Virus record (IMG/VR): IMGVR_UViG_3300033141_004983 | Coordinates: 1-40,970 of that record | DNA: 40,970 nucleotides | Source: a virus | Direction: 5' to 3' (one strand) | In this document: positions 1 to 40,970 of the stretch, in pieces | Layout: each line of letters starts with the position of its first letter | Numbering within the stretch: position 1 is the first letter of the stretch | Notes under the pieces: model-generated | The model's input: the letters and a program-made list of their open reading frames with translations, nothing else | What the model was told of the DNA's origin: nothing | Database searches by the model: none | Made by a program: the position numbers and the translations under genes

Positions 1-114
1 CCATCTCTTAATGGGGACTGACCAATTTTTTTATAAGAGGTTTTTAATAATCCATCAACATGTTCTTTATATTCATCCCATAATTCATATTCGCCATCCA
101 GATTAAAACTATCA
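1..114. repeat. Terminal direct repeat, left copy (circular contig overlap)
   Basis: Bases 1-114 are identical to bases 40857-40970. The minor head gene reads without interruption through the join when one copy is removed, so the overlap marks a circular or circularly permuted genome of 40856 bp rather than a biological repeat within it. An exact short terminal redundancy of the virion DNA is an alternative that the sequence alone cannot exclude. Confidence 0.95.
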
Positions 115-314
115 GATATAAATTTCAATTCTCTTTCAGCAGTAGTTCCATCAACTACATATGCGGGCTGATTTGCTTTTAAATAAACAAGCACTTGTTC
201 TCTAACAGATATGATTAGAGCCTTGCCCAGTTTATTGAGCTGCTTTCTATACAATATTTCAATGCCCTTTTGGCTTTTTACTGGAGGTGCTATTTTTGTT
301 TTAGTTTTCTTCAA
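1..314 (-). CDS. Minor head protein (phage Mu gpF-like), N-terminal part; continues across the contig join
   Basis: This is the first part of the Mu gpF-like minor capsid protein, which sits with the portal at the capsid vertex and is thought to act early in DNA ejection or head assembly. The coding frame runs from here through base 1 and continues at 40856 on the other end of the contig. The chosen start is a TTG at 314 because an AGGAG lies 7 nt upstream; an in-frame ATG at 329 has that AGGAG inside its own codons, so it is less likely. The N terminus reads MKKTKTKIAPPVKSQKG. The start lies inside the last codons of the portal gene (14-nt overlap), as expected for translational coupling. 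The recognisable gpF core is in the other fragment (40192-40970). Confidence 0.85.
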   Translation of the reverse strand, partial: MKKTKTKIAPPVKSQKGIEILYRKQLNKLGKALIISVREQVLVYLKANQPAYVVDGTTAERELKFISDSFNLDGEYELWDEYKEHVDGLLKTSYKKIGQSPLRD

Positions 315-1590
315 ATGATAGCTCCTCATTTTCTTTTTCTTCTTCTACTCTATTTTCATCGATGGACACATAAGTTCCTTGCTCGGCTAATTCAGACAGA
401 ACATCACTACTTTCGATTATACCTTGATCAAGATAAATCTGATCTCTTTGAGCATTTTCTAAATCAACTTTGGATTGTTCAATTTCAGTCAACTGCTTCA
501 GAGGCTTAAATTCATATTCAAATGGATCATTAAAATTAGATGATGCTAATATAATACTGTCCATCCAATCAATTACTGGTCTCAAATCATTCTCTTGAAG
601 GGATTGAACAAAATCATAATAATTTAACATATCTGCTTCACCAGTAGCATTTTGACCAGCTGGAGATATACCAAGCAGTCTTGTTACTGGTATATTAGAT
701 GCCCCTGAAACCTTCTGTATAAAACGATCATCAATCTGAGGAAGTTGAGTGAATGTATTTTCCTTTTTATCATACTCATCTTCTTTATCAAGGGCAATAC
801 CATTTATAATACTCTTCATTTCATGAGCTAATTTTAACCGCTTTACTACAAGGTCATCTTGCCCTTCTGCTACCAGAGCATTCAGGCCATTTATTCGATA
901 TACATCTACACTTGATTCATAAACCAAATTACTGATAGATTGGGATACTGTTTGACTATCTGCTACAGGTTCATACAGAGTAGTAAAGATTGAATTGCCC
1001 CAATAGTTCTGCTGCTCCAGTTCCATTATAGTGGATAATACTCCCCTGAGTTTATATAATCGGCTATGATGGATTTTTTGACCACCTCTTGCTACAGTAT
1101 AGTATTCTGGTTTGCCAAAATTACTGGATAATATATTCCTATTTATTTGATCTGGATAAATATTATATCTGTCCAGTACAATAAAATTTTTCAATGAGTC
1201 TGTTTTTATATTTTCTACAATTAGTTGTTCTTCTGGGTCGTCATTTTCTATAATAACAAGGATTACTGCTCCACCAAATACTCTTGCCCATTTTGAAGCC
1301 AAATTTACTTTGCCTTTAACATCAAATTCTTTTAAAGCAGCTTCAATTTCTTTTTTCTTATCAGCATCAGGGATTAAAAGGTTGCGCCATTTTCGAGTAG
1401 CATCATCAATAGGTATATCTACAACCTTAGCAGCCAACCAATTATATACATAAAGATTATTAGCAGTGGCTTGAGTAATTCTCATACCCATTTTATAAAA
1501 GTTTTGAGTCCTTGGGTCTTTAGAAGTACCAAGCCCTTTCATAATATTTTTAAAACCATCTTTAACAAAAGCAGTAATTGGATTTGTCAT
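301..1590 (-). CDS. Portal protein, DUF1073 family
   Basis: A 429-residue protein of the DUF1073 portal family, forming the ring at the capsid vertex through which DNA is packaged and released. Family signs are the N-terminal stretch DPRTQNFYKMGMRITQAT, the conserved VDIPIDDATRKWR segment near residue 58, and the C-terminal helix region with GISPAGQNATGEADMLNYYD, where the chain crosses the tunnel. Length is normal for the family. It lies between a virion protein of unknown role and the minor head gene, the usual terminase-portal-minor head order. The ATG at 1590 is preceded by AGGATTAAATT and follows the previous stop by 3 nt. The charged C-terminal tail overlaps the start of the next gene. 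Confidence 0.93.
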   Translation of the reverse strand: MTNPITAFVKDGFKNIMKGLGTSKDPRTQNFYKMGMRITQATANNLYVYNWLAAKVVDIPIDDATRKWRNLLIPDADKKKEIEAALKEFDVKGKVNLASKWARVFGGAVILVIIENDDPEEQLIVENIKTDSLKNFIVLDRYNIYPDQINRNILSSNFGKPEYYTVARGGQKIHHSRLYKLRGVLSTIMELEQQNYWGNSIFTTLYEPVADSQTVSQSISNLVYESSVDVYRINGLNALVAEGQDDLVVKRLKLAHEMKSIINGIALDKEDEYDKKENTFTQLPQIDDRFIQKVSGASNIPVTRLLGISPAGQNATGEADMLNYYDFVQSLQENDLRPVIDWMDSIILASSNFNDPFEYEFKPLKQLTEIEQSKVDLENAQRDQIYLDQGIIESSDVLSELAEQGTYVSIDENRVEEEKENEELSFEEN

Positions 1591-1593
1591 AAT

Positions 1594-2400
1594 TTAATCC
1601 TGAACTATGTGACCATTAATAGAAATATCAAAAAGAGACAAATCTGTTAAATCATCTCTGATAAGGCATTCAAATTTATCATTAGTGCTCCCATTTAACC
1701 TTAATGAAATACCATTTACTTCATGATAATTTTTCTTTGCTTGAAATCCATATACTCCAGCAGGAGCTTTTGGATCATATTGAATATTAAAACCTTGTTC
1801 TGAAAAACCTATATTATTAACTACCAGAGGCAAATTTTTAATTGTACCATTTACTACTCTGAAAAGTATTCCATTAGTCAGCGCAGATATTCCACCAAAT
1901 TTAGCACTATCCATAACTACATTATCAGTAATAGATACATTTATCTGATAAATATCAATTTCAGCTTCAGGCGGTGTAAGAATATGAGCAATTTGAATAG
2001 TTCCACTACCATCAACATTTAAATTCCAACTTCCTATATGGACTACTGCTGCTGTAGTAAAAGCAAAATCCAAAGGTGAAGCTATATTGATAGTAAGTAC
2101 TGCTGCTGATAATACTATTGATTGAAAAAATCTTTTCCCTTCTGTTATAAAGATTACATCCCCAGCAGCTACAGAAGCAATTGAATCAACAATAATAGAT
2201 TCATCATATAAAGTAGTATCAACTGTTATTGATGGAATAACTTTATCAATATGAGCATATAAATCAACAGACTCTGTAAACTGATCTTGTATTGCTACTT
2301 GAAGATTGCCTTTTTCATCAAGCATATTTTTTGGAGTAGCAGTAAAAGGATTCCACCAGTATGGATTTATAGGAGTTTGTTGTAATGGATTTAAAACCAT
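1594..2400 (-). CDS. Probable virion protein between terminase and portal, function unknown
   Basis: About 268 residues, rich in short beta-prone segments (alternating hydrophobic runs such as SIVLSAAVLTINIASPLDF) and Asn/Gly turns, with no cysteines needed for folding and no recognised enzymatic motif. It begins NPLQQTPINPYWWNPF after a few residues. Position between large terminase and portal, together with a beta-rich composition, suggests a structural or head-associated protein, but I do not recognise the family. The start is the ATG at 2400, which overlaps the terminase stop as TGATG and has GGAG 8 nt upstream; an in-frame TTG one codon earlier is less likely. Expression is probably coupled to the terminase. 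Confidence 0.7.
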   Translation of the reverse strand: MVLNPLQQTPINPYWWNPFTATPKNMLDEKGNLQVAIQDQFTESVDLYAHIDKVIPSITVDTTLYDESIIVDSIASVAAGDVIFITEGKRFFQSIVLSAAVLTINIASPLDFAFTTAAVVHIGSWNLNVDGSGTIQIAHILTPPEAEIDIYQINVSITDNVVMDSAKFGGISALTNGILFRVVNGTIKNLPLVVNNIGFSEQGFNIQYDPKAPAGVYGFQAKKNYHEVNGISLRLNGSTNDKFECLIRDDLTDLSLFDISINGHIVQD

Positions 2401-3869
2401 CAATCTTGCTCCATAGCTGCTTGAAGTAAATTACCTTTATCCTTATTTATAAAAGCAACCTCTACAGCAGTCATAAGAGTATCAATATCATCATCAAATT
2501 CCCCATTTGGAAATTCTCTTGCCTCTTTAGTAAGGTTGCCAACCCCTGGTACTTCTGTATTTAAAACAATCTTTCCTGCTTTTATTTCTGGAGTTACATC
2601 TTCTGCTCTGAAGTACTTATCAGTATGCCTTGGAACTTCTATTACTTTCATCCTGAGCCTTCTCAACTCCTGAAGTAAACCAGTTCCAGAGGATTTATCT
2701 TCAATATACATCCCTCTTAATATAGGGTCATCTACCTTTTGTTTTGGTTGATTATGCTTTCGATAAAATATTTCAGCTTCCCTTCTGAGGTCTGGCGCTT
2801 CAAATTTTGCCCTGAGCTTATCAATTAGATATATCCGGTTATCAATCCCATATCCCCAACATTGAAATATTGTCCAATCATTTTGGGTTTTTACTTTCTG
2901 AGCACTATCAGCAGTAATAAATTTATACTTCAGCAGCGGCAGTCTAACATACCACTCCCACCAATCATCTTTAAAAAGATTACCACCTGTAATAGTTGGA
3001 TTACCCTGATACAAAGACTCCCAACTTGCCTCAGCCATTATTGCTTTTTTACTTTCTAAAAATTCTTTTGATTTTAACTCAGGGAAAAGAGCTTCATCTT
3101 CATTTCGATTTACTTCATCTTTCGTAGCAACTGCTTGATAATTTACTACAGTGAATTTACCTTTAAACTGATTTTTAATTTTAATCAGCCTTGCTATAAT
3201 ATCATGAGTTGTCCATCGGGTCATTATAATAAGGAGTCCAGCCTTGTCAGAGAATCTGGTCATAAAATCATCAGTAAACCATTCCCAAATTTTTTGACTC
3301 CATGTAATACTATTGGCTTGTTCCCTACCTTTTACTGCATCATCAATTACTCCAAGGTCAAGACTCTCACCTGTAACTGGGCCACCAGTAGTAGTATTGC
3401 GAAATTGGCCATCAGTAGGAACTCCATCTCCATCTAAAAATTCAAGATGATTTAAAGTTCTTATTGCTTCACCTCTTTTACTACTCAATTTTGTTCCTGG
3501 AAATATCTTTTTATACTTCTCACTATCAATTTGCCGCTGTTGGGAAAGGTTACAGCGTGTTCCTAAAGTATCAGAATAAGTGGCATATATGGATTTAAGC
3601 TCTGGCCATCTACCAGAAATCCAAGCAATAAAATCAGCAACTGTCCAAGATTTACCATGCTGAGGTGGAGATTGTATAAGTAATATAGGTCTCAGACCTG
3701 CTCTCAAATCAAGATAAAACTGCTGTAGTACTTTTGCCAAATCAGTCATGAACCAACTATCAAAGTACTTCTCATTTCTCATATACTTCCTATAAGCAAG
3801 GAAATTGACCCTGGATTTATGTACCCACCAGTCTTCATAAAGGTCTATGTCTTCAAGAGTCAATGACAA
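2400..3869 (-). CDS. terL: Terminase large subunit
   Basis: A 489-residue packaging motor. The ATPase domain has the Walker A SPPQHGKS (residues 67-74) and a Walker B LDLGVIDDAV around residues 170-179. The C-terminal RNase H-like nuclease domain starts at FITADSAQ with D321, followed by D331 in NDWTIF, and a later acidic D near the FDDDIDTLM segment. It binds the small terminase-DNA complex, pumps DNA into the prohead and cuts the concatemer. The start is a TTG at 3869 with AAAAGGA 8 nt upstream; no ATG with a binding site lies nearby. It overlaps the preceding small gene by 10 nt and the following gene by TGATG. Nearest in type to terminases of Mu-like and Pam3-like myoviruses. Confidence 0.95.
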   Translation of the reverse strand: MSLTLEDIDLYEDWWVHKSRVNFLAYRKYMRNEKYFDSWFMTDLAKVLQQFYLDLRAGLRPILLIQSPPQHGKSWTVADFIAWISGRWPELKSIYATYSDTLGTRCNLSQQRQIDSEKYKKIFPGTKLSSKRGEAIRTLNHLEFLDGDGVPTDGQFRNTTTGGPVTGESLDLGVIDDAVKGREQANSITWSQKIWEWFTDDFMTRFSDKAGLLIIMTRWTTHDIIARLIKIKNQFKGKFTVVNYQAVATKDEVNRNEDEALFPELKSKEFLESKKAIMAEASWESLYQGNPTITGGNLFKDDWWEWYVRLPLLKYKFITADSAQKVKTQNDWTIFQCWGYGIDNRIYLIDKLRAKFEAPDLRREAEIFYRKHNQPKQKVDDPILRGMYIEDKSSGTGLLQELRRLRMKVIEVPRHTDKYFRAEDVTPEIKAGKIVLNTEVPGVGNLTKEAREFPNGEFDDDIDTLMTAVEVAFINKDKGNLLQAAMEQD

Positions 3870-4030
3870 TCTTTGATTCCTTTTAATATCTTATCAAGCC
3901 CATTTATAGGGCACCAGGGTTCAGGTGGCCAATTAATTACTTCTGGTTTTCGATGAGCAAGTAATTGGAGATGAAGAGAATTTTTTATCTGCTCACTATT
4001 CAACTGTAGTACTTTATATCTTAGTGGCAT
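3860..4030 (-). CDS. Small protein of 56 residues, unknown
   Basis: A short gene between the putative holin and the large terminase. It starts with the ATG at 4030, overlapping the holin stop as TAATG, with AGGA 7 nt upstream, and ends inside the terminase start (10-nt overlap). The tight coupling on both sides is the main evidence that it is real. The product begins MPLRYKVLQLNSEQIKNSLH and contains a Trp/Pro-rich stretch NWPPEPWCPINGL that resembles a short docking or linear motif. No membrane segment. I do not recognise a family. A terminase accessory or lysis accessory role is only a guess from position. Confidence 0.75.
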   Translation of the reverse strand: MPLRYKVLQLNSEQIKNSLHLQLLAHRKPEVINWPPEPWCPINGLDKILKGIKDCH

Positions 4031-4479
4031 TATTTATCCTTTTTACTTACATAGGTGCCCCAGCCATAGCTACCAAAGAAGTAAACCATCACACAGCCTG
4101 TACCAGTAATCATAAGGGTACAAGTAGCAAGCTGAAACATATCTGCAAATATCTCTACACCTGGATTTGGGAACAATGCTTTTAAAGGAACACAGATAGC
4201 AGCAGTCAGTACTAAATAAAGTTGTACTCTTATCCACATGGTAGCAAGCTCACGCCTTGTTTTACTTTTCTCTGTATTCTCTCCAAGAGTAGCTTTTACA
4301 AATTCTGTAGCAGCCTTTCCTTGAGCCATTTTATCCTTCATCATTTCAGCATCAGAATAATTCAGGTCATTTATAAATCCACCAGCCCTTACTAATAAGC
4401 CATTTTCCTTATCAAATATATCAGTAGTTATTTTTGGAGCACCAACTACAAAATTGTATGCAGCTTTAAGCAGGTTCAT
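4030..4479 (-). CDS. Putative holin or lysis-associated membrane protein
   Basis: A 149-residue protein with a soluble, charged N-terminal half (about residues 1-80) and two clear hydrophobic segments in the C-terminal half, around YLVLTAAICVPLKALF and LATCTLMITGTGCVMVYFFG, ending in the positive tail VSKKDK. The layout, an amphipathic first half with RRE then membrane helices, resembles 3-TM phage holins of the gene-transfer-agent type. The adjacent upstream gene is an M15 endolysin, which supports a lysis role: permeabilising the inner membrane so the peptidase reaches the cell wall. ATG at 4479 has AGGAG 6 nt upstream. A virion membrane protein is the alternative. Confidence 0.6.
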   Translation of the reverse strand: MNLLKAAYNFVVGAPKITTDIFDKENGLLVRAGGFINDLNYSDAEMMKDKMAQGKAATEFVKATLGENTEKSKTRRELATMWIRVQLYLVLTAAICVPLKALFPNPGVEIFADMFQLATCTLMITGTGCVMVYFFGSYGWGTYVSKKDK

Positions 4480-4562
4480 TTTATACTCCTATTATAGATA
4501 TCAGAGCAATCAGTAAAATTATTATACAAAACAGACTAATGAAAAGAAGTTGTTCATTTAAC

Positions 4563-4997
4563 TTAAAAATTACCTACCAATTCCCAATGTGGTAGATCAT
4601 GGAAGGTTTGGTCTGAGATTTGAAAATCACTATCCCAATCTGCTCCAGCTCTAACAGGAATACCAAGTTTATAAGCTATGCCTTTTACATAGCCAACAAA
4701 CATATATAACCTTCCCAAATCCAAAGAGTACTTCTTAATTCCATCTTTTACTTCTGGCCAAATAACAGGGAAAGGGATTACATCCGCTGCTAATGATGGC
4801 AAAAGATTATGTTTACTATCTGGCCATTGTACTTTAGATAAACCTAAATCATAAGACCTATTCTGCTCAGCCTCATTTCTATGACCACATTCATATCGAC
4901 AATCTACTTTTTTTAATACTTCATCAAATAACTGTTGTAGTAAAATATGGGAAGTACTTCTGCGGCTTAAAGAATATGGTGACCAAATATATTCCAT
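4563..4997 (-). CDS. Endolysin, M15 family peptidase
   Basis: A 144-residue zinc peptidase of the M15 (D-Ala-D-Ala carboxypeptidase / L-Ala-D-Glu endopeptidase) type, expected to cut peptide bridges in the host peptidoglycan at lysis. Diagnostic parts are SKHNLLPSLAADVIP (H63 and D72 as zinc ligands) and the C-terminal DLPHWEL with H137 as the third ligand. Between them, FVGYVKGIAYKLGIPVRAGA and ADWDSD are usual for the family. It is a single domain with no signal peptide and no separate wall-binding domain, so it needs a holin to leave the cytoplasm. ATG at 4997 overlaps the previous stop as TAATG. Confidence 0.88.
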   Translation of the reverse strand: MEYIWSPYSLSRRSTSHILLQQLFDEVLKKVDCRYECGHRNEAEQNRSYDLGLSKVQWPDSKHNLLPSLAADVIPFPVIWPEVKDGIKKYSLDLGRLYMFVGYVKGIAYKLGIPVRAGADWDSDFQISDQTFHDLPHWELVGNF

Positions 4998-5302
4998 TAT
5001 TCCAATTCCAATTTATTTTTAATTATAATTATATTCGATTTTACCTCAACCATATCATATAGTACTTTATTATTTGAATGATAAACCAAACCAAATAAAC
5101 CAACAATAAGGGTCAAAGATAAAAAAGCAAAAGTAATCATCACTCCTTTTGATACCTTTCTTTCAATTGCCTGCCACATTCTATCCATCTCCCCTATTCC
5201 AAATTCACCACCATCAAGTTTCCTTTTAAAAATACAAAGCTCTTTAATGTTAGCTGCAAAACCTTCGTGTTTAAGACAGCACTCATTACTATTTTTATTC
5301 AT
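4997..5302 (-). CDS. Small single-span membrane protein
   Basis: About 101 residues: a cytoplasmic N-terminal part with paired cysteines (NECCLKHEGFAANI), then one strong membrane helix around VMITFAFLSLTLIVGLFGLV, then a short polar tail ending KNKLELE. It sits between small terminase and endolysin, so it may belong to the lysis module (antiholin or XhlA-like membrane anchor), but no family is certain. I chose the ATG at 5302 because GAGG lies 9 nt upstream; the longer frame would begin with a TTG at 5323 that has no binding site, and the ATG at 5311 directly abuts the GAGG. It overlaps the small terminase end by 8 nt. Confidence 0.65.
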   Translation of the reverse strand: MNKNSNECCLKHEGFAANIKELCIFKRKLDGGEFGIGEMDRMWQAIERKVSKGVMITFAFLSLTLIVGLFGLVYHSNNKVLYDMVEVKSNIIIIKNKLELE

Positions 5303-5795
5303 CTTCCACATCCTCAGCTTCAATTTTTGGCACAGGCAAACCTCTTTTTTTCATTTCTTCTTCTGGGGAAGTATTATTGTTTTGTATTACTACTGTGGCA
5401 GGGGCATCATCTTTGATACCATAAACATTTGAGGAAAGTAATTTGATTAAACCATTATTGACTTCAGCAGTTGGAGAGAAAGCGTGTTTGGCTATTCTAT
5501 CACGCCATTTCATTTTGCCAATTTCCATACCAGAGACTACTGCTTCATTGAACTCAGGGAATTTTTTCATCCATCGCAGTAAAGTGTCTTTTGAACATTG
5601 AAGGGCGCTGCATAGATGAGATTTGGTTTTAGCAGTATCTGATTCTGATAATAATTTATAAACAATTTCAGCATATTCAATTTTATATGCATATGAACCA
5701 AATCTTCTATTTCTGTTCCTATCAATTGGACCAATTAATGGTTCTTGACTTTTGTAATCTATTAATGGTTTATTTTTTTTCTTTTTTTTAGTCAT
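5295..5795 (-). CDS. terS: Terminase small subunit
   Basis: A 166-residue DNA-recognition subunit of the packaging machine. After a lysine-rich N terminus it has a helix-turn-helix, AKTKSHLCSALQCSKDTLLR (about residues 55-74), followed by WMKKFPEFNEAV, the usual pattern of small terminases in which the HTH is followed by a Trp and an acidic helix, then an oligomerisation segment (KMKWRDRIAKHAF) and an acidic tail EAEDVEDE for contact with the large subunit. It heads the minus-strand packaging and head block. ATG at 5795 has TAAGGA upstream. A copy of the AAGCTTTACTT motif lies just 5' of it (see 5807-5833). Confidence 0.82.
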   Translation of the reverse strand: MTKKKKKNKPLIDYKSQEPLIGPIDRNRNRRFGSYAYKIEYAEIVYKLLSESDTAKTKSHLCSALQCSKDTLLRWMKKFPEFNEAVVSGMEIGKMKWRDRIAKHAFSPTAEVNNGLIKLLSSNVYGIKDDAPATVVIQNNNTSPEEEMKKRGLPVPKIEAEDVEDE

Positions 5796-5806
5796 ATTAT
5801 TTCCTT

Positions 5807-5833
5807 ACTATACTTTAATAAAGAAGTAAAGCT
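5807..5833 (-). promoter_or_regulatory. AAGCTTTACTT motif upstream of terS
   Basis: On the minus strand the sequence AAGCTTTACTTC is followed 13 nt after CTTTAC by TATAGT, immediately before the terS ribosome binding site. The 11-base core is the same as in the three early promoter candidates at 8722, 9067 and 9934, but the spacing to a -10-like box is 13 nt instead of 18 and the putative start would fall on the binding site. It may therefore be an operator-like copy or a divergent promoter rather than the same promoter type. Confidence 0.35.
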
Positions 5834-5863
5834 TTTTTTATTGTTTCTTTAACTTTCTTTAAT

Positions 5864-6154
5864 TTACATTAATTTCAATCTTTTTCTTACTTCTTTTAAT
5901 TCGCATCCTGGACAACTTTCTCCGCTTGGAATATGAATCTTACATTTACTACAATATCGCATGTCATCATCATTTTCAATATGATACTCTTCACAGCTTG
6001 GTAAATCAGTATAGATATTAAAATTAAACCTACCAGAATCAACTCCACACTCCATTTTATCTACTGATCCATCTTCAGTAATAATTCTAACATCATAATC
6101 ATCTTGTAATCTAAGAGCTTCATTTATACTGTTTTTTATTTCTGTTAATTTCAT
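5864..6154 (-). CDS. Small zinc-ribbon-like protein, unknown role
   Basis: A 96-residue protein whose C-terminal part carries four cysteines in two pairs, YCSKCKIH then CPGCELKEVRKRLKLM, spaced like a zinc ribbon, followed by a basic tail suitable for nucleic acid binding. The N-terminal half is an acidic alpha/beta stretch (EDGSVDKMECGVDSG) with a further CEEYH. ATG at 6154 with an AAAGGAG site 5 nt upstream. It lies directly downstream of the origin-like region and upstream of the small terminase. A transcription or packaging accessory role is possible; no family is recognised. Confidence 0.75.
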   Translation of the reverse strand: MKLTEIKNSINEALRLQDDYDVRIITEDGSVDKMECGVDSGRFNFNIYTDLPSCEEYHIENDDDMRYCSKCKIHIPSGESCPGCELKEVRKRLKLM

Positions 6155-6607
6155 TATTTCTCCTTTTCTCCTTTTAATTCATTTTTACTTTAAAAAAAAC
6201 AATACCAGGAATTTTCCTTCTTTTTTCTTATATCTGAAACAGTAATAATTTTTCGTTGTTTTTTTTGGCTGAGGTAATATTTTTTTTTACCCTTTTTTAT
6301 TAATTATTTCTTATACTTATAAAAATAAAAAAGGTAAAATATTACTATTACTTTACCTATACCCGAATAAAGTAATATTCGGTAGTATAGAGATTGGCTT
6401 TTTATAAAAGTAATATTACCTATAATATAGTAATAATATTAATAACTTAACAGCTATTTTTACTGTTGATTATTACTGTTTTATTACTGTTTTATTACTG
6501 TCATTTTTTTCTAATCTCTGTTCCAATAAATTCAGGTACTTACAACTAAGGAATTAATTTTAAGCTTATTCAGCTATTTTATCCAATAAATCAAGCAGTT
6601 TAACTGC
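6155..6607. other. AT-rich non-coding region, candidate replication origin
   Basis: About 450 bp without a convincing gene. It holds three direct copies of TTATTACTGT at 6470, 6481 and 6492, an exact 11-bp period (one helical turn), a related TTTTTACTGT at 6457, and the reverse complement ACAGTAATAA at 6239. It also holds an inverted repeat CCGAATA/TATTCGG (6363-6369 and 6376-6382), an inverted repeat GGTAAA/TTTACC (6333-6338 and 6352-6357), the palindrome GTAATATTAC (6410-6419) and long T runs. Together with its place beside the primase-helicase gene, this is the usual look of an iteron-type origin. The part nearest 6155 is the leader of the zinc-ribbon gene and may carry its promoter. Confidence 0.5.
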
Positions 6608-8476
6608 TCATTGTTCTATTTCTATACTTTTTAATAGGTCGAAAGCTAATATTTTACCAGTTTTATCCATTACTCCATTTTTAATAGCTTTCTTTTTTAT
6701 GGTACTTATTCTGCCTTGTGTTAACCCTGTTAGCTTTGCTATTGATTCCTGTGTTATCCCTTCATGGAGTAGTTCTAATATTTTTTGATTTTGACCACTC
6801 TTTTTAAATTCCCATTTACCATCAATCAACTTTACTTCTATATTTGTAATAGTAGATGGGTCTTTTATATCCATTCTGGTTTTAGTAAATTTTATTTCCA
6901 TCCTTGCTTTATCTTCTGGCCGATAATTTTTTGGCTTAGTAAGGACTAAATTGACATCAATATTATCTTCTCTGGCTGAAGTGCCTCTGCCTCCACTATT
7001 TAAATCTTTTCCCATATGGTGAATTAATATAGAAGTAATACCAGAATGCTTTAACTGGATCATCCATTGGTTAATTGGGTCCCATTCATCTTTTACATTT
7101 TCATTTAATCCTGAAGCTAAACAAGAAACATTATCAAATACTACTATTTTGGTATCTGTTTCTATTAATTTATTTTTGAACCATTCTCTATACTCTTCAT
7201 TGACTAAATTGGCAACTACTCCACCATCAATCCCTGTTTGGTGATTACATATTAAAGTAAAATGTTTTTCTTCATTTAATTTTAAAAGTTTCATCCTTTT
7301 CTGATTATCATATCTGCCCATTTCTCCATCAACATATACTACATTTGTTTTATTTTTTACTTCCCATGGGCCAAATTTTTCACCAGAAGTAATAGCTTGA
7401 GACAGACCATAAGCAAACCAACTCTTTCCAACACCTCTTTCACCTACTATTAATATCACATTTTCTTCTACTACCCAGGGTGATAGATATTCTTTGGGGA
7501 TAGGAAAATCCATCTTACAAAATTCTTCAGCTGTATAACCCCAACTTTTTTCCCAGTCACCATCAAGTTCTTTTTTATCCTTTTTATATATATTATTTAC
7601 ATCTCGAATCATATCACTGTAGTATCTCTTATGATAATCATCTTGTGGCCAATTATGTATAAATCCTCTGAGGTTTGCTAATACTGTAGCCTTTGATACT
7701 CCATCTTTCTTCTGGCCTGATATATACTTAGTCATGGCGATATGGACACCTGTATCTGGTTTACCACCCATGATAATAAGAACCATATCATCCATAGTTA
7801 TAGCATCATCATCTAAATTAACAAGATTACCTTCAGCAATAGACTCAGCCTCAGAAGCAGTAAAATCATCTCCTTTATAATAGCTATAAAATTCAAATTT
7901 GCCATCATCAGGATTATCACGAGTAGGTAGGAACCAAGGAACAGACCAAGTTTTAGACTCAGTTGCCATAGCCAAATCTGCACAACTATTTTTAGAAATA
8001 AGCTCATAAAGATTTACTACAGATGGGGCAAGTTGTCCAATCTCTTTCATTTTACAAGGCAGTAAAACTCGCCATCTAATTTTGTCTGGGTGGTCTTTAG
8101 TTCTATGGGAGTGAGTAGTATAAATACAATGATTTAGATTTTTCTCTTTTAAGACTTGATGGACTAAGCTGGGTTCAATACAATATCCTGCTTTACTTTT
8201 GGAATTATCTCCATCAAAAGGAATCATTCCAGCGGATATTTGGGAAGAATTATTGCGGTGATAATGGTCTTTATATTTATAGCTTTTAAAATGAGCAGTT
8301 GGATCACCTTTAGTAATTTTATATTCATTACCAATAGTGATATAGCCTTCAAATTTACTACCAGCTGAACACTTTTTTAAAGCCTTTTTGCAGAAGTCTT
8401 CAAAATCGAAAAATTGATATTTTTTTAGCTCCGCTGTTGGGGCGTTTTTATAGCTTTGACCTTTGAAAATATTCAT
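6608..8476 (-). CDS. Primase-helicase: PrimPol-like N terminus, RecA-like ATPase, C-terminal HTH
   Basis: A 622-residue replication protein. The N-terminal region has the archaeo-eukaryotic primase type motifs IPFDGD (residues 85-90), YTTHSH (119-124) and IRWRVLLP (133-140), consistent with an AEP/PrimPol active site. A RecA/RepA-like ATPase follows with Walker A GERGVGKS (345-352), Walker B KIVVFDN (D448) and the LIHHMGKD sensor segment. The last 60 residues contain a helix-turn-helix (QESIAKLTGLTQGRISTIKK). It probably unwinds and primes phage DNA, and the HTH could bind the origin-like repeats just downstream. ATG at 8476 has AAGGAAGG 8 nt upstream. It is the only replication gene on the minus strand. 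The primase assignment is from motifs by eye. Confidence 0.8.
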   Translation of the reverse strand: MNIFKGQSYKNAPTAELKKYQFFDFEDFCKKALKKCSAGSKFEGYITIGNEYKITKGDPTAHFKSYKYKDHYHRNNSSQISAGMIPFDGDNSKSKAGYCIEPSLVHQVLKEKNLNHCIYTTHSHRTKDHPDKIRWRVLLPCKMKEIGQLAPSVVNLYELISKNSCADLAMATESKTWSVPWFLPTRDNPDDGKFEFYSYYKGDDFTASEAESIAEGNLVNLDDDAITMDDMVLIIMGGKPDTGVHIAMTKYISGQKKDGVSKATVLANLRGFIHNWPQDDYHKRYYSDMIRDVNNIYKKDKKELDGDWEKSWGYTAEEFCKMDFPIPKEYLSPWVVEENVILIVGERGVGKSWFAYGLSQAITSGEKFGPWEVKNKTNVVYVDGEMGRYDNQKRMKLLKLNEEKHFTLICNHQTGIDGGVVANLVNEEYREWFKNKLIETDTKIVVFDNVSCLASGLNENVKDEWDPINQWMIQLKHSGITSILIHHMGKDLNSGGRGTSAREDNIDVNLVLTKPKNYRPEDKARMEIKFTKTRMDIKDPSTITNIEVKLIDGKWEFKKSGQNQKILELLHEGITQESIAKLTGLTQGRISTIKKKAIKNGVMDKTGKILAFDLLKSIEIEQ

Positions 8477-8502
8477 ATGGCTGACCTTCCTTTCAATACC
8501 TA

Positions 8503-8679
8503 TTAATTATCGGCCATTTTTCTATTTTCTACCATTTTCAAAAAATCAGTTTTCTTCCATAAAGCTACCTTTCTTGTTATCCGGTAAATAGGATAGTCAG
8601 CCATAATCTCTCGAACAGATTGAGGCTGGACTCCCAAAATTTCAGCTATTTCTTTAATATTAATGTATTCATTTTCCAT
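8503..8679 (-). CDS. Small helix-turn-helix protein (excisionase/MerR-like fold)
   Basis: A 58-residue protein, NIKEIAEILGVQPQSVREIM followed by a basic wing region YRITRKVALWKK and DFLKMVENRK. This is the layout of small HTH_17/excisionase-like DNA-binding proteins. It begins with an ATG at 8679, with AAGGAG 6 nt upstream, and is the first gene of the minus-strand transcript, about 45 nt below a strong promoter candidate (8722-8751). It lies in the divergent control region between early plus-strand genes and the primase, so a regulator of early transcription or an origin-binding helper is likely. No integrase is visible, so a classic excisionase role is unlikely. Confidence 0.8.
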   Translation of the reverse strand: MENEYINIKEIAEILGVQPQSVREIMADYPIYRITRKVALWKKTDFLKMVENRKMADN

Positions 8680-8721
8680 TTTTATCTCCTTAATTTAGGT
8701 TAAAATTTTGAATAAAGGCTA

Positions 8722-8751
8722 TATATAACTTATAATAAAACCGAAGTAAAG
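8722..8751 (-). promoter_or_regulatory. Promoter candidate for the leftward primase operon
   Basis: On the minus strand CTTTAC (8751-8746) is followed by exactly 18 bp and then TATATA (8727-8722). The flanking core AAGCTTTACTT is shared with the plus-strand candidates at 9067 and 9934. The ribosome binding site and ATG of the HTH gene follow at 8692-8679, giving a leader of roughly 35 nt. Confidence 0.6.
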
Positions 8752-8859
8752 CTTTATTTTAATTTTTCATAATAAAATTAGCTGTTTATATAATAGCTTT
8801 TGATATCTTTTTCTAATATTCGGTATTTAATAGATAATCAGAAAAAATAGGCTTTGCCA

Positions 8860-8908
8860 GAGCTTGCATATTAAACTATCTCTCAAAGATCTGTACCTTA
8901 GTATGCTA
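8860..8908 (+). repeat. Dispersed element, copy 1
   Basis: Reads GAGCTTGCATATTAAAC, then 14 nt after ATATTAAA comes TCTGTACCTTAGTAT. It matches the other copies (10798, 11316, 23021, 35177) with one change in the core (TTAAA for TCAAA), and shares CCTTAGTAT with the 23021 copy. It lies 200 bp upstream of the first early gene. Confidence 0.55.
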
Positions 8909-9066
8909 TAAAATAGCCTTATATATAAGGTAGAAGATAAAACCGTACCAAAACCGGACATAAATAAGATAAAATGGAATATTTTACAATATTCAAAAAT
9001 AGTTAAAAAAGTTTATCAATGATTTCAATCACTTATGTTAAAAGTGAAAATAAATCAAAAATAAAG

Positions 9067-9096
9067 CTTTACTTATTGATAAAAAAGGCTTATTAT
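9067..9096 (+). promoter_or_regulatory. Early promoter candidate, rightward
   Basis: CTTTAC (9067-9072), an 18-bp spacer, then TATTAT (9091-9096), inside AAAGCTTTACTT. The first small early gene starts at 9146 with its own ribosome binding site. Same geometry as the candidates at 8722 (minus) and 9934 (plus). Confidence 0.6.
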
Positions 9097-9145
9097 ATAC
9101 TTAATGAAAACGAAAAAACAAATAAAAAACTTTAAAGGAGAAAAA

Positions 9146-9337
9146 ATGAAAAACTTAAACCCAGAAAAAATTGAAAGATTAAAAGAAGTTTTTAAAAGAG
9201 AATTTGGAAGCATTTATACAAATGTAGTTTTTAAGAACTTAAAAACCGATGCTGGATTAAAAGTTTTAAAAACCTCTTTAGCCAGACAAATCGGAATCAT
9301 TTATGTTAACCATATTTTTAAAATAGCTAAGATTTAA
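9146..9337 (+). CDS. Early small basic protein, unknown
   Basis: A 63-residue lysine-rich protein beginning MKNLNPEKIERLKEVFKR. It has two similar halves: KEVFKREFGSIYTNVVFKNL and then KTSLARQIGIIYVNHIFKIA, suggesting an internal duplication of a short helix-strand unit. I start it at 9146 because TTTAAAGGAG lies 6 nt upstream; the longer frame from 9104 would translate through that binding site. It is the first gene after the rightward promoter. Small early proteins at this position often redirect host functions, but nothing here names a target. Confidence 0.7.
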   Translation: MKNLNPEKIERLKEVFKREFGSIYTNVVFKNLKTDAGLKVLKTSLARQIGIIYVNHIFKIAKI

Positions 9338-9346
9338 GGAGAAAAA

Positions 9347-9493
9347 ATGAAAAAACAATTAGTAATAAATGAAAAAGATTTTAGAGCTTATAAACCAGAA
9401 ATTATTTCAACTTCTACCAGAACTATAAAAATGCAACTTTGTGAAGAATTAGTCGAAGGAAGATGGGAACCATTTTACGCAATAGTTAAATAA
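9347..9493 (+). CDS. Early small protein of 48 residues, unknown
   Basis: Starts with ATG at 9347, with TTAAGGAG upstream, 9 nt after the previous stop. The product begins MKKQLVINEKDFRAYKPEII and ends LVEGRWEPFYAIVK, a mixed charged and aromatic small domain. It has the same ribosome binding site and spacing as its neighbours, and its codon use looks like theirs. No family recognised. Confidence 0.7.
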   Translation: MKKQLVINEKDFRAYKPEIISTSTRTIKMQLCEELVEGRWEPFYAIVK

Positions 9494-9503
9494 AGGAGAA
9501 AAA

Positions 9504-9668
9504 ATGAAAACACTAAAACAAGAAGCAACAAAAAAAATTTTAAAAGCTAAAACAAATATGGAATTGGATGATGCTATAGAAAATTTTAAAAAAATATATA
9601 AACAAGATTTATCAATATCAAAAATAAAAATGTATAATGCTTTAGATTTAATTCTCGAAGCAAGATAA
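9504..9668 (+). CDS. Early small helical protein of 54 residues, unknown
   Basis: ATG at 9504 with TAAAGGAG 6 nt upstream, 10 nt after the previous stop. The product, starting MKTLKQEATKKILKAKTNME, is charged and probably all-helical (KQEATKKILKAK, DDAIENFKKIYK, SKIKMYNALDLILEAR). No cysteines or membrane segment. No family recognised. It belongs to the same early transcript as 9146 and 9347. Confidence 0.7.
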   Translation: MKTLKQEATKKILKAKTNMELDDAIENFKKIYKQDLSISKIKMYNALDLILEAR

Positions 9669-9694
9669 CCTTTCAAACTTAAAAAGGAAGAAAA

Positions 9695-9889
9695 ATGGAT
9701 ACCAATCAAAAAATATTAATTAAGAAGGCTTTAGAGCGCCACTCAGGAAAAATTTTAAAATATTGTGGCAGTGAAACAAATTGGAAAGATTGTTTTACTA
9801 TAATTGAGCTAAATAATAAAAAAGAATTGCTTTTTTGGTATAATTTAGAAAATGGAGCAACATACAACGAAATAATGGAAATAAATTAG
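9695..9889 (+). CDS. Early small protein of 64 residues, unknown
   Basis: MDTNQKILIKKALERHSGKI followed by LKYCGSETNWKDCFTIIELN and a final acidic segment NLENGATYNEIMEIN. Two cysteines (C24 and C33), an N-terminal amphipathic helix and a central beta-prone run. ATG at 9695 has AAAAGGA upstream. Last of four tiny early genes. A second promoter candidate (9934) follows, so the next gene may be transcribed separately and more strongly. No family recognised. Confidence 0.75.
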   Translation: MDTNQKILIKKALERHSGKILKYCGSETNWKDCFTIIELNNKKELLFWYNLENGATYNEIMEIN

Positions 9890-9933
9890 TAATATTAAGG
9901 ACTTAAAAAATATTAAAAAAAATAAAGAAAAAG

Positions 9934-9963
9934 CTTTACTTTATTATAAATAGGGTATATAAT
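9934..9963 (+). promoter_or_regulatory. Strong promoter candidate before the Lys/Ala-rich gene
   Basis: CTTTAC (9934-9939), 18-bp spacer, then a perfect TATAAT (9958-9963). The core AAAGCTTTACTTT matches the candidates at 8722 and 9067. The target gene starts at 10019 and is followed by a strong terminator at 10702-10740, so the two enclose a single-gene transcript. Confidence 0.7.
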
Positions 9964-10018
9964 TCTATTTAAAAATAACGATAACTTACAAACTCACAAA
10001 CTTAAAGGAGAAAAGAAA

Positions 10019-10678
10019 ATGAAAAAGACTACTAAAAAAACATTGGCCAAGGCAAGTAAGAAAATAAATACTATTGAAAAGGTAAAGGAGAACAAGAAAA
10101 TGAAAGAAAATTTTATAATTGGCTCAAGAGATGCAAAACTGGTAAGTGGACAGCTGAAAGAAGCTAAGAAGGCAAAACCAGCAGTAAAAGCCGTTGAAGC
10201 TGTTAAGGCTGTAAAAGAAGTAAAAGCCATTCCCCAAAAAATCGTAAATGATAAAGTTCAACCTGCTGTAAAAGCCGTAGCTGCCGTAGCTGCTGTTAAA
10301 GCTATTAAAGCCCAACCTGCTGTTCCTGCTACCTCTGCTATCTACTCCATGAAAATTGGTTGTGTAAGTAAGCCAACTGCGACGGAACTTATTGCCAGAA
10401 TGGCAGATCAGAAAATTGAACAGAAAGTCGATACCAAAATCACCGAAGACAACGGTGTTTTTCTGGTAGTCTTTGCTGCTGAAAATCAAAAGATTATTCG
10501 AGCAGCTTTCAAAAAGTGTAAGTCTAAAGATGGTTATAATGCTTCAGGTTTGGCAATTCTTACAGCCAAGGCTAAGAAAGAAGCAGCCAAAGCAGCTAAG
10601 GAAGCAGACAAGGGAAAGAAAGAAGAAAAATCAGCCCCAGAAAGTGAAGGTGCTGATTGGCCAACTCCTGATAAATAA
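10019..10678 (+). CDS. Lys/Ala-rich, histone H1-like protein with two in-frame starts
   Basis: 219 residues. Residues 1-50 are very basic; residues 50-105 consist of imperfect AVKAV/EVKAI/QPAVKAV repeats like the tails of histone H1 and bacterial HC2-like proteins; residues 110-180 form a folded domain (MKIGCVSKPTATELIARM, NGVFLVVFAAENQKIIRAAF); the tail switches from KKEEK to acidic ESEGADWPTPDK. Two starts each have their own AAAGGAG 8 nt upstream: ATG at 10019 and ATG at 10100 (M28, KENFIIGSRDAK). The gene has its own promoter and terminator, so a highly expressed DNA-binding or DNA-compacting protein is likely. No exact family recognised. Confidence 0.75.
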   Translation: MKKTTKKTLAKASKKINTIEKVKENKKMKENFIIGSRDAKLVSGQLKEAKKAKPAVKAVEAVKAVKEVKAIPQKIVNDKVQPAVKAVAAVAAVKAIKAQPAVPATSAIYSMKIGCVSKPTATELIARMADQKIEQKVDTKITEDNGVFLVVFAAENQKIIRAAFKKCKSKDGYNASGLAILTAKAKKEAAKAAKEADKGKKEEKSAPESEGADWPTPDK

Positions 10679-10701
10679 TATTTAATTTCAGGCTGGCTAT
10701 C

Positions 10702-10740
10702 GGTCTGGGAGCATTCTCCTCCATTGCTCCCAGGCCTTTT
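10702..10740 (+). terminator. Rho-independent terminator
   Basis: GGTCTGGGAGC (10702-10712) pairs with GCTCCCAGGCC (10726-10736) over 11 bp with one G-U pair, a 13-nt loop, followed by TTTT. The stem is far more GC-rich than its surroundings. It closes the single-gene transcript of the Lys/Ala-rich protein. Confidence 0.85.
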
Positions 10741-10797
10741 ACAAACTTAAAAGATAAAATTTAAAAACACAGCAGGTAAATAAAATATGTTTAATAG

Positions 10798-10845
10798 GAG
10801 CTTGTATATCAAATTTTAAAGCTTTAACCTATATAAAACTATACT
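10798..10845 (+). repeat. Dispersed element, copy 2
   Basis: GAGCTTGTATATCAAATT, then 14 nt after TATATCAAA comes CCTATATAAAACTATAC. It matches the consensus with the conserved 14-nt spacing. It sits after the terminator and before the gene at 10938, so it may direct or control transcription of the recombination block. It also contains AAAGCTTTAAC, a variant of the other conserved motif. Confidence 0.6.
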
Positions 10846-10866
10846 TTTTAAAAATTTTTTAATTTA

Positions 10867-10937
10867 CAAACTTTAAAGGAGAAAAATAAACCCAAACTTT
10901 AAAGGAGAAAAATAACCCCAAACAAAAAGGAGAAAAT
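10867..10937 (+). repeat. Three tandem ribosome-binding-site modules, 26-bp period
   Basis: CAAACTTTAAAGGAGAAAAA occurs at 10867 and 10893, and a shortened copy CAAACAAAAAGGAGAAAAT starts at 10919 and leads into the ATG at 10938. In the first two copies the place of ATG is taken by ATA. The result is three strong binding sites in a row upstream of one gene. Confidence 0.8.
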
Positions 10938-11306
10938 ATGGTAGATGATAAAAAAATTGAATATTGGATATGGATAAAAAATAAATTAGATGTAGCAAAA
11001 AAAGAGGAGCTGGAAACAAGAAAAGAAATTTGCGAGCACATCCTTCAAGGGAAAATTAAAGGAGCTAAAAAAGGCACCATAGGCAAATATATTTTAACTG
11101 CTACAGCTAAAATGAACAATAGAGTTGATGCTGAGTTTTTGAAATCTGTGTGGGAAAGTTTATCTGATAAAGAAAAAGCTTGTATTAAATATAAGCCGAG
11201 TCTTATAGCAGCAGAATATAAAAAATTGAAAGGTGCTATGGTTCTTCATAGGTGTATAGACTCGAAACCTGGCACCCCTGCTTTAGCCTTAAAAACTGTA
11301 GTTTAA
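10938..11306 (+). CDS. Hypothetical phage protein, DUF7173-like
   Basis: 122 residues. The first part is helical and basic (YWIWIKNKLDVAKKEELETR), the middle is KGAKKGTIGKYILTATAKMN, and the end has the pattern VWESLSDKEKACIKYKPSLI then a C-terminal SKPGTPALALKTV. This ending (KP, Y-x-x-L, KPGTP) is seen in small phage proteins that accompany Sak4-type recombination genes, which I recall as DUF7173. The gene lies directly before the Sak4-like ATPase. Role unknown; perhaps a recombination accessory. ATG at 10938 with AAAAAGGAG. Confidence 0.65.
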   Translation: MVDDKKIEYWIWIKNKLDVAKKEELETRKEICEHILQGKIKGAKKGTIGKYILTATAKMNNRVDAEFLKSVWESLSDKEKACIKYKPSLIAAEYKKLKGAMVLHRCIDSKPGTPALALKTVV

Positions 11307-11315
11307 GCTTTGTAA

Positions 11316-11362
11316 GAGCTTGCATATCAAATTATTTTTATTAATCTATAACTATATAAGGA
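11316..11362 (+). repeat. Dispersed element, copy 3
   Basis: GAGCTTGCATATCAAATT, then 14 nt after CATATCAAA comes CTATAACTATATAAGGAG, which runs straight into the ribosome binding site of the Sak4-like gene at 11370. Preceded by GCTTTGTAA, similar to GCTTTGCCA before copy 1. Its proximity to a start codon makes this the copy most easily read as a promoter or a translational control site. Confidence 0.6.
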
Positions 11363-11369
11363 GAAAATC

Positions 11370-12140
11370 ATGGCAATTAAGTTAACAACAACTGCTCAAA
11401 GTTCAGATTTTGTAAAGTGCCTGGTTTATGGAAGGGCTGGAGTTGGCAAAACGGTTTTATCAGACTCTGCTCCAAATCCGATTATCATTTCAGCTGAGCA
11501 TGGTTTACTTAGTCTTAAAGATAAAAACATCCCAGTTATTATGATTGAGGATCATAGTGACCTTGAAGAAGCTTATGATTTTATTACTACCAATAAAAAA
11601 GCAAAAGAATTTGAAACAGTAGTTCTGGACTCTATCAGTGATATTGCTGAAGCAGTACTTGCCTATTTCAAGAAAAATCCTATTGATGGTAATACTCACC
11701 CCCAGGCTGCTTATGGTTCTATGGCTGATGTTCTTATGCCGCTTATTAAACAGTTCAGAGACCTTCCTGGCAAACATGTTTACTTTATTGCCAAATCCAA
11801 ACGAGTAAAAGATGATTATACTGGTATTACTTCTTGGCTACCTTCCATGCCAGGCCAGCAACTTGGGCCAGCCCTTCCTTATCTTTTTGATTTTGTACTT
11901 CCTATGAGAATTGGTGAAACTGATAAGGGTGTGGAGTATAGATACCTTCAAACAAAAGCGGATATTCAGTGGGAAGCAAAAGACAGGTCGGGTAAATTAA
12001 ATACTATTGAAGAACCAAACCTAACAAAGCTTTTTAATAAAGCTTTGGGATTAAAACAAGAATCAAAAAAATCAGTTAAAACTGAGAAAGGAGAGCAATC
12101 TGTACAAGAAGATGAAGCTGGTAATAGAGAATCTGAATAA
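11370..12140 (+). CDS. Sak4-like RecA-fold ATPase (recombination)
   Basis: A 256-residue single-domain RecA-like ATPase of the AAA_24/Sak4 type, thought to promote single-strand annealing or strand exchange in phage recombination. Walker A is YGRAGVGKT (residues 20-28); Walker B is FETVVLDSISD, ending the second strand; a KSKRVKDDYTG loop and the conserved WLPSMPGQQLGPALPYLFD segment follow. The final 30 residues are a charged tail (KSVKTEKGEQSVQEDEAG). Next is a DUF669-like ssDNA-binding protein, the usual partner, and then a PD-(D/E)XK nuclease, which together make a recombination module. ATG with AAGGAG upstream. Confidence 0.88.
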   Translation: MAIKLTTTAQSSDFVKCLVYGRAGVGKTVLSDSAPNPIIISAEHGLLSLKDKNIPVIMIEDHSDLEEAYDFITTNKKAKEFETVVLDSISDIAEAVLAYFKKNPIDGNTHPQAAYGSMADVLMPLIKQFRDLPGKHVYFIAKSKRVKDDYTGITSWLPSMPGQQLGPALPYLFDFVLPMRIGETDKGVEYRYLQTKADIQWEAKDRSGKLNTIEEPNLTKLFNKALGLKQESKKSVKTEKGEQSVQEDEAGNRESE

Positions 12141-12171
12141 TAATTGTTAACATTAACAAAGGAGAAGTAAA

Positions 12172-12663
12172 ATGGCAAAACTTGGAGCAACTTTTGATAG
12201 TGGACATCATGATGATATGAATTCTGGTTTTGATCCTATGCCTGCTGATGAATATATAGCACAGGTAGTAGAATCAGAAGTACTACAGACATCAAAAAAA
12301 ACCGGCAAATACATCAAGCTTAAATTTGCAATTCTCAAGGGTGAATTTAAAGGTCGATTTGTATGGTCAAATTTGAATATTGTTAACCCAAATCCAATAA
12401 CTGTAGAGATTGCCCAGAAAGAACTGGCAACCCTTTGTAGAGCTTGTGGCAAAGCAGTAATTCAGGACACCCAAGAACTTCATGGCATTCCTATTTTAAT
12501 GAAAATTAAAATTAAACCTGCTAAAGATGATTATCCAGCTGGTAATATACCAATTGGATATAAATCTGCTACTGTAGGAGCTACAGCTCAAAACCCATCT
12601 CAGCCAGAAGGCTCAGAAAGTACTCCCCCACCTATTGAAGATGGTGATGTACCTTGGGAATAA
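12172..12663 (+). CDS. DUF669-like single-stranded DNA-binding protein
   Basis: 163 residues. The central domain (GKYIKLKFAILKGEFKGRFV, WSNLNIVNPNPITVEIAQKE, CRACGKAV, LMKIKIKPAKDD) is the DUF669 pattern, an OB-fold protein paired with Sak4-type recombinases. The C terminus is low complexity (PSQPEGSESTPPP) and ends in DGDVPWE, an acidic-hydrophobic tip resembling the DDDIPF tip of bacterial SSB that docks partner proteins. It probably coats ssDNA and recruits the neighbouring ATPase and polymerase. ATG at 12172 with AAAGGAG upstream. Confidence 0.8.
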   Translation: MAKLGATFDSGHHDDMNSGFDPMPADEYIAQVVESEVLQTSKKTGKYIKLKFAILKGEFKGRFVWSNLNIVNPNPITVEIAQKELATLCRACGKAVIQDTQELHGIPILMKIKIKPAKDDYPAGNIPIGYKSATVGATAQNPSQPEGSESTPPPIEDGDVPWE

Positions 12664-12678
12664 TTATTGATTAATTAT

Positions 12679-12698
12679 GGGGCAGTTAAGTCTGCCCC
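12679..12698 (+). other. RNA hairpin between genes
   Basis: GGGGCAG (12679-12685), loop TTAAGT, CTGCCCC (12692-12698): a perfect 7-bp GC-rich stem. No T run follows; instead the ribosome binding site AAGGAG starts 2 nt later. It is therefore more likely an mRNA processing, stability or translation-control hairpin than a terminator. Confidence 0.7.
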
Positions 12699-12710
12699 GA
12701 AGGAGTAAAA

Positions 12711-12973
12711 ATGAAAACAAAAATGTATCAGATTGGTCAACTCTTCAGAAAGATGATAAAACAAATGTTTGCTTGTATTACCTTTTTGAAGTATATAAGC
12801 AAGGTCGATTAAAGAAATGGGTCAGAAAAGAATTTAATAATAAAAGATTTGTTATTTATATGGCTCAAAAATTATCAAAATTAATCAGTATAACTATTAT
12901 AAAAGAACATTATACTACTGATAATATCTTTGAATTATCTTTAGGAGAAATGTCAATAGAAGGGTGGTTATAA
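12711..12973 (+). CDS. Small protein, reading frame interrupted after 4 codons
   Basis: The ribosome binding site GAAGGAG points to the ATG at 12711 (MKTK), but from there the frame closes after 33 codons. The coherent protein lies in the -1 frame: NVSDWSTLQKDDKTNV, LYYLFEVYKQGRLKKWVRKE, then SLGEMSIEGWL, ending at 12973. One extra A in the A5 run at 12719-12723 would join them into a protein of about 87 residues. The alternative start at 12677 would translate the hairpin and the binding site, so I reject it. Either a sequencing or assembly deletion, a real mutation, or slippage at the A run. Function unknown. Confidence 0.6.
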
Positions 12974-13187
12974 TGAAAACTTTATTTATAAGGCTAATAT
13001 TGCTGGTTGTCTGTAGTATTATTATTGGATATTTTTTAAGTAAAATTGCTGGTTCTATTCCAGTAGTATATTGGTCAGTTTCAATGAATGTGTCAAAGTT
13101 GTAGTATTTGATACTAATAGAAAAGAGTGGATTGAAAAAGATTGTAGTACTATTCCTAAAAAATATGAAAAGGTATGGGTGAAATAA
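12973..13187 (+). CDS. Small membrane-anchored protein, apparent single-base deletion
   Basis: ATG at 12973 overlaps the preceding stop as TAATG. The N terminus is a hydrophobic anchor or signal (RLILLVVCSIIIGYFLS). The open frame stops at 13104 after VVYWSVSMNVSKL, but one base inserted near 13085-13088 restores the frame into CVKVVVFDTNRKEWIEKDCS and PKKYEKVWVK, ending at 13187. That ending, with CVKV and PKKYEKVWV, is a pattern I know from small phage proteins, so the whole is likely one gene of about 71 residues with a lost base. Probably a periplasmic or membrane accessory protein; function unknown. Confidence 0.6.
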
Positions 13188-13188
13188 A

Positions 13189-13440
13189 ATGGCACAGACA
13201 CCTTCAAAAAGAAGAAGAAAAGGAAGAAATGATTTTGATCCAAATACTGACCCTATGGATATCCAGCCTTATAAAGAAGAATCATGGGGCTATGATATGT
13301 ATTTACAGGATTGGTTAGATGGATGGTATGAAGCAGAAAAAGAATATATAAAACAAGAAGAAGAAGAAATTACTCTTCAAGATTTACTTGAAAGAGTAAT
13401 AGAAATTGAAAGAAAATTAAATGAAGGAGGCATTTATTAA
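13189..13440 (+). CDS. Hypothetical acidic protein of 83 residues
   Basis: Starts SKRRRKGRNDFDPNTDPMDI after a few residues and ends in an acidic coiled-coil-like stretch (YIKQEEEEITLQDLLERVIEIERKLNE). The middle is rich in Trp and Tyr (ESWGYDMYLQDWLDGWYEAE). It has no strong ribosome binding site (GGGTG 11 nt upstream) and is probably translated by coupling. The stop overlaps the next ATG (TTAATGG), so it may work with the nuclease that follows. No family recognised. Confidence 0.7.
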   Translation: MAQTPSKRRRKGRNDFDPNTDPMDIQPYKEESWGYDMYLQDWLDGWYEAEKEYIKQEEEEITLQDLLERVIEIERKLNEGGIY

Positions 13441-14261
13441 TGGCAAAACTACCTATTGATATCAGAACAAAAACTGAACAGCAAATTGAAGATGGATTAA
13501 TAAAACAAGATCTGAGGCCATACTTAGGCATAAGTGGAATTGGAGCAAAATGTGCCAGAGCTTTGTGGTATAATTTCAGACTTTGTTCTCAATCAGCAAT
13601 TACTCCAAGAGTAAATAGACTTTTTCAAAGAGGTCATAGAGAAGAAGCTATCATCCAAGCTGATTTAAGAAAAATTGGAATATGGCACCATGATGATCAA
13701 AAAGAAGTACTTGCTGGAAATGGACACATAAAAGGCCATATCGACGACCTATTAGATTATGTCCCTGATGCCCCAAAGACTACTCATCTTGGAGAATATA
13801 AAACCCACAATGATAAATCATTCAAAGATTTAAAAAATAAAGGAGTAAAGCTTTCAAAGCCAGTTCATTATGCCCAGATGATCTGCTACATGAACTTATT
13901 AAAACTTAAAAGAGGTTTGTACATAGCAGTAAATAAAAATGATGATGCCAGATATTATGAAAGAATTTCAGCAGATGATAAAAAAGCAATAGAACTTATT
14001 CAAAGAGGCATTGATATTATCTCTACAGAAGTGCCACCAGAAAAAATAGGTTCATCAACTTGGTTTGAATGTAAGTGGTGTGGGCATTATGAAATTTGTC
14101 ATTTTGGAAAGCTACCTTTAAAAAATTGTAGGACTTGTGAATACTGTGATATCCATGATAAAGGAAAATGGAAATGCTCTGGCTATAAAATTGAATTAGC
14201 TTTTTCTCAGCAATTACTTGGGTGTGAAAAACATAGATATATGAAAGGATTAACAAATTGA
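13440..14261 (+). CDS. PD-(D/E)XK nuclease, Cas4/RecB-like
   Basis: 273 residues. The nuclease core is visible as QRGHREEAII (helix with the conserved H/E), then GHIKGHIDDLLD (D in motif II) and HLGEYKTHN (E-x-K, motif III), then the helix QMICYMNLLK (Q motif). The C-terminal part carries clustered cysteines (CKWCGHYEIC, NCRTCEYC, C at KWKCSG), which in Cas4/AddB-type enzymes bind an iron-sulfur cluster; an early cysteine (KCARALWY) may complete it. Such phage enzymes resect DNA ends for recombination. It follows the Sak4 and ssDNA-binding genes and overlaps the SF2 helicase by 4 nt, suggesting a nuclease-helicase pair. Confidence 0.85.
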   Translation: MAKLPIDIRTKTEQQIEDGLIKQDLRPYLGISGIGAKCARALWYNFRLCSQSAITPRVNRLFQRGHREEAIIQADLRKIGIWHHDDQKEVLAGNGHIKGHIDDLLDYVPDAPKTTHLGEYKTHNDKSFKDLKNKGVKLSKPVHYAQMICYMNLLKLKRGLYIAVNKNDDARYYERISADDKKAIELIQRGIDIISTEVPPEKIGSSTWFECKWCGHYEICHFGKLPLKNCRTCEYCDIHDKGKWKCSGYKIELAFSQQLLGCEKHRYMKGLTN

Positions 14262-15799
14262 GTATCACTCCAAGAAAATATCAAACAGAGGCAATTAATG
14301 CTCTTTTCAATTACTTCTATTCTGGCAAAAGAGGCAATCCGCTTGTTGTAGCTCCTACAGGAAGTGGGAAGTCAATTATGATTTCCCTATTCTGTGACAC
14401 TGTTTTTAAAAAGTGGCCTGACCAAAAAATCCTTATTATAAGCCATGTCAAAGAGATACTCAAGCAAAACCTTACAGTCATCAGAGAACACATGGATAAC
14501 AAAGCAATAGGGCTGTATAGTGCTGGTTTAAAAAGCAGGACTTTAAATGATATTACCATAGCCAGCATACAATCTATATATAATAAGCCGGAATTATTTG
14601 ATCAATTTGATATAATAATAGTTGATGAAGCTCATACAATTCCTCATATCAAAAATGGAAGGTATCATAAATTTTTTTCTCAAATCGAAAAACCAGTAAT
14701 TGGTTTCACAGCAACTCCTTTTCGTTTGGGGACAGGATACCTTCATATGGGTGTTGGAGCATTTTTTGATGATATTGTTTATACTATTTCTATCAGAGAA
14801 TTACAAGATGCTGGTTATCTTTGTAAACTGAGTTCTAAAGGAACAAAGAAAAGGCTTGATGCTTCTGAAATAAGAAAGCAGGCTGGTGATTATGTTCTTA
14901 AAGAATTATCACTGGCCTTTGATAGAGATAGAATCACCAAAAATATAATTTCAGAACTTGTAATCCAAAAAGAGTTAAGAAAAAAATGGCTGGTATTTGC
15001 TATTGATATAGCCCATGCCGAAAATGTTACTGCTGAATTAAAAATAGCTGGTATTAAAACTGCTTGTGTCCATTCCAGAATGGAAGGGGATAGGGACAAA
15101 ATAATTCAAGATTTTAAAGATGGGGCATATCAAGCTATGGTTTCTGTAGCAGTATTAACAGTTGGCTTTGATGCTCCTGATGTTGACCTTATTGCTTTAA
15201 TAAGACCAACAGCCAGCCCAGTACTTCACGTTCAGATTATCGGCAGAGGTTTAAGACCACATCCTGGAAAAGAGGATTGCCTGATATTAGACTTTGCTGG
15301 AAATTTATTAAGAAATGGCCCAATTGATGCTCCGGTTATAAAATTAAAAGGCAAAGGAACTGGAGAGGCAATTATGAAAGAGTGTGATCATTGTTATGAA
15401 ATAGTTCATGCTGCTGTTAGAATTTGCCCCTGTTGTAATAAACCTTTTAAATTTAGACATAAATTATTATCTCATTCAGCAAACAGAGAAGTACTTTCAG
15501 TTGAAGAATGGCATCCTGTAACTGAAGTAAAGTATTTCAATTATACAGGCTCAAGAAAAATTCCTATGCTGAAAGTATCATACTCCTGTGGCCTCAGAAA
15601 GTTTAGTGAATATGTCTGTTTAGAACATAGCGGATATGCAAAACACAAAGCTCAACATTGGTGGAAAAGAAGAAGCAAATCAATTATTCCAGAAACAGCT
15701 CAGCAGGCAGTAGAACTTTCAGACAGCTTAGATATTCCAATAAAAATATTAGTCAATGAAGGTGGTAAATTTCCTACTATTAAAAAACAGGAGTTTTGA
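14258..15799 (+). CDS. SF2 DNA helicase, DEAH box
   Basis: A 513-residue superfamily 2 helicase. Motifs in order: Q-motif region RKYQTEAI, Walker A VAPTGSGKS (31-39), DEAH (123-126), GFTATPFR (motif III), HSRMEGDRD and VAVLTVGFDAPDV (motifs IV-V), and QIIGRGLRPH (motif VI). After the helicase core come paired cysteines (CDHCYEIVHAAVRICPCC), a zinc-ribbon, and a basic C-terminal domain. It probably unwinds or remodels DNA with the upstream PD-(D/E)XK enzyme, at replication forks or double-strand breaks. The start is TTG at 14258 with AAGGA 8 nt upstream, overlapping the preceding stop. Confidence 0.93.
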   Translation: MSITPRKYQTEAINALFNYFYSGKRGNPLVVAPTGSGKSIMISLFCDTVFKKWPDQKILIISHVKEILKQNLTVIREHMDNKAIGLYSAGLKSRTLNDITIASIQSIYNKPELFDQFDIIIVDEAHTIPHIKNGRYHKFFSQIEKPVIGFTATPFRLGTGYLHMGVGAFFDDIVYTISIRELQDAGYLCKLSSKGTKKRLDASEIRKQAGDYVLKELSLAFDRDRITKNIISELVIQKELRKKWLVFAIDIAHAENVTAELKIAGIKTACVHSRMEGDRDKIIQDFKDGAYQAMVSVAVLTVGFDAPDVDLIALIRPTASPVLHVQIIGRGLRPHPGKEDCLILDFAGNLLRNGPIDAPVIKLKGKGTGEAIMKECDHCYEIVHAAVRICPCCNKPFKFRHKLLSHSANREVLSVEEWHPVTEVKYFNYTGSRKIPMLKVSYSCGLRKFSEYVCLEHSGYAKHKAQHWWKRRSKSIIPETAQQAVELSDSLDIPIKILVNEGGKFPTIKKQEF

Positions 15800-15812
15800 A
15801 AGGAGAAATGAA

Positions 15813-16727
15813 ATGAATATTATTGGAGCAGGAATGAGTGGGTTATTGGCTGGAGCTTTAAATCCAGGTTCAACTATTGTTGAAGCAGGAGAAGAAAGAA
15901 AATCAGATCATCAAGCAGTATTCAGATGTAGAAAACCAGATATTGGAAAAATGCTTGGGATACCTTTTAAAAAAGTAACTGTTCATAAGGCTATTTGGCT
16001 GGATGGGAAAGAAGTAAATTCATCACCCAGGATTACTCATATGTATTCAAGAAAAGTAACTGGCATAATAACAGCCAGAAGTATTTTTGATACTGCCTCA
16101 GCAATCCGATATATCCCACCAAAGGATTTTATTCATCAGCTAAAGAAAAGATGTAGTATTAAATATAATAGTCCTTTTGATATTACAGATTTTGAAGCAA
16201 TATATTGTAATGAACCTGTCATTTCCACTATACCCATTTTTAAAAATGCTGCTATATTTGGATTAAAATTAGATGGCCTTTGCCATTCTGATCCTATATA
16301 TGTCAATCGGTTTTTTATTCCAAAGTGTAATTCTTATTGTACTATTTATTATCCAGACCCAAAATTTTCTGCATACCGAGCCAGCATGACTGGTGATACT
16401 CTTATAATAGAAGGCATGAAAAAATTATGTTTTACTGACCTATCTGAAATTTGTAATTCTTTAGGAATAAAATATTTCAGTGATTCAACTAAGTACTTAA
16501 ATCATAAACAAAAATTTGGTAAGATGATTCCAATTGATAATAAAATAAGACAAAATATTATTACTGATTTAACTTTAAAATATGGTGTGTATTCTTTAGG
16601 TCGATTTGCTACCTGGCGACCTAAAGTAATGCTGGATGCTGTCCTTGAGGACATTTTTGTAATCCGAAGATTAATAGAAGAAGGCAATTATGGTAGTATA
16701 AAATATAAACAAGGAGAAAAATCATGA
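15813..16727 (+). CDS. Rossmann-fold flavoprotein, amine oxidase/UGM-like
   Basis: About 304 residues. It opens with the dinucleotide-binding motif NIIGAGMSGLLAGAL, and near the end has YSLGRFATWRPKVMLDAVLE, the second FAD-contact region of amine-oxidase and UDP-galactopyranose-mutase type flavoproteins. The middle domain is short, so the substrate pocket is reduced relative to known members. It directly precedes the flavin-dependent thymidylate synthase and overlaps it by 4 nt, suggesting that it supplies or handles reduced flavin or acts on a thymidylate product. Start at 15813 because AAAGGAG lies 7 nt upstream; a longer frame from 15756 would translate the helicase end and this site. Confidence 0.7.
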   Translation: MNIIGAGMSGLLAGALNPGSTIVEAGEERKSDHQAVFRCRKPDIGKMLGIPFKKVTVHKAIWLDGKEVNSSPRITHMYSRKVTGIITARSIFDTASAIRYIPPKDFIHQLKKRCSIKYNSPFDITDFEAIYCNEPVISTIPIFKNAAIFGLKLDGLCHSDPIYVNRFFIPKCNSYCTIYYPDPKFSAYRASMTGDTLIIEGMKKLCFTDLSEICNSLGIKYFSDSTKYLNHKQKFGKMIPIDNKIRQNIITDLTLKYGVYSLGRFATWRPKVMLDAVLEDIFVIRRLIEEGNYGSIKYKQGEKS

Positions 16728-17482
16728 ATAAAGATGCTGCGACAGTCAATTTAATTAATTATACTGGAGGTGCTCTTGAATTATTAATTTATACCAAGAG
16801 TGGAAGATTGGCAACTGGAACAAAACTTTTTGATATAGCAACCTGGCCATATGAGAAGAAAATGGATCATCTTTCTTATATGATGAACACCATTCAAAGT
16901 AGTTTTGAAATGGTAGATTATACTTTTGAAATAAAAAATGTTTCCAGAGCTTTTACTCATCAGCTGGTAAGAACCAGAACTGCTTCTTTTCAACAGCAAG
17001 CCATGAGGGTAGTAGATGCCAGAGATTTTACTTATCTTCAATCCACAGATAACCCAAGATATCAGATAGCAGCTCAAGAATCTCTTTCTCAATATGGCAA
17101 AATGATTGATGATGGAGAAGCAGTACAAGATGCTCGTGGAGTATTACCAATAGCAATTCATACAGAGATTATAATAAAAGCAAATCTCAGAACTTTATCT
17201 AACATGGCTGAACTCCGCTTATGTAAAAGAGCAGAAGGTGAATATCAGTCTGTCTTTAAGAAGATGGTAAAAGCAGTACTTGATGTTCATCCCTGGGCTG
17301 AACCTCTTTTAAAAGTCTATTGTATTAAAACTGGTATCTGTTATTTTCCAAGATATGATAAATGTCCAGTTCAAAAATTTTGTCTCAAACCAGAAGATGT
17401 AAAGCTATTAATAGAAAAAGCTTGGAATAAATATAATCATGTTGCTAATCCTGTAGCGAATAAAGATGGCATGACTATGTAA
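16724..17482 (+). CDS. thyX: Flavin-dependent thymidylate synthase
   Basis: 252 residues, of normal ThyX length. It makes dTMP from dUMP with methylenetetrahydrofolate and FAD/NADPH. The signature region is RTRTASFQQQAMR (residues 83-95), where the usual RHR-x7-S reads RTR-x7-A: the His is Thr and the Ser is Ala. Ser88, Arg83, Arg85 and Arg95 are kept. Other typical parts are LSYMMNTIQSSFEMVDYTFE, ADARGVLPIAIHTEII-like VQDARGVLPIAIHTE, and LRLCKRAEGEYQSVF. An extra C-terminal stretch has C-x8-C-x5-C (GICYFPRYDKCPVQKFC). ATG overlaps the flavoprotein stop. The changes may alter chemistry or substrate. Confidence 0.92.
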   Translation: MNKDAATVNLINYTGGALELLIYTKSGRLATGTKLFDIATWPYEKKMDHLSYMMNTIQSSFEMVDYTFEIKNVSRAFTHQLVRTRTASFQQQAMRVVDARDFTYLQSTDNPRYQIAAQESLSQYGKMIDDGEAVQDARGVLPIAIHTEIIIKANLRTLSNMAELRLCKRAEGEYQSVFKKMVKAVLDVHPWAEPLLKVYCIKTGICYFPRYDKCPVQKFCLKPEDVKLLIEKAWNKYNHVANPVANKDGMTM

Positions 17483-17628
17483 GAAGCTTTTAAAAGACTT
17501 TTCTTTTTAGCCTATAGGATACTATTAAAAAATAAAATAAATTTGATATACAATGGATAAAGAGTGTTGATCAATGAATAAAATATTAACTCAATCTGCT
17601 TATTTATATTTAAAAAAAGGAATTTATT
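17483..17628. other. Intergenic gap with a degenerate dispersed element
   Basis: 146 bp without a gene. On the minus strand it contains TTGTATATCAAA (17553-17542), like the core of the dispersed element, but the following CCTATA lies 23 nt away rather than 14. No clear terminator after thyX. The ribosome binding site AAAGGA for the next gene is at its right end, so a plus-strand promoter may also lie here. Confidence 0.4.
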
Positions 17629-18348
17629 ATGAAAAAAGATTGTATAATTATTGATCTTGAAGGTACACTTTCTAATTGTGAACATAGGATTCACCATTTG
17701 GAGAAAAAAGAATTTTATCAATGGAATGAACTCTTTCAACTGGATACGGTTAATGAAAGTATAGTTGAAATAATTAATCGGTATAGAGTAAATGGAGTGA
17801 GTATAATTCTTTGTACTGCTAAATCAGCAATACGATCATCAGAAGTTATGTCTTGGTTAAAGAAAAATGATCTATTAGAATTAATTGATCATTTCTATTT
17901 TAGAGTCTTAAAAGATACAAGATCAAGTGTAGAAGTAAAAAAAGAAATGTTAAGAGATATATTTAAAAACTATAATGTTTTAATAGCATTTGATGATAGA
18001 AAAGATATTTGTCAAATGTATCATTCTAAAGGAATAATCTCATATTTATTTATTCCAAATGAGCACAAAACTCCTGCTGATTTTTTAAAAGATGCTGCTG
18101 TAGTATTTGAAAATAAAAATAAAGAATATGGAGATTCATATAAGAGTTTTGGAAAAATTATGATGGCTTATTTTCCAAATGGCATAGAATTAAAAACTGA
18201 AAAAGATTTTACTCGATTTGCTATGTTAAATATTATGATATCTAAAACAGACAGATATTGCAAAAATTTTGTTAACAATGGTCATTCAGATAGCTTAACT
18301 GACTTATCAATTTATTCTACTATGCTACAGGAGATTGATAATGGATAA
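17629..18348 (+). CDS. HAD phosphatase fused to DUF1599 (nucleotide-modification-associated) domain
   Basis: 239 residues in two domains. Residues 1-145 are a HAD-type phosphatase like the 3'-phosphatase half of T4 polynucleotide kinase: motif I IIDLEGTLSN (the second catalytic Asp is Glu), motif II SIILCTAKS, and motif IV VLIAFDDRKDIC. Residues 150-239 match DUF1599 with NKEYGDSYKSFGK, FTRFAMLNIMISKTDRYCKN and SLTDLSIYSTMLQEID; this domain is linked to nucleotide pools and DNA base modification in phages. The pairing with thyX and a methyltransferase suggests hydrolysis or grooming of a nucleotide. The start has AAAAAAGGA upstream. The fusion is not one I know as common. Confidence 0.75.
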   Translation: MKKDCIIIDLEGTLSNCEHRIHHLEKKEFYQWNELFQLDTVNESIVEIINRYRVNGVSIILCTAKSAIRSSEVMSWLKKNDLLELIDHFYFRVLKDTRSSVEVKKEMLRDIFKNYNVLIAFDDRKDICQMYHSKGIISYLFIPNEHKTPADFLKDAAVVFENKNKEYGDSYKSFGKIMMAYFPNGIELKTEKDFTRFAMLNIMISKTDRYCKNFVNNGHSDSLTDLSIYSTMLQEIDNG

Positions 18349-18838
18349 TTTTCAATTGTTTTTTAAATATGCTATGGATAGAAATATTCCTATTTTAGAA
18401 CATTTTTATTCAGCTCATGGAATAATATTAAACCTTGGAGCAGGTGATAAAAAAATTCCTTATTCTATTCCACTTGATTATCCAAATTGGAATGCTGATA
18501 CTGATGATATTCCTTATGCTGATGGCTCAGTAAGTTTCATTCATGCTTACCATTTTCTTGAGCACTGTAAGCACCCAGTTAAAGTACTACAGGAATGTCA
18601 AAGAGTTCTCAGAATAGGCGGGCATATGAATATCTGTGTTCCTTATTATTCTGCTGCTATAGCTTCTCAAGACTTAGACCATAAACATTATTTTACCGAA
18701 GAAACATGGAAAACTCTTTTCAAAAATCAGTATTATGATAAAAATAAAATAGAATGGAAATTTAAAATCGGTTTTAATATGATCTGTGGTATAGTTGAAA
18801 GAAATCTTTGCCTACTAACCCAATTGGAGAAAATATGA
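18341..18838 (+). CDS. Class I SAM-dependent methyltransferase
   Basis: 165 residues. Motif I is IILNLGAGDKKIPYSIPLDY, with the acidic end of strand 2 at LDY; post-I DDIPYADGSVSFIHAYHFLE is typical of type-11 methyltransferases (DLPF-x-D-x-x-x-D), followed by VLQECQRVLRIGGHMNICVP and HKHYFTEETW. Length is short but complete. The substrate is unknown; with thyX and the HAD-DUF1599 gene next to it, a nucleotide or modified base is possible, while cell-surface or lipid substrates are also known for type 11. I start at ATG 18341 because GGAG lies 7 nt upstream, and the gene overlaps the preceding one by 8 nt. Confidence 0.8.
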   Translation: MDNFQLFFKYAMDRNIPILEHFYSAHGIILNLGAGDKKIPYSIPLDYPNWNADTDDIPYADGSVSFIHAYHFLEHCKHPVKVLQECQRVLRIGGHMNICVPYYSAAIASQDLDHKHYFTEETWKTLFKNQYYDKNKIEWKFKIGFNMICGIVERNLCLLTQLEKI

Positions 18839-19377
18839 TCACTATTTTTGACTCTGAAACTACAGGTTTGTTAAGGGCAAAGGGTTCAGATATACTACAC
18901 CAGCCTCATCTAACTGAAATTTATGCTATGCAAGTAGATGAAAAAAACAATTTAATAAGAGAATTTGGAACTCTTATTAAACCACCTATCCAAATTCCAA
19001 ATTTTTTAGAAAAGGCTATTGGAATTACAAATGAGATGGTAGTAAATGCTCCAACTTTTTTACAGATATATAAAAAAATTATTGAAGTATTTTTTTGTTC
19101 TCATACGGTGGTTGCTCATAATTTATCTTTTGATGAAGGAGTACTGATCAATGAGCTTAAAAGAATAGGGAAAGAACACCACTTCCCATATCCACCTATT
19201 AAATTTTGTACAGTAGAACAATCTATGCATATAAAAGGGCATAGGTTGAAAAATTCTGAGCTTTATAAAATTGCTACTGGAAAGGAAATGGTTGGTGCCC
19301 ATAGAGCTAAAGCGGATGTTTTGGCAACTTATGAATCTTATAAATGGTTGAGGAGTAAAAATAATGAAAATGTATAG
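18835..19377 (+). CDS. DnaQ-like 3'-5' exonuclease (proofreading subunit)
   Basis: 180 residues of the DEDDh exonuclease family. Motif I is TIFDSETTG (D6 and E8), motif II is VAHNLSFDEG, and motif III is GAHRAKADVLAT with the His and Asp. It removes misincorporated 3' ends. The C-family polymerase three genes downstream has a degenerate PHP domain and cannot proofread by itself, so this is likely its epsilon-type partner. I start at ATG 18835 with GGAG upstream; the 18808 frame would begin within the methyltransferase without a site. It overlaps the methyltransferase end by 4 nt. Confidence 0.9.
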   Translation: MITIFDSETTGLLRAKGSDILHQPHLTEIYAMQVDEKNNLIREFGTLIKPPIQIPNFLEKAIGITNEMVVNAPTFLQIYKKIIEVFFCSHTVVAHNLSFDEGVLINELKRIGKEHHFPYPPIKFCTVEQSMHIKGHRLKNSELYKIATGKEMVGAHRAKADVLATYESYKWLRSKNNENV

Positions 19378-19681
19378 AATAATATCAGCAGTAAAAAGTC
19401 CATTTGTTTTTTCAAAAGAAGATGCAGAATTCAGATGTGAAAAGGCAAATGAATATTTTAAAAATGTTAATCATACTATTAAACTATCAGAACATTATAC
19501 TAAAAAAGAAATCAGATATTTATATCCAAAAGATATTTCTTTCAGCAAATTGGAAGCACTTGTAAAAGGATTAAAAAATAATGATGCATTAATTGCTGAT
19601 TTTGAAGATGTCGAACAAGTATCTTTAACCAGCTTTGAAAGAAATAATTTAATAAAAGCAAATCCAAAACAATTTGTATAA
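19364..19681 (+). CDS. Hypothetical protein of 105 residues
   Basis: MKMYRIISAVKSPFVFSKED then a charged helical middle (AEFRCEKANEYFKNVNHTI), YPKDISFSKLEALVKGLKNN and an Asn/Lys-rich end. It has no known motif, no membrane segment and one cysteine. AGGAG lies 8 nt before the ATG, and the gene overlaps the exonuclease by 14 nt, so it is probably co-translated with the DnaQ-like protein. A polymerase accessory role is possible from position only. Confidence 0.7.
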   Translation: MKMYRIISAVKSPFVFSKEDAEFRCEKANEYFKNVNHTIKLSEHYTKKEIRYLYPKDISFSKLEALVKGLKNNDALIADFEDVEQVSLTSFERNNLIKANPKQFV

Positions 19682-19693
19682 GGATTAAAAATA

Positions 19694-20050
19694 ATGAAAT
19701 GCCCATACTGTAGTAAAGAAGCTAAACTTGTAACTGGAGAATTTGTTCATCCATTTCAGCCAAGATATAAAGATAAATATTATTATATATGTGATGCCTG
19801 TGATGCTTATGTAGGCTGTCATAAAGGTACTAAAAAAGCACTTGGGACTTTAGCAAATTATGAATTAAGAGTATTAAGAATGAAAGTACATCATAAATTT
19901 GATCCACTCTGGAGAAGTAAAGTTGTAACAAGAAAAGATGCATACATAATTTTATCGAAGAAATTAAATATATCATTAACAAAGTGTCATATAGCAGCTT
20001 TTGATATTGACACTTGTAACAGAGTATTGGGAATAATAGAATGTGGCTAA
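19694..20050 (+). CDS. Zinc-finger protein, DUF3268 family
   Basis: 118 residues. The N terminus MKCPYCSKEAKLVTGEFVHP and the segment YYYICDACDAYVGCHKGTKK give a C-x2-C ... C-x2-C-x4-C zinc-binding set, and GTLANYELRVLRMKVHHKFD then PLWRSK complete the DUF3268 signature. DUF3268 proteins are small phage and mobile-element proteins of unknown role, often next to replication genes. The C-terminal KDAYIILSKKLNISLTKCHI looks like a small helical DNA- or protein-contact unit. It overlaps the polymerase start by 10 nt, which suggests coupling. Confidence 0.85.
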   Translation: MKCPYCSKEAKLVTGEFVHPFQPRYKDKYYYICDACDAYVGCHKGTKKALGTLANYELRVLRMKVHHKFDPLWRSKVVTRKDAYIILSKKLNISLTKCHIAAFDIDTCNRVLGIIECG

Positions 20051-22860
20051 ATATAAAAACAGGTTATACTTTTAAAGCAGTATATGGACACCTGGATAAA
20101 ATAGCAGAAAAATGTTCTACTATGGCAGACTATGGAGGCATTGCTGATTTAGGTAATACTTTTGCCCATATCCCTTGGATGAAAGCTTGTAAAAAAGTAG
20201 GTATCAAACCAATTTATGGAGTCCAATTACCAGTAGTAGAAAATCTTCAAAGAAAAATAAGAAGATATCCATATAATTGGATGACCTTTATAGCTAAGAA
20301 TACTGAAGGGTTACAAGAAATATATCGACTTGTAGATTCATCTTTCCAGCAATTTTACTACAGGCAGAGAATAACCTATGAGCAGATCAATAGTACTTCT
20401 GGAAATATATTCATTTTATCAGGAGTAGCACCTAAATGGGATTTAATTAAAAAAGAAATGTTCAAAGAATTAAGTCCATGTACTCCTTATAATCAAAGAT
20501 ATTTATCAGATCATAAAGGCTTTACTACTGCCTGTATAGATAATTATTATATTGATGCTGAAGATGATATTATTTATGAACCATTTGCTGATGAAAGATT
20601 AAGAGAAAATAAAACAAGCCCTTTGCATATACTGACAAAAATAGAATGGGAAAATATTTATTCAGAAAATCACCCAGCTATTGGAAATTTAAAAAATATA
20701 GCATCCCAATGTAATGTAGTACTTCCTGAAGCCCCAATGGTGAAGTATATTGGAGATGATAATATTGAAATTTGGTGCAAAAAAGGAGCTAAAGAAAAAG
20801 GAATAACATCAAAACCAGAATATATTGAAAGATATAAAAGAGAGATAAAATTGATTAAAGAAAAAAATTATGTTGATTACTTCCTTGTGGTTGCTGATGC
20901 TATTCGATATGCTAAAACTAAAATGGCTGTTGGCCCATCACGTGGTAGTTCTGCTGGTTCTTTAATCTGCTACCTTATGGGAATTACAGAGATTGATCCG
21001 CTTGAATATGACCTTTACTTTGAAAGATTTATAGATATCAATAGAGGTGATTTACCAGATATAGATATAGACTTCCAAGACAATAAGCGGTATCTGGTTA
21101 TAAAATATTTAGAAAGAAAGTATGGAAAAGATAATGTTGCTCAAATAGGTAATATTAATCGACTAAAACCAAAGTCTGCTATAACTCGATTTGCTCAAGC
21201 TTTGGGTATACCTATAGATGATGTTATTGAATTAAAAGATGCTATTATGGAAAGGTCTGGTGGAGATGCCAGAGCAAATTCTTGTATGGAAGATACTTTT
21301 ACTGATACTGATGTGGGTAAAAAATTTATAGAAAAATATCCTGCTATGGAAATAGTAAAATATATAGAAGCTCATCCATCACATACTGGAGTACATGCTG
21401 CTGGTATATTAGTTTGTAATACTCCTATTACTAATTATTGTGGGATAAATAGCAGAGACAAAAAAAGAATAGGCATGCTTGATAAAAAAGATACTGAGGC
21501 TGTTAACTTATTAAAAATAGATGCCCTTGGCCTAAGAACTTTATCTATCATAGCTGGAGTATGCGACCAGATTGGTAAGCCTTATCCTTGGATGTATGAA
21601 ATACCAATAGATGATCCTGCTACTTTTAAAATTTTTAGTGATCATAGATTCAATGGTATTTTTCAATTTGAAGGATCAGCAATTCAAAATTTAGCTAAAC
21701 AGATGCCCATAGATGATATAGAAGATGTTGCTGCTCTTACTGCTCTTGGAAGGCCTGGCCCACTTATGTCTGGTGGTGCTTCTGCTTTTATCGAAGTAAG
21801 AAGTGGAATGAAAGAAGTAAAGTATTTGGGCAGTCATCCAGCTATTATAGAAGCTACAAAAAAGACATATGGTATAATTATATATCAAGAACAGATTATG
21901 AAAATTGGTAGGGAATATGGAAATTTATCTTGGGGTGATTTAGATACTATTAGAAGGGCTATGTCAAAATCATATGGTGAAGAATTTTTTGCCCAATTCA
22001 AAACTAAATTTATTAATGGAGCAGTAGAACATGGAGAAAATCCAGAAGAAGCAAAAAAGATTTGGAAGTCCATGCATAGTTTTGGTAGTTATTCCTTTAA
22101 TAAAAGTCATGCTGTATCCTATGGGCTTATAAGTTATATTTGTGCTTATTTAAAAGCTCATTACCCTTTAGAATTTACAGTTGCTTGTTTAAATCATTCC
22201 AAGAGCGACAGAAGTGCTTTAAAAATATTAAGAGATGCAGTGGAAAATGATGGAGTAAAATATAAGTATTTTGACCCAAAATATTCTATTGAAGAATGGA
22301 GTGTACAAGATGGAATTTTATATGGTGGATTAATTACCATCCATGGTATTGGCTCAGTAATGGCAAAAAAAACTATCAGGTTGAGGGCAGCAGAACTTCC
22401 TTATCCAGCAGGACTTGAAAATAAAATTGATACTGCAATAAGTACATTCAAATATTTATATCCTGCTAAAGAATTATATGGAGATTATTATACTGATCCA
22501 GCATCTTATAATTTAAATGGTTATGTAAGTAAAATTAATGAAGCAGACCATGATGGAGATTTTACTATAATTGGTTGTCTTATTAAAAAAAATTTAAGAG
22601 ATGCGAATGAAGCCTGTTTTGTTAGCAAAAGAAATGGTAAATTTTTAAAAGGTAATACTGCCTGGTTAAATATTACTATTGAAGATGATACTGGTTCAAT
22701 AATGTGTAAAATAAAAATTGAGGATTATGAAAGACTTGGTAAGATGATAGCTGAAACTGGTAAAGAAGAAAAAGACTGGTATATGGTTTATGGTCAAAAA
22801 ATAAATAATTGGAGTATAATTTTTGTTAAAAATATTATCAAAATAACAAGGGGGATTTAA
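20041..22860 (+). CDS. dnaE: C-family DNA polymerase (DnaE-like Pol III alpha)
   Basis: 939 residues, shorter than bacterial DnaE (about 1100-1160). The replicative polymerase of the phage. The palm is clear: GPSRGSSAGS (298-307) and the catalytic PDIDIDF (339-345). Fingers and the LGRPGPLMSGG region follow, then a helix-hairpin-helix-like segment and a C-terminal OB fold (FTIIGCLIKKNL ... EDDTGSIMCKIKIEDYERLG). The N-terminal PHP domain keeps its outline (GIKPIYGVQL) but lacks the metal-binding HxH (LNIKTGYTF), so it should not be active. Proofreading probably comes from the DnaQ-like gene at 18835. The stop overlaps the next ATG (TAATG). Confidence 0.95.
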   Translation: MWLNIKTGYTFKAVYGHLDKIAEKCSTMADYGGIADLGNTFAHIPWMKACKKVGIKPIYGVQLPVVENLQRKIRRYPYNWMTFIAKNTEGLQEIYRLVDSSFQQFYYRQRITYEQINSTSGNIFILSGVAPKWDLIKKEMFKELSPCTPYNQRYLSDHKGFTTACIDNYYIDAEDDIIYEPFADERLRENKTSPLHILTKIEWENIYSENHPAIGNLKNIASQCNVVLPEAPMVKYIGDDNIEIWCKKGAKEKGITSKPEYIERYKREIKLIKEKNYVDYFLVVADAIRYAKTKMAVGPSRGSSAGSLICYLMGITEIDPLEYDLYFERFIDINRGDLPDIDIDFQDNKRYLVIKYLERKYGKDNVAQIGNINRLKPKSAITRFAQALGIPIDDVIELKDAIMERSGGDARANSCMEDTFTDTDVGKKFIEKYPAMEIVKYIEAHPSHTGVHAAGILVCNTPITNYCGINSRDKKRIGMLDKKDTEAVNLLKIDALGLRTLSIIAGVCDQIGKPYPWMYEIPIDDPATFKIFSDHRFNGIFQFEGSAIQNLAKQMPIDDIEDVAALTALGRPGPLMSGGASAFIEVRSGMKEVKYLGSHPAIIEATKKTYGIIIYQEQIMKIGREYGNLSWGDLDTIRRAMSKSYGEEFFAQFKTKFINGAVEHGENPEEAKKIWKSMHSFGSYSFNKSHAVSYGLISYICAYLKAHYPLEFTVACLNHSKSDRSALKILRDAVENDGVKYKYFDPKYSIEEWSVQDGILYGGLITIHGIGSVMAKKTIRLRAAELPYPAGLENKIDTAISTFKYLYPAKELYGDYYTDPASYNLNGYVSKINEADHDGDFTIIGCLIKKNLRDANEACFVSKRNGKFLKGNTAWLNITIEDDTGSIMCKIKIEDYERLGKMIAETGKEEKDWYMVYGQKINNWSIIFVKNIIKITRGI

Positions 22861-23020
22861 TGAAAAAGAAAACAGCAAGAAAAATAGAATGAGACTTTTC
22901 AGAGATGGAATAAATGTTAAAGATGGACTACAAATAGAAAAATGCTTTAAAGTTTTGGGCATAAGAGTAAAAGCGAATGACAATATAATCACAAGAAATA
23001 AGGAAAAACCACAGCCCTAA
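22860..23020 (+). CDS. Small protein after the polymerase, apparent single-base loss
   Basis: ATG at 22860 overlaps the polymerase stop and has GGGGGA upstream, but the frame MKKKTARKIE stops after 10 codons. In the frame one base away, MRLFRDGINVKDGLQIEKCF then KVLGIRVKANDN runs to 23020 without its own binding site. One extra A in the A5 run at 22880-22884 would give a 53-residue protein joining both. The pattern is the same as at 12711. A real 10-residue leader peptide is the alternative. Function unknown. Confidence 0.5.
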
Positions 23021-23077
23021 GAGCGTGTATATCAAACTTTCTACCCTTAACCTATACCTTAGTATAGACCTTTTTAA
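23007..23077 (+). repeat. Dispersed element, copy 4, with hairpin
   Basis: GAGCGTGTATATCAAAC at 23021, then 14 nt after TATATCAAA comes CCTATACC. A perfect stem CTATAC-CTTA-GTATAG (23052-23067) follows, then CCTTTTTAA. The 5' flank AAAACCACAGCC and the core are shared with the copy at 35161, over about 35 bp with few changes. It lies upstream of the ligase gene and could act as a terminator, promoter or RNA element. Confidence 0.65.
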
Positions 23078-23097
23078 CCCTTATTTAAGGAGCTATT

Positions 23098-24279
23098 ATG
23101 TTAAATATGATAAAAGAGATTCAAGCAGCTACTGGTACTGATAAAATTAAAGTCATGAAAAAATATCCTGAATTAAAAGATATTTTGATTGCTGCTTATG
23201 ATCCTTTTAAAAAATACTATATTACCCCACCCGATTCAAGCGGAACTGATAAGGGCTGCAATCTTCATCTTGCTACAAAATCACTTCTTGAAGATTTATC
23301 TTCAAGAGAATTATCTGGTCAACTTGCTTATGAATCTATCTGTGATCACATAAATATTCTTAATCCAGATCATGCTGAAGTATTTAAGATGATTTTAAAT
23401 AAAGATTTAAGGGCTGGTATAAATATAAAAAGTATTAACAAAGCTTGGCCTGATCTTATTCCTTTAACTTTTGATGGTTCTATTAAACCAGATATAATGC
23501 TGCTGAAAACTTTTGATTCAAAAAAGGCAAAATATCCGCTTATGGGGGCAGTAAAGAAAGATGGGGTGAGAGGTTTATATACTACTACTATGCTATCAAG
23601 ACAAGGTCAAAAATTAATTGGTCATAGCCATATAGAATATTGGCTTGAAAAATATGAAAAGGATTTTGATGGTGAGCTTTGTGTCCCTGGAGAGATATTT
23701 GATGTAGCATCTGGCTTAATAAGAAATGATAAACCAACTCCTGAATCTATATATTGGATATTTGATTGCTCATCTTTACCAGGTACAAAAAGAGATAGAT
23801 GGAATTGGCTTAGGAATAATATTTTGGATCAATGGCCAATTCGATTAATCCCTCATTATACTATTTTTAATGAAGTCCAATTAATAAAATTTTATAAATG
23901 GGCTTTGTCTCAAGGTGAGGAAGGAATTGTTGTATATGATCCAGATGATATATATGAAGATAAAAGAAGCCATAGTTGGATGAGACTTGTTCCTATAAAA
24001 TCCGCTGACTGTATAGTAATTGGATTTTATGAAGGGAAGGGCAAACATGCTGGAAGTCTTGGTGGTATAATAGTTGATTATAAAGGCCATGAAGTAAAAG
24101 TTGGCACAGGATTTAAAGAGAAAAAGAAAAAAGATATACCAGAACAGAATCTCAGACAGCATATTTGGGACAATCAAAATATATTTTTAGGAGCTATTGT
24201 TAAAATTGAATTTAAAGAAGAAACAAAAGCAGGTAGTATGAGACAACCAAGATTTAAAAATTGGAGGTTTGATAAATGA
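23098..24279 (+). CDS. ATP-dependent DNA ligase
   Basis: 393 residues. Seals nicks during replication and recombination. Motif I is AVKKDGVRG, with K153 as the adenylated lysine; motif III DGELCVPGEIFDVAS; motif IV EEGIVVYDP; motif V with RLVPIKSADCIVIGFYEGKG; the OB-fold C terminus follows with GGIIVDYKGHEVKVGTGF. Residues 1-140 are an N-terminal extension with helical repeats (KMILNKDLRAGINIKSINKA), like the DNA-binding region of T3/T7-related and T4-like ligases. Starts at an ATG with AAGGAG directly after dispersed element copy 4. The stop overlaps the next gene by 4 nt. Confidence 0.93.
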   Translation: MLNMIKEIQAATGTDKIKVMKKYPELKDILIAAYDPFKKYYITPPDSSGTDKGCNLHLATKSLLEDLSSRELSGQLAYESICDHINILNPDHAEVFKMILNKDLRAGINIKSINKAWPDLIPLTFDGSIKPDIMLLKTFDSKKAKYPLMGAVKKDGVRGLYTTTMLSRQGQKLIGHSHIEYWLEKYEKDFDGELCVPGEIFDVASGLIRNDKPTPESIYWIFDCSSLPGTKRDRWNWLRNNILDQWPIRLIPHYTIFNEVQLIKFYKWALSQGEEGIVVYDPDDIYEDKRSHSWMRLVPIKSADCIVIGFYEGKGKHAGSLGGIIVDYKGHEVKVGTGFKEKKKKDIPEQNLRQHIWDNQNIFLGAIVKIEFKEETKAGSMRQPRFKNWRFDK

Positions 24280-24629
24280 AAACAGAAAGTCAAGAACAAA
24301 TTAATTTTATTCAATGGTGTAAACGCAATGCTGTAGAATATCCTGAGCTTGATGAGATATTTGCTATCCCGAACGGAGGCAAGCGGCATATAGTAACAGC
24401 ATCTATATTAAAATTGGAAGGAGTTAAAGCTGGTATTCCAGATTTGTTCCTTCCAGTTCAGAAAAGAGGTTATGCTGGTTTATTTATAGAAATGAAAAAA
24501 TTAAATGGTACTTTATCTATAGCTCAAAGAAAAAGGATACCAAAGCTCAGGGCTCAAGGTTATGCAGTAATAGTCTGTAAAGGAGCAGAACGAACCAAAG
24601 CCCTTATTAAGAGTTATCTAAATATTTAA
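24276..24629 (+). CDS. VRR-NUC nuclease
   Basis: 117 residues. A small stand-alone VRR-NUC (PD-(D/E)XK) nuclease: ESQEQINFIQWCK with the conserved Glu, FAIPNGGKRH, GVKAGIPDLFLPV with the catalytic Asp, and GLFIEMKKLNG (E-x-K), then SIAQRKRIPKLRAQGYAVIV with the Q motif. Phage VRR-NUCs are structure-selective nucleases that cut branched DNA or nick for recombination. It is the last plus-strand gene and ends in the bidirectional terminator. Confidence 0.92.
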   Translation: MKTESQEQINFIQWCKRNAVEYPELDEIFAIPNGGKRHIVTASILKLEGVKAGIPDLFLPVQKRGYAGLFIEMKKLNGTLSIAQRKRIPKLRAQGYAVIVCKGAERTKALIKSYLNI

Positions 24630-24666
24630 AATAAAGCCCTTATACACTTGTATAAAGGCTTTATTT
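24629..24666. terminator. Bidirectional terminator between convergent operons
   Basis: AAATAAAGCC (24629-24638) pairs with GGCTTTATTT (24657-24666), and inside it TTATAC (24640-24645) pairs with GTATAA (24650-24655) around an ACTT loop; one C/A mismatch. T runs flank both ends (TTTTTTA to the right; AAATAAA read as T on the other strand). It separates the plus-strand replication block from the minus-strand tail block. Confidence 0.88.
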
Positions 24667-24667
24667 T

Positions 24668-24991
24668 TTATTTTAATATAAAGATAACCAATATTTTAAA
24701 AGCTCTAATACAAGCTGCTCTTAATAATGCTACAGTAGTTGCTCCTAAAAATAATTGGTCTATTTTATCATGAGCTTGAGCAACTGTTATATTTTTTAAG
24801 CCAGCAGTATTTTTTTCAGATTCAATTTTAGCAAGTCTACTTTTTTCAATATCTTCTACTGCTTGCTGATTAGCAAAATGATCAATAATCTCTTGATCAT
24901 CTTCTGCTAATACTTCTTGCCTTTCATATTGCGGTCTGGCAAAAAGACCAATAATTTTTCTATCATCTCTCTTAATATAATAATTTCTCAT
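24668..24991 (-). CDS. Hypothetical protein after the tail fibre, possible fibre assembly helper
   Basis: 107 residues. MRNYYIKRDDRKIIGLFARP followed by an acidic helical part (DDQEIIDHFANQQAVEDIEK) and a hydrophobic C terminus ending CIRAFKILVIFILK. Small proteins placed right after the fibre gene are often chaperones or fibre-attachment proteins, and the N-terminal pattern YYI-R-D...GLFARPQ resembles such phage proteins. The hydrophobic tail could also be a membrane helix, so a lysis accessory is an alternative. ATG with AAAGGA upstream; last gene of the minus-strand transcript. Confidence 0.6.
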   Translation of the reverse strand: MRNYYIKRDDRKIIGLFARPQYERQEVLAEDDQEIIDHFANQQAVEDIEKSRLAKIESEKNTAGLKNITVAQAHDKIDQLFLGATTVALLRAACIRAFKILVIFILK

Positions 24992-24993
24992 GA

Positions 24994-26100
24994 TTATAAA
25001 TCCTTTCCTCTTTTATCAACCCATCCCAGAACAACCATTTGTAAATTATTTCCATTATCTTGGCGCACTCTAATTTGACTTGATGTATTAGTAACAACTT
25101 TACTATAATGACCATAATCATCATTATCATCATTATTTGAATTAAGCGTTATCAATGGTGTAGTTCCAGCAGTACTTGGCGCTAAATCATTTGTTTCTAA
25201 TGGCGAAATATATAGAATATCTGATGAAGCATTATAAACATTCATAAATACTTCTGTAACCACTCCAAGAGGTGTACGCATAGTAAGAGAATGTGCATTG
25301 CCATCTCCTGAAGTAACATTGATATCAAGCAAAGGGCTTGCCCAATAAAATTGATCTCCCCATTGATAAAAACCAAGTATATTAGGTGATCCATCAGTAA
25401 GTACTGAACCAACTCTTCTATAAAGTGAATAGTTAGTAGCATCTGCCAATAAATTAGTAGCTATCAAACTTGTATCAAATCCAGCATCTACTTTAGTTCC
25501 ATCAGCAGACATAATAATATAAAAATGATACCAAGTATCAGCAAGTAATGTTAACCCAGAAGGGAAACCACCATCATCATTTCCTTCAGCCCAATTAACA
25601 TCAATTTGTTTTGTAAGAGCAGTCAATAATGAAATAGGAACAGTATCAGTACTATCTCTACATATTCCTGGAGCTATTTCAATATCATGATCTGTATCAG
25701 CATCATTTGATAAAATTAATCCATTGATATATCCACGAGCAGTTGGAGGTGTTACATTAATAACATCAGCCCAAGTTCCAGTTACATCTCCAACTGGATT
25801 TACTATTGAAGATGCTGGGCCATTATTTATTTTACATTGATATAAATTTCCATCACTTCCTATTGTATATGAAAAATCAGCAATATAATCTGTTAAAGCA
25901 TCATATCCCAAAAGCCCTTTTATATTAATTTCATTTAACCATTTCCAAACACTATTCTGCCAAAAATTAAAAGATTGGTAAGGTGGCTTTTCTGGAACAC
26001 CTGCTGGAGCCAACCAGCCTTCTGATTTATGAGTTGCATCTGGTTCTACAGAATTGACTTCTGTTTCATCCCATTCTGGTAGTATTGTTGGTTTTGCCAT
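24994..26100 (-). CDS. Tail fibre or receptor-binding protein
   Basis: 368 residues. Starts KPTILPEWDETEVNSVEPDA after MA; this N terminus, with LPEW and the following KSEGWLAPAGVPEKPPYQSF and NFWQNSVWKWLNEI, is the baseplate-attachment region seen in tail fibres of several contractile-tailed phages. The remainder is beta-rich with Asp/Asn repeats (LSNDADTDHDIEIAPG), as expected for a trimeric shaft, and a terminal region with LITLNSNNDDNDDYGHY. Likely carries host recognition. Preceded by AAAGGAG; follows the DUF2612 baseplate protein. Confidence 0.8.
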   Translation of the reverse strand: MAKPTILPEWDETEVNSVEPDATHKSEGWLAPAGVPEKPPYQSFNFWQNSVWKWLNEINIKGLLGYDALTDYIADFSYTIGSDGNLYQCKINNGPASSIVNPVGDVTGTWADVINVTPPTARGYINGLILSNDADTDHDIEIAPGICRDSTDTVPISLLTALTKQIDVNWAEGNDDGGFPSGLTLLADTWYHFYIIMSADGTKVDAGFDTSLIATNLLADATNYSLYRRVGSVLTDGSPNILGFYQWGDQFYWASPLLDINVTSGDGNAHSLTMRTPLGVVTEVFMNVYNASSDILYISPLETNDLAPSTAGTTPLITLNSNNDDNDDYGHYSKVVTNTSSQIRVRQDNGNNLQMVVLGWVDKRGKDL

Positions 26101-26116
26101 AATTATACTCCTTTAT

Positions 26117-26806
26117 TTATCCAACTATTTTTGCAAAAACTCCGCCTATATTAATATCAGCAATATCTCCAAAGCCCAACCCAGTTGGGTCTAAGTCTTC
26201 AAAAAATGAAAAAGCTCCTGGAGGATATGTATGGTATTCAACTTTATCTATTCCAATCAGCACAGGTAAATCAGCCAACAACCCCTCTTCAAATATAGTC
26301 AAATCTTTTAATATATCATATCTTGGTTCTAAAAAAGCTGATTGAAAATATCTGATTATTGCTCCATCAAAAGTAAATGAAATTAATTTTAAAGTATCAT
26401 CAACTATCATAGCAGTTTTATTTTCTATGATTTTAGCTCGAATTAATAATCTGTATAAATTATCTCCAACTAAAACAAATTCTGATACTCCATCCCAAAA
26501 ATTTCCTCCAGTATCAGTATCATCTATATCACCAAAGCCAAGAATAGTAGGATCATCTAAAAAACCAAATAGTCCTGCAACATCAACTGCTTTTTCTGGT
26601 CTTGATAATCCAACAATTTCACCTATTCCATCCAATTGTACTCCCACAGCAGTATTCAAATATCTTTCATTCAATAATTGTAATTCTGATATTTGTAAAT
26701 TTTGAAGTTGCTGTAAAAATGCTTCTAAAAAATCTTGAAATTTAGTACTATCTTTGAATTGATAAGCAAGTCTTAAAATACCTTTTTTAATTACTTCATC
26801 AGACAA
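26117..26806 (-). CDS. Baseplate protein, DUF2612 family (gpI-like)
   Basis: 229 residues. The region ILRLAYQFKDSTKFQDFLEA and LNERYLNTAVGVQLDGIGEI is typical of DUF2612, which links the baseplate wedge to the fibre, like P2 gpI. An interesting internal feature is the near-duplicate segment GLFGFLDDPTILGFGDIDDT and FSFFEDLDPTGLGFGDIADI, two loops separated by about 120 residues. TTG start at 26806 with GGAGG 6 nt upstream, overlapping the baseplate J stop by 8 nt. Gene order J then gpI-like then fibre matches other contractile tails. Confidence 0.85.
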   Translation of the reverse strand: MSDEVIKKGILRLAYQFKDSTKFQDFLEAFLQQLQNLQISELQLLNERYLNTAVGVQLDGIGEIVGLSRPEKAVDVAGLFGFLDDPTILGFGDIDDTDTGGNFWDGVSEFVLVGDNLYRLLIRAKIIENKTAMIVDDTLKLISFTFDGAIIRYFQSAFLEPRYDILKDLTIFEEGLLADLPVLIGIDKVEYHTYPPGAFSFFEDLDPTGLGFGDIADINIGGVFAKIVG

Positions 26807-27953
26807 TATTCACCTCCACTCTTGAAACATCATATTTAGATATTTCATCAGGGTCAATAGTCAAATTTATAACACCAGCAGGACTTGGGGCAAGACCAAT
26901 AAATAAATCAATGGTAAGTATTCCAGGAATTTCATTAATTGGAGTATAAAATTCTGTCCTTATAACATCATCTGATATTTTAAAATTAGCAGTTCCATAA
27001 GCTACTACAGCAGCTTTTATATCAGTGGAACCAGTTCCAGGAAACTCAGTAACATTAATAGTAATATTTATTTTAAAATAAATATTTACATCACCTGGCC
27101 TGATAAATTTTACATTTTGAGAAAAACCTTGATCATCTATTATTACTACTGTAGTGGTTCCAAATGATAATATTCCTTGGGGAGTATTATTCCATATAAC
27201 AGCGGCAATTTCATCATTATCTCCACCAATGATTGAAGATAAAAATTGATGAGCTGGAATCCCATCTACTACAGCATCAGTCCCATTACTTATAACAACA
27301 GCATCTTCTACTCCATCAATATTAAGTAATTGACCAAATAATGAATCAACAAGATTTTGACCAAGTGCCTGTGTGGATAATTCTCTTCTGATACGAAGTT
27401 CAGCATCTGTTTCTTCATTTCTGCCTATTGCTGCATCAAGACTGTTTGTAATACTTGTCCATCCAAAAATAGGAGTTTCAATAACAGTAAGAGTACCAGA
27501 AGCAGCTTCAATCAAACCAGTATCTACACTCTGCATATTAACAGTTATACTTCCACCACCCCCAATAATAACTTCAGATAATGTTTCAAAAACTAACCCA
27601 GTTGAAATAACACTTACTTTACTACCTACTGGAATAACAGTTCCTGATACTCCACTAATAATAGCAGTAACAGTAGAATTTGTCGCTGCCTGTCTTTCTA
27701 TTCCATTATACAGTACTACATTAGATAATTGATTTTCTTGAGCAGTAGATGGATATTGTGAATTATATACATTCTCTTGACTTTCCCATTGATCAGATAG
27801 TGCTTCTGATAAAATCCCTATAAATTGACCAAAGCCACTTTGAGGAGTTAAATCAATATTGTCTCCAAAAGCTAATTTCAAAGCACCTTCAATTTCTATT
27901 TTTATATCTATTAATCTTTTTCTTTCAAAGCCAGCTGCGCTTAAACCACTCAT
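26799..27953 (-). CDS. Baseplate J-like wedge protein (Mu gp47/P2 gpJ family)
   Basis: 384 residues. Recognised by ERKRLIDIKIEIEGALKLAF, the LTPQSGFGQFIGILSEALSD segment, the central VSGVSGTVIPVGSKVSVIST domain and the GRNEETDAELRIRRELSTQA motif, all typical of Baseplate_J. It builds the baseplate ring around the hub and couples contraction to the sheath. The ATG at 27953 has GGAGG upstream and overlaps the gp25-like stop (ATGA-type). Length is normal. Confidence 0.94.
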   Translation of the reverse strand: MSGLSAAGFERKRLIDIKIEIEGALKLAFGDNIDLTPQSGFGQFIGILSEALSDQWESQENVYNSQYPSTAQENQLSNVVLYNGIERQAATNSTVTAIISGVSGTVIPVGSKVSVISTGLVFETLSEVIIGGGGSITVNMQSVDTGLIEAASGTLTVIETPIFGWTSITNSLDAAIGRNEETDAELRIRRELSTQALGQNLVDSLFGQLLNIDGVEDAVVISNGTDAVVDGIPAHQFLSSIIGGDNDEIAAVIWNNTPQGILSFGTTTVVIIDDQGFSQNVKFIRPGDVNIYFKINITINVTEFPGTGSTDIKAAVVAYGTANFKISDDVIRTEFYTPINEIPGILTIDLFIGLAPSPAGVINLTIDPDEISKYDVSRVEVNIV

Positions 27954-28309
27954 ATGTTAACCTCCACAGACCCAGATGAAATTCCATCATTGACAGAAAA
28001 ATCAATTCTCAATCCTTTTTCAGAAGGGTCAGGAATTAAATTTAATTCAGTTATATTTTTCACACCTTCTGTATCATTTACTTCTTTTCTAAATAATTCA
28101 TATGTGTCTTCAATACTGCTACCTTGTTCAAAAATAAATTGAGTAAAAGGTAAGCCAATTCTATTATCAAGAAACCACTCTTCAAGTAAAAATTGAAGCC
28201 TTATTGTTAGCCTTTGAGCCACCACATCTACTTCTTCAGTAAAGGCAATATCTGATTCATCTAAAAATATATCATGGTCATCATCAAATTTTATATCAAA
28301 AATTGTCAT
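27950..28309 (-). CDS. Baseplate wedge protein, gp25/gpW-like
   Basis: 119 residues. FLDESDIAFTEEVDVVAQRL then FLLEEWFLDNRIGLPFTQFI is the gp25-like sheath initiator pattern (EEW, D-x-x-x-G-x-P). It primes sheath polymerisation on the baseplate. ATG with GGAG upstream, overlapping the spike stop by 4 nt, and its own stop overlaps baseplate J by 4 nt, so the three are co-translated. Length is typical. Confidence 0.88.
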   Translation of the reverse strand: MTIFDIKFDDDHDIFLDESDIAFTEEVDVVAQRLTIRLQFLLEEWFLDNRIGLPFTQFIFEQGSSIEDTYELFRKEVNDTEGVKNITELNLIPDPSEKGLRIDFSVNDGISSGSVEVNI

Positions 28310-28974
28310 TGAGGCACTCCAGTATCCAATTCGGTATCACCATCTGAATCATTACCTTGTGGGTGAATATGCGTCAGAAAATCAATAGAGCCAACAAGCA
28401 AATCTCCAGTTACTTCTACATCACCAACCACTTCTACATTATTATTTATAATCACTTTACTGCTTGTTATTTTTGTTTCTCCAGTAGTAATTATTTCAAC
28501 TTCTTCTGATGCTTTTATTATTATTTTCGTATTGCCTGAGTTTGTTTTTATTTCCAAATTAATAGGATCAAAATTTGGTATAACATCTTTTTGATGATAC
28601 ATAACAGGCTCAGCAAAGGCATCACTTAAAGAGAATTTTCTAAAATCAAAAGGATTTTGAATCCCACCTTCAGTAAGCCAAGTATCAATTGACCTTTCAG
28701 CAAAAATAATTTTTACATGATCACCTACTTCTATTGGGAAAGTAATTGAAAATGTTTTACTTCTCCAATATCTTATAGGAACATTTACAAGTAAAGGTAA
28801 ATTTACCAACTGCCCAGCCATTTTCCGCTTAATAGTAAGTTGGGCATCTATTAGTTGATCTGAGTGATTTACTTTTGTTACTACAGCAGGCAAGCAAGTA
28901 TGAATATCTTTAAGAGCAGAATCAATAGCTGTCTGAATTACTTTTTCTAAAGGAGTTGTTGCTTTCTCTGCCAT
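28306..28974 (-). CDS. Tail spike, Gp138-like membrane-puncturing protein
   Basis: About 222 residues starting MAEKATTPLEKVIQTAIDSA. The OB-like N-terminal domain (PAVVTKVNHSDQLIDAQLTI, PLLVNVPIRYWRS, IEVGDHVKIIFAERS) is the Gp138 family domain. The C-terminal part reads ...TNSGNTKIIIKASEEVEIIT then repeated VEVVGDVEVTGDLLVG, a beta-helix spike shaft, ending HIHPQGNDSD, where His residues may bind an ion at the tip. The ATG at 28974 overlaps the hub stop as TAATG, so I prefer it over the TTG at 29007. Confidence 0.88.
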   Translation of the reverse strand: MAEKATTPLEKVIQTAIDSALKDIHTCLPAVVTKVNHSDQLIDAQLTIKRKMAGQLVNLPLLVNVPIRYWRSKTFSITFPIEVGDHVKIIFAERSIDTWLTEGGIQNPFDFRKFSLSDAFAEPVMYHQKDVIPNFDPINLEIKTNSGNTKIIIKASEEVEIITTGETKITSSKVIINNNVEVVGDVEVTGDLLVGSIDFLTHIHPQGNDSDGDTELDTGVPQ

Positions 28975-29825
28975 TAAAATATTCTCGCATTTATTTGAGT
29001 TGACCAAGGATTATCGTGTGTATCACCTGTATGGATTAGTTTATCAATCCGGTATATTCCTTTATTTCTAATAGGTGGTATTTTTCTAAAAAATAAATTA
29101 CCAACATTTATTTTTTCACTTATTGATTCCACTTTAATTGTTCTTGCTAATTTTAATTCAGGAAGTAAAAGATGAGAAACATTAATCCCAACTTCAGTCC
29201 TTTCTGGGCTTCCAATCATCCCACTTCCCTGATTTATTACTACAGGTGGAACATCACTAAGCGGAAAACCAGTTGGAGTTGTTTCAATTACTTCATCATT
29301 TACAGAATATTCAAAACCACAGTCTTTAGATATTTTATCAAGCCAATCTTTAATATTTCCAGACAGCTGTAATTCCCTCAGTAATGATTTTTTACCAGAT
29401 AAACAATTTTTTAATCCTTCTGTAGCTCCTTTTGAAATCCCTTGCATTTGCCCAACCAGTTCATTATATATTTGTTCAGTATCTACTCCAGCTGGTAAAG
29501 TTTTATTTATTGTAGCAGTACTTAATATATTTATTCCATCAGCAGCAAATATTTCACTGATCCAATCTGTACCAATTTTTAAATGAACAACATTTATTAT
29601 ATCTCCAGTAAAAAGTAATGGAATAGAATTATCTTCATATCCAGTATATAATTGAAGTTTTAATCCTTTTACTTCAATATTATTTCTACTGCTCTCAGAT
29701 AGGTTATATATTTTTATATTTCCAAGATTTGGATATCCAACCAAACTTTTTTCAATTTTAAAATTGATTCTTAAATCAATTATTTCAAATCCTGGTATTA
29801 AAATTTTTACTTTCCTATTAAACAT
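28974..29825 (-). CDS. Baseplate hub protein (gp27/gpD-like)
   Basis: 283 residues. The beginning MFNRKVKILIPGFEIIDLRI and FKIEKSLVGYPNLGNIKIYN is the start of the phage hub family found in Pam3-like tails. LQLYTGYEDNSIPLLFTGDI is a second conserved hub piece. The hub forms the trimeric platform on which the spike sits. It starts with ATG at 29825, overlaps the plug gene end by 8 nt and has only a weak binding site, so it is probably translated by coupling. Confidence 0.8.
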   Translation of the reverse strand: MFNRKVKILIPGFEIIDLRINFKIEKSLVGYPNLGNIKIYNLSESSRNNIEVKGLKLQLYTGYEDNSIPLLFTGDIINVVHLKIGTDWISEIFAADGINILSTATINKTLPAGVDTEQIYNELVGQMQGISKGATEGLKNCLSGKKSLLRELQLSGNIKDWLDKISKDCGFEYSVNDEVIETTPTGFPLSDVPPVVINQGSGMIGSPERTEVGINVSHLLLPELKLARTIKVESISEKINVGNLFFRKIPPIRNKGIYRIDKLIHTGDTHDNPWSTQINARIF

Positions 29826-30102
29826 TTTTATTATTTACTTCAAGTAAAAATGATTCAAGAGTTTGCCTTTCTGGATCAGTTTCATTTTCGCTTTTTAAAT
29901 CAAAAAGTATTTGAGGATATTGTCTGAGCAAATATTCCTGTGTTATTATTTTTATTCCATACACAAGTATATTTCCATCAGCATCTTTTATATCAAGAGT
30001 CCAAAAGCCAATCTCATTCCACAATTGCCTAAAAATATATATAGTATCAGATATGGAAATATTAAAATTTTCTTCAGGATTATTTGTCAATGGTAAATAC
30101 AT
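29818..30102 (-). CDS. Baseplate plug protein, Pam3 gp18-like
   Basis: 94 residues. The sequence YLPLTNNPEENFNISISDTI, YIFRQLWNEIGFWTLDIKDA and DGNILVYGIKIITQEYLL matches small plug proteins of the cyanophage Pam3 baseplate type (DUF6983-like) that sit at the base of the tail tube near the hub. The place between the Dit-like protein and the hub is the same. ATG overlaps the preceding stop as TAATG with GGTGGAG upstream. Confidence 0.75.
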   Translation of the reverse strand: MYLPLTNNPEENFNISISDTIYIFRQLWNEIGFWTLDIKDADGNILVYGIKIITQEYLLRQYPQILFDLKSENETDPERQTLESFLLEVNNKNV

Positions 30103-30635
30103 TATACTCCACCCAACCCTTTTAACCCACCAGAAATAGCTGGAACCATTTTATCTGCTATATTTGAATCATTGAATTGTTCTTCGGTTATTATCTCTGC
30201 TCCAGCAAAAATAATTTCTTTCATAGTAGCAGTAAAAAATAAACCTTTTGAAGTATCCTTATCTTGACTTTCTGTAATGCTAATTATTACTACATTTCTG
30301 TATTCCTTTAATCCTTGGACTAAAGTAAATGGAGTTTTATTTATTTGAATTTCCAGTAGTTCTTCCCATGCTTCTTTGCTCTTTGAAGTATTCTTTGAAA
30401 AAATAGATGGTGCTCTTAAAAACTGACCAACCTTGCTGGAACTAATATCACTGACAACTCCAGCTACAGTAAATGTCATAGGCTCAGTAATAATATGATC
30501 ATTTATATTAGCGCCAAATTCAACTGGATTTTCTGTTACTCTTACAGTAGCAGATGCACTTTCATTTATAATTATATCAAGAGAAACAGTTGATATAAAA
30601 TTCCCTTTTTTAAAAAATAGTTGGGCAATAGACAT
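30102..30635 (-). CDS. Dit-like baseplate tail protein
   Basis: 177 residues. An N-terminal domain with VSLDIIINESASATVRVTEN, PVEFGANINDHIITEPMTFT and the last part EAWEELLEIQINKTPFTLVQ is the Dit-like / phage tail protein pattern that follows tape measure genes in Mu-like and Pam3-like phages. It joins the tail tube to the hub. ATG at 30635 follows the tape measure stop directly (TTTTAAATG). Length is usual. Confidence 0.8.
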   Translation of the reverse strand: MSIAQLFFKKGNFISTVSLDIIINESASATVRVTENPVEFGANINDHIITEPMTFTVAGVVSDISSSKVGQFLRAPSIFSKNTSKSKEAWEELLEIQINKTPFTLVQGLKEYRNVVIISITESQDKDTSKGLFFTATMKEIIFAGAEIITEEQFNDSNIADKMVPAISGGLKGLGGV

Positions 30636-32096
30636 TTAAAATTCCACCTGTGATTCCAAATTGGTTTGAGCTCCACTATACTGCTCATTTAAAACATCCT
30701 TAACCACCTGTCTTACTTTATCTGTATCCCCACCATTTATACTTATTGATACATTTGGTTTATTTACAGTAGTATTTGATGTGGCAGTATTTTGAATAGA
30801 ATTTGCTGAACGAGCTTGACCTGTTATCTCACCAGCTAAAGGAATTGATGCTATACCCATTCCTGGAATTTTATTAATCAGATCAATAGCACTATTTAAA
30901 GGTCTAATAAAAAAATCAGTTATAGCATTTCCAGCATCTTCTATCATCAGCAGCATACCTTCAAATGCTACATCACCTTCAGTAAAAATTAATTCCCATC
31001 CATCTTTTATCATAGTAAGTAAATCAAGAGTGGTTCTTAAAACTGCATCAAGTATAGGAAATTCATTTGCCAATTGACCAATAGCAGAATCCCCACCTTC
31101 AGCAAATTTTATAATATCTTCAAGCAGAAGAAGTATTGCTGCAGCCGTCGCAACTATTAAAATAGGCATCAGCAAAGCAGAAGCATTCATAGTAAGTAAT
31201 AATCCGGTGACCACTATAATCGTATTTTTTAATCCTCCCATAGCCTTAATCAGACTTAAAACAACCCCTACAACACGCCGAACAACGTTAAAAACTATCT
31301 TAATACTACCTACCACCCTATCTAAAAAAAGGCTTAAATTTTGTTGTATAATAGCTTTATTTACTTTGAACCATTCTATGAATAATCCATTAGATTTATT
31401 AAATTGTTTAATTAATCTTGTACCAATAGCATTAGCAACTCCAGAAACCACTTTGGTTACTCTTAACATTTCATCATTAAAATCAGCCGCAGCTTTAGCA
31501 GCATCCTGATCAATAACAAAACCAAGTTCCCTTGCTTCTTCTCTCTGCTTTTTTATTGCTTCACTACCCTGCTGAATAGCCAGAAGTAAATCACTACCAA
31601 TCCCAAGTTTTTGAGCAAACTCTAATTTCTCAGCTTGAGTACCTAAACCAGATATGGCATCTGAAACATCATTGAGCATTATATCCGCTTCTTTAAGCCT
31701 TCCATTGGCATCTGTTACAGATATTCCAAGCATACCAAATACTTCAACTCCAGCACCTATTCCTCTGGAAGCTTCTGAAGATATTCTGGCAAGATTTTCT
31801 AAAGAACTATTCATGGAATCAATAGAGCCACCATTCAGCTCAGCAACAAAACCAAGTTCTTGTAAGGCTTTAATATCAACCCCAGTTCTTTGGGCAAATT
31901 TTCCAAGCTCATCATTTGATGCAGCTATCTTTTTTGTAAACATAAAAATAGCAGTAGCAGCAGCAGTAGCTCCAGCTACAATAGCAGTTAAGCCCTTAAC
32001 AGCAGACCCAAGAAAATCATCAAATTTTTCTAATTTTTCATCATCAACATCAAATGATAATTTAGTTATCAAATTTTCAATTACTGTATCAGCCAT
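30636..32096 (-). CDS. Tape measure protein (short)
   Basis: 486 residues, short for a contractile tail, implying a short tail (about 0.15 nm per residue gives some 70 nm). The N terminus has helical stretches (NLITKLSFDVDDEKLEKFDD), a small Ala-rich hydrophobic run, TGVDIKALQELGFVAELNGG, and long coiled-coil helices. Around residues 285-335 there are strongly hydrophobic runs (IIVVTGLLLTMNASALLMPI, IVATAAAILLLLEDI) that could insert in the host membrane. The C terminus is amphipathic and ends DVLNEQYSGAQTNLESQVEF. ATG overlaps the -1 frame of the chaperone (TAATG) with AAGGA upstream. Confidence 0.85.
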   Translation of the reverse strand: MADTVIENLITKLSFDVDDEKLEKFDDFLGSAVKGLTAIVAGATAAATAIFMFTKKIAASNDELGKFAQRTGVDIKALQELGFVAELNGGSIDSMNSSLENLARISSEASRGIGAGVEVFGMLGISVTDANGRLKEADIMLNDVSDAISGLGTQAEKLEFAQKLGIGSDLLLAIQQGSEAIKKQREEARELGFVIDQDAAKAAADFNDEMLRVTKVVSGVANAIGTRLIKQFNKSNGLFIEWFKVNKAIIQQNLSLFLDRVVGSIKIVFNVVRRVVGVVLSLIKAMGGLKNTIIVVTGLLLTMNASALLMPILIVATAAAILLLLEDIIKFAEGGDSAIGQLANEFPILDAVLRTTLDLLTMIKDGWELIFTEGDVAFEGMLLMIEDAGNAITDFFIRPLNSAIDLINKIPGMGIASIPLAGEITGQARSANSIQNTATSNTTVNKPNVSISINGGDTDKVRQVVKDVLNEQYSGAQTNLESQVEF

Positions 32097-32664
32097 TACT
32101 TCCTTTTATTCTGAAGATATATTTTTTCTTCTTCTATGTCAAGTACTTCATTTAAATAATATGCATCAGATAAACTATATACTGTTTTTAATTCATGTAG
32201 GGTTGCCATTTTTCCATTTATTAATCGAGCTATAAAAGGGTCAACATTTAATTTTCTGGAGTCAGACTTTCCTTTTTTATAGTGGGCAAATCTGACTTTT
32301 TGAACTCCCCCAGGTTAAAATTTACCTCCATTATAAAGCCAACAACCTTCCACATCTCAAATGGCTTACCTGCAAAATGAGTAGAAAAATCTACTACTTT
32401 TGGGACATCTCCATCCTGTATAAATACTCCTTTTTCAAAAAGCAGTAATACAAGACCATTTACCAGCTCATCATCAAAATTTTCCATCAGTTTAGGAATC
32501 AATGCAGCCAATTTTTCTTTTATGGGCTTATCCATATCCATTAAAGGAAGTGCCCCTTTGCCCAAGAGTCTGATTAGCTTAGTCTGTACTTTCAATGCTC
32601 TCATAGCATCCATCTGAGTCACCAGATAAATAGTAGTCCCAATTGATTTACTTTTCTGTTCCAT
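32096..32664 (-). CDS. Tail assembly chaperone, -1 frameshift fusion product
   Basis: The predicted long chaperone (lambda GT-like). Translation begins at 32664, reads the zero frame to the slippery A AAA AAG at 32278-32272, slips back one base, and continues as GKSDSRKLNVDPFIARLING, then KMATLHELKTVYSLSDAYYL and NEVLDIEEEKIYLQNKRK, stopping at TAA 32098-32096, which overlaps the tape measure ATG. The downstream frame has no start of its own with a binding site, fills the whole gap to the tape measure gene and is open from the slip site. About 189 residues. It would bind the tape measure during tail assembly. Confidence 0.85.
32248..32664 (-). CDS. Tail assembly chaperone, short zero-frame product
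   Basis: 138 residues. MEQKSKSIGTTIYLVTQMDA then MRALKVQTKLIRLLGKGALP, helical, ending KKESLTPEN. It sits between tube and tape measure, the fixed place of this chaperone, and resembles phage TAC proteins of Mu-like tails. AAAGGA lies before the ATG at 32664. It is the major product; a fraction of ribosomes make the longer fusion. Confidence 0.88.
   Translation of the reverse strand: MEQKSKSIGTTIYLVTQMDAMRALKVQTKLIRLLGKGALPLMDMDKPIKEKLAALIPKLMENFDDELVNGLVLLLFEKGVFIQDGDVPKVVDFSTHFAGKPFEMWKVVGFIMEVNFNLGEFKKSDLPTIKKESLTPEN
32272..32278 (-). promoter_or_regulatory. Programmed -1 frameshift site A AAA AAG
   Basis: On the minus strand the zero frame reads ATA AAA AAG GAA; the heptamer A AAA AAG allows both tRNAs to slip back one base. 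This is the most efficient type of slippery heptamer in E. coli-like ribosomes. A Shine-Dalgarno-like stimulator is not obvious, and a downstream stem is weak. Confidence 0.85.
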
Positions 32665-32680
32665 ATTTTCCTTTCAAATA

Positions 32681-33103
32681 TTACACAATAGCAGGAGTTA
32701 AAAAATCACCTCTGAATACCCATTCCATGGTATTTATATTCTGGCCACGGATAACCGTTGGATATTTTCGTATCCAAGCATTATTGATAACATAAGTTTC
32801 ACCAGTCTCTTTATCCTCAACAACAAGCGGATTCACTCCTGTACCAAGTTCTTTATCTGCATTATAAATTACAGTTAACTCTTTATTACTTCCTGAGTTC
32901 TGAAGTAATTTAACAGTAACTGTACATCGATTATCATTTGACTGCGACCTGACAACATCTCCTTTAGCTCCAGCCAGATCATTAAATTGATCAGCCTCAT
33001 ATTCAATATTCACTACATCATCACCATCTGCATATCCTTGAAGCTCAAGAATACCAAAAATTACATTTACATTAGTAAATGAAAAAGTTTTAAATCCTGG
33101 CAT
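32681..33103 (-). CDS. Tail tube protein, DUF3277
   Basis: 140 residues. KTFSFTNVNVIFGILELQGY, then DDVVNIEYEADQFNDLAGAK, the central RSQSNDNRCTVTVKLLQNSG and the C-terminal WVFRGDFLTPAI are the DUF3277 tube signature. It forms stacked hexamers inside the sheath. ATG with AAAAGGAG upstream. It follows the sheath gene, as usual. Confidence 0.92.
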   Translation of the reverse strand: MPGFKTFSFTNVNVIFGILELQGYADGDDVVNIEYEADQFNDLAGAKGDVVRSQSNDNRCTVTVKLLQNSGSNKELTVIYNADKELGTGVNPLVVEDKETGETYVINNAWIRKYPTVIRGQNINTMEWVFRGDFLTPAIV

Positions 33104-33142
33104 ATCATTCTCCTTTTATTAACACAAATTAAAATGGATTAA

Positions 33143-34618
33143 TTATATAAAAACTGTTCCACGAACCACAACTTTATTTATACCACCCTGAAGTTCTGCT
33201 GTAAAAGTTCCATCAGGAAGTAGTCTGTCATCTCTATCTGATTGAGATACTTCTGATCTTTTTGGGAAAGAAGTAATGATTGAGCCTACTACTAAAATGC
33301 CCTGCTTTACTCCATATTCATCAAGTCTGCTTCTTAACCTTGTATCAGCAGTAGTAATCCCAGCATTGGTAAAAGGAATAATGTCTTTTTCAAGGAATAA
33401 AGACATCAGACCTTCCTCAGTTCTGGCTTGAAGGAAATCAATATTCCTTATGATGTCAATGAATTCTCCTTCCTTATCTACATTTTTACCACCACCCATA
33501 GTTCCAAGATAAACAAAATCAGCAGCAAGCACAGTAGTATAGACATTACAATTTACATCCAAAGCAGCATCCTTTTGAAGCTCAGATAGTACTACAGCAG
33601 GTATGTTTACTTCAGCACCTTCTGCTATTCCTGCCAATTCTTTAAAAGCCCAGTTTGTTGATCCAACATCTTTAGGTAATTGCTGCCCCATCCAAGAAGT
33701 ATCTGGATAAAGATTAGAATTATCATGATAAATTCCTGCTGACCTTTTATAATTAGCATTTTTGAGATAATACATAAATGTTGAAGTATCATCCAAAATT
33801 AAAGTATTGGCATCATTTGTAGCTATAAGGAACATTTTTCTTCTGCTTTCAATCTCATCAGCCATATCTTCAGTTACTGTATCATCACGAAATTCCTTTA
33901 AAGCACCCATAGCATACCAATCACTATTTACATTTTCAATAGCAGTAATAGCAGCAGCAAATTCTTCAGCTATCTGACCTTGGGAAAGAATTGAACCACC
34001 AAGATTAGTTGGCCCAACCAATACATCCCCATCCAAATAATCACTTCCGCTTATATCTACTCCTGTGCCCTCTGGTGTTAAAAGAGTAATAGTGGAAGAT
34101 GCTCCTGTACTGGCACTAACAAAACAAAAGCGATTAATTAAGAAATAACAATCACCATCTACTCCAAGAGCAGTATCAATTACTGTTGCTACATCAGCCA
34201 TACTGGTAACTGAATGAAAATCAAGTCCAGTTAAATCAACATCCGCAGTATCTATTACTACAGTCAAAGTGCCAGTTGTTACAAGTTTCCAAACTTCCAA
34301 ATCAGTTTCAGGTGAACTACCACACTCCAGAAGGGCAGCAATAGCATCATCTACAAACCTACCAAATTGAATTTCATTCGGCTGATTCTCCAGGAATGGG
34401 TCTTGGAAGAAAAAGGCATCAGCAGCTAAAGACTCTTCAGAATCATCTCCAAAAAAGGCATCAACTGCAGCAGCCGAAAGAAAACTCTTATGCCTTACTG
34501 TGGAAGAAAGTAAAAGTGAATTAGTAATCATCATTAAAATTCCAAAACCAGCAGCTGATACTCTGGGGGTATCTTTTCTAATCTCTACATCAACAAATCT
34601 TTTTATAGGTCTTGTCAT
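33143..34618 (-). CDS. Tail sheath protein, DUF3383
   Basis: 491 residues. TRPIKRFVDVEIRKDTPRVS and the FGILMMITNSLL start, then the domain SAAAVDAFFGDDSEESLAAD and a long C-terminal region with NPLVVGSIITSFP-type segments (QGILVVGSIITSFPKRSEVS, SDRDDRLLPDGTFTAELQGG) identify the DUF3383 sheath family. The C-terminal arm LPDGTFTAELQGGINKVVVR makes the inter-subunit mesh. Forms the contractile sheath. ATG at 34618 with AAGGAG upstream. Confidence 0.94.
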   Translation of the reverse strand: MTRPIKRFVDVEIRKDTPRVSAAGFGILMMITNSLLLSSTVRHKSFLSAAAVDAFFGDDSEESLAADAFFFQDPFLENQPNEIQFGRFVDDAIAALLECGSSPETDLEVWKLVTTGTLTVVIDTADVDLTGLDFHSVTSMADVATVIDTALGVDGDCYFLINRFCFVSASTGASSTITLLTPEGTGVDISGSDYLDGDVLVGPTNLGGSILSQGQIAEEFAAAITAIENVNSDWYAMGALKEFRDDTVTEDMADEIESRRKMFLIATNDANTLILDDTSTFMYYLKNANYKRSAGIYHDNSNLYPDTSWMGQQLPKDVGSTNWAFKELAGIAEGAEVNIPAVVLSELQKDAALDVNCNVYTTVLAADFVYLGTMGGGKNVDKEGEFIDIIRNIDFLQARTEEGLMSLFLEKDIIPFTNAGITTADTRLRSRLDEYGVKQGILVVGSIITSFPKRSEVSQSDRDDRLLPDGTFTAELQGGINKVVVRGTVFI

Positions 34619-34629
34619 AGCTCATCTCC

Positions 34630-35148
34630 TTATGGTTTTTTAATTGTTGTAGTATATCCATCATCATTAATATTATTTGTTATCTGAATTTTCTGAATAG
34701 TCTCAATATTTTCTTTATCTAAAGAACGAGTAAAAAAGAAACAATCAAACTGTGCTCTTTCTTCAAATTGTTTATTTACTTCTTCAGGAATTTCATTTAC
34801 AACATGGGCTTTATGAAAACCTAAGCCACCAGCAAAAAGTTGATCAGTAACAGTTACCCTTCCCAAGCTATCTTTTAATTTTGTGGCTAAAGTAAAAGCA
34901 CCTGTCCCATAAGTATTAATACTTAAAAAAATATCATCCACAGTAGAATATTTTACATCAATAGATTTATTCTCAAGCAAAGTTGCTTCTGATTCTTTTA
35001 ATCCTATTTGAACTGTTTGAGAAACATCTATAATTACATAAGGCAAAGCTGGTCTGGGAGCATTTGGTGGAGTAAAAATAACTCTCCCAGCAGTTATTCC
35101 AAAAACCCATATATACAATGTATTTTCTACTGATTCGATATTAATCAT
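34630..35148 (-). CDS. Neck/tail terminator protein, LIC_12616/gp12-like family
   Basis: 172 residues. The pattern INIESVENTLYIWVFGITAG, FTPPNAPRPALPYVIIDVSQ (the PNAPRP-x-LPY motif) and the later FHKAHVVNEIPEEVNKQFEE then RAQFDCFFFTRSLD is typical of phage neck terminator proteins of this family. It caps the tail tube and connects it to the neck. It lies between the connector proteins and sheath. ATG at 35148 with AAGGA upstream. Confidence 0.85.
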   Translation of the reverse strand: MINIESVENTLYIWVFGITAGRVIFTPPNAPRPALPYVIIDVSQTVQIGLKESEATLLENKSIDVKYSTVDDIFLSINTYGTGAFTLATKLKDSLGRVTVTDQLFAGGLGFHKAHVVNEIPEEVNKQFEERAQFDCFFFTRSLDKENIETIQKIQITNNINDDGYTTTIKKP

Positions 35149-35160
35149 TAATTATTCCTT

Positions 35161-35229
35161 AAAACCACAGCCTTTAAATCGTGTATATCAAACTTTCTTA
35201 ATCCTACCTATATAAAGGTATAGGCTTTT
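35161..35229 (+). repeat. Dispersed element, copy 5, in the late region
   Basis: AAAACCACAGCC at 35161, GTGTATATCAAAC at 35181, then 14 nt after TATATCAAA comes CCTATA-TAAAGG-TATAGG (35207-35224), followed by CTTTTTTAT. It fills the 81-bp gap between the head-tail connector and terminator genes, which run on the minus strand, so the element is in the opposite orientation to transcription. The best match is copy 4 at 23007. Confidence 0.65.
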
Positions 35230-35583
35230 TTATCGTCTTATAGCTATGGCCTTATGATAACCACCTATGTATCTGTGGGCAACATTATACACCAACCAAT
35301 TTTTACTTTTATATAAAATAATATCACCTTTAGTAGTAGTACCAACTTGAGGTATTAATTCAAATTTGGTATGAATCTTAATAGCTTCTTCAGTTCTTTC
35401 CCCTTCGGCAAGTACTTTTAAATCAGCTGGAGTAGCATTCTGAATAACTCCTGAAAAAGAAAGGGCTGAAGGAGTACCAGCAACCCATCTTCCAGATACA
35501 TAACTCCCAGCATTTCTTGTTCCAGTTACTGTTTGTAAAAAGCCAGCAAAGGCTGCAGAAACATCATTAAAATTCTCACTCAT
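35230..35583 (-). CDS. Head-tail connector (head closure) protein
   Basis: 117 residues. Typical of head-closure proteins of the phage connector group: SYVSGRWVAGTPSALSFSGV, a beta-rich barrel (KIHTKFELIPQVGTTTKGDI) and the ending YNVAHRYIGGYHKAIAIRR. Attached to the portal, it seals the head and receives the tail. ATGA overlap with the preceding gene; GAGG upstream. The assignment is from fold pattern and order. Confidence 0.7.
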   Translation of the reverse strand: MSENFNDVSAAFAGFLQTVTGTRNAGSYVSGRWVAGTPSALSFSGVIQNATPADLKVLAEGERTEEAIKIHTKFELIPQVGTTTKGDIILYKSKNWLVYNVAHRYIGGYHKAIAIRR

Positions 35584-36032
35584 CTATTTACCTCATAAGT
35601 AATAGAATTTTTTAATTGGCCAGTATCAATAAGCGGATTGCTTGACCCTTTTGCTTCTATTGTTTCTGGAGTATTTGGTGGGGAAGTAATTGAAACAATT
35701 TTTTGGCTTATGACATCAGACATAAATTCACCTAACAATCCCAATCCAGCTTCCATTTTTATTTTTCCATTTACTATTTGTTTTAAAAGTTTTTTCTGTA
35801 GTGCTATGATTTCCTTTTTCTTTGCCTGAATAGTACTTCTCATAAATGATCTTTCTGGTAAAGTAGCCGTACCATATTCATGGGCATATCCAATTCCTGC
35901 TACAGTAATATCTCCAGATGAATGCTTTCCAGCATCTATTATTCCAACATCAACAGTACCAGGAATTTTCACCCTATTCTTTAGGGCTTCAACCCCACCA
36001 TTTTTCTTTACTCTTTTAACTTTAGATGACAC
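35580..36032 (-). CDS. Neck / tail completion protein (Mu gpG, HK97 gp10-like)
   Basis: 150 residues. KVRVDVGIIDAGKHSSGDIT-like region TVDVGIIDAGKHSSGDITVA, then GIGYAHEYGTATLPERSFMR (the HEFGT-x-x-x-P-x-R-P-F motif of HK97 gp10/Mu gpG proteins), a long helix, and the C-terminal PLIDTGQLKNSITYEV (the second conserved piece). It joins the neck. The start is a GTG at 36032 with AGGAG 9 nt upstream; it overlaps the preceding gene by 11 nt. Confidence 0.9.
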   Translation of the reverse strand: MSSKVKRVKKNGGVEALKNRVKIPGTVDVGIIDAGKHSSGDITVAGIGYAHEYGTATLPERSFMRSTIQAKKKEIIALQKKLLKQIVNGKIKMEAGLGLLGEFMSDVISQKIVSITSPPNTPETIEAKGSSNPLIDTGQLKNSITYEVNR

Positions 36033-36384
36033 TTGCTGGGACTCCTAATGTTTTTCTCAAAGCCAAATATCTTTGGCCATAAGCAGTAGTCATATAAATT
36101 GCATCACTTTCATTCTTCGGCTGTGCTGTAGTAAAAGTAACAGACACACCATCTACTGTTCTACCAGCAATTGCTCCACCAGCAGAAGTAGTTGATCCAG
36201 CTTCAGTTTCAGTAGCCAACACCAGATAATGGGCAGTTAAATAGTACAAGCCAAGGTCATACTTTTCTCCCCAATATACTGCATTAAGAATAATGACGGA
36301 ATCATCAATAAATAGTTGAACCCTTGGATCACTCTCAGCAGCAAATTCTGGAAACCGAGTTTTAAAAGAAGCTGGATCAATCAT
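36022..36384 (-). CDS. Head-tail adaptor, DUF4054
   Basis: 120 residues. IDPASFKTRFPEFAAESDPR and VQLFIDDSVIILNAVYWGEK then YLTAHYLVLATETEAGST and the C-terminal TTAYGQRYLALRKTLGVPAS are the DUF4054 adaptor pattern (F-x-x-x-FPEF, GQ-x-Y). It attaches directly to the portal. ATG at 36384 with AAAAGGA upstream. Order after the capsid genes is standard. Confidence 0.92.
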   Translation of the reverse strand: MIDPASFKTRFPEFAAESDPRVQLFIDDSVIILNAVYWGEKYDLGLYYLTAHYLVLATETEAGSTTSAGGAIAGRTVDGVSVTFTTAQPKNESDAIYMTTAYGQRYLALRKTLGVPASVI

Positions 36385-36403
36385 AATATATTATCCTTTT
36401 ATT

Positions 36404-36820
36404 TTACTTCTTGCCTTTCTTTGGATCTTTTTCAGTCATGGACTTTTCAAGTTTCTCCATTGTTTTCTGAAGTTCTTTAATGGACTTGGCTTGGTCTTTG
36501 ATAAGTTCTGCTTGCCCAGAAATAGTTATATCATTTTGGCTAAGAGTTTTTTTCTGAGCCTTGACTATGCGCTGGGCTTTGTTCAAAATTTCATTTTTCT
36601 TTTTTGCAGCATCTGCTTCTTTTTTATCTTCAGGATTTAATTCACCACTTTCTATAACAGTCAGATACATTTTTTGATGGCCTAAGGCAGCAGGATTATC
36701 TTCAAAATATTTTCCAATTACCTTTTCATCAACAGTATTATGACCAGGGAAAAGCCGCAAATTTGGTAGCCCAACTGCCTTCAAAACAATTACTGCTTTT
36801 GCTTTATTTTTAACTATCAT
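36404..36820 (-). CDS. Hypothetical head-region protein with coiled coil
   Basis: 138 residues. The first half (VIVLKAVGLPNLRLFPGHNT) is a small beta domain like those of phage head-associated proteins of unknown role; the second half is a charged coiled coil (GQAELIKDQAKSIKELQKTM) and a basic tail EKDPKKGKK. It follows the RNA structure after the capsid gene and precedes the adaptor. AAAAAGGAG before the ATG. A head or neck accessory is likely. Confidence 0.65.
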   Translation of the reverse strand: MIVKNKAKAVIVLKAVGLPNLRLFPGHNTVDEKVIGKYFEDNPAALGHQKMYLTVIESGELNPEDKKEADAAKKKNEILNKAQRIVKAQKKTLSQNDITISGQAELIKDQAKSIKELQKTMEKLEKSMTEKDPKKGKK

Positions 36821-36851
36821 ATAGAATACTCCTTTTTAAAAATTAATTTTA

Positions 36852-36911
36852 AAAAAGTGTGCTCGATTTTTTCGCCACTTGTAACCGATAGTTTCAGTGG
36901 GCACACTTTTT
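36852..36911 (-). terminator. Structured RNA element after the capsid gene
   Basis: On the minus strand AAAAAGTGTGC (36911-36901) pairs with GCACACTTTTT (36862-36852) over 11 bp; within it CCACT pairs with AGTGG, and CGA pairs weakly with TCG. The T run after the outer stem makes it a likely terminator or attenuator just 22 nt past the capsid stop, which would raise capsid mRNA over downstream genes. A multi-branch RNA fold (riboswitch-like or processing site) is possible too. Confidence 0.75.
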
Positions 36912-36932
36912 AATTAAATATCAGCATCTTAA

Positions 36933-37853
36933 TTAAATGCCATCAGCATATCTGGCAGAACCAGGATACCGGAACTCAATACCGCTGAGTTTGAATTCAC
37001 CAGGTACTTCAAATCCACGACCTTTTCTCTGAGGTTCTGTAAAACGTAAAGGCATTGGAATATGAAATACTACTTTATCCATATCCTTATCATAAGCCAT
37101 CATTCGATCAGATGGGCCAGAACCAGCACCAGCCAGCTCAGTAGCAGGAATAATATCTGCATCAGATGAAAGGTAAGGACTGTTGGCGATTAACCAGGCC
37201 AATAGAGTAGTATCACTGTTATCACTCCTGGGAGTACCAGCAAGATAATTCCATTGGGCAGTAGGAAGTAAAAGGGTATTGGGCTTTTCAACCTGAAGAG
37301 TATCAACAAAAATATCTCCCATGAAATCATTGATATCAAAAAGAATTTGATTGGGAGTTTTATTTACCCATTCAGTTCCACCTCCAGGATTTACTACAGT
37401 AGCAGCAGTAACATTGGTGTTGTTAATAAAGCCAGGAAGATTATGAGTGGTATCTCCAGACATAGCTACTCTTTGGGCAAGTTCTTCATATGCCCTTCTG
37501 GCAGTATTTGATTTCAGTTGAGGAAGTGCACGCTTCAATTGGATAGCCTGACGAAGTTCTTCATCAGAATATTCATAGCCAGTAGCACCAAGCTCTACAG
37601 GTACAGTAATTTTGTCAGTCCCAATTTCTGCAATAGGAACATTCAAAGATTTTGTACCAACAAACTTAGCCACAGCTGCTCCATCCATAAAAAAGTAGGT
37701 AACAGACTCTGCCCACTCTCCAGCTTCATTTGATACTGGAACTATCATTGGATAGGTTATTGCTTTATATTTCTTCTCATACATCTTACTTTCAATGTGA
37801 GTAAGTTGAGAAAGAAGAAAGGCCAGCCCAGTTGCTGCATCATAAATAAACAT
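36933..37853 (-). CDS. Major capsid protein, DUF2184
   Basis: 306 residues. Typical DUF2184 capsid parts are YPMIVPVSNEAGEWAESVTY, VPVELGATGYEYSDEELRQA (the Gly-Tyr-Y-S-x-x-EL-x-x-A motif), a helix RAYEELAQRVAMSGDTTHNL and the C terminus RKGRGFEVPGEFKLSGIEFR YPGSARYADGI. HK97-like fold in established members. It has the strong AAGGAG binding site and a structured terminator behind it, in keeping with high expression. Spacing from the decoration gene is about 60 bp. Confidence 0.94.
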   Translation of the reverse strand: MFIYDAATGLAFLLSQLTHIESKMYEKKYKAITYPMIVPVSNEAGEWAESVTYFFMDGAAVAKFVGTKSLNVPIAEIGTDKITVPVELGATGYEYSDEELRQAIQLKRALPQLKSNTARRAYEELAQRVAMSGDTTHNLPGFINNTNVTAATVVNPGGGTEWVNKTPNQILFDINDFMGDIFVDTLQVEKPNTLLLPTAQWNYLAGTPRSDNSDTTLLAWLIANSPYLSSDADIIPATELAGAGSGPSDRMMAYDKDMDKVVFHIPMPLRFTEPQRKGRGFEVPGEFKLSGIEFRYPGSARYADGI

Positions 37854-37913
37854 ATTTTTTCTCCTTATATATTGTGTTATAATTTACTGTTTTAAAAACC
37901 AGCAGTAATAGTT

Positions 37914-38984
37914 TTAAGATACCGCAGCAGTTGGGGTACCAGATACCATCCAGTTAGTGCCATCAGAAAAAATTACAGCAGAATCAGCACCATCAAAGGT
38001 AATTATAGTTCCATCAAGAAAGACTGCTGGAGTAATAACCTGATCACCACCATCCACCAACATTTTCATTTCAACTTTCTGTCCAGGATAACCAGCCGCA
38101 ATTGCTCCTGTTGAAGCTCCAATTGTAGAATCAAAAATAAATAAATCTACATCAAGAGGCATTACAGCAGTAGTAGCAGCAGTAATAGTTAAAATTGCCA
38201 ATCCTTCACGAGCAATTACTTTCCAAGAAGTTCCTGAAAATTGTAAAGTAAAGGAACTGAAGACATCAGTTAAACGCAGGGTGGCACCAATAGCCAGATT
38301 AGCAGGGGTAATAATACAATCCCCACCATCCACAGTCATCATGATCTTTTTGATTTGACCTTCTGTACCATCTGCAAGACTCGCTGCCATCGCTCCAAGA
38401 GTAGTATCAACATAAGTAATTGCCGTATCTACTCCAGCAATCGCAGTTGTGGCAGTAATGGTTTCAGAGCTATCAGGGGCAAGAAGTACTCCAACACCTG
38501 GAGTATTAAGATTAACCAGAGCAATCCCACCAGCAGCAGTAGTAGATTCAAAAGAAGCACCAACAATAAGGTCGGCATCTGCGCCACTCGCATCTTTTCT
38601 GAATCGGCCAACTACATCCAAAGGTGCAGTATCAGCAGTATGCCTGAAGTAAACAGCATCACCAGGCACCACAGACTGTTCAGTATAAACCCAAACCAAA
38701 CCAAAGTCAATAATATTCATTTCTCTATACCGCTCATAGAGATGAAGATTACTGGCATTTTCAGACCAGGCTGTGGTCATTTCAGTAATACCCATAAAGG
38801 CTTGGCTTCCAGTGGTAGGAAGTTTTGCCTGATTATCGGCTGTCCCTCTGACAACTGCTCGGCCAAAAGGGATGTCCCCATCCTCTGCCACTTTTGAAGT
38901 AATATTAATCAGACCAAGATCAGACCTTTGCCCTTCAAAAGCAGCGACTTGTTCTGCTAAATAACTTGTTTGAACTGGACACAT
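37914..38984 (-). CDS. Head decoration/cement protein with two repeated domains
   Basis: 356 residues. Residues 1-165 resemble Gp24-like structural cement proteins (AFMGITEMTTAW, FGLVWVYTEQSVVPGDAVYF). The rest contains two related head-fibre units: LADGTEGQIKKIMMTVDGGD, residues 203-257, and AAGYPGQKVEMKMLVDGGDQ, residues 296-348, both with VDGGD-x-x-ITPA. It lies directly before the capsid gene, as decoration proteins do. AAGGAG before the ATG. Probably locks capsomers and may project outward. Confidence 0.82.
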   Translation of the reverse strand: MCPVQTSYLAEQVAAFEGQRSDLGLINITSKVAEDGDIPFGRAVVRGTADNQAKLPTTGSQAFMGITEMTTAWSENASNLHLYERYREMNIIDFGLVWVYTEQSVVPGDAVYFRHTADTAPLDVVGRFRKDASGADADLIVGASFESTTAAGGIALVNLNTPGVGVLLAPDSSETITATTAIAGVDTAITYVDTTLGAMAASLADGTEGQIKKIMMTVDGGDCIITPANLAIGATLRLTDVFSSFTLQFSGTSWKVIAREGLAILTITAATTAVMPLDVDLFIFDSTIGASTGAIAAGYPGQKVEMKMLVDGGDQVITPAVFLDGTIITFDGADSAVIFSDGTNWMVSGTPTAAVS

Positions 38985-39041
38985 ATTCTTTCTCCTTATA
39001 TTATAATTATTGTTAAAAACAGCCCACTACAAAATGTAGGA

Positions 39042-39584
39042 TTAATCTTCCATTTTAAGCTGATCCTTCATATACTTTTTTCTGGCAGATTTGCGAGTAA
39101 CTTTGTTGCCCTTATCATCTTTGATAAAATCATCTTCCAATTTCTTCAAAGAATCATCCGCCTTATCTTGCTTTTTGATAGCCATATCATAAGCAGCGTT
39201 GATATAGTCATTGGACTTTCCATCCAATTTCATATCTGGCAGAATGTGGTCAATTACTGCTGTCTTAATTTCCAGCGGGCAGTCAGTACACTCAGGCATC
39301 TTGTCTCCAAGAATTGCTTTAGCCTGAACCAGCAAAGCAGCACGCTCAGAAATAAGAGCAGATAAATCAGAATCAGACATTTTCTCTTTTTCTGAAGCAT
39401 CTTTTTCTGCCTCAGCTTTGTCCTTTTCTTTTTTCAGCTTCTCCTTTTCTTCTTCTTCTTCAGTCAATTTTTTCTTGAAGCCTTCTACTTCAGCATCATG
39501 TGCTTTTTGCTGATTAAGAATAGCCTGTCCAAGTTGCGCATCCTCTATAGAATATTGGATGCCGTCAATTGTTATAGTGGTCAT
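39042..39584 (-). CDS. Nested capsid scaffold, separate in-frame start
   Basis: 180 residues, in frame within the protease gene, beginning MTTITIDGIQYSIEDAQLGQ. An AAAAAGGAG lies 7 nt upstream of its ATG, the best-looking binding site in the head block, in the middle of the longer gene. The product is coiled coil and charged, as scaffolds are, and ends KYMKDQLKMED, the usual capsid-binding helix. As in lambda C/Nu3, one transcript would give few protease-scaffold molecules and many free scaffolds. Confidence 0.85.
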   Translation of the reverse strand: MTTITIDGIQYSIEDAQLGQAILNQQKAHDAEVEGFKKKLTEEEEEKEKLKKEKDKAEAEKDASEKEKMSDSDLSALISERAALLVQAKAILGDKMPECTDCPLEIKTAVIDHILPDMKLDGKSNDYINAAYDMAIKKQDKADDSLKKLEDDFIKDDKGNKVTRKSARKKYMKDQLKMED

Positions 39585-40190
39585 AGTTTTCTCCTTTTTA
39601 TTATGATCCATGGTTAGCTTACAAGATGGGCCACACCGACCTGCATCAACTATTGCCAAATGATTTGCTTTAATATCAGTTTGAATAAATTCATATTCAT
39701 CACCGTTAAAAGCACCTTTCTCTTCTTTCAAATTATTAGAATATCCAACAGATACTTCTATTTTTCCAGCTTCTGCTTTTTTAATTTGGTCTTTATCAGT
39801 AATTGTTACAACACCAGATAACATTTCATCAGCTTCTATTACTTCTGATACTTGACCTTTTTGAAGTTTTTTAACATTATTAATTGTAACAATTTCAGTA
39901 GGGTGGTCATCTGTGACAATAAGATTTACAAAACTCCTTATGCTTTCTGGATGAAAAACTTCTTTAGCTGGTCGCATTACTCCAACCTTTTCCATCAGCC
40001 TATCTTTTAAGCCCAGCTCATATCCCATATAATATTGAACACCTGTACGAGCGAGTATAACAGGCGCTGTTAAAAAGCCTGTAGTCGTATCTATCTTAGC
40101 CTTAAAAGTTTGACTATCATCGAATAAAAGCCCTTTATCAGCTAATTTTAAGATGGCCAAAGCTTCTTCTTTTGAAATATTTTTATGCAT
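39042..40190 (-). CDS. Prohead protease-scaffold protein, DUF2213
   Basis: About 382 residues. The N-terminal domain (residues 1-195) is DUF2213, a head maturation protease: FLTAPVILARTGVQYYMGYE, GVMRPAKEVFHPESIRSFVN, VTDDHPTEI and KIEVSVGYSNNLKEEKGAFN. After a DHNKKEK linker comes a coiled-coil scaffold, with long runs such as EEEEEKEKLKKEKDKAEAEK. The scaffold half can be made alone from an internal start at 39584. I start at ATG 40190, with GAGG 9 nt upstream, rather than TTG 40205. It overlaps the minor head gene end. Confidence 0.9.
   Translation of the reverse strand: MHKNISKEEALAILKLADKGLLFDDSQTFKAKIDTTTGFLTAPVILARTGVQYYMGYELGLKDRLMEKVGVMRPAKEVFHPESIRSFVNLIVTDDHPTEIVTINNVKKLQKGQVSEVIEADEMLSGVVTITDKDQIKKAEAGKIEVSVGYSNNLKEEKGAFNGDEYEFIQTDIKANHLAIVDAGRCGPSCKLTMDHNKKEKTMTTITIDGIQYSIEDAQLGQAILNQQKAHDAEVEGFKKKLTEEEEEKEKLKKEKDKAEAEKDASEKEKMSDSDLSALISERAALLVQAKAILGDKMPECTDCPLEIKTAVIDHILPDMKLDGKSNDYINAAYDMAIKKQDKADDSLKKLEDDFIKDDKGNKVTRKSARKKYMKDQLKMED
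39591..39599 (-). promoter_or_regulatory. Internal ribosome binding site for the nested scaffold
   Basis: AAAAAGGAG on the minus strand ends 6 nt before the ATG at 39584. In the long frame it encodes a KKEK-type linker, which explains how the binding site fits in a flexible, poorly constrained part of the protein. Confidence 0.85.
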
Positions 40191-40191
40191 A

Positions 40192-40970
40192 TTATGGTAC
40201 CTCAATTATAGGACTATAAGAACATCGACAATTAATATCTGTTATCCCAGGCTGGATAAACTTACCACAAGTTTTTGACCAGGCTCCTTTTTTAATTTCA
40301 AACTCAACTCCATCTAATTCATCATGACATTTTCTGACTCTTTCATCTTTGGATGTTCTATATATACCTTTTTTAATACCAAGGCTTTCACTTCTTCTTA
40401 AAGTAATTTGAGAATTAATAGTTTGTACTTCATTTCTTGCTATGGTTTTAATTCGATTAGCAAGCTTACTATTTGCTCCAGTTTTGGCAGTAATTTCTTT
40501 TGCTATTGTTTCATATCTTGCTCCGCTTACTACTCCATTATTGACAATAGTCTCAACTTGCTTTAAATATTCCAATAGTCTCAACTTGCTTTAAATATTC
40601 TTCAGGTAAAGACTTTATCAGACTCGCATTTTTATTTACACTCAATGCAGTAAAATCTTCAAGCCCTTCAGAAGTAATAATGCTACTCAAATCCACTCCT
40701 GTAGCTCTGGCAACGGTTTTATCAAATTTATTTTTATTAGCAGTACCTACTTTTTCAACCATATGAGAAGATGCTACCTGGGCAAAACTCGCTGTAGCAT
40801 TTCCAGTAAATAAACCATTTAGCCTTCTAAAGATAACTCCAAGTTGATCGCCAATCCCATCTCTTAATGGGGACTGACCAATTTTTTTATAAGAGGTTTT
40901 TAATAATCCATCAACATGTTCTTTATATTCATCCCATAATTCATATTCGCCATCCAGATTAAAACTATCA
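40192..40970 (-). CDS. Minor head protein (Mu gpF-like), C-terminal part, frame broken by a duplication
   Basis: Continues from the fragment at 1-314 through the join (QSPLRDGIGDQLGVIFRRLN is read across it). The gpF core is clear at the end: IARNEVQTINSQITLRRSES, GIYRTSKDERVRKCHDELDG and the QPGITDINCRCSYSPII tail. The frame shifts inside a 28-bp tandem duplication (40545-40600): the first part ends LPEEYLKQVETIGIFKAS at 40553 and the second begins in another frame with EYLKQVETIVNNG. With one repeat unit removed the protein is continuous and of usual length, about 320 residues. Confidence 0.88.
40545..40600. repeat. Perfect 28-bp tandem duplication in the minor head gene
   Basis: Bases 40545-40572 and 40573-40600 are identical (starting CAATAGTCTCAACTTGC). 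28 is not a multiple of three, so the second unit breaks the frame of an essential virion gene. The residue string EYLKQVETI appears in both frames. An assembly or replication slip is the likely origin. Confidence 0.95.
40857..40970. repeat. Terminal direct repeat, right copy (circular contig overlap)
   Basis: Exact copy of bases 1-114; see the left copy. Coding content is part of the minor head gene. Confidence 0.95.

Follow-up and report, generated by a model that had tools for sequence, protein, structure and literature searches.

The gene of a 622-aa helicase protein in an uncultured phage is followed by a gap of non-coding DNA dense in short repeats, and the question raised by this locus is what the repeats are for and which protein reads them. 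The phage is represented by the IMG/VR record IMGVR_UViG_3300033141_004983, a stretch of 40,970 nt that was analysed as a whole (the window). The gap at positions 6155-6607 is probably the replication origin of the phage, read by the HTH of the helicase protein encoded beside it, as judged from its sequence and from comparison with relatives. It is bordered by the 3' end of the helicase gene and by the gene of a 96-aa protein, after which come TerS and the structural genes, all of them on the minus strand. The features of the locus are:

5864-6154, minus strand: conserved 96-aa protein, function unassigned, across the gap from the helicase gene
6155-6607 (453 bp), no strand: AT-rich, non-coding gap with the motif cluster, a predicted origin (motif density, stability and ORF scan)
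6238-6249, plus strand: single copy, AACAGTAATAAT, opposite in orientation to the array and separated from it by the AT-rich core
6274-6351, no strand: inverted repeat (6274-6301 and 6324-6351) flanking the AT-rich core, with GGTAATATT and AGTAATAGTAATATT sites
6357-6390, no strand: hairpin of 13 pairs with a 2-nt bulge and an AGTAA site in the loop
6406-6437, no strand: palindrome AGTAATATTACC and another AGTAATA site
6457-6501, minus strand: tandem array of three exact 11-bp units (CAGTAATAAAA on the minus strand) and one degenerate unit
6592-6610, minus strand: terminator-like hairpin at the helicase gene stop codon
6608-8476, minus strand: 622-aa helicase protein with an N-terminal domain (family unassigned, putative primase), an AAA_25 ATPase (residues 323-491) and a C-terminal HTH (about 562-600); proposed initiator

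The initial annotation described the gap as AT-rich and non-coding, which holds: its GC content is 22%, no ORF in it reaches 60 aa, and duplex stability over 200 bp and over 400 bp is lower here than anywhere else in the window. Three copies of TTATTACTGT at an 11-bp period and a reverse copy at 6239-6248 had also been reported, and all four are exact. The tandem copies start at 6470, 6481 and 6492 (6470-6501), and a fourth, degenerate unit, TTTTTACTGT, is located at 6457. The two-unit 21-bp pattern, allowing up to 3 mismatches, matches the window only at the array (0.00 matches expected), and none of 1000 dinucleotide-shuffled versions of the gap reached its longest run with an 11-bp period, 21 bases. 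The total number of repeats given earlier was too low, however, as the underlying unit is AGTAATA, which occurs nine times on the two strands of the 453-bp gap (shuffle maximum 7). An unbiased scan of short words over all 41 kb ranks the gap as the top cluster (z = 10.3), a 453-bp span there containing as many as ten copies, versus two to five nearly everywhere else. The inverted repeats and the palindrome that had been noted between the repeat copies are real (6274-6301/6324-6351, 6357-6369/6376-6390 and 6410-6419). The second pair forms the arms of the hairpin, which features the loop AAGTAA, and the palindrome at 6410-6419 is GTAATATTAC. Folding of the region as single-stranded DNA gave z = -4.9. 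The array lies on one side of the AT-rich core and the single inverted copy on the other, with further sites between them.

The 622-aa protein had been annotated as a primase-helicase with a C-terminal HTH. The helicase ATPase core and the HTH are supported, while a primase was confirmed by no library. The helicase core matches the AAA_25 family and is a RecA/KaiC-like ATPase. The AlphaFold model of the full-length protein is poor (mean pLDDT 38.8), and that of the helicase-HTH part folded separately is still low in confidence (mean pLDDT 49.4), with structural matches to the KaiC fold that are supporting only. The HTH at about 562-600 consists of three predicted helices with a pLDDT of about 65-80 and has weak family matches below the curated cut-offs. 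The N-terminal domain has no match in Pfam or the PDB; it features conserved DGD and HSH...RWR residues that look AEP-like by eye, and it may act as a primase. This conserved domain possibly represents an undescribed primase family.

One close relative, L002, was found in IMG/VR, with a helicase protein that is 67% identical. The matching gap in L002 features a different word, AAAGTTTCC, which occurs nine times, three of them at 11-bp spacing, and all nine copies of its 13.8-kb locus are inside the gap. The DNA identity between the window and L002 falls from ~87% to 65% at a sharp break within the helicase gene near 7600 and is ~50% in the gap. At the protein level the N-terminal domain is 84% identical, the helicase 54%, and the HTH, which is the most divergent part, 38%. 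The divergent block also takes in the 96-aa protein and TerS, and therefore the HTH cannot be identified as the reader from co-divergence alone. The different words at the matching place agree with a replication start site and a reader protein that change together.

More distant relatives feature still other words. Those found through TerS (L014, L006 and L016) have a D5-like replicase and a family of interrelated words (ATAGGTT, TTAGGTT and TTAGGGTT) at 9-10 bp spacing, although the cluster is statistically weak in L006 and L016. Among the relatives found through the N-terminal domain, L018 and L031 have a AAGTAGTAA cluster immediately 3' of the replicase gene, and L029 has a AATCTGGG cluster 3' of this gene; in L018 and L029 the N-terminal domain is homologous and the helicase half is different. 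The clusters of GTTATG (L028, two clusters), AAATACG (L026) and AGAGTAA (L027) are upstream of the replicase gene. The words are near-exclusive to their own gap, each relative's gap having at most 1-2 copies of another's word, and the motif follows the replicase type, not TerS. The claim that an origin-type region is tied to the neighbouring replication protein thus gains support from the L002 layout with its different word, the replicase-specific motifs, the lack of a cluster at TerS relatives that have no replicase, and the divergence of the HTH in step with the repeats. The N-terminal part (residues 1-215) is common to phage replicases with different helicase halves (L018 and L025-L032). 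In L028 the two GTTATG clusters are on one contig at 1541-1890 and 4411-4760 with 11 and 12 copies, a layout that recalls P4 ori and crr, and the second cluster is separated from the replicase by two homing-endonuclease-like ORFs. The sole IMG/VR match to the exact double unit, in L009, is on an unrelated contig with no replicase alongside and was treated as a chance match. A scan of genome contigs found no relative, and the plasmid collection gave one weak match to plasmid replication proteins and none to RSF1010-type replication proteins.

The same comparisons bear on the other proteins that might bind the repeats. The repeats could mark a packaging initiation (pac/cos) site for TerS, whose gene is two genes downstream. 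The gap is close upstream of TerS in the window, L002, L006, L014 and L016, the N-terminal part of TerS is HTH-like, and the contig terminates within the MuF gene, which is compatible with a circularly permuted map. A packaging site is nevertheless quite unlikely. Similarity between TerS proteins does not predict the motif, and no cluster is seen in TerS relatives that lack a replicase next door, both of which speak against TerS as the binder. The TerS of L014 is nearer to those of the window (58%) and L002 (57%) than to those of L006 (50%) or L016 (49%), but the L014 motif resembles the motifs of L006 and L016, whose replicase L014 shares. The TerS relatives L012 (59%) and L017 feature no cluster upstream of TerS, and the L018 cluster adjoins the replicase, its only TerS being a distant one that is four genes, or ~2.4 kb, away. 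Operators for a transcription regulator of the 96-aa gene and the late operon are an unlikely function of the repeats as well. The late operon starts directly downstream of the gap, the helical-turn spacing suits cooperative regulators, and the helicase gene closes with the terminator-like hairpin, but the gap region has no promoter excess. In addition, another conserved element, AAATAAAGCTTTACTT, stands in front of three transcription units in both L002 and the window but does not occur in the gap, making a general promoter role of the repeats less plausible. The 58-aa HTH regulator encoded upstream is 81% identical in the window and L002 though their repeats are unrelated, and one such protein is unlikely to read two unrelated words. 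Among TerS, the 58-aa HTH protein and the HTH of the helicase protein, the last is the best candidate for the binder.

Binding by the helicase protein could also serve a different purpose. Besides ori, phage P4 carries crr as a second site, and the cluster could similarly act in incompatibility or copy control. Replication would then start elsewhere, e.g. in the divergent gap at 8680-9103, where the skew has its minimum. This divergent gap is AT-rich too, and the skew minimum is near 8.5-9 kb. A GC-skew change at ~6.4 kb, proposed earlier as a check, was not found, the sign change being at 8.5-9 kb; the skew follows gene orientation and was therefore dropped as evidence for an origin. In neither the window nor L002 does the divergent gap feature a strong motif cluster, and this alternative to the origin reading is highly unlikely. 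Further points against the origin reading of the cluster are the upstream position of the clusters in L026-L028 and the lack of a cluster in L032 or in the gap beside the gene in more distant INPHARED phages with related proteins (Gordonia, Roseobacter CRP-810, Cronobacter Ss1 and Vibrio RY-3).

If replication starts within 6155-6607, the HTH at the C-terminus of the 622-aa protein would bind the AGTAATA sites, namely the three-unit array with its 11-bp spacing of one helical turn on one side, the inverted copy on the other side and the hairpin sites between them. Binding to these sites would load the RecA-like helicase, and the very AT-rich core would then melt. The exposed hairpins may be the places where priming starts, either by the N-terminal domain of the protein itself or by another primase.

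Comparable systems have been described. In the rep-ori of SaPI/PICI and SCCmec Cch2, the iteron origin is located directly downstream of the initiator helicase gene and is read by the C-terminal domain; the SaPI/PICI initiator helicase is sometimes fused to a primase, and PICI origins feature an AT-rich region between two iteron sets (PMC7581432, PMC6092414). The window likewise features iterons in non-coding DNA directly downstream of the helicase gene and a DNA-binding domain, the predicted HTH, at the C-terminus of the helicase protein. However, SaPI/PICI helicases are of the DUF927 or D5 type (AAA+/SF3), neither of which was found in the window protein, where the helicase is RecA/KaiC-like AAA_25; the iteron word and the 11-bp spacing also differ, and the host element is a tailed phage, not a satellite. 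The helicase of P4 belongs to SF3. The P4 alpha protein is a single polypeptide that primes, unwinds and binds the origin repeats through a winged-helix domain, and its primase is of the Toprim type (PMC4234260). The 622-aa protein differs from it in that neither a Toprim/zinc primase domain nor an SF3 helicase was matched. RSF1010 has iterons of 20 bp. At its oriV, RepC recognises the iterons, RepA is the helicase, and priming occurs at stem-loops (PMC4234260). The gap resembles this oriV in its iterons and hairpins, whereas RSF1010 uses three separate proteins (RepA, RepB' and RepC) and the window features one fused protein and 11-bp units. ORF904 of pRN1 and the BIP-1 phage replication protein consist of an archaeo-eukaryotic primase, an SF3 helicase and a winged helix, with an origin immediately downstream of the gene that is proposed to be one long stem-loop without iterons (PMC4234260). 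The best reading is that the window system would work like those of SaPI/PICI, P4 alpha and RSF1010, but would be placed outside the SaPI and P4 families because its helicase core is RecA-like and not SF3.

A more tentative proposal is that related uncultured phages swap cassettes of origin and initiator, each cassette having an orthogonal iteron word of its own, and that at least three helicase types are represented among them. The initiator of the window would then be a single-polypeptide form of the RSF1010 scheme (primase-like domain, RecA-like helicase and HTH) acting on 11-bp iterons and hairpins. The matched sets of initiator and predicted origin differ in sequence and share the same layout, which makes initiator-origin specificity and its evolution directly testable by means of short DNA arrays and small protein domains. 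The predicted initiator of the window would also bring a RecA-like helicase into a kind of fused initiator that has been described mostly with SF3 helicases.

Other repeats were observed elsewhere in the window. The AAATAAAGCTTTACTT element is located at 5823-5840, 8743-8760 and 9057-9075 of the window and at 5720-5736 and 8430-8447 of L002, in one orientation throughout. In both phages it sits before TerS, the HTH/helicase operon and the early operon, it is unchanged where the iterons differ, and it is likely a phage-specific promoter or operator. At 40545-40600, near the contig end, an exact 28-bp tandem duplication splits the MuF-like head gene, which is intact in the relative L005, into two frames; this duplication is either a real mutation or an assembly artefact. 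A 26-bp repeat of 2.7 copies at 10867-10936 is located just upstream of a DUF7173 protein and includes the ribosome-binding-site-like AAAGGAGAAA.

Follow-up and report, generated by a model that had tools for sequence, protein, structure and literature searches.

A candidate DNA-base hypermodification module built around a ThyX-like protein and a flavoprotein in phage genomes

What might a ThyX relative, a flavoprotein, a phosphatase and a methyltransferase do together in the genome of a virus? The four genes lie side by side in the window that we analysed, a stretch of 40,970 nucleotides (positions 1 to 40,970 of IMG/VR virus record IMGVR_UViG_3300033141_004983) whose nucleotide homology to known phages was limited to a helicase fragment. 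A sequence-only reading of the locus had suggested that these genes provide an unusual pyrimidine for phage DNA or, more simply, tune dTMP supply. Comparison with related loci leads us to consider that the four genes probably represent one example of a module for hypermodification of phage DNA bases.

Gene order and components of the core

The four co-directional open reading frames are tightly packed (Table 1), with overlaps of a few bases at the gene 1/2, gene 3/4 and gene 4/exonuclease junctions, and the layout of overlapping or adjacent genes described from the sequence alone is therefore confirmed. The start of the DEDD exonuclease gene overlaps the methyltransferase stop, and both this gene and that of the DnaE-type DNA polymerase occupy equivalent positions in relatives.

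Table 1. Features of the locus in the 40,970-nucleotide window
Feature	Position	Strand	Evidence
Core gene 1, flavoprotein	15813..16727	+	phrog_4828 E 1e-74; UDP-galactopyranose mutase / protoporphyrinogen oxidase / amine oxidase fold, GxGxxG
Core gene 2, ThyX-like protein	16724..17482	+	PF02511 E 7.6e-36; residue mapping; one clade
Core gene 3, HAD phosphatase + helical DUF6378-like domain	17629..18348	+	PF25109 E 3.3e-18; structure comparison
Slot gene, class I SAM-dependent methyltransferase	18341..18838	+	phrog_6636 E 8.2e-49; Methyltransf_11 E 1.4e-9
Conserved 3' neighbour, DEDD exonuclease (polymerase exonuclease subunit type)	18835..19377	+	PF00929 E 7.9e-18; phrog_192
Conserved 3' neighbour, DnaE-type DNA polymerase	20041..22860	+	phrog_405 E 4e-233

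The Rossmann motif of the gene 1 product is N-terminal, and its AF2 model (pLDDT 76.5) has a fold like that of FAD enzymes as judged by Foldseek and VIA-align, in agreement with the Rossmann flavoprotein proposed earlier. The fold is nearest to UDP-galactopyranose mutase (UGM; Foldseek E 2.1e-9; VIA-align Z 17.1, rmsd 3.5 over 278 residues) and is also common to protoporphyrinogen oxidase (Z 16.1) and monoamine oxidase (Z 13.8). The phage flavoprotein shares the fold and the FAD-binding motif with this superfamily but differs in being shorter and only about 11–16% identical, and sequence searches gave no significant match to the superfamily or to solved structures.

Residues 1–143 of the gene 3 product form a HAD domain of the T4 Pnkp 3'-phosphatase type (AF2 model pLDDT 84.8; VIA-align against T4 Pnkp phosphatase 5uj0, Z 20.9, rmsd 1.6 over 133 residues), to which a helical DUF6378-like domain is fused at residues ~146–239. 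The HAD fusion described earlier thus stands, but its DUF1599 label does not: DUF1599 (PF07659) matched nothing in the record, even at a cut-off of E ≤ 10, and none of 16 domain members, so the connection to nucleotide modification that had been drawn through DUF1599 failed this test. DUF6378 (PF19905) is the sole Pfam match of the C-terminal domain and its stand-alone relatives, 13 of the 16 members reaching E ≤ 0.1 (best E 4.9e-5), with the one member listed in full at 23.7 bits, below the Pfam cut-off of 27.1. For a possible MazG-like NTP pyrophosphatase identity of this domain, a PDB profile search gave only weak, chance-level matches, and both structure searches with gene 3 were filled by matches to the HAD domain. 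Polynucleotide kinase was rejected as an identity, the P-loop Walker A motif occurring in 0 of 77 HAD-domain relatives. A single-sequence IMG/VR search with gene 3, by peptide patterns, returned no relative, though loci reached through the flavoprotein carry this gene.

A ThyX relative with altered catalytic residues

The gene 2 product scores 124 bits against the ThyX family profile PF02511 (cut-off 24.8) and 99 bits against the NCBIfam equivalog TIGR02170 (cut-off 87.9). Relative to T. maritima numbering, it keeps Q75, R78, R80, R90, R147 and R174 of the FAD/dUMP site and carries the changes H53I, H79T, N85Q, S88A, Y91V and E144Q; both profiles and the residue mapping thus bear out the earlier description of a ThyX with changed signature residues. 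Tyr91 and Ser88 are the proposed acids of methylene transfer, mutation of Y91 costs ~1000-fold, and H53 stacks on folate (PMC8316439, PMC11940539).

The same pattern extends across the module. Among 63 non-redundant module ThyX-like proteins, the five arginines are present in every copy and Q75 in 62, whereas Tyr91 and His53 occur in none and Ser88 in 23. These copies form one clade (SH-aLRT 96) in a quick tree with long outgroup branches. The non-module comparison set comprised nine phage or viral ThyX proteins, T. maritima ThyX, two cellular proteins and SP-15; a control search for cellular ThyX at phylum level covered 81 genomes and found matches in only four of them. The module proteins resemble canonical ThyX, from T. 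maritima and others, in fold as judged by sequence profile and in the FAD- and dUMP-site arginines, but lack Tyr91 and His53 and mostly also His79, Asn85 and Ser88. A further difference is a cysteine-rich C-terminal extension, seen both in the clade of the window and in the myovirus group.

A divergent but working thymidylate synthase that raises dTMP, with the HAD protein as a nucleotidase and the flavoprotein and methyltransferase as unrelated neighbours, would suit the scores above both profile cut-offs, and the TIGR02170 score counts against the hypermodification reading. Such nucleotide supply would also fit three module-bearing members in which no ThyA homologue was found, and many phages carry ThyX for dTMP. 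The loss of Tyr91 and His53 throughout one clade argues against it, as does the content of the loci described below.

A co-inherited core and an exchangeable slot

Flavoprotein loci with at least 4 kb downstream number 76 and are not all independent. All 76 have ThyX on the flavoprotein strand no more than 4 kb away, and 69 have the HAD family no more than 6 kb away, so the neighbourhood proposed as a check on the earlier idea does recur in relatives. The HAD and DUF6378-like parts are both kept, as separate genes, in 43 loci. The association of flavoprotein, ThyX and HAD is far beyond chance. Together these genes constitute a core, co-inherited beside the replicative DNA polymerase and present, unrecognised, in Pbunavirus, Wifcevirus and other phages.

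The interval from the core to the DNA polymerase gene includes a slot whose contents swap between loci. Here it holds gene 4, whose matches to Methyltransf_11 and phrog_6636 agree with the small SAM methyltransferase named earlier and which has relatives in the equivalent slot of nine other loci; elsewhere the slot holds glycosyltransferase-like, radical SAM, carbamoyltransferase, sulfotransferase, pyruvyltransferase or SDR+VOC proteins. Tailoring-type enzymes of several classes are found in 41 of 53 complete non-redundant intervals. A recognised slot enzyme is absent from the other 12, which counts against the hypermodification reading. We presume that the gene 4 methyltransferase is the tailoring enzyme of this virus.

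A synthase-family protein is thus linked with tailoring enzymes beside replication genes and, by analogy, exchangeable group-transfer enzymes next to a core follow the logic of phage DNA-base hypermodification. Ordinary dTMP supply would have no use for the slot enzymes, nor does it account for an obligate flavoprotein partner that was not seen in the ordinary phage ThyX loci examined or for the restriction-resistant DNA of relatives; we regard this once simpler alternative as the weaker one, and unlikely.

Surface-glycan synthesis is another setting in which several of the slot enzymes are found, and the PS_pyruv_trans, FkbM and carbamoyltransferase families are known from polysaccharide synthesis too. 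These families, the glycosyltransferases in the slot and the nearness of the flavoprotein fold to UGM would be expected if the target were something other than phage DNA, for instance a surface glycan (they suggest a galactofuranose-type pathway), the nucleotides of RNA, or a signalling or defence compound derived from nucleotides. We find this very unlikely, given that the core always has a ThyX relative with a dUMP site and sits between replication genes, that one slot protein resembles T4 beta-glucosyl-HMC-alpha-glucosyltransferase and another is joined to a dNMP-kinase-like domain, and that purified virion DNA of the Pbunavirus JG024 itself resists enzymes.

For hypermodification, residue pattern and gene context suggest that the product of the ThyX-like protein is most likely a 5-substituted dUMP, which undergoes tailoring and is incorporated into DNA. 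The protein would bind FAD and dUMP without ordinary thymidylate synthesis, and more likely attach a reactive one-carbon group, such as 5-hydroxymethyl, to C5 of dUMP as a handle. The flavoprotein might then oxidise the C5 side chain further or rearrange it, and the HAD/DUF6378-like pair might act on nucleotides, for example by dTMP/dTTP depletion or phosphate removal, although both of these steps are guesses. The slot enzyme would decorate the handle, here giving, for example, an O- or N-methylated group, and the finished nucleotide would take the place of thymine in virion DNA, partly or wholly, protecting the DNA from host nucleases. Four lines of evidence strongly favour the candidate unusual pyrimidine proposed earlier: the co-occurrence of the genes, the exchange of tailoring enzymes in the slot, the missing catalytic residues of ThyX and the published restriction resistance of relatives.

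Restriction phenotypes and known systems

Purified JG024 virion DNA is not cut by ScaI, NdeI or BsaI (2, 10 and 5 sites, respectively) but is cut by XbaI (6 sites) and SacII (3 sites), and EcoRI/HindIII digestion of another PB1-like phage is incomplete. The PB1-like phage E79 is cut by HindIII, which counts against the hypermodification reading; any modification would therefore be partial or context-dependent. Wifcevirus phages of the BASEL collection are insensitive to the RM systems tested except EcoP1_I (PMC11990801). Both resistant groups carry the core genes, a correlative link across two phage groups that fits the proposed module.

Were this resistance due to DNA methylation or an anti-restriction function unrelated to the module, it would provide no evidence for the module. 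The JG024 authors proposed DNA methylation, a DNA adenine methyltransferase is among the annotations of the related phage JJ01 (PMC9583000), and RM systems likewise limited yeast-made DMS3 DNA. However, the 17 ScaI, NdeI and BsaI sites of JG024 have no obvious methylation motif in common through which all three enzymes would be blocked, an anti-restriction protein would not shield purified DNA, and in Wifcevirus the BASEL authors identified no gene known to give protection; we hold such an origin to be improbable. Two modification-context rules, purine-T and TG/TC, were considered from the five enzymes and neither was secure.

The hydroxymethyluracil synthase of PhiW-14 groups with Ackermannviridae proteins, and we take these synthases to be ThyA-type enzymes. 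The 5hmdU-derived thymidine hypermodifications of M6, ViI and PhiW-14 (PMC6449724) resemble the module in a presumed T-derived base, several tailoring steps after a C5 handle and partial enzyme resistance (ViI DNA also resists NdeI). In contrast, the module has a ThyX relative and a UGM-fold flavoprotein, with ThyA homologues absent from the three members tested. T4-type hmC glucosylation and the 5-hydroxymethylcytosine carbamoyltransferase (PMC8670742) similarly combine a handle maker of the thymidylate synthase family with an enzyme that transfers a glycosyl or carbamoyl group to the hydroxyl, but use cytosine and ThyA-fold hydroxymethylases; the MetaGPA carbamoyltransferase is inactive on 5hmdUTP (PMC8670742).

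A ThyX-type handle maker has been proposed before. Bacillus phage SP-15, which has glycosylated, hypermodified T, encodes gp130 (Thy1 family), for which synthesis of 5-hydroxymethyl-dUMP is a proposal only (PMC5977210). Unlike the module proteins, gp130 is extremely divergent and falls outside their clade, and a profile search, run without a positive control, did not find a phrog_4828-type flavoprotein in SP-15. This proposal was the sole match of literature searches on ThyX and hypermodification, which returned no description of the module; the combination reported earlier as unrecognised is in that sense new, but with a widespread core it is not unique to this virus.

On balance we lean towards a class of hypermodification not recognised before, in which a ThyX put to a new use would work with a UGM-fold flavoprotein to yield a 5-substituted deoxyuridine that is not thymidine. 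It would occur in hundreds of sequenced phages, Pbunavirus therapy phages among them, with methylated, glycosylated, carbamoylated, sulfated and pyruvylated bases among the predicted products. If so, this would be a ThyX-based counterpart of the known hydroxymethylases and a pointer to a family of new DNA chemistries, and a modified base would explain the restriction resistance of Pbunavirus and Wifcevirus. Many 'thymidylate synthase' and 'polynucleotide kinase' annotations in these phages would be misnamed. It would also bear on the cloning and rebooting of module-bearing phages, and Pbunavirus phages rank with the most frequently used P. aeruginosa phages in personalised therapy (PMC11990801).

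A conserved module upstream of the polymerase gene

The window, 40,970 bases from an uncultivated virus record, carries structural genes of myovirus type (tail sheath, baseplate wedge) and four co-directional genes with few-base overlaps at most junctions. The sequence-only reading had proposed these four as a possible nucleotide-modification cluster of a flavoprotein, a ThyX with changed signature residues, a HAD gene and a methyltransferase; profile matches, fold and residue mapping agree with these assignments.

Genes 1–4 of the window and the replication genes downstream
Feature	Position	Strand	Remarks
Gene 1, flavoprotein	15813-16727	forward	sole match phrog_4828 (E 1e-74; PHROG function unknown)
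Gene 2, ThyX by profile	16724-17482	forward	
Gene 3, Pnkp-type HAD phosphatase with C-terminal helical domain	17629-18348	forward	
Gene 4, methyltransferase	18341-18838	forward	phrog_6636
DEDD-type exonuclease	ATG at 18835		downstream of genes 1–4
DnaE-type polymerase			downstream of genes 1–4

Relatives of gene 1 were found in 359 phage records (tblastn), and a profile-based scan of IMG/VR yielded 309. Their neighbourhoods run helicase, flavoprotein, ThyX, HAD/C-terminal protein, variable genes, exonuclease and DnaE polymerase, an order common to Pbunavirus, Carpasinavirus, Wifcevirus, Kylevirus, Myosmarvirus and Luteibacter phage Pluto. In Rhizobium Cuauhnahuacvirus the module genes are scattered across ~6 kb with many small genes interspersed, and in Vibrio phage VA-RY-3 the family profile missed a HAD-like gene at the expected place. 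Of the genes grouped by the earlier reading, the first three co-occur: among loci that extend 4 kb or more downstream, a same-strand ThyX gene lies within 4 kb of the flavoprotein gene in 76/76 (within 300 bases in 46/76) and the HAD family within 6 kb in 69/76, or in 51 of the 55 non-redundant loci, although the loci counted are not fully independent and ORF calls in fetched loci were mechanical. The module is undescribed in the openly licensed literature searched; other work may exist.

Foldseek (E 2.1e-9) and VIA-align (Z 17.1, rmsd 3.5 across 278 residues) both place the AF2 model of the flavoprotein (pLDDT 76.5) in the UDP-galactopyranose mutase/protoporphyrinogen oxidase/amine oxidase fold. 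Family members share a GxGxxG motif and, nearly without variation, a YSLGR-ATWRP block.

The module also adjoins DnaE on two bacterial MAG contigs (L117, L118), which are probably phage contigs binned with bacteria. Elsewhere in the window, a 193-aa forward ORF (31654-32235) has no family match, lies mostly antisense to the tape measure gene and may be spurious.

The ThyX-like and HAD proteins

Published work on ThyX proposes Tyr91 and Ser88 as the acids that assist methylene transfer from the flavin carbinolamine; H53 forms a hydrogen bond with Y91 and a stacking contact with folate, and mutation of Y91 lowers the flavin oxidation rate ~1000-fold (PMC8316439; PMC11940539). Mapped on T. maritima ThyX, the window protein carries H53 to I, H79 to T, N85 to Q, S88 to A, Y91 to V and E144 to Q. 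Among 63 non-redundant module members (<80% identity; a separate mapping took 93), Tyr91 and His53 occur in none, His79 in 4 and Ser88 in 23, and R78, R80, R90, R147 and R174 in all 63. Nine phage or viral ThyX proteins without the module served as the comparison set, keeping Y/F91 in 8/9, S88 in 9/9, H79 in 7/9 and His53 in 5/9. Taken with the published residue roles, these counts indicate that the residues of normal thymidylate synthesis have been lost and the substrate-site arginines retained. Since the protein matches ThyX profiles yet departs from ThyX at the catalytic residues, we withhold the name 'thymidylate synthase'. Three member phages were searched for a ThyA-type synthase, and none was found. 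In a quick tree with long outgroup branches, a branch with SH-aLRT 96 separates the module proteins from the rest.

Residues 200-220 of the window protein (17321-17383) form a cysteine-rich C-terminal extension, VYCIKTGICYFPRYDKCPVQKFC, that canonical ThyX is without and that is a possible metal or Fe-S site. Three cysteines of this extension are shared by the window's clade and by Pbuna-, Wifce- and Carpasinavirus; the members from Rhizobium and Vibrio phages lack them.

The DUF1599 label first given to gene 3 did not hold, as PF07659 gave no match even at E<=10; stand-alone relatives of the C-terminal domain match DUF6378 weakly. The two domains are encoded by separate genes in 43 loci, so the fusion is incidental, with both parts retained. 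A Walker A motif is present in 0/77 HAD-domain relatives, and 'polynucleotide kinase' annotations in module phages are therefore misleading; HAD genes of five loci (L012, L014, L023, L024, L026) are publicly annotated 'polynucleotide kinase/phosphorylase'. HAD motif I in the window (17629-17700) reads DLEGT rather than DxDGT, an Asp-to-Glu change shared by ten relatives. In Pantoea phage Kyle (L025), thyX and the HAD gene are separated by a small annotated pyrophosphatase (5825-6115), a further hint of nucleotide-pool control.

Tailoring enzymes and a candidate base modification

Between the core and the polymerase gene, a slot holds at least one tailoring-type enzyme in 41 of the 53 non-redundant loci whose interval from flavoprotein to polymerase is complete. 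An SDR plus VOC-like pair is commonest; phrog_6636-type methyltransferases occupy 10 loci, including the window, and radical SAM, GT-like, carbamoyltransferase, sulfotransferase and pyruvyltransferase proteins also occur. Pfam backs radical SAM, carbamoyltransferase, PS_pyruv_trans, FkbM methyltransferase, sulfotransferase and SDR, and its VOC match is weak. GT assignments are weaker than the others, the main GT-like family being named by sequence only, with no Pfam or PHROG match. One slot protein (L080, 7912-8697) has a PHROG match (E 8.5e-6) to T4 beta-glucosyl-HMC-alpha-glucosyltransferase, and a GT-like protein (L096, 8574-9482) has a C-terminal dNMP-kinase-like domain (phrog_236, deoxynucleoside monophosphate kinase, E 1.4e-9). 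Given that most slot enzyme classes target a hydroxyl or amine, a common 5-hydroxymethyl-like handle would fit, and another phage system offers a biochemically demonstrated 5-hydroxymethylcytosine carbamoyltransferase (PMC8670742).

Phenotyped relatives come from two phage groups. JG024 contains the module core, and its virion DNA is uncut by ScaI (2 sites, here and below as counted in the genome sequence) and cut by XbaI (6) (PMC10913387). It is also uncut by NdeI (10) and BsaI (5), data the authors did not show, and they proposed methylation as the cause (PMC10913387). SacII (3) cuts (PMC3008698). Because this GC-only site is cut and R174, on the uracil side, is retained, any altered base seems to be T rather than C. 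Yeast-made JG024 DNA rebooted only in RM-deficient hosts and wild phage infects both parents, a result that is only suggestive since unrelated DMS3 behaves partly alike. Another PB1-like phage was incompletely digested by EcoRI and HindIII (PMC3634792), whereas HindIII cuts PB1-like E79 (PMC6280614), which argues that any modification is partial or context-dependent.

From the genes, their linkage, the residue changes and the slot enzymes, we infer that the DNA quite probably contains a modified T-type base; that its handle is of hydroxymethyl type is a more tentative proposal, with the odds slightly against it. The ThyX-like enzyme would convert dUMP to a 5-substituted dUMP instead of dTMP, and the flavoprotein would act on the resulting side chain by oxidation or flavin-N5 covalent chemistry. 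The HAD and DUF6378-like proteins may act on nucleotides, perhaps clearing competing dTMP/dTTP, and the slot enzyme (here the methyltransferase) would complete the base before or after incorporation, the product shielding DNA against host nucleases. Such a route would work like the 5hmdU-derived hypermodification of M6, ViI and PhiW-14 (PMC6449724). The sole ThyX-type precedent found, SP-15 gp130, is a putative hydroxymethyluridylate synthase by proposal (PMC5977210), and residue mapping and the tree place it far from the module clade.
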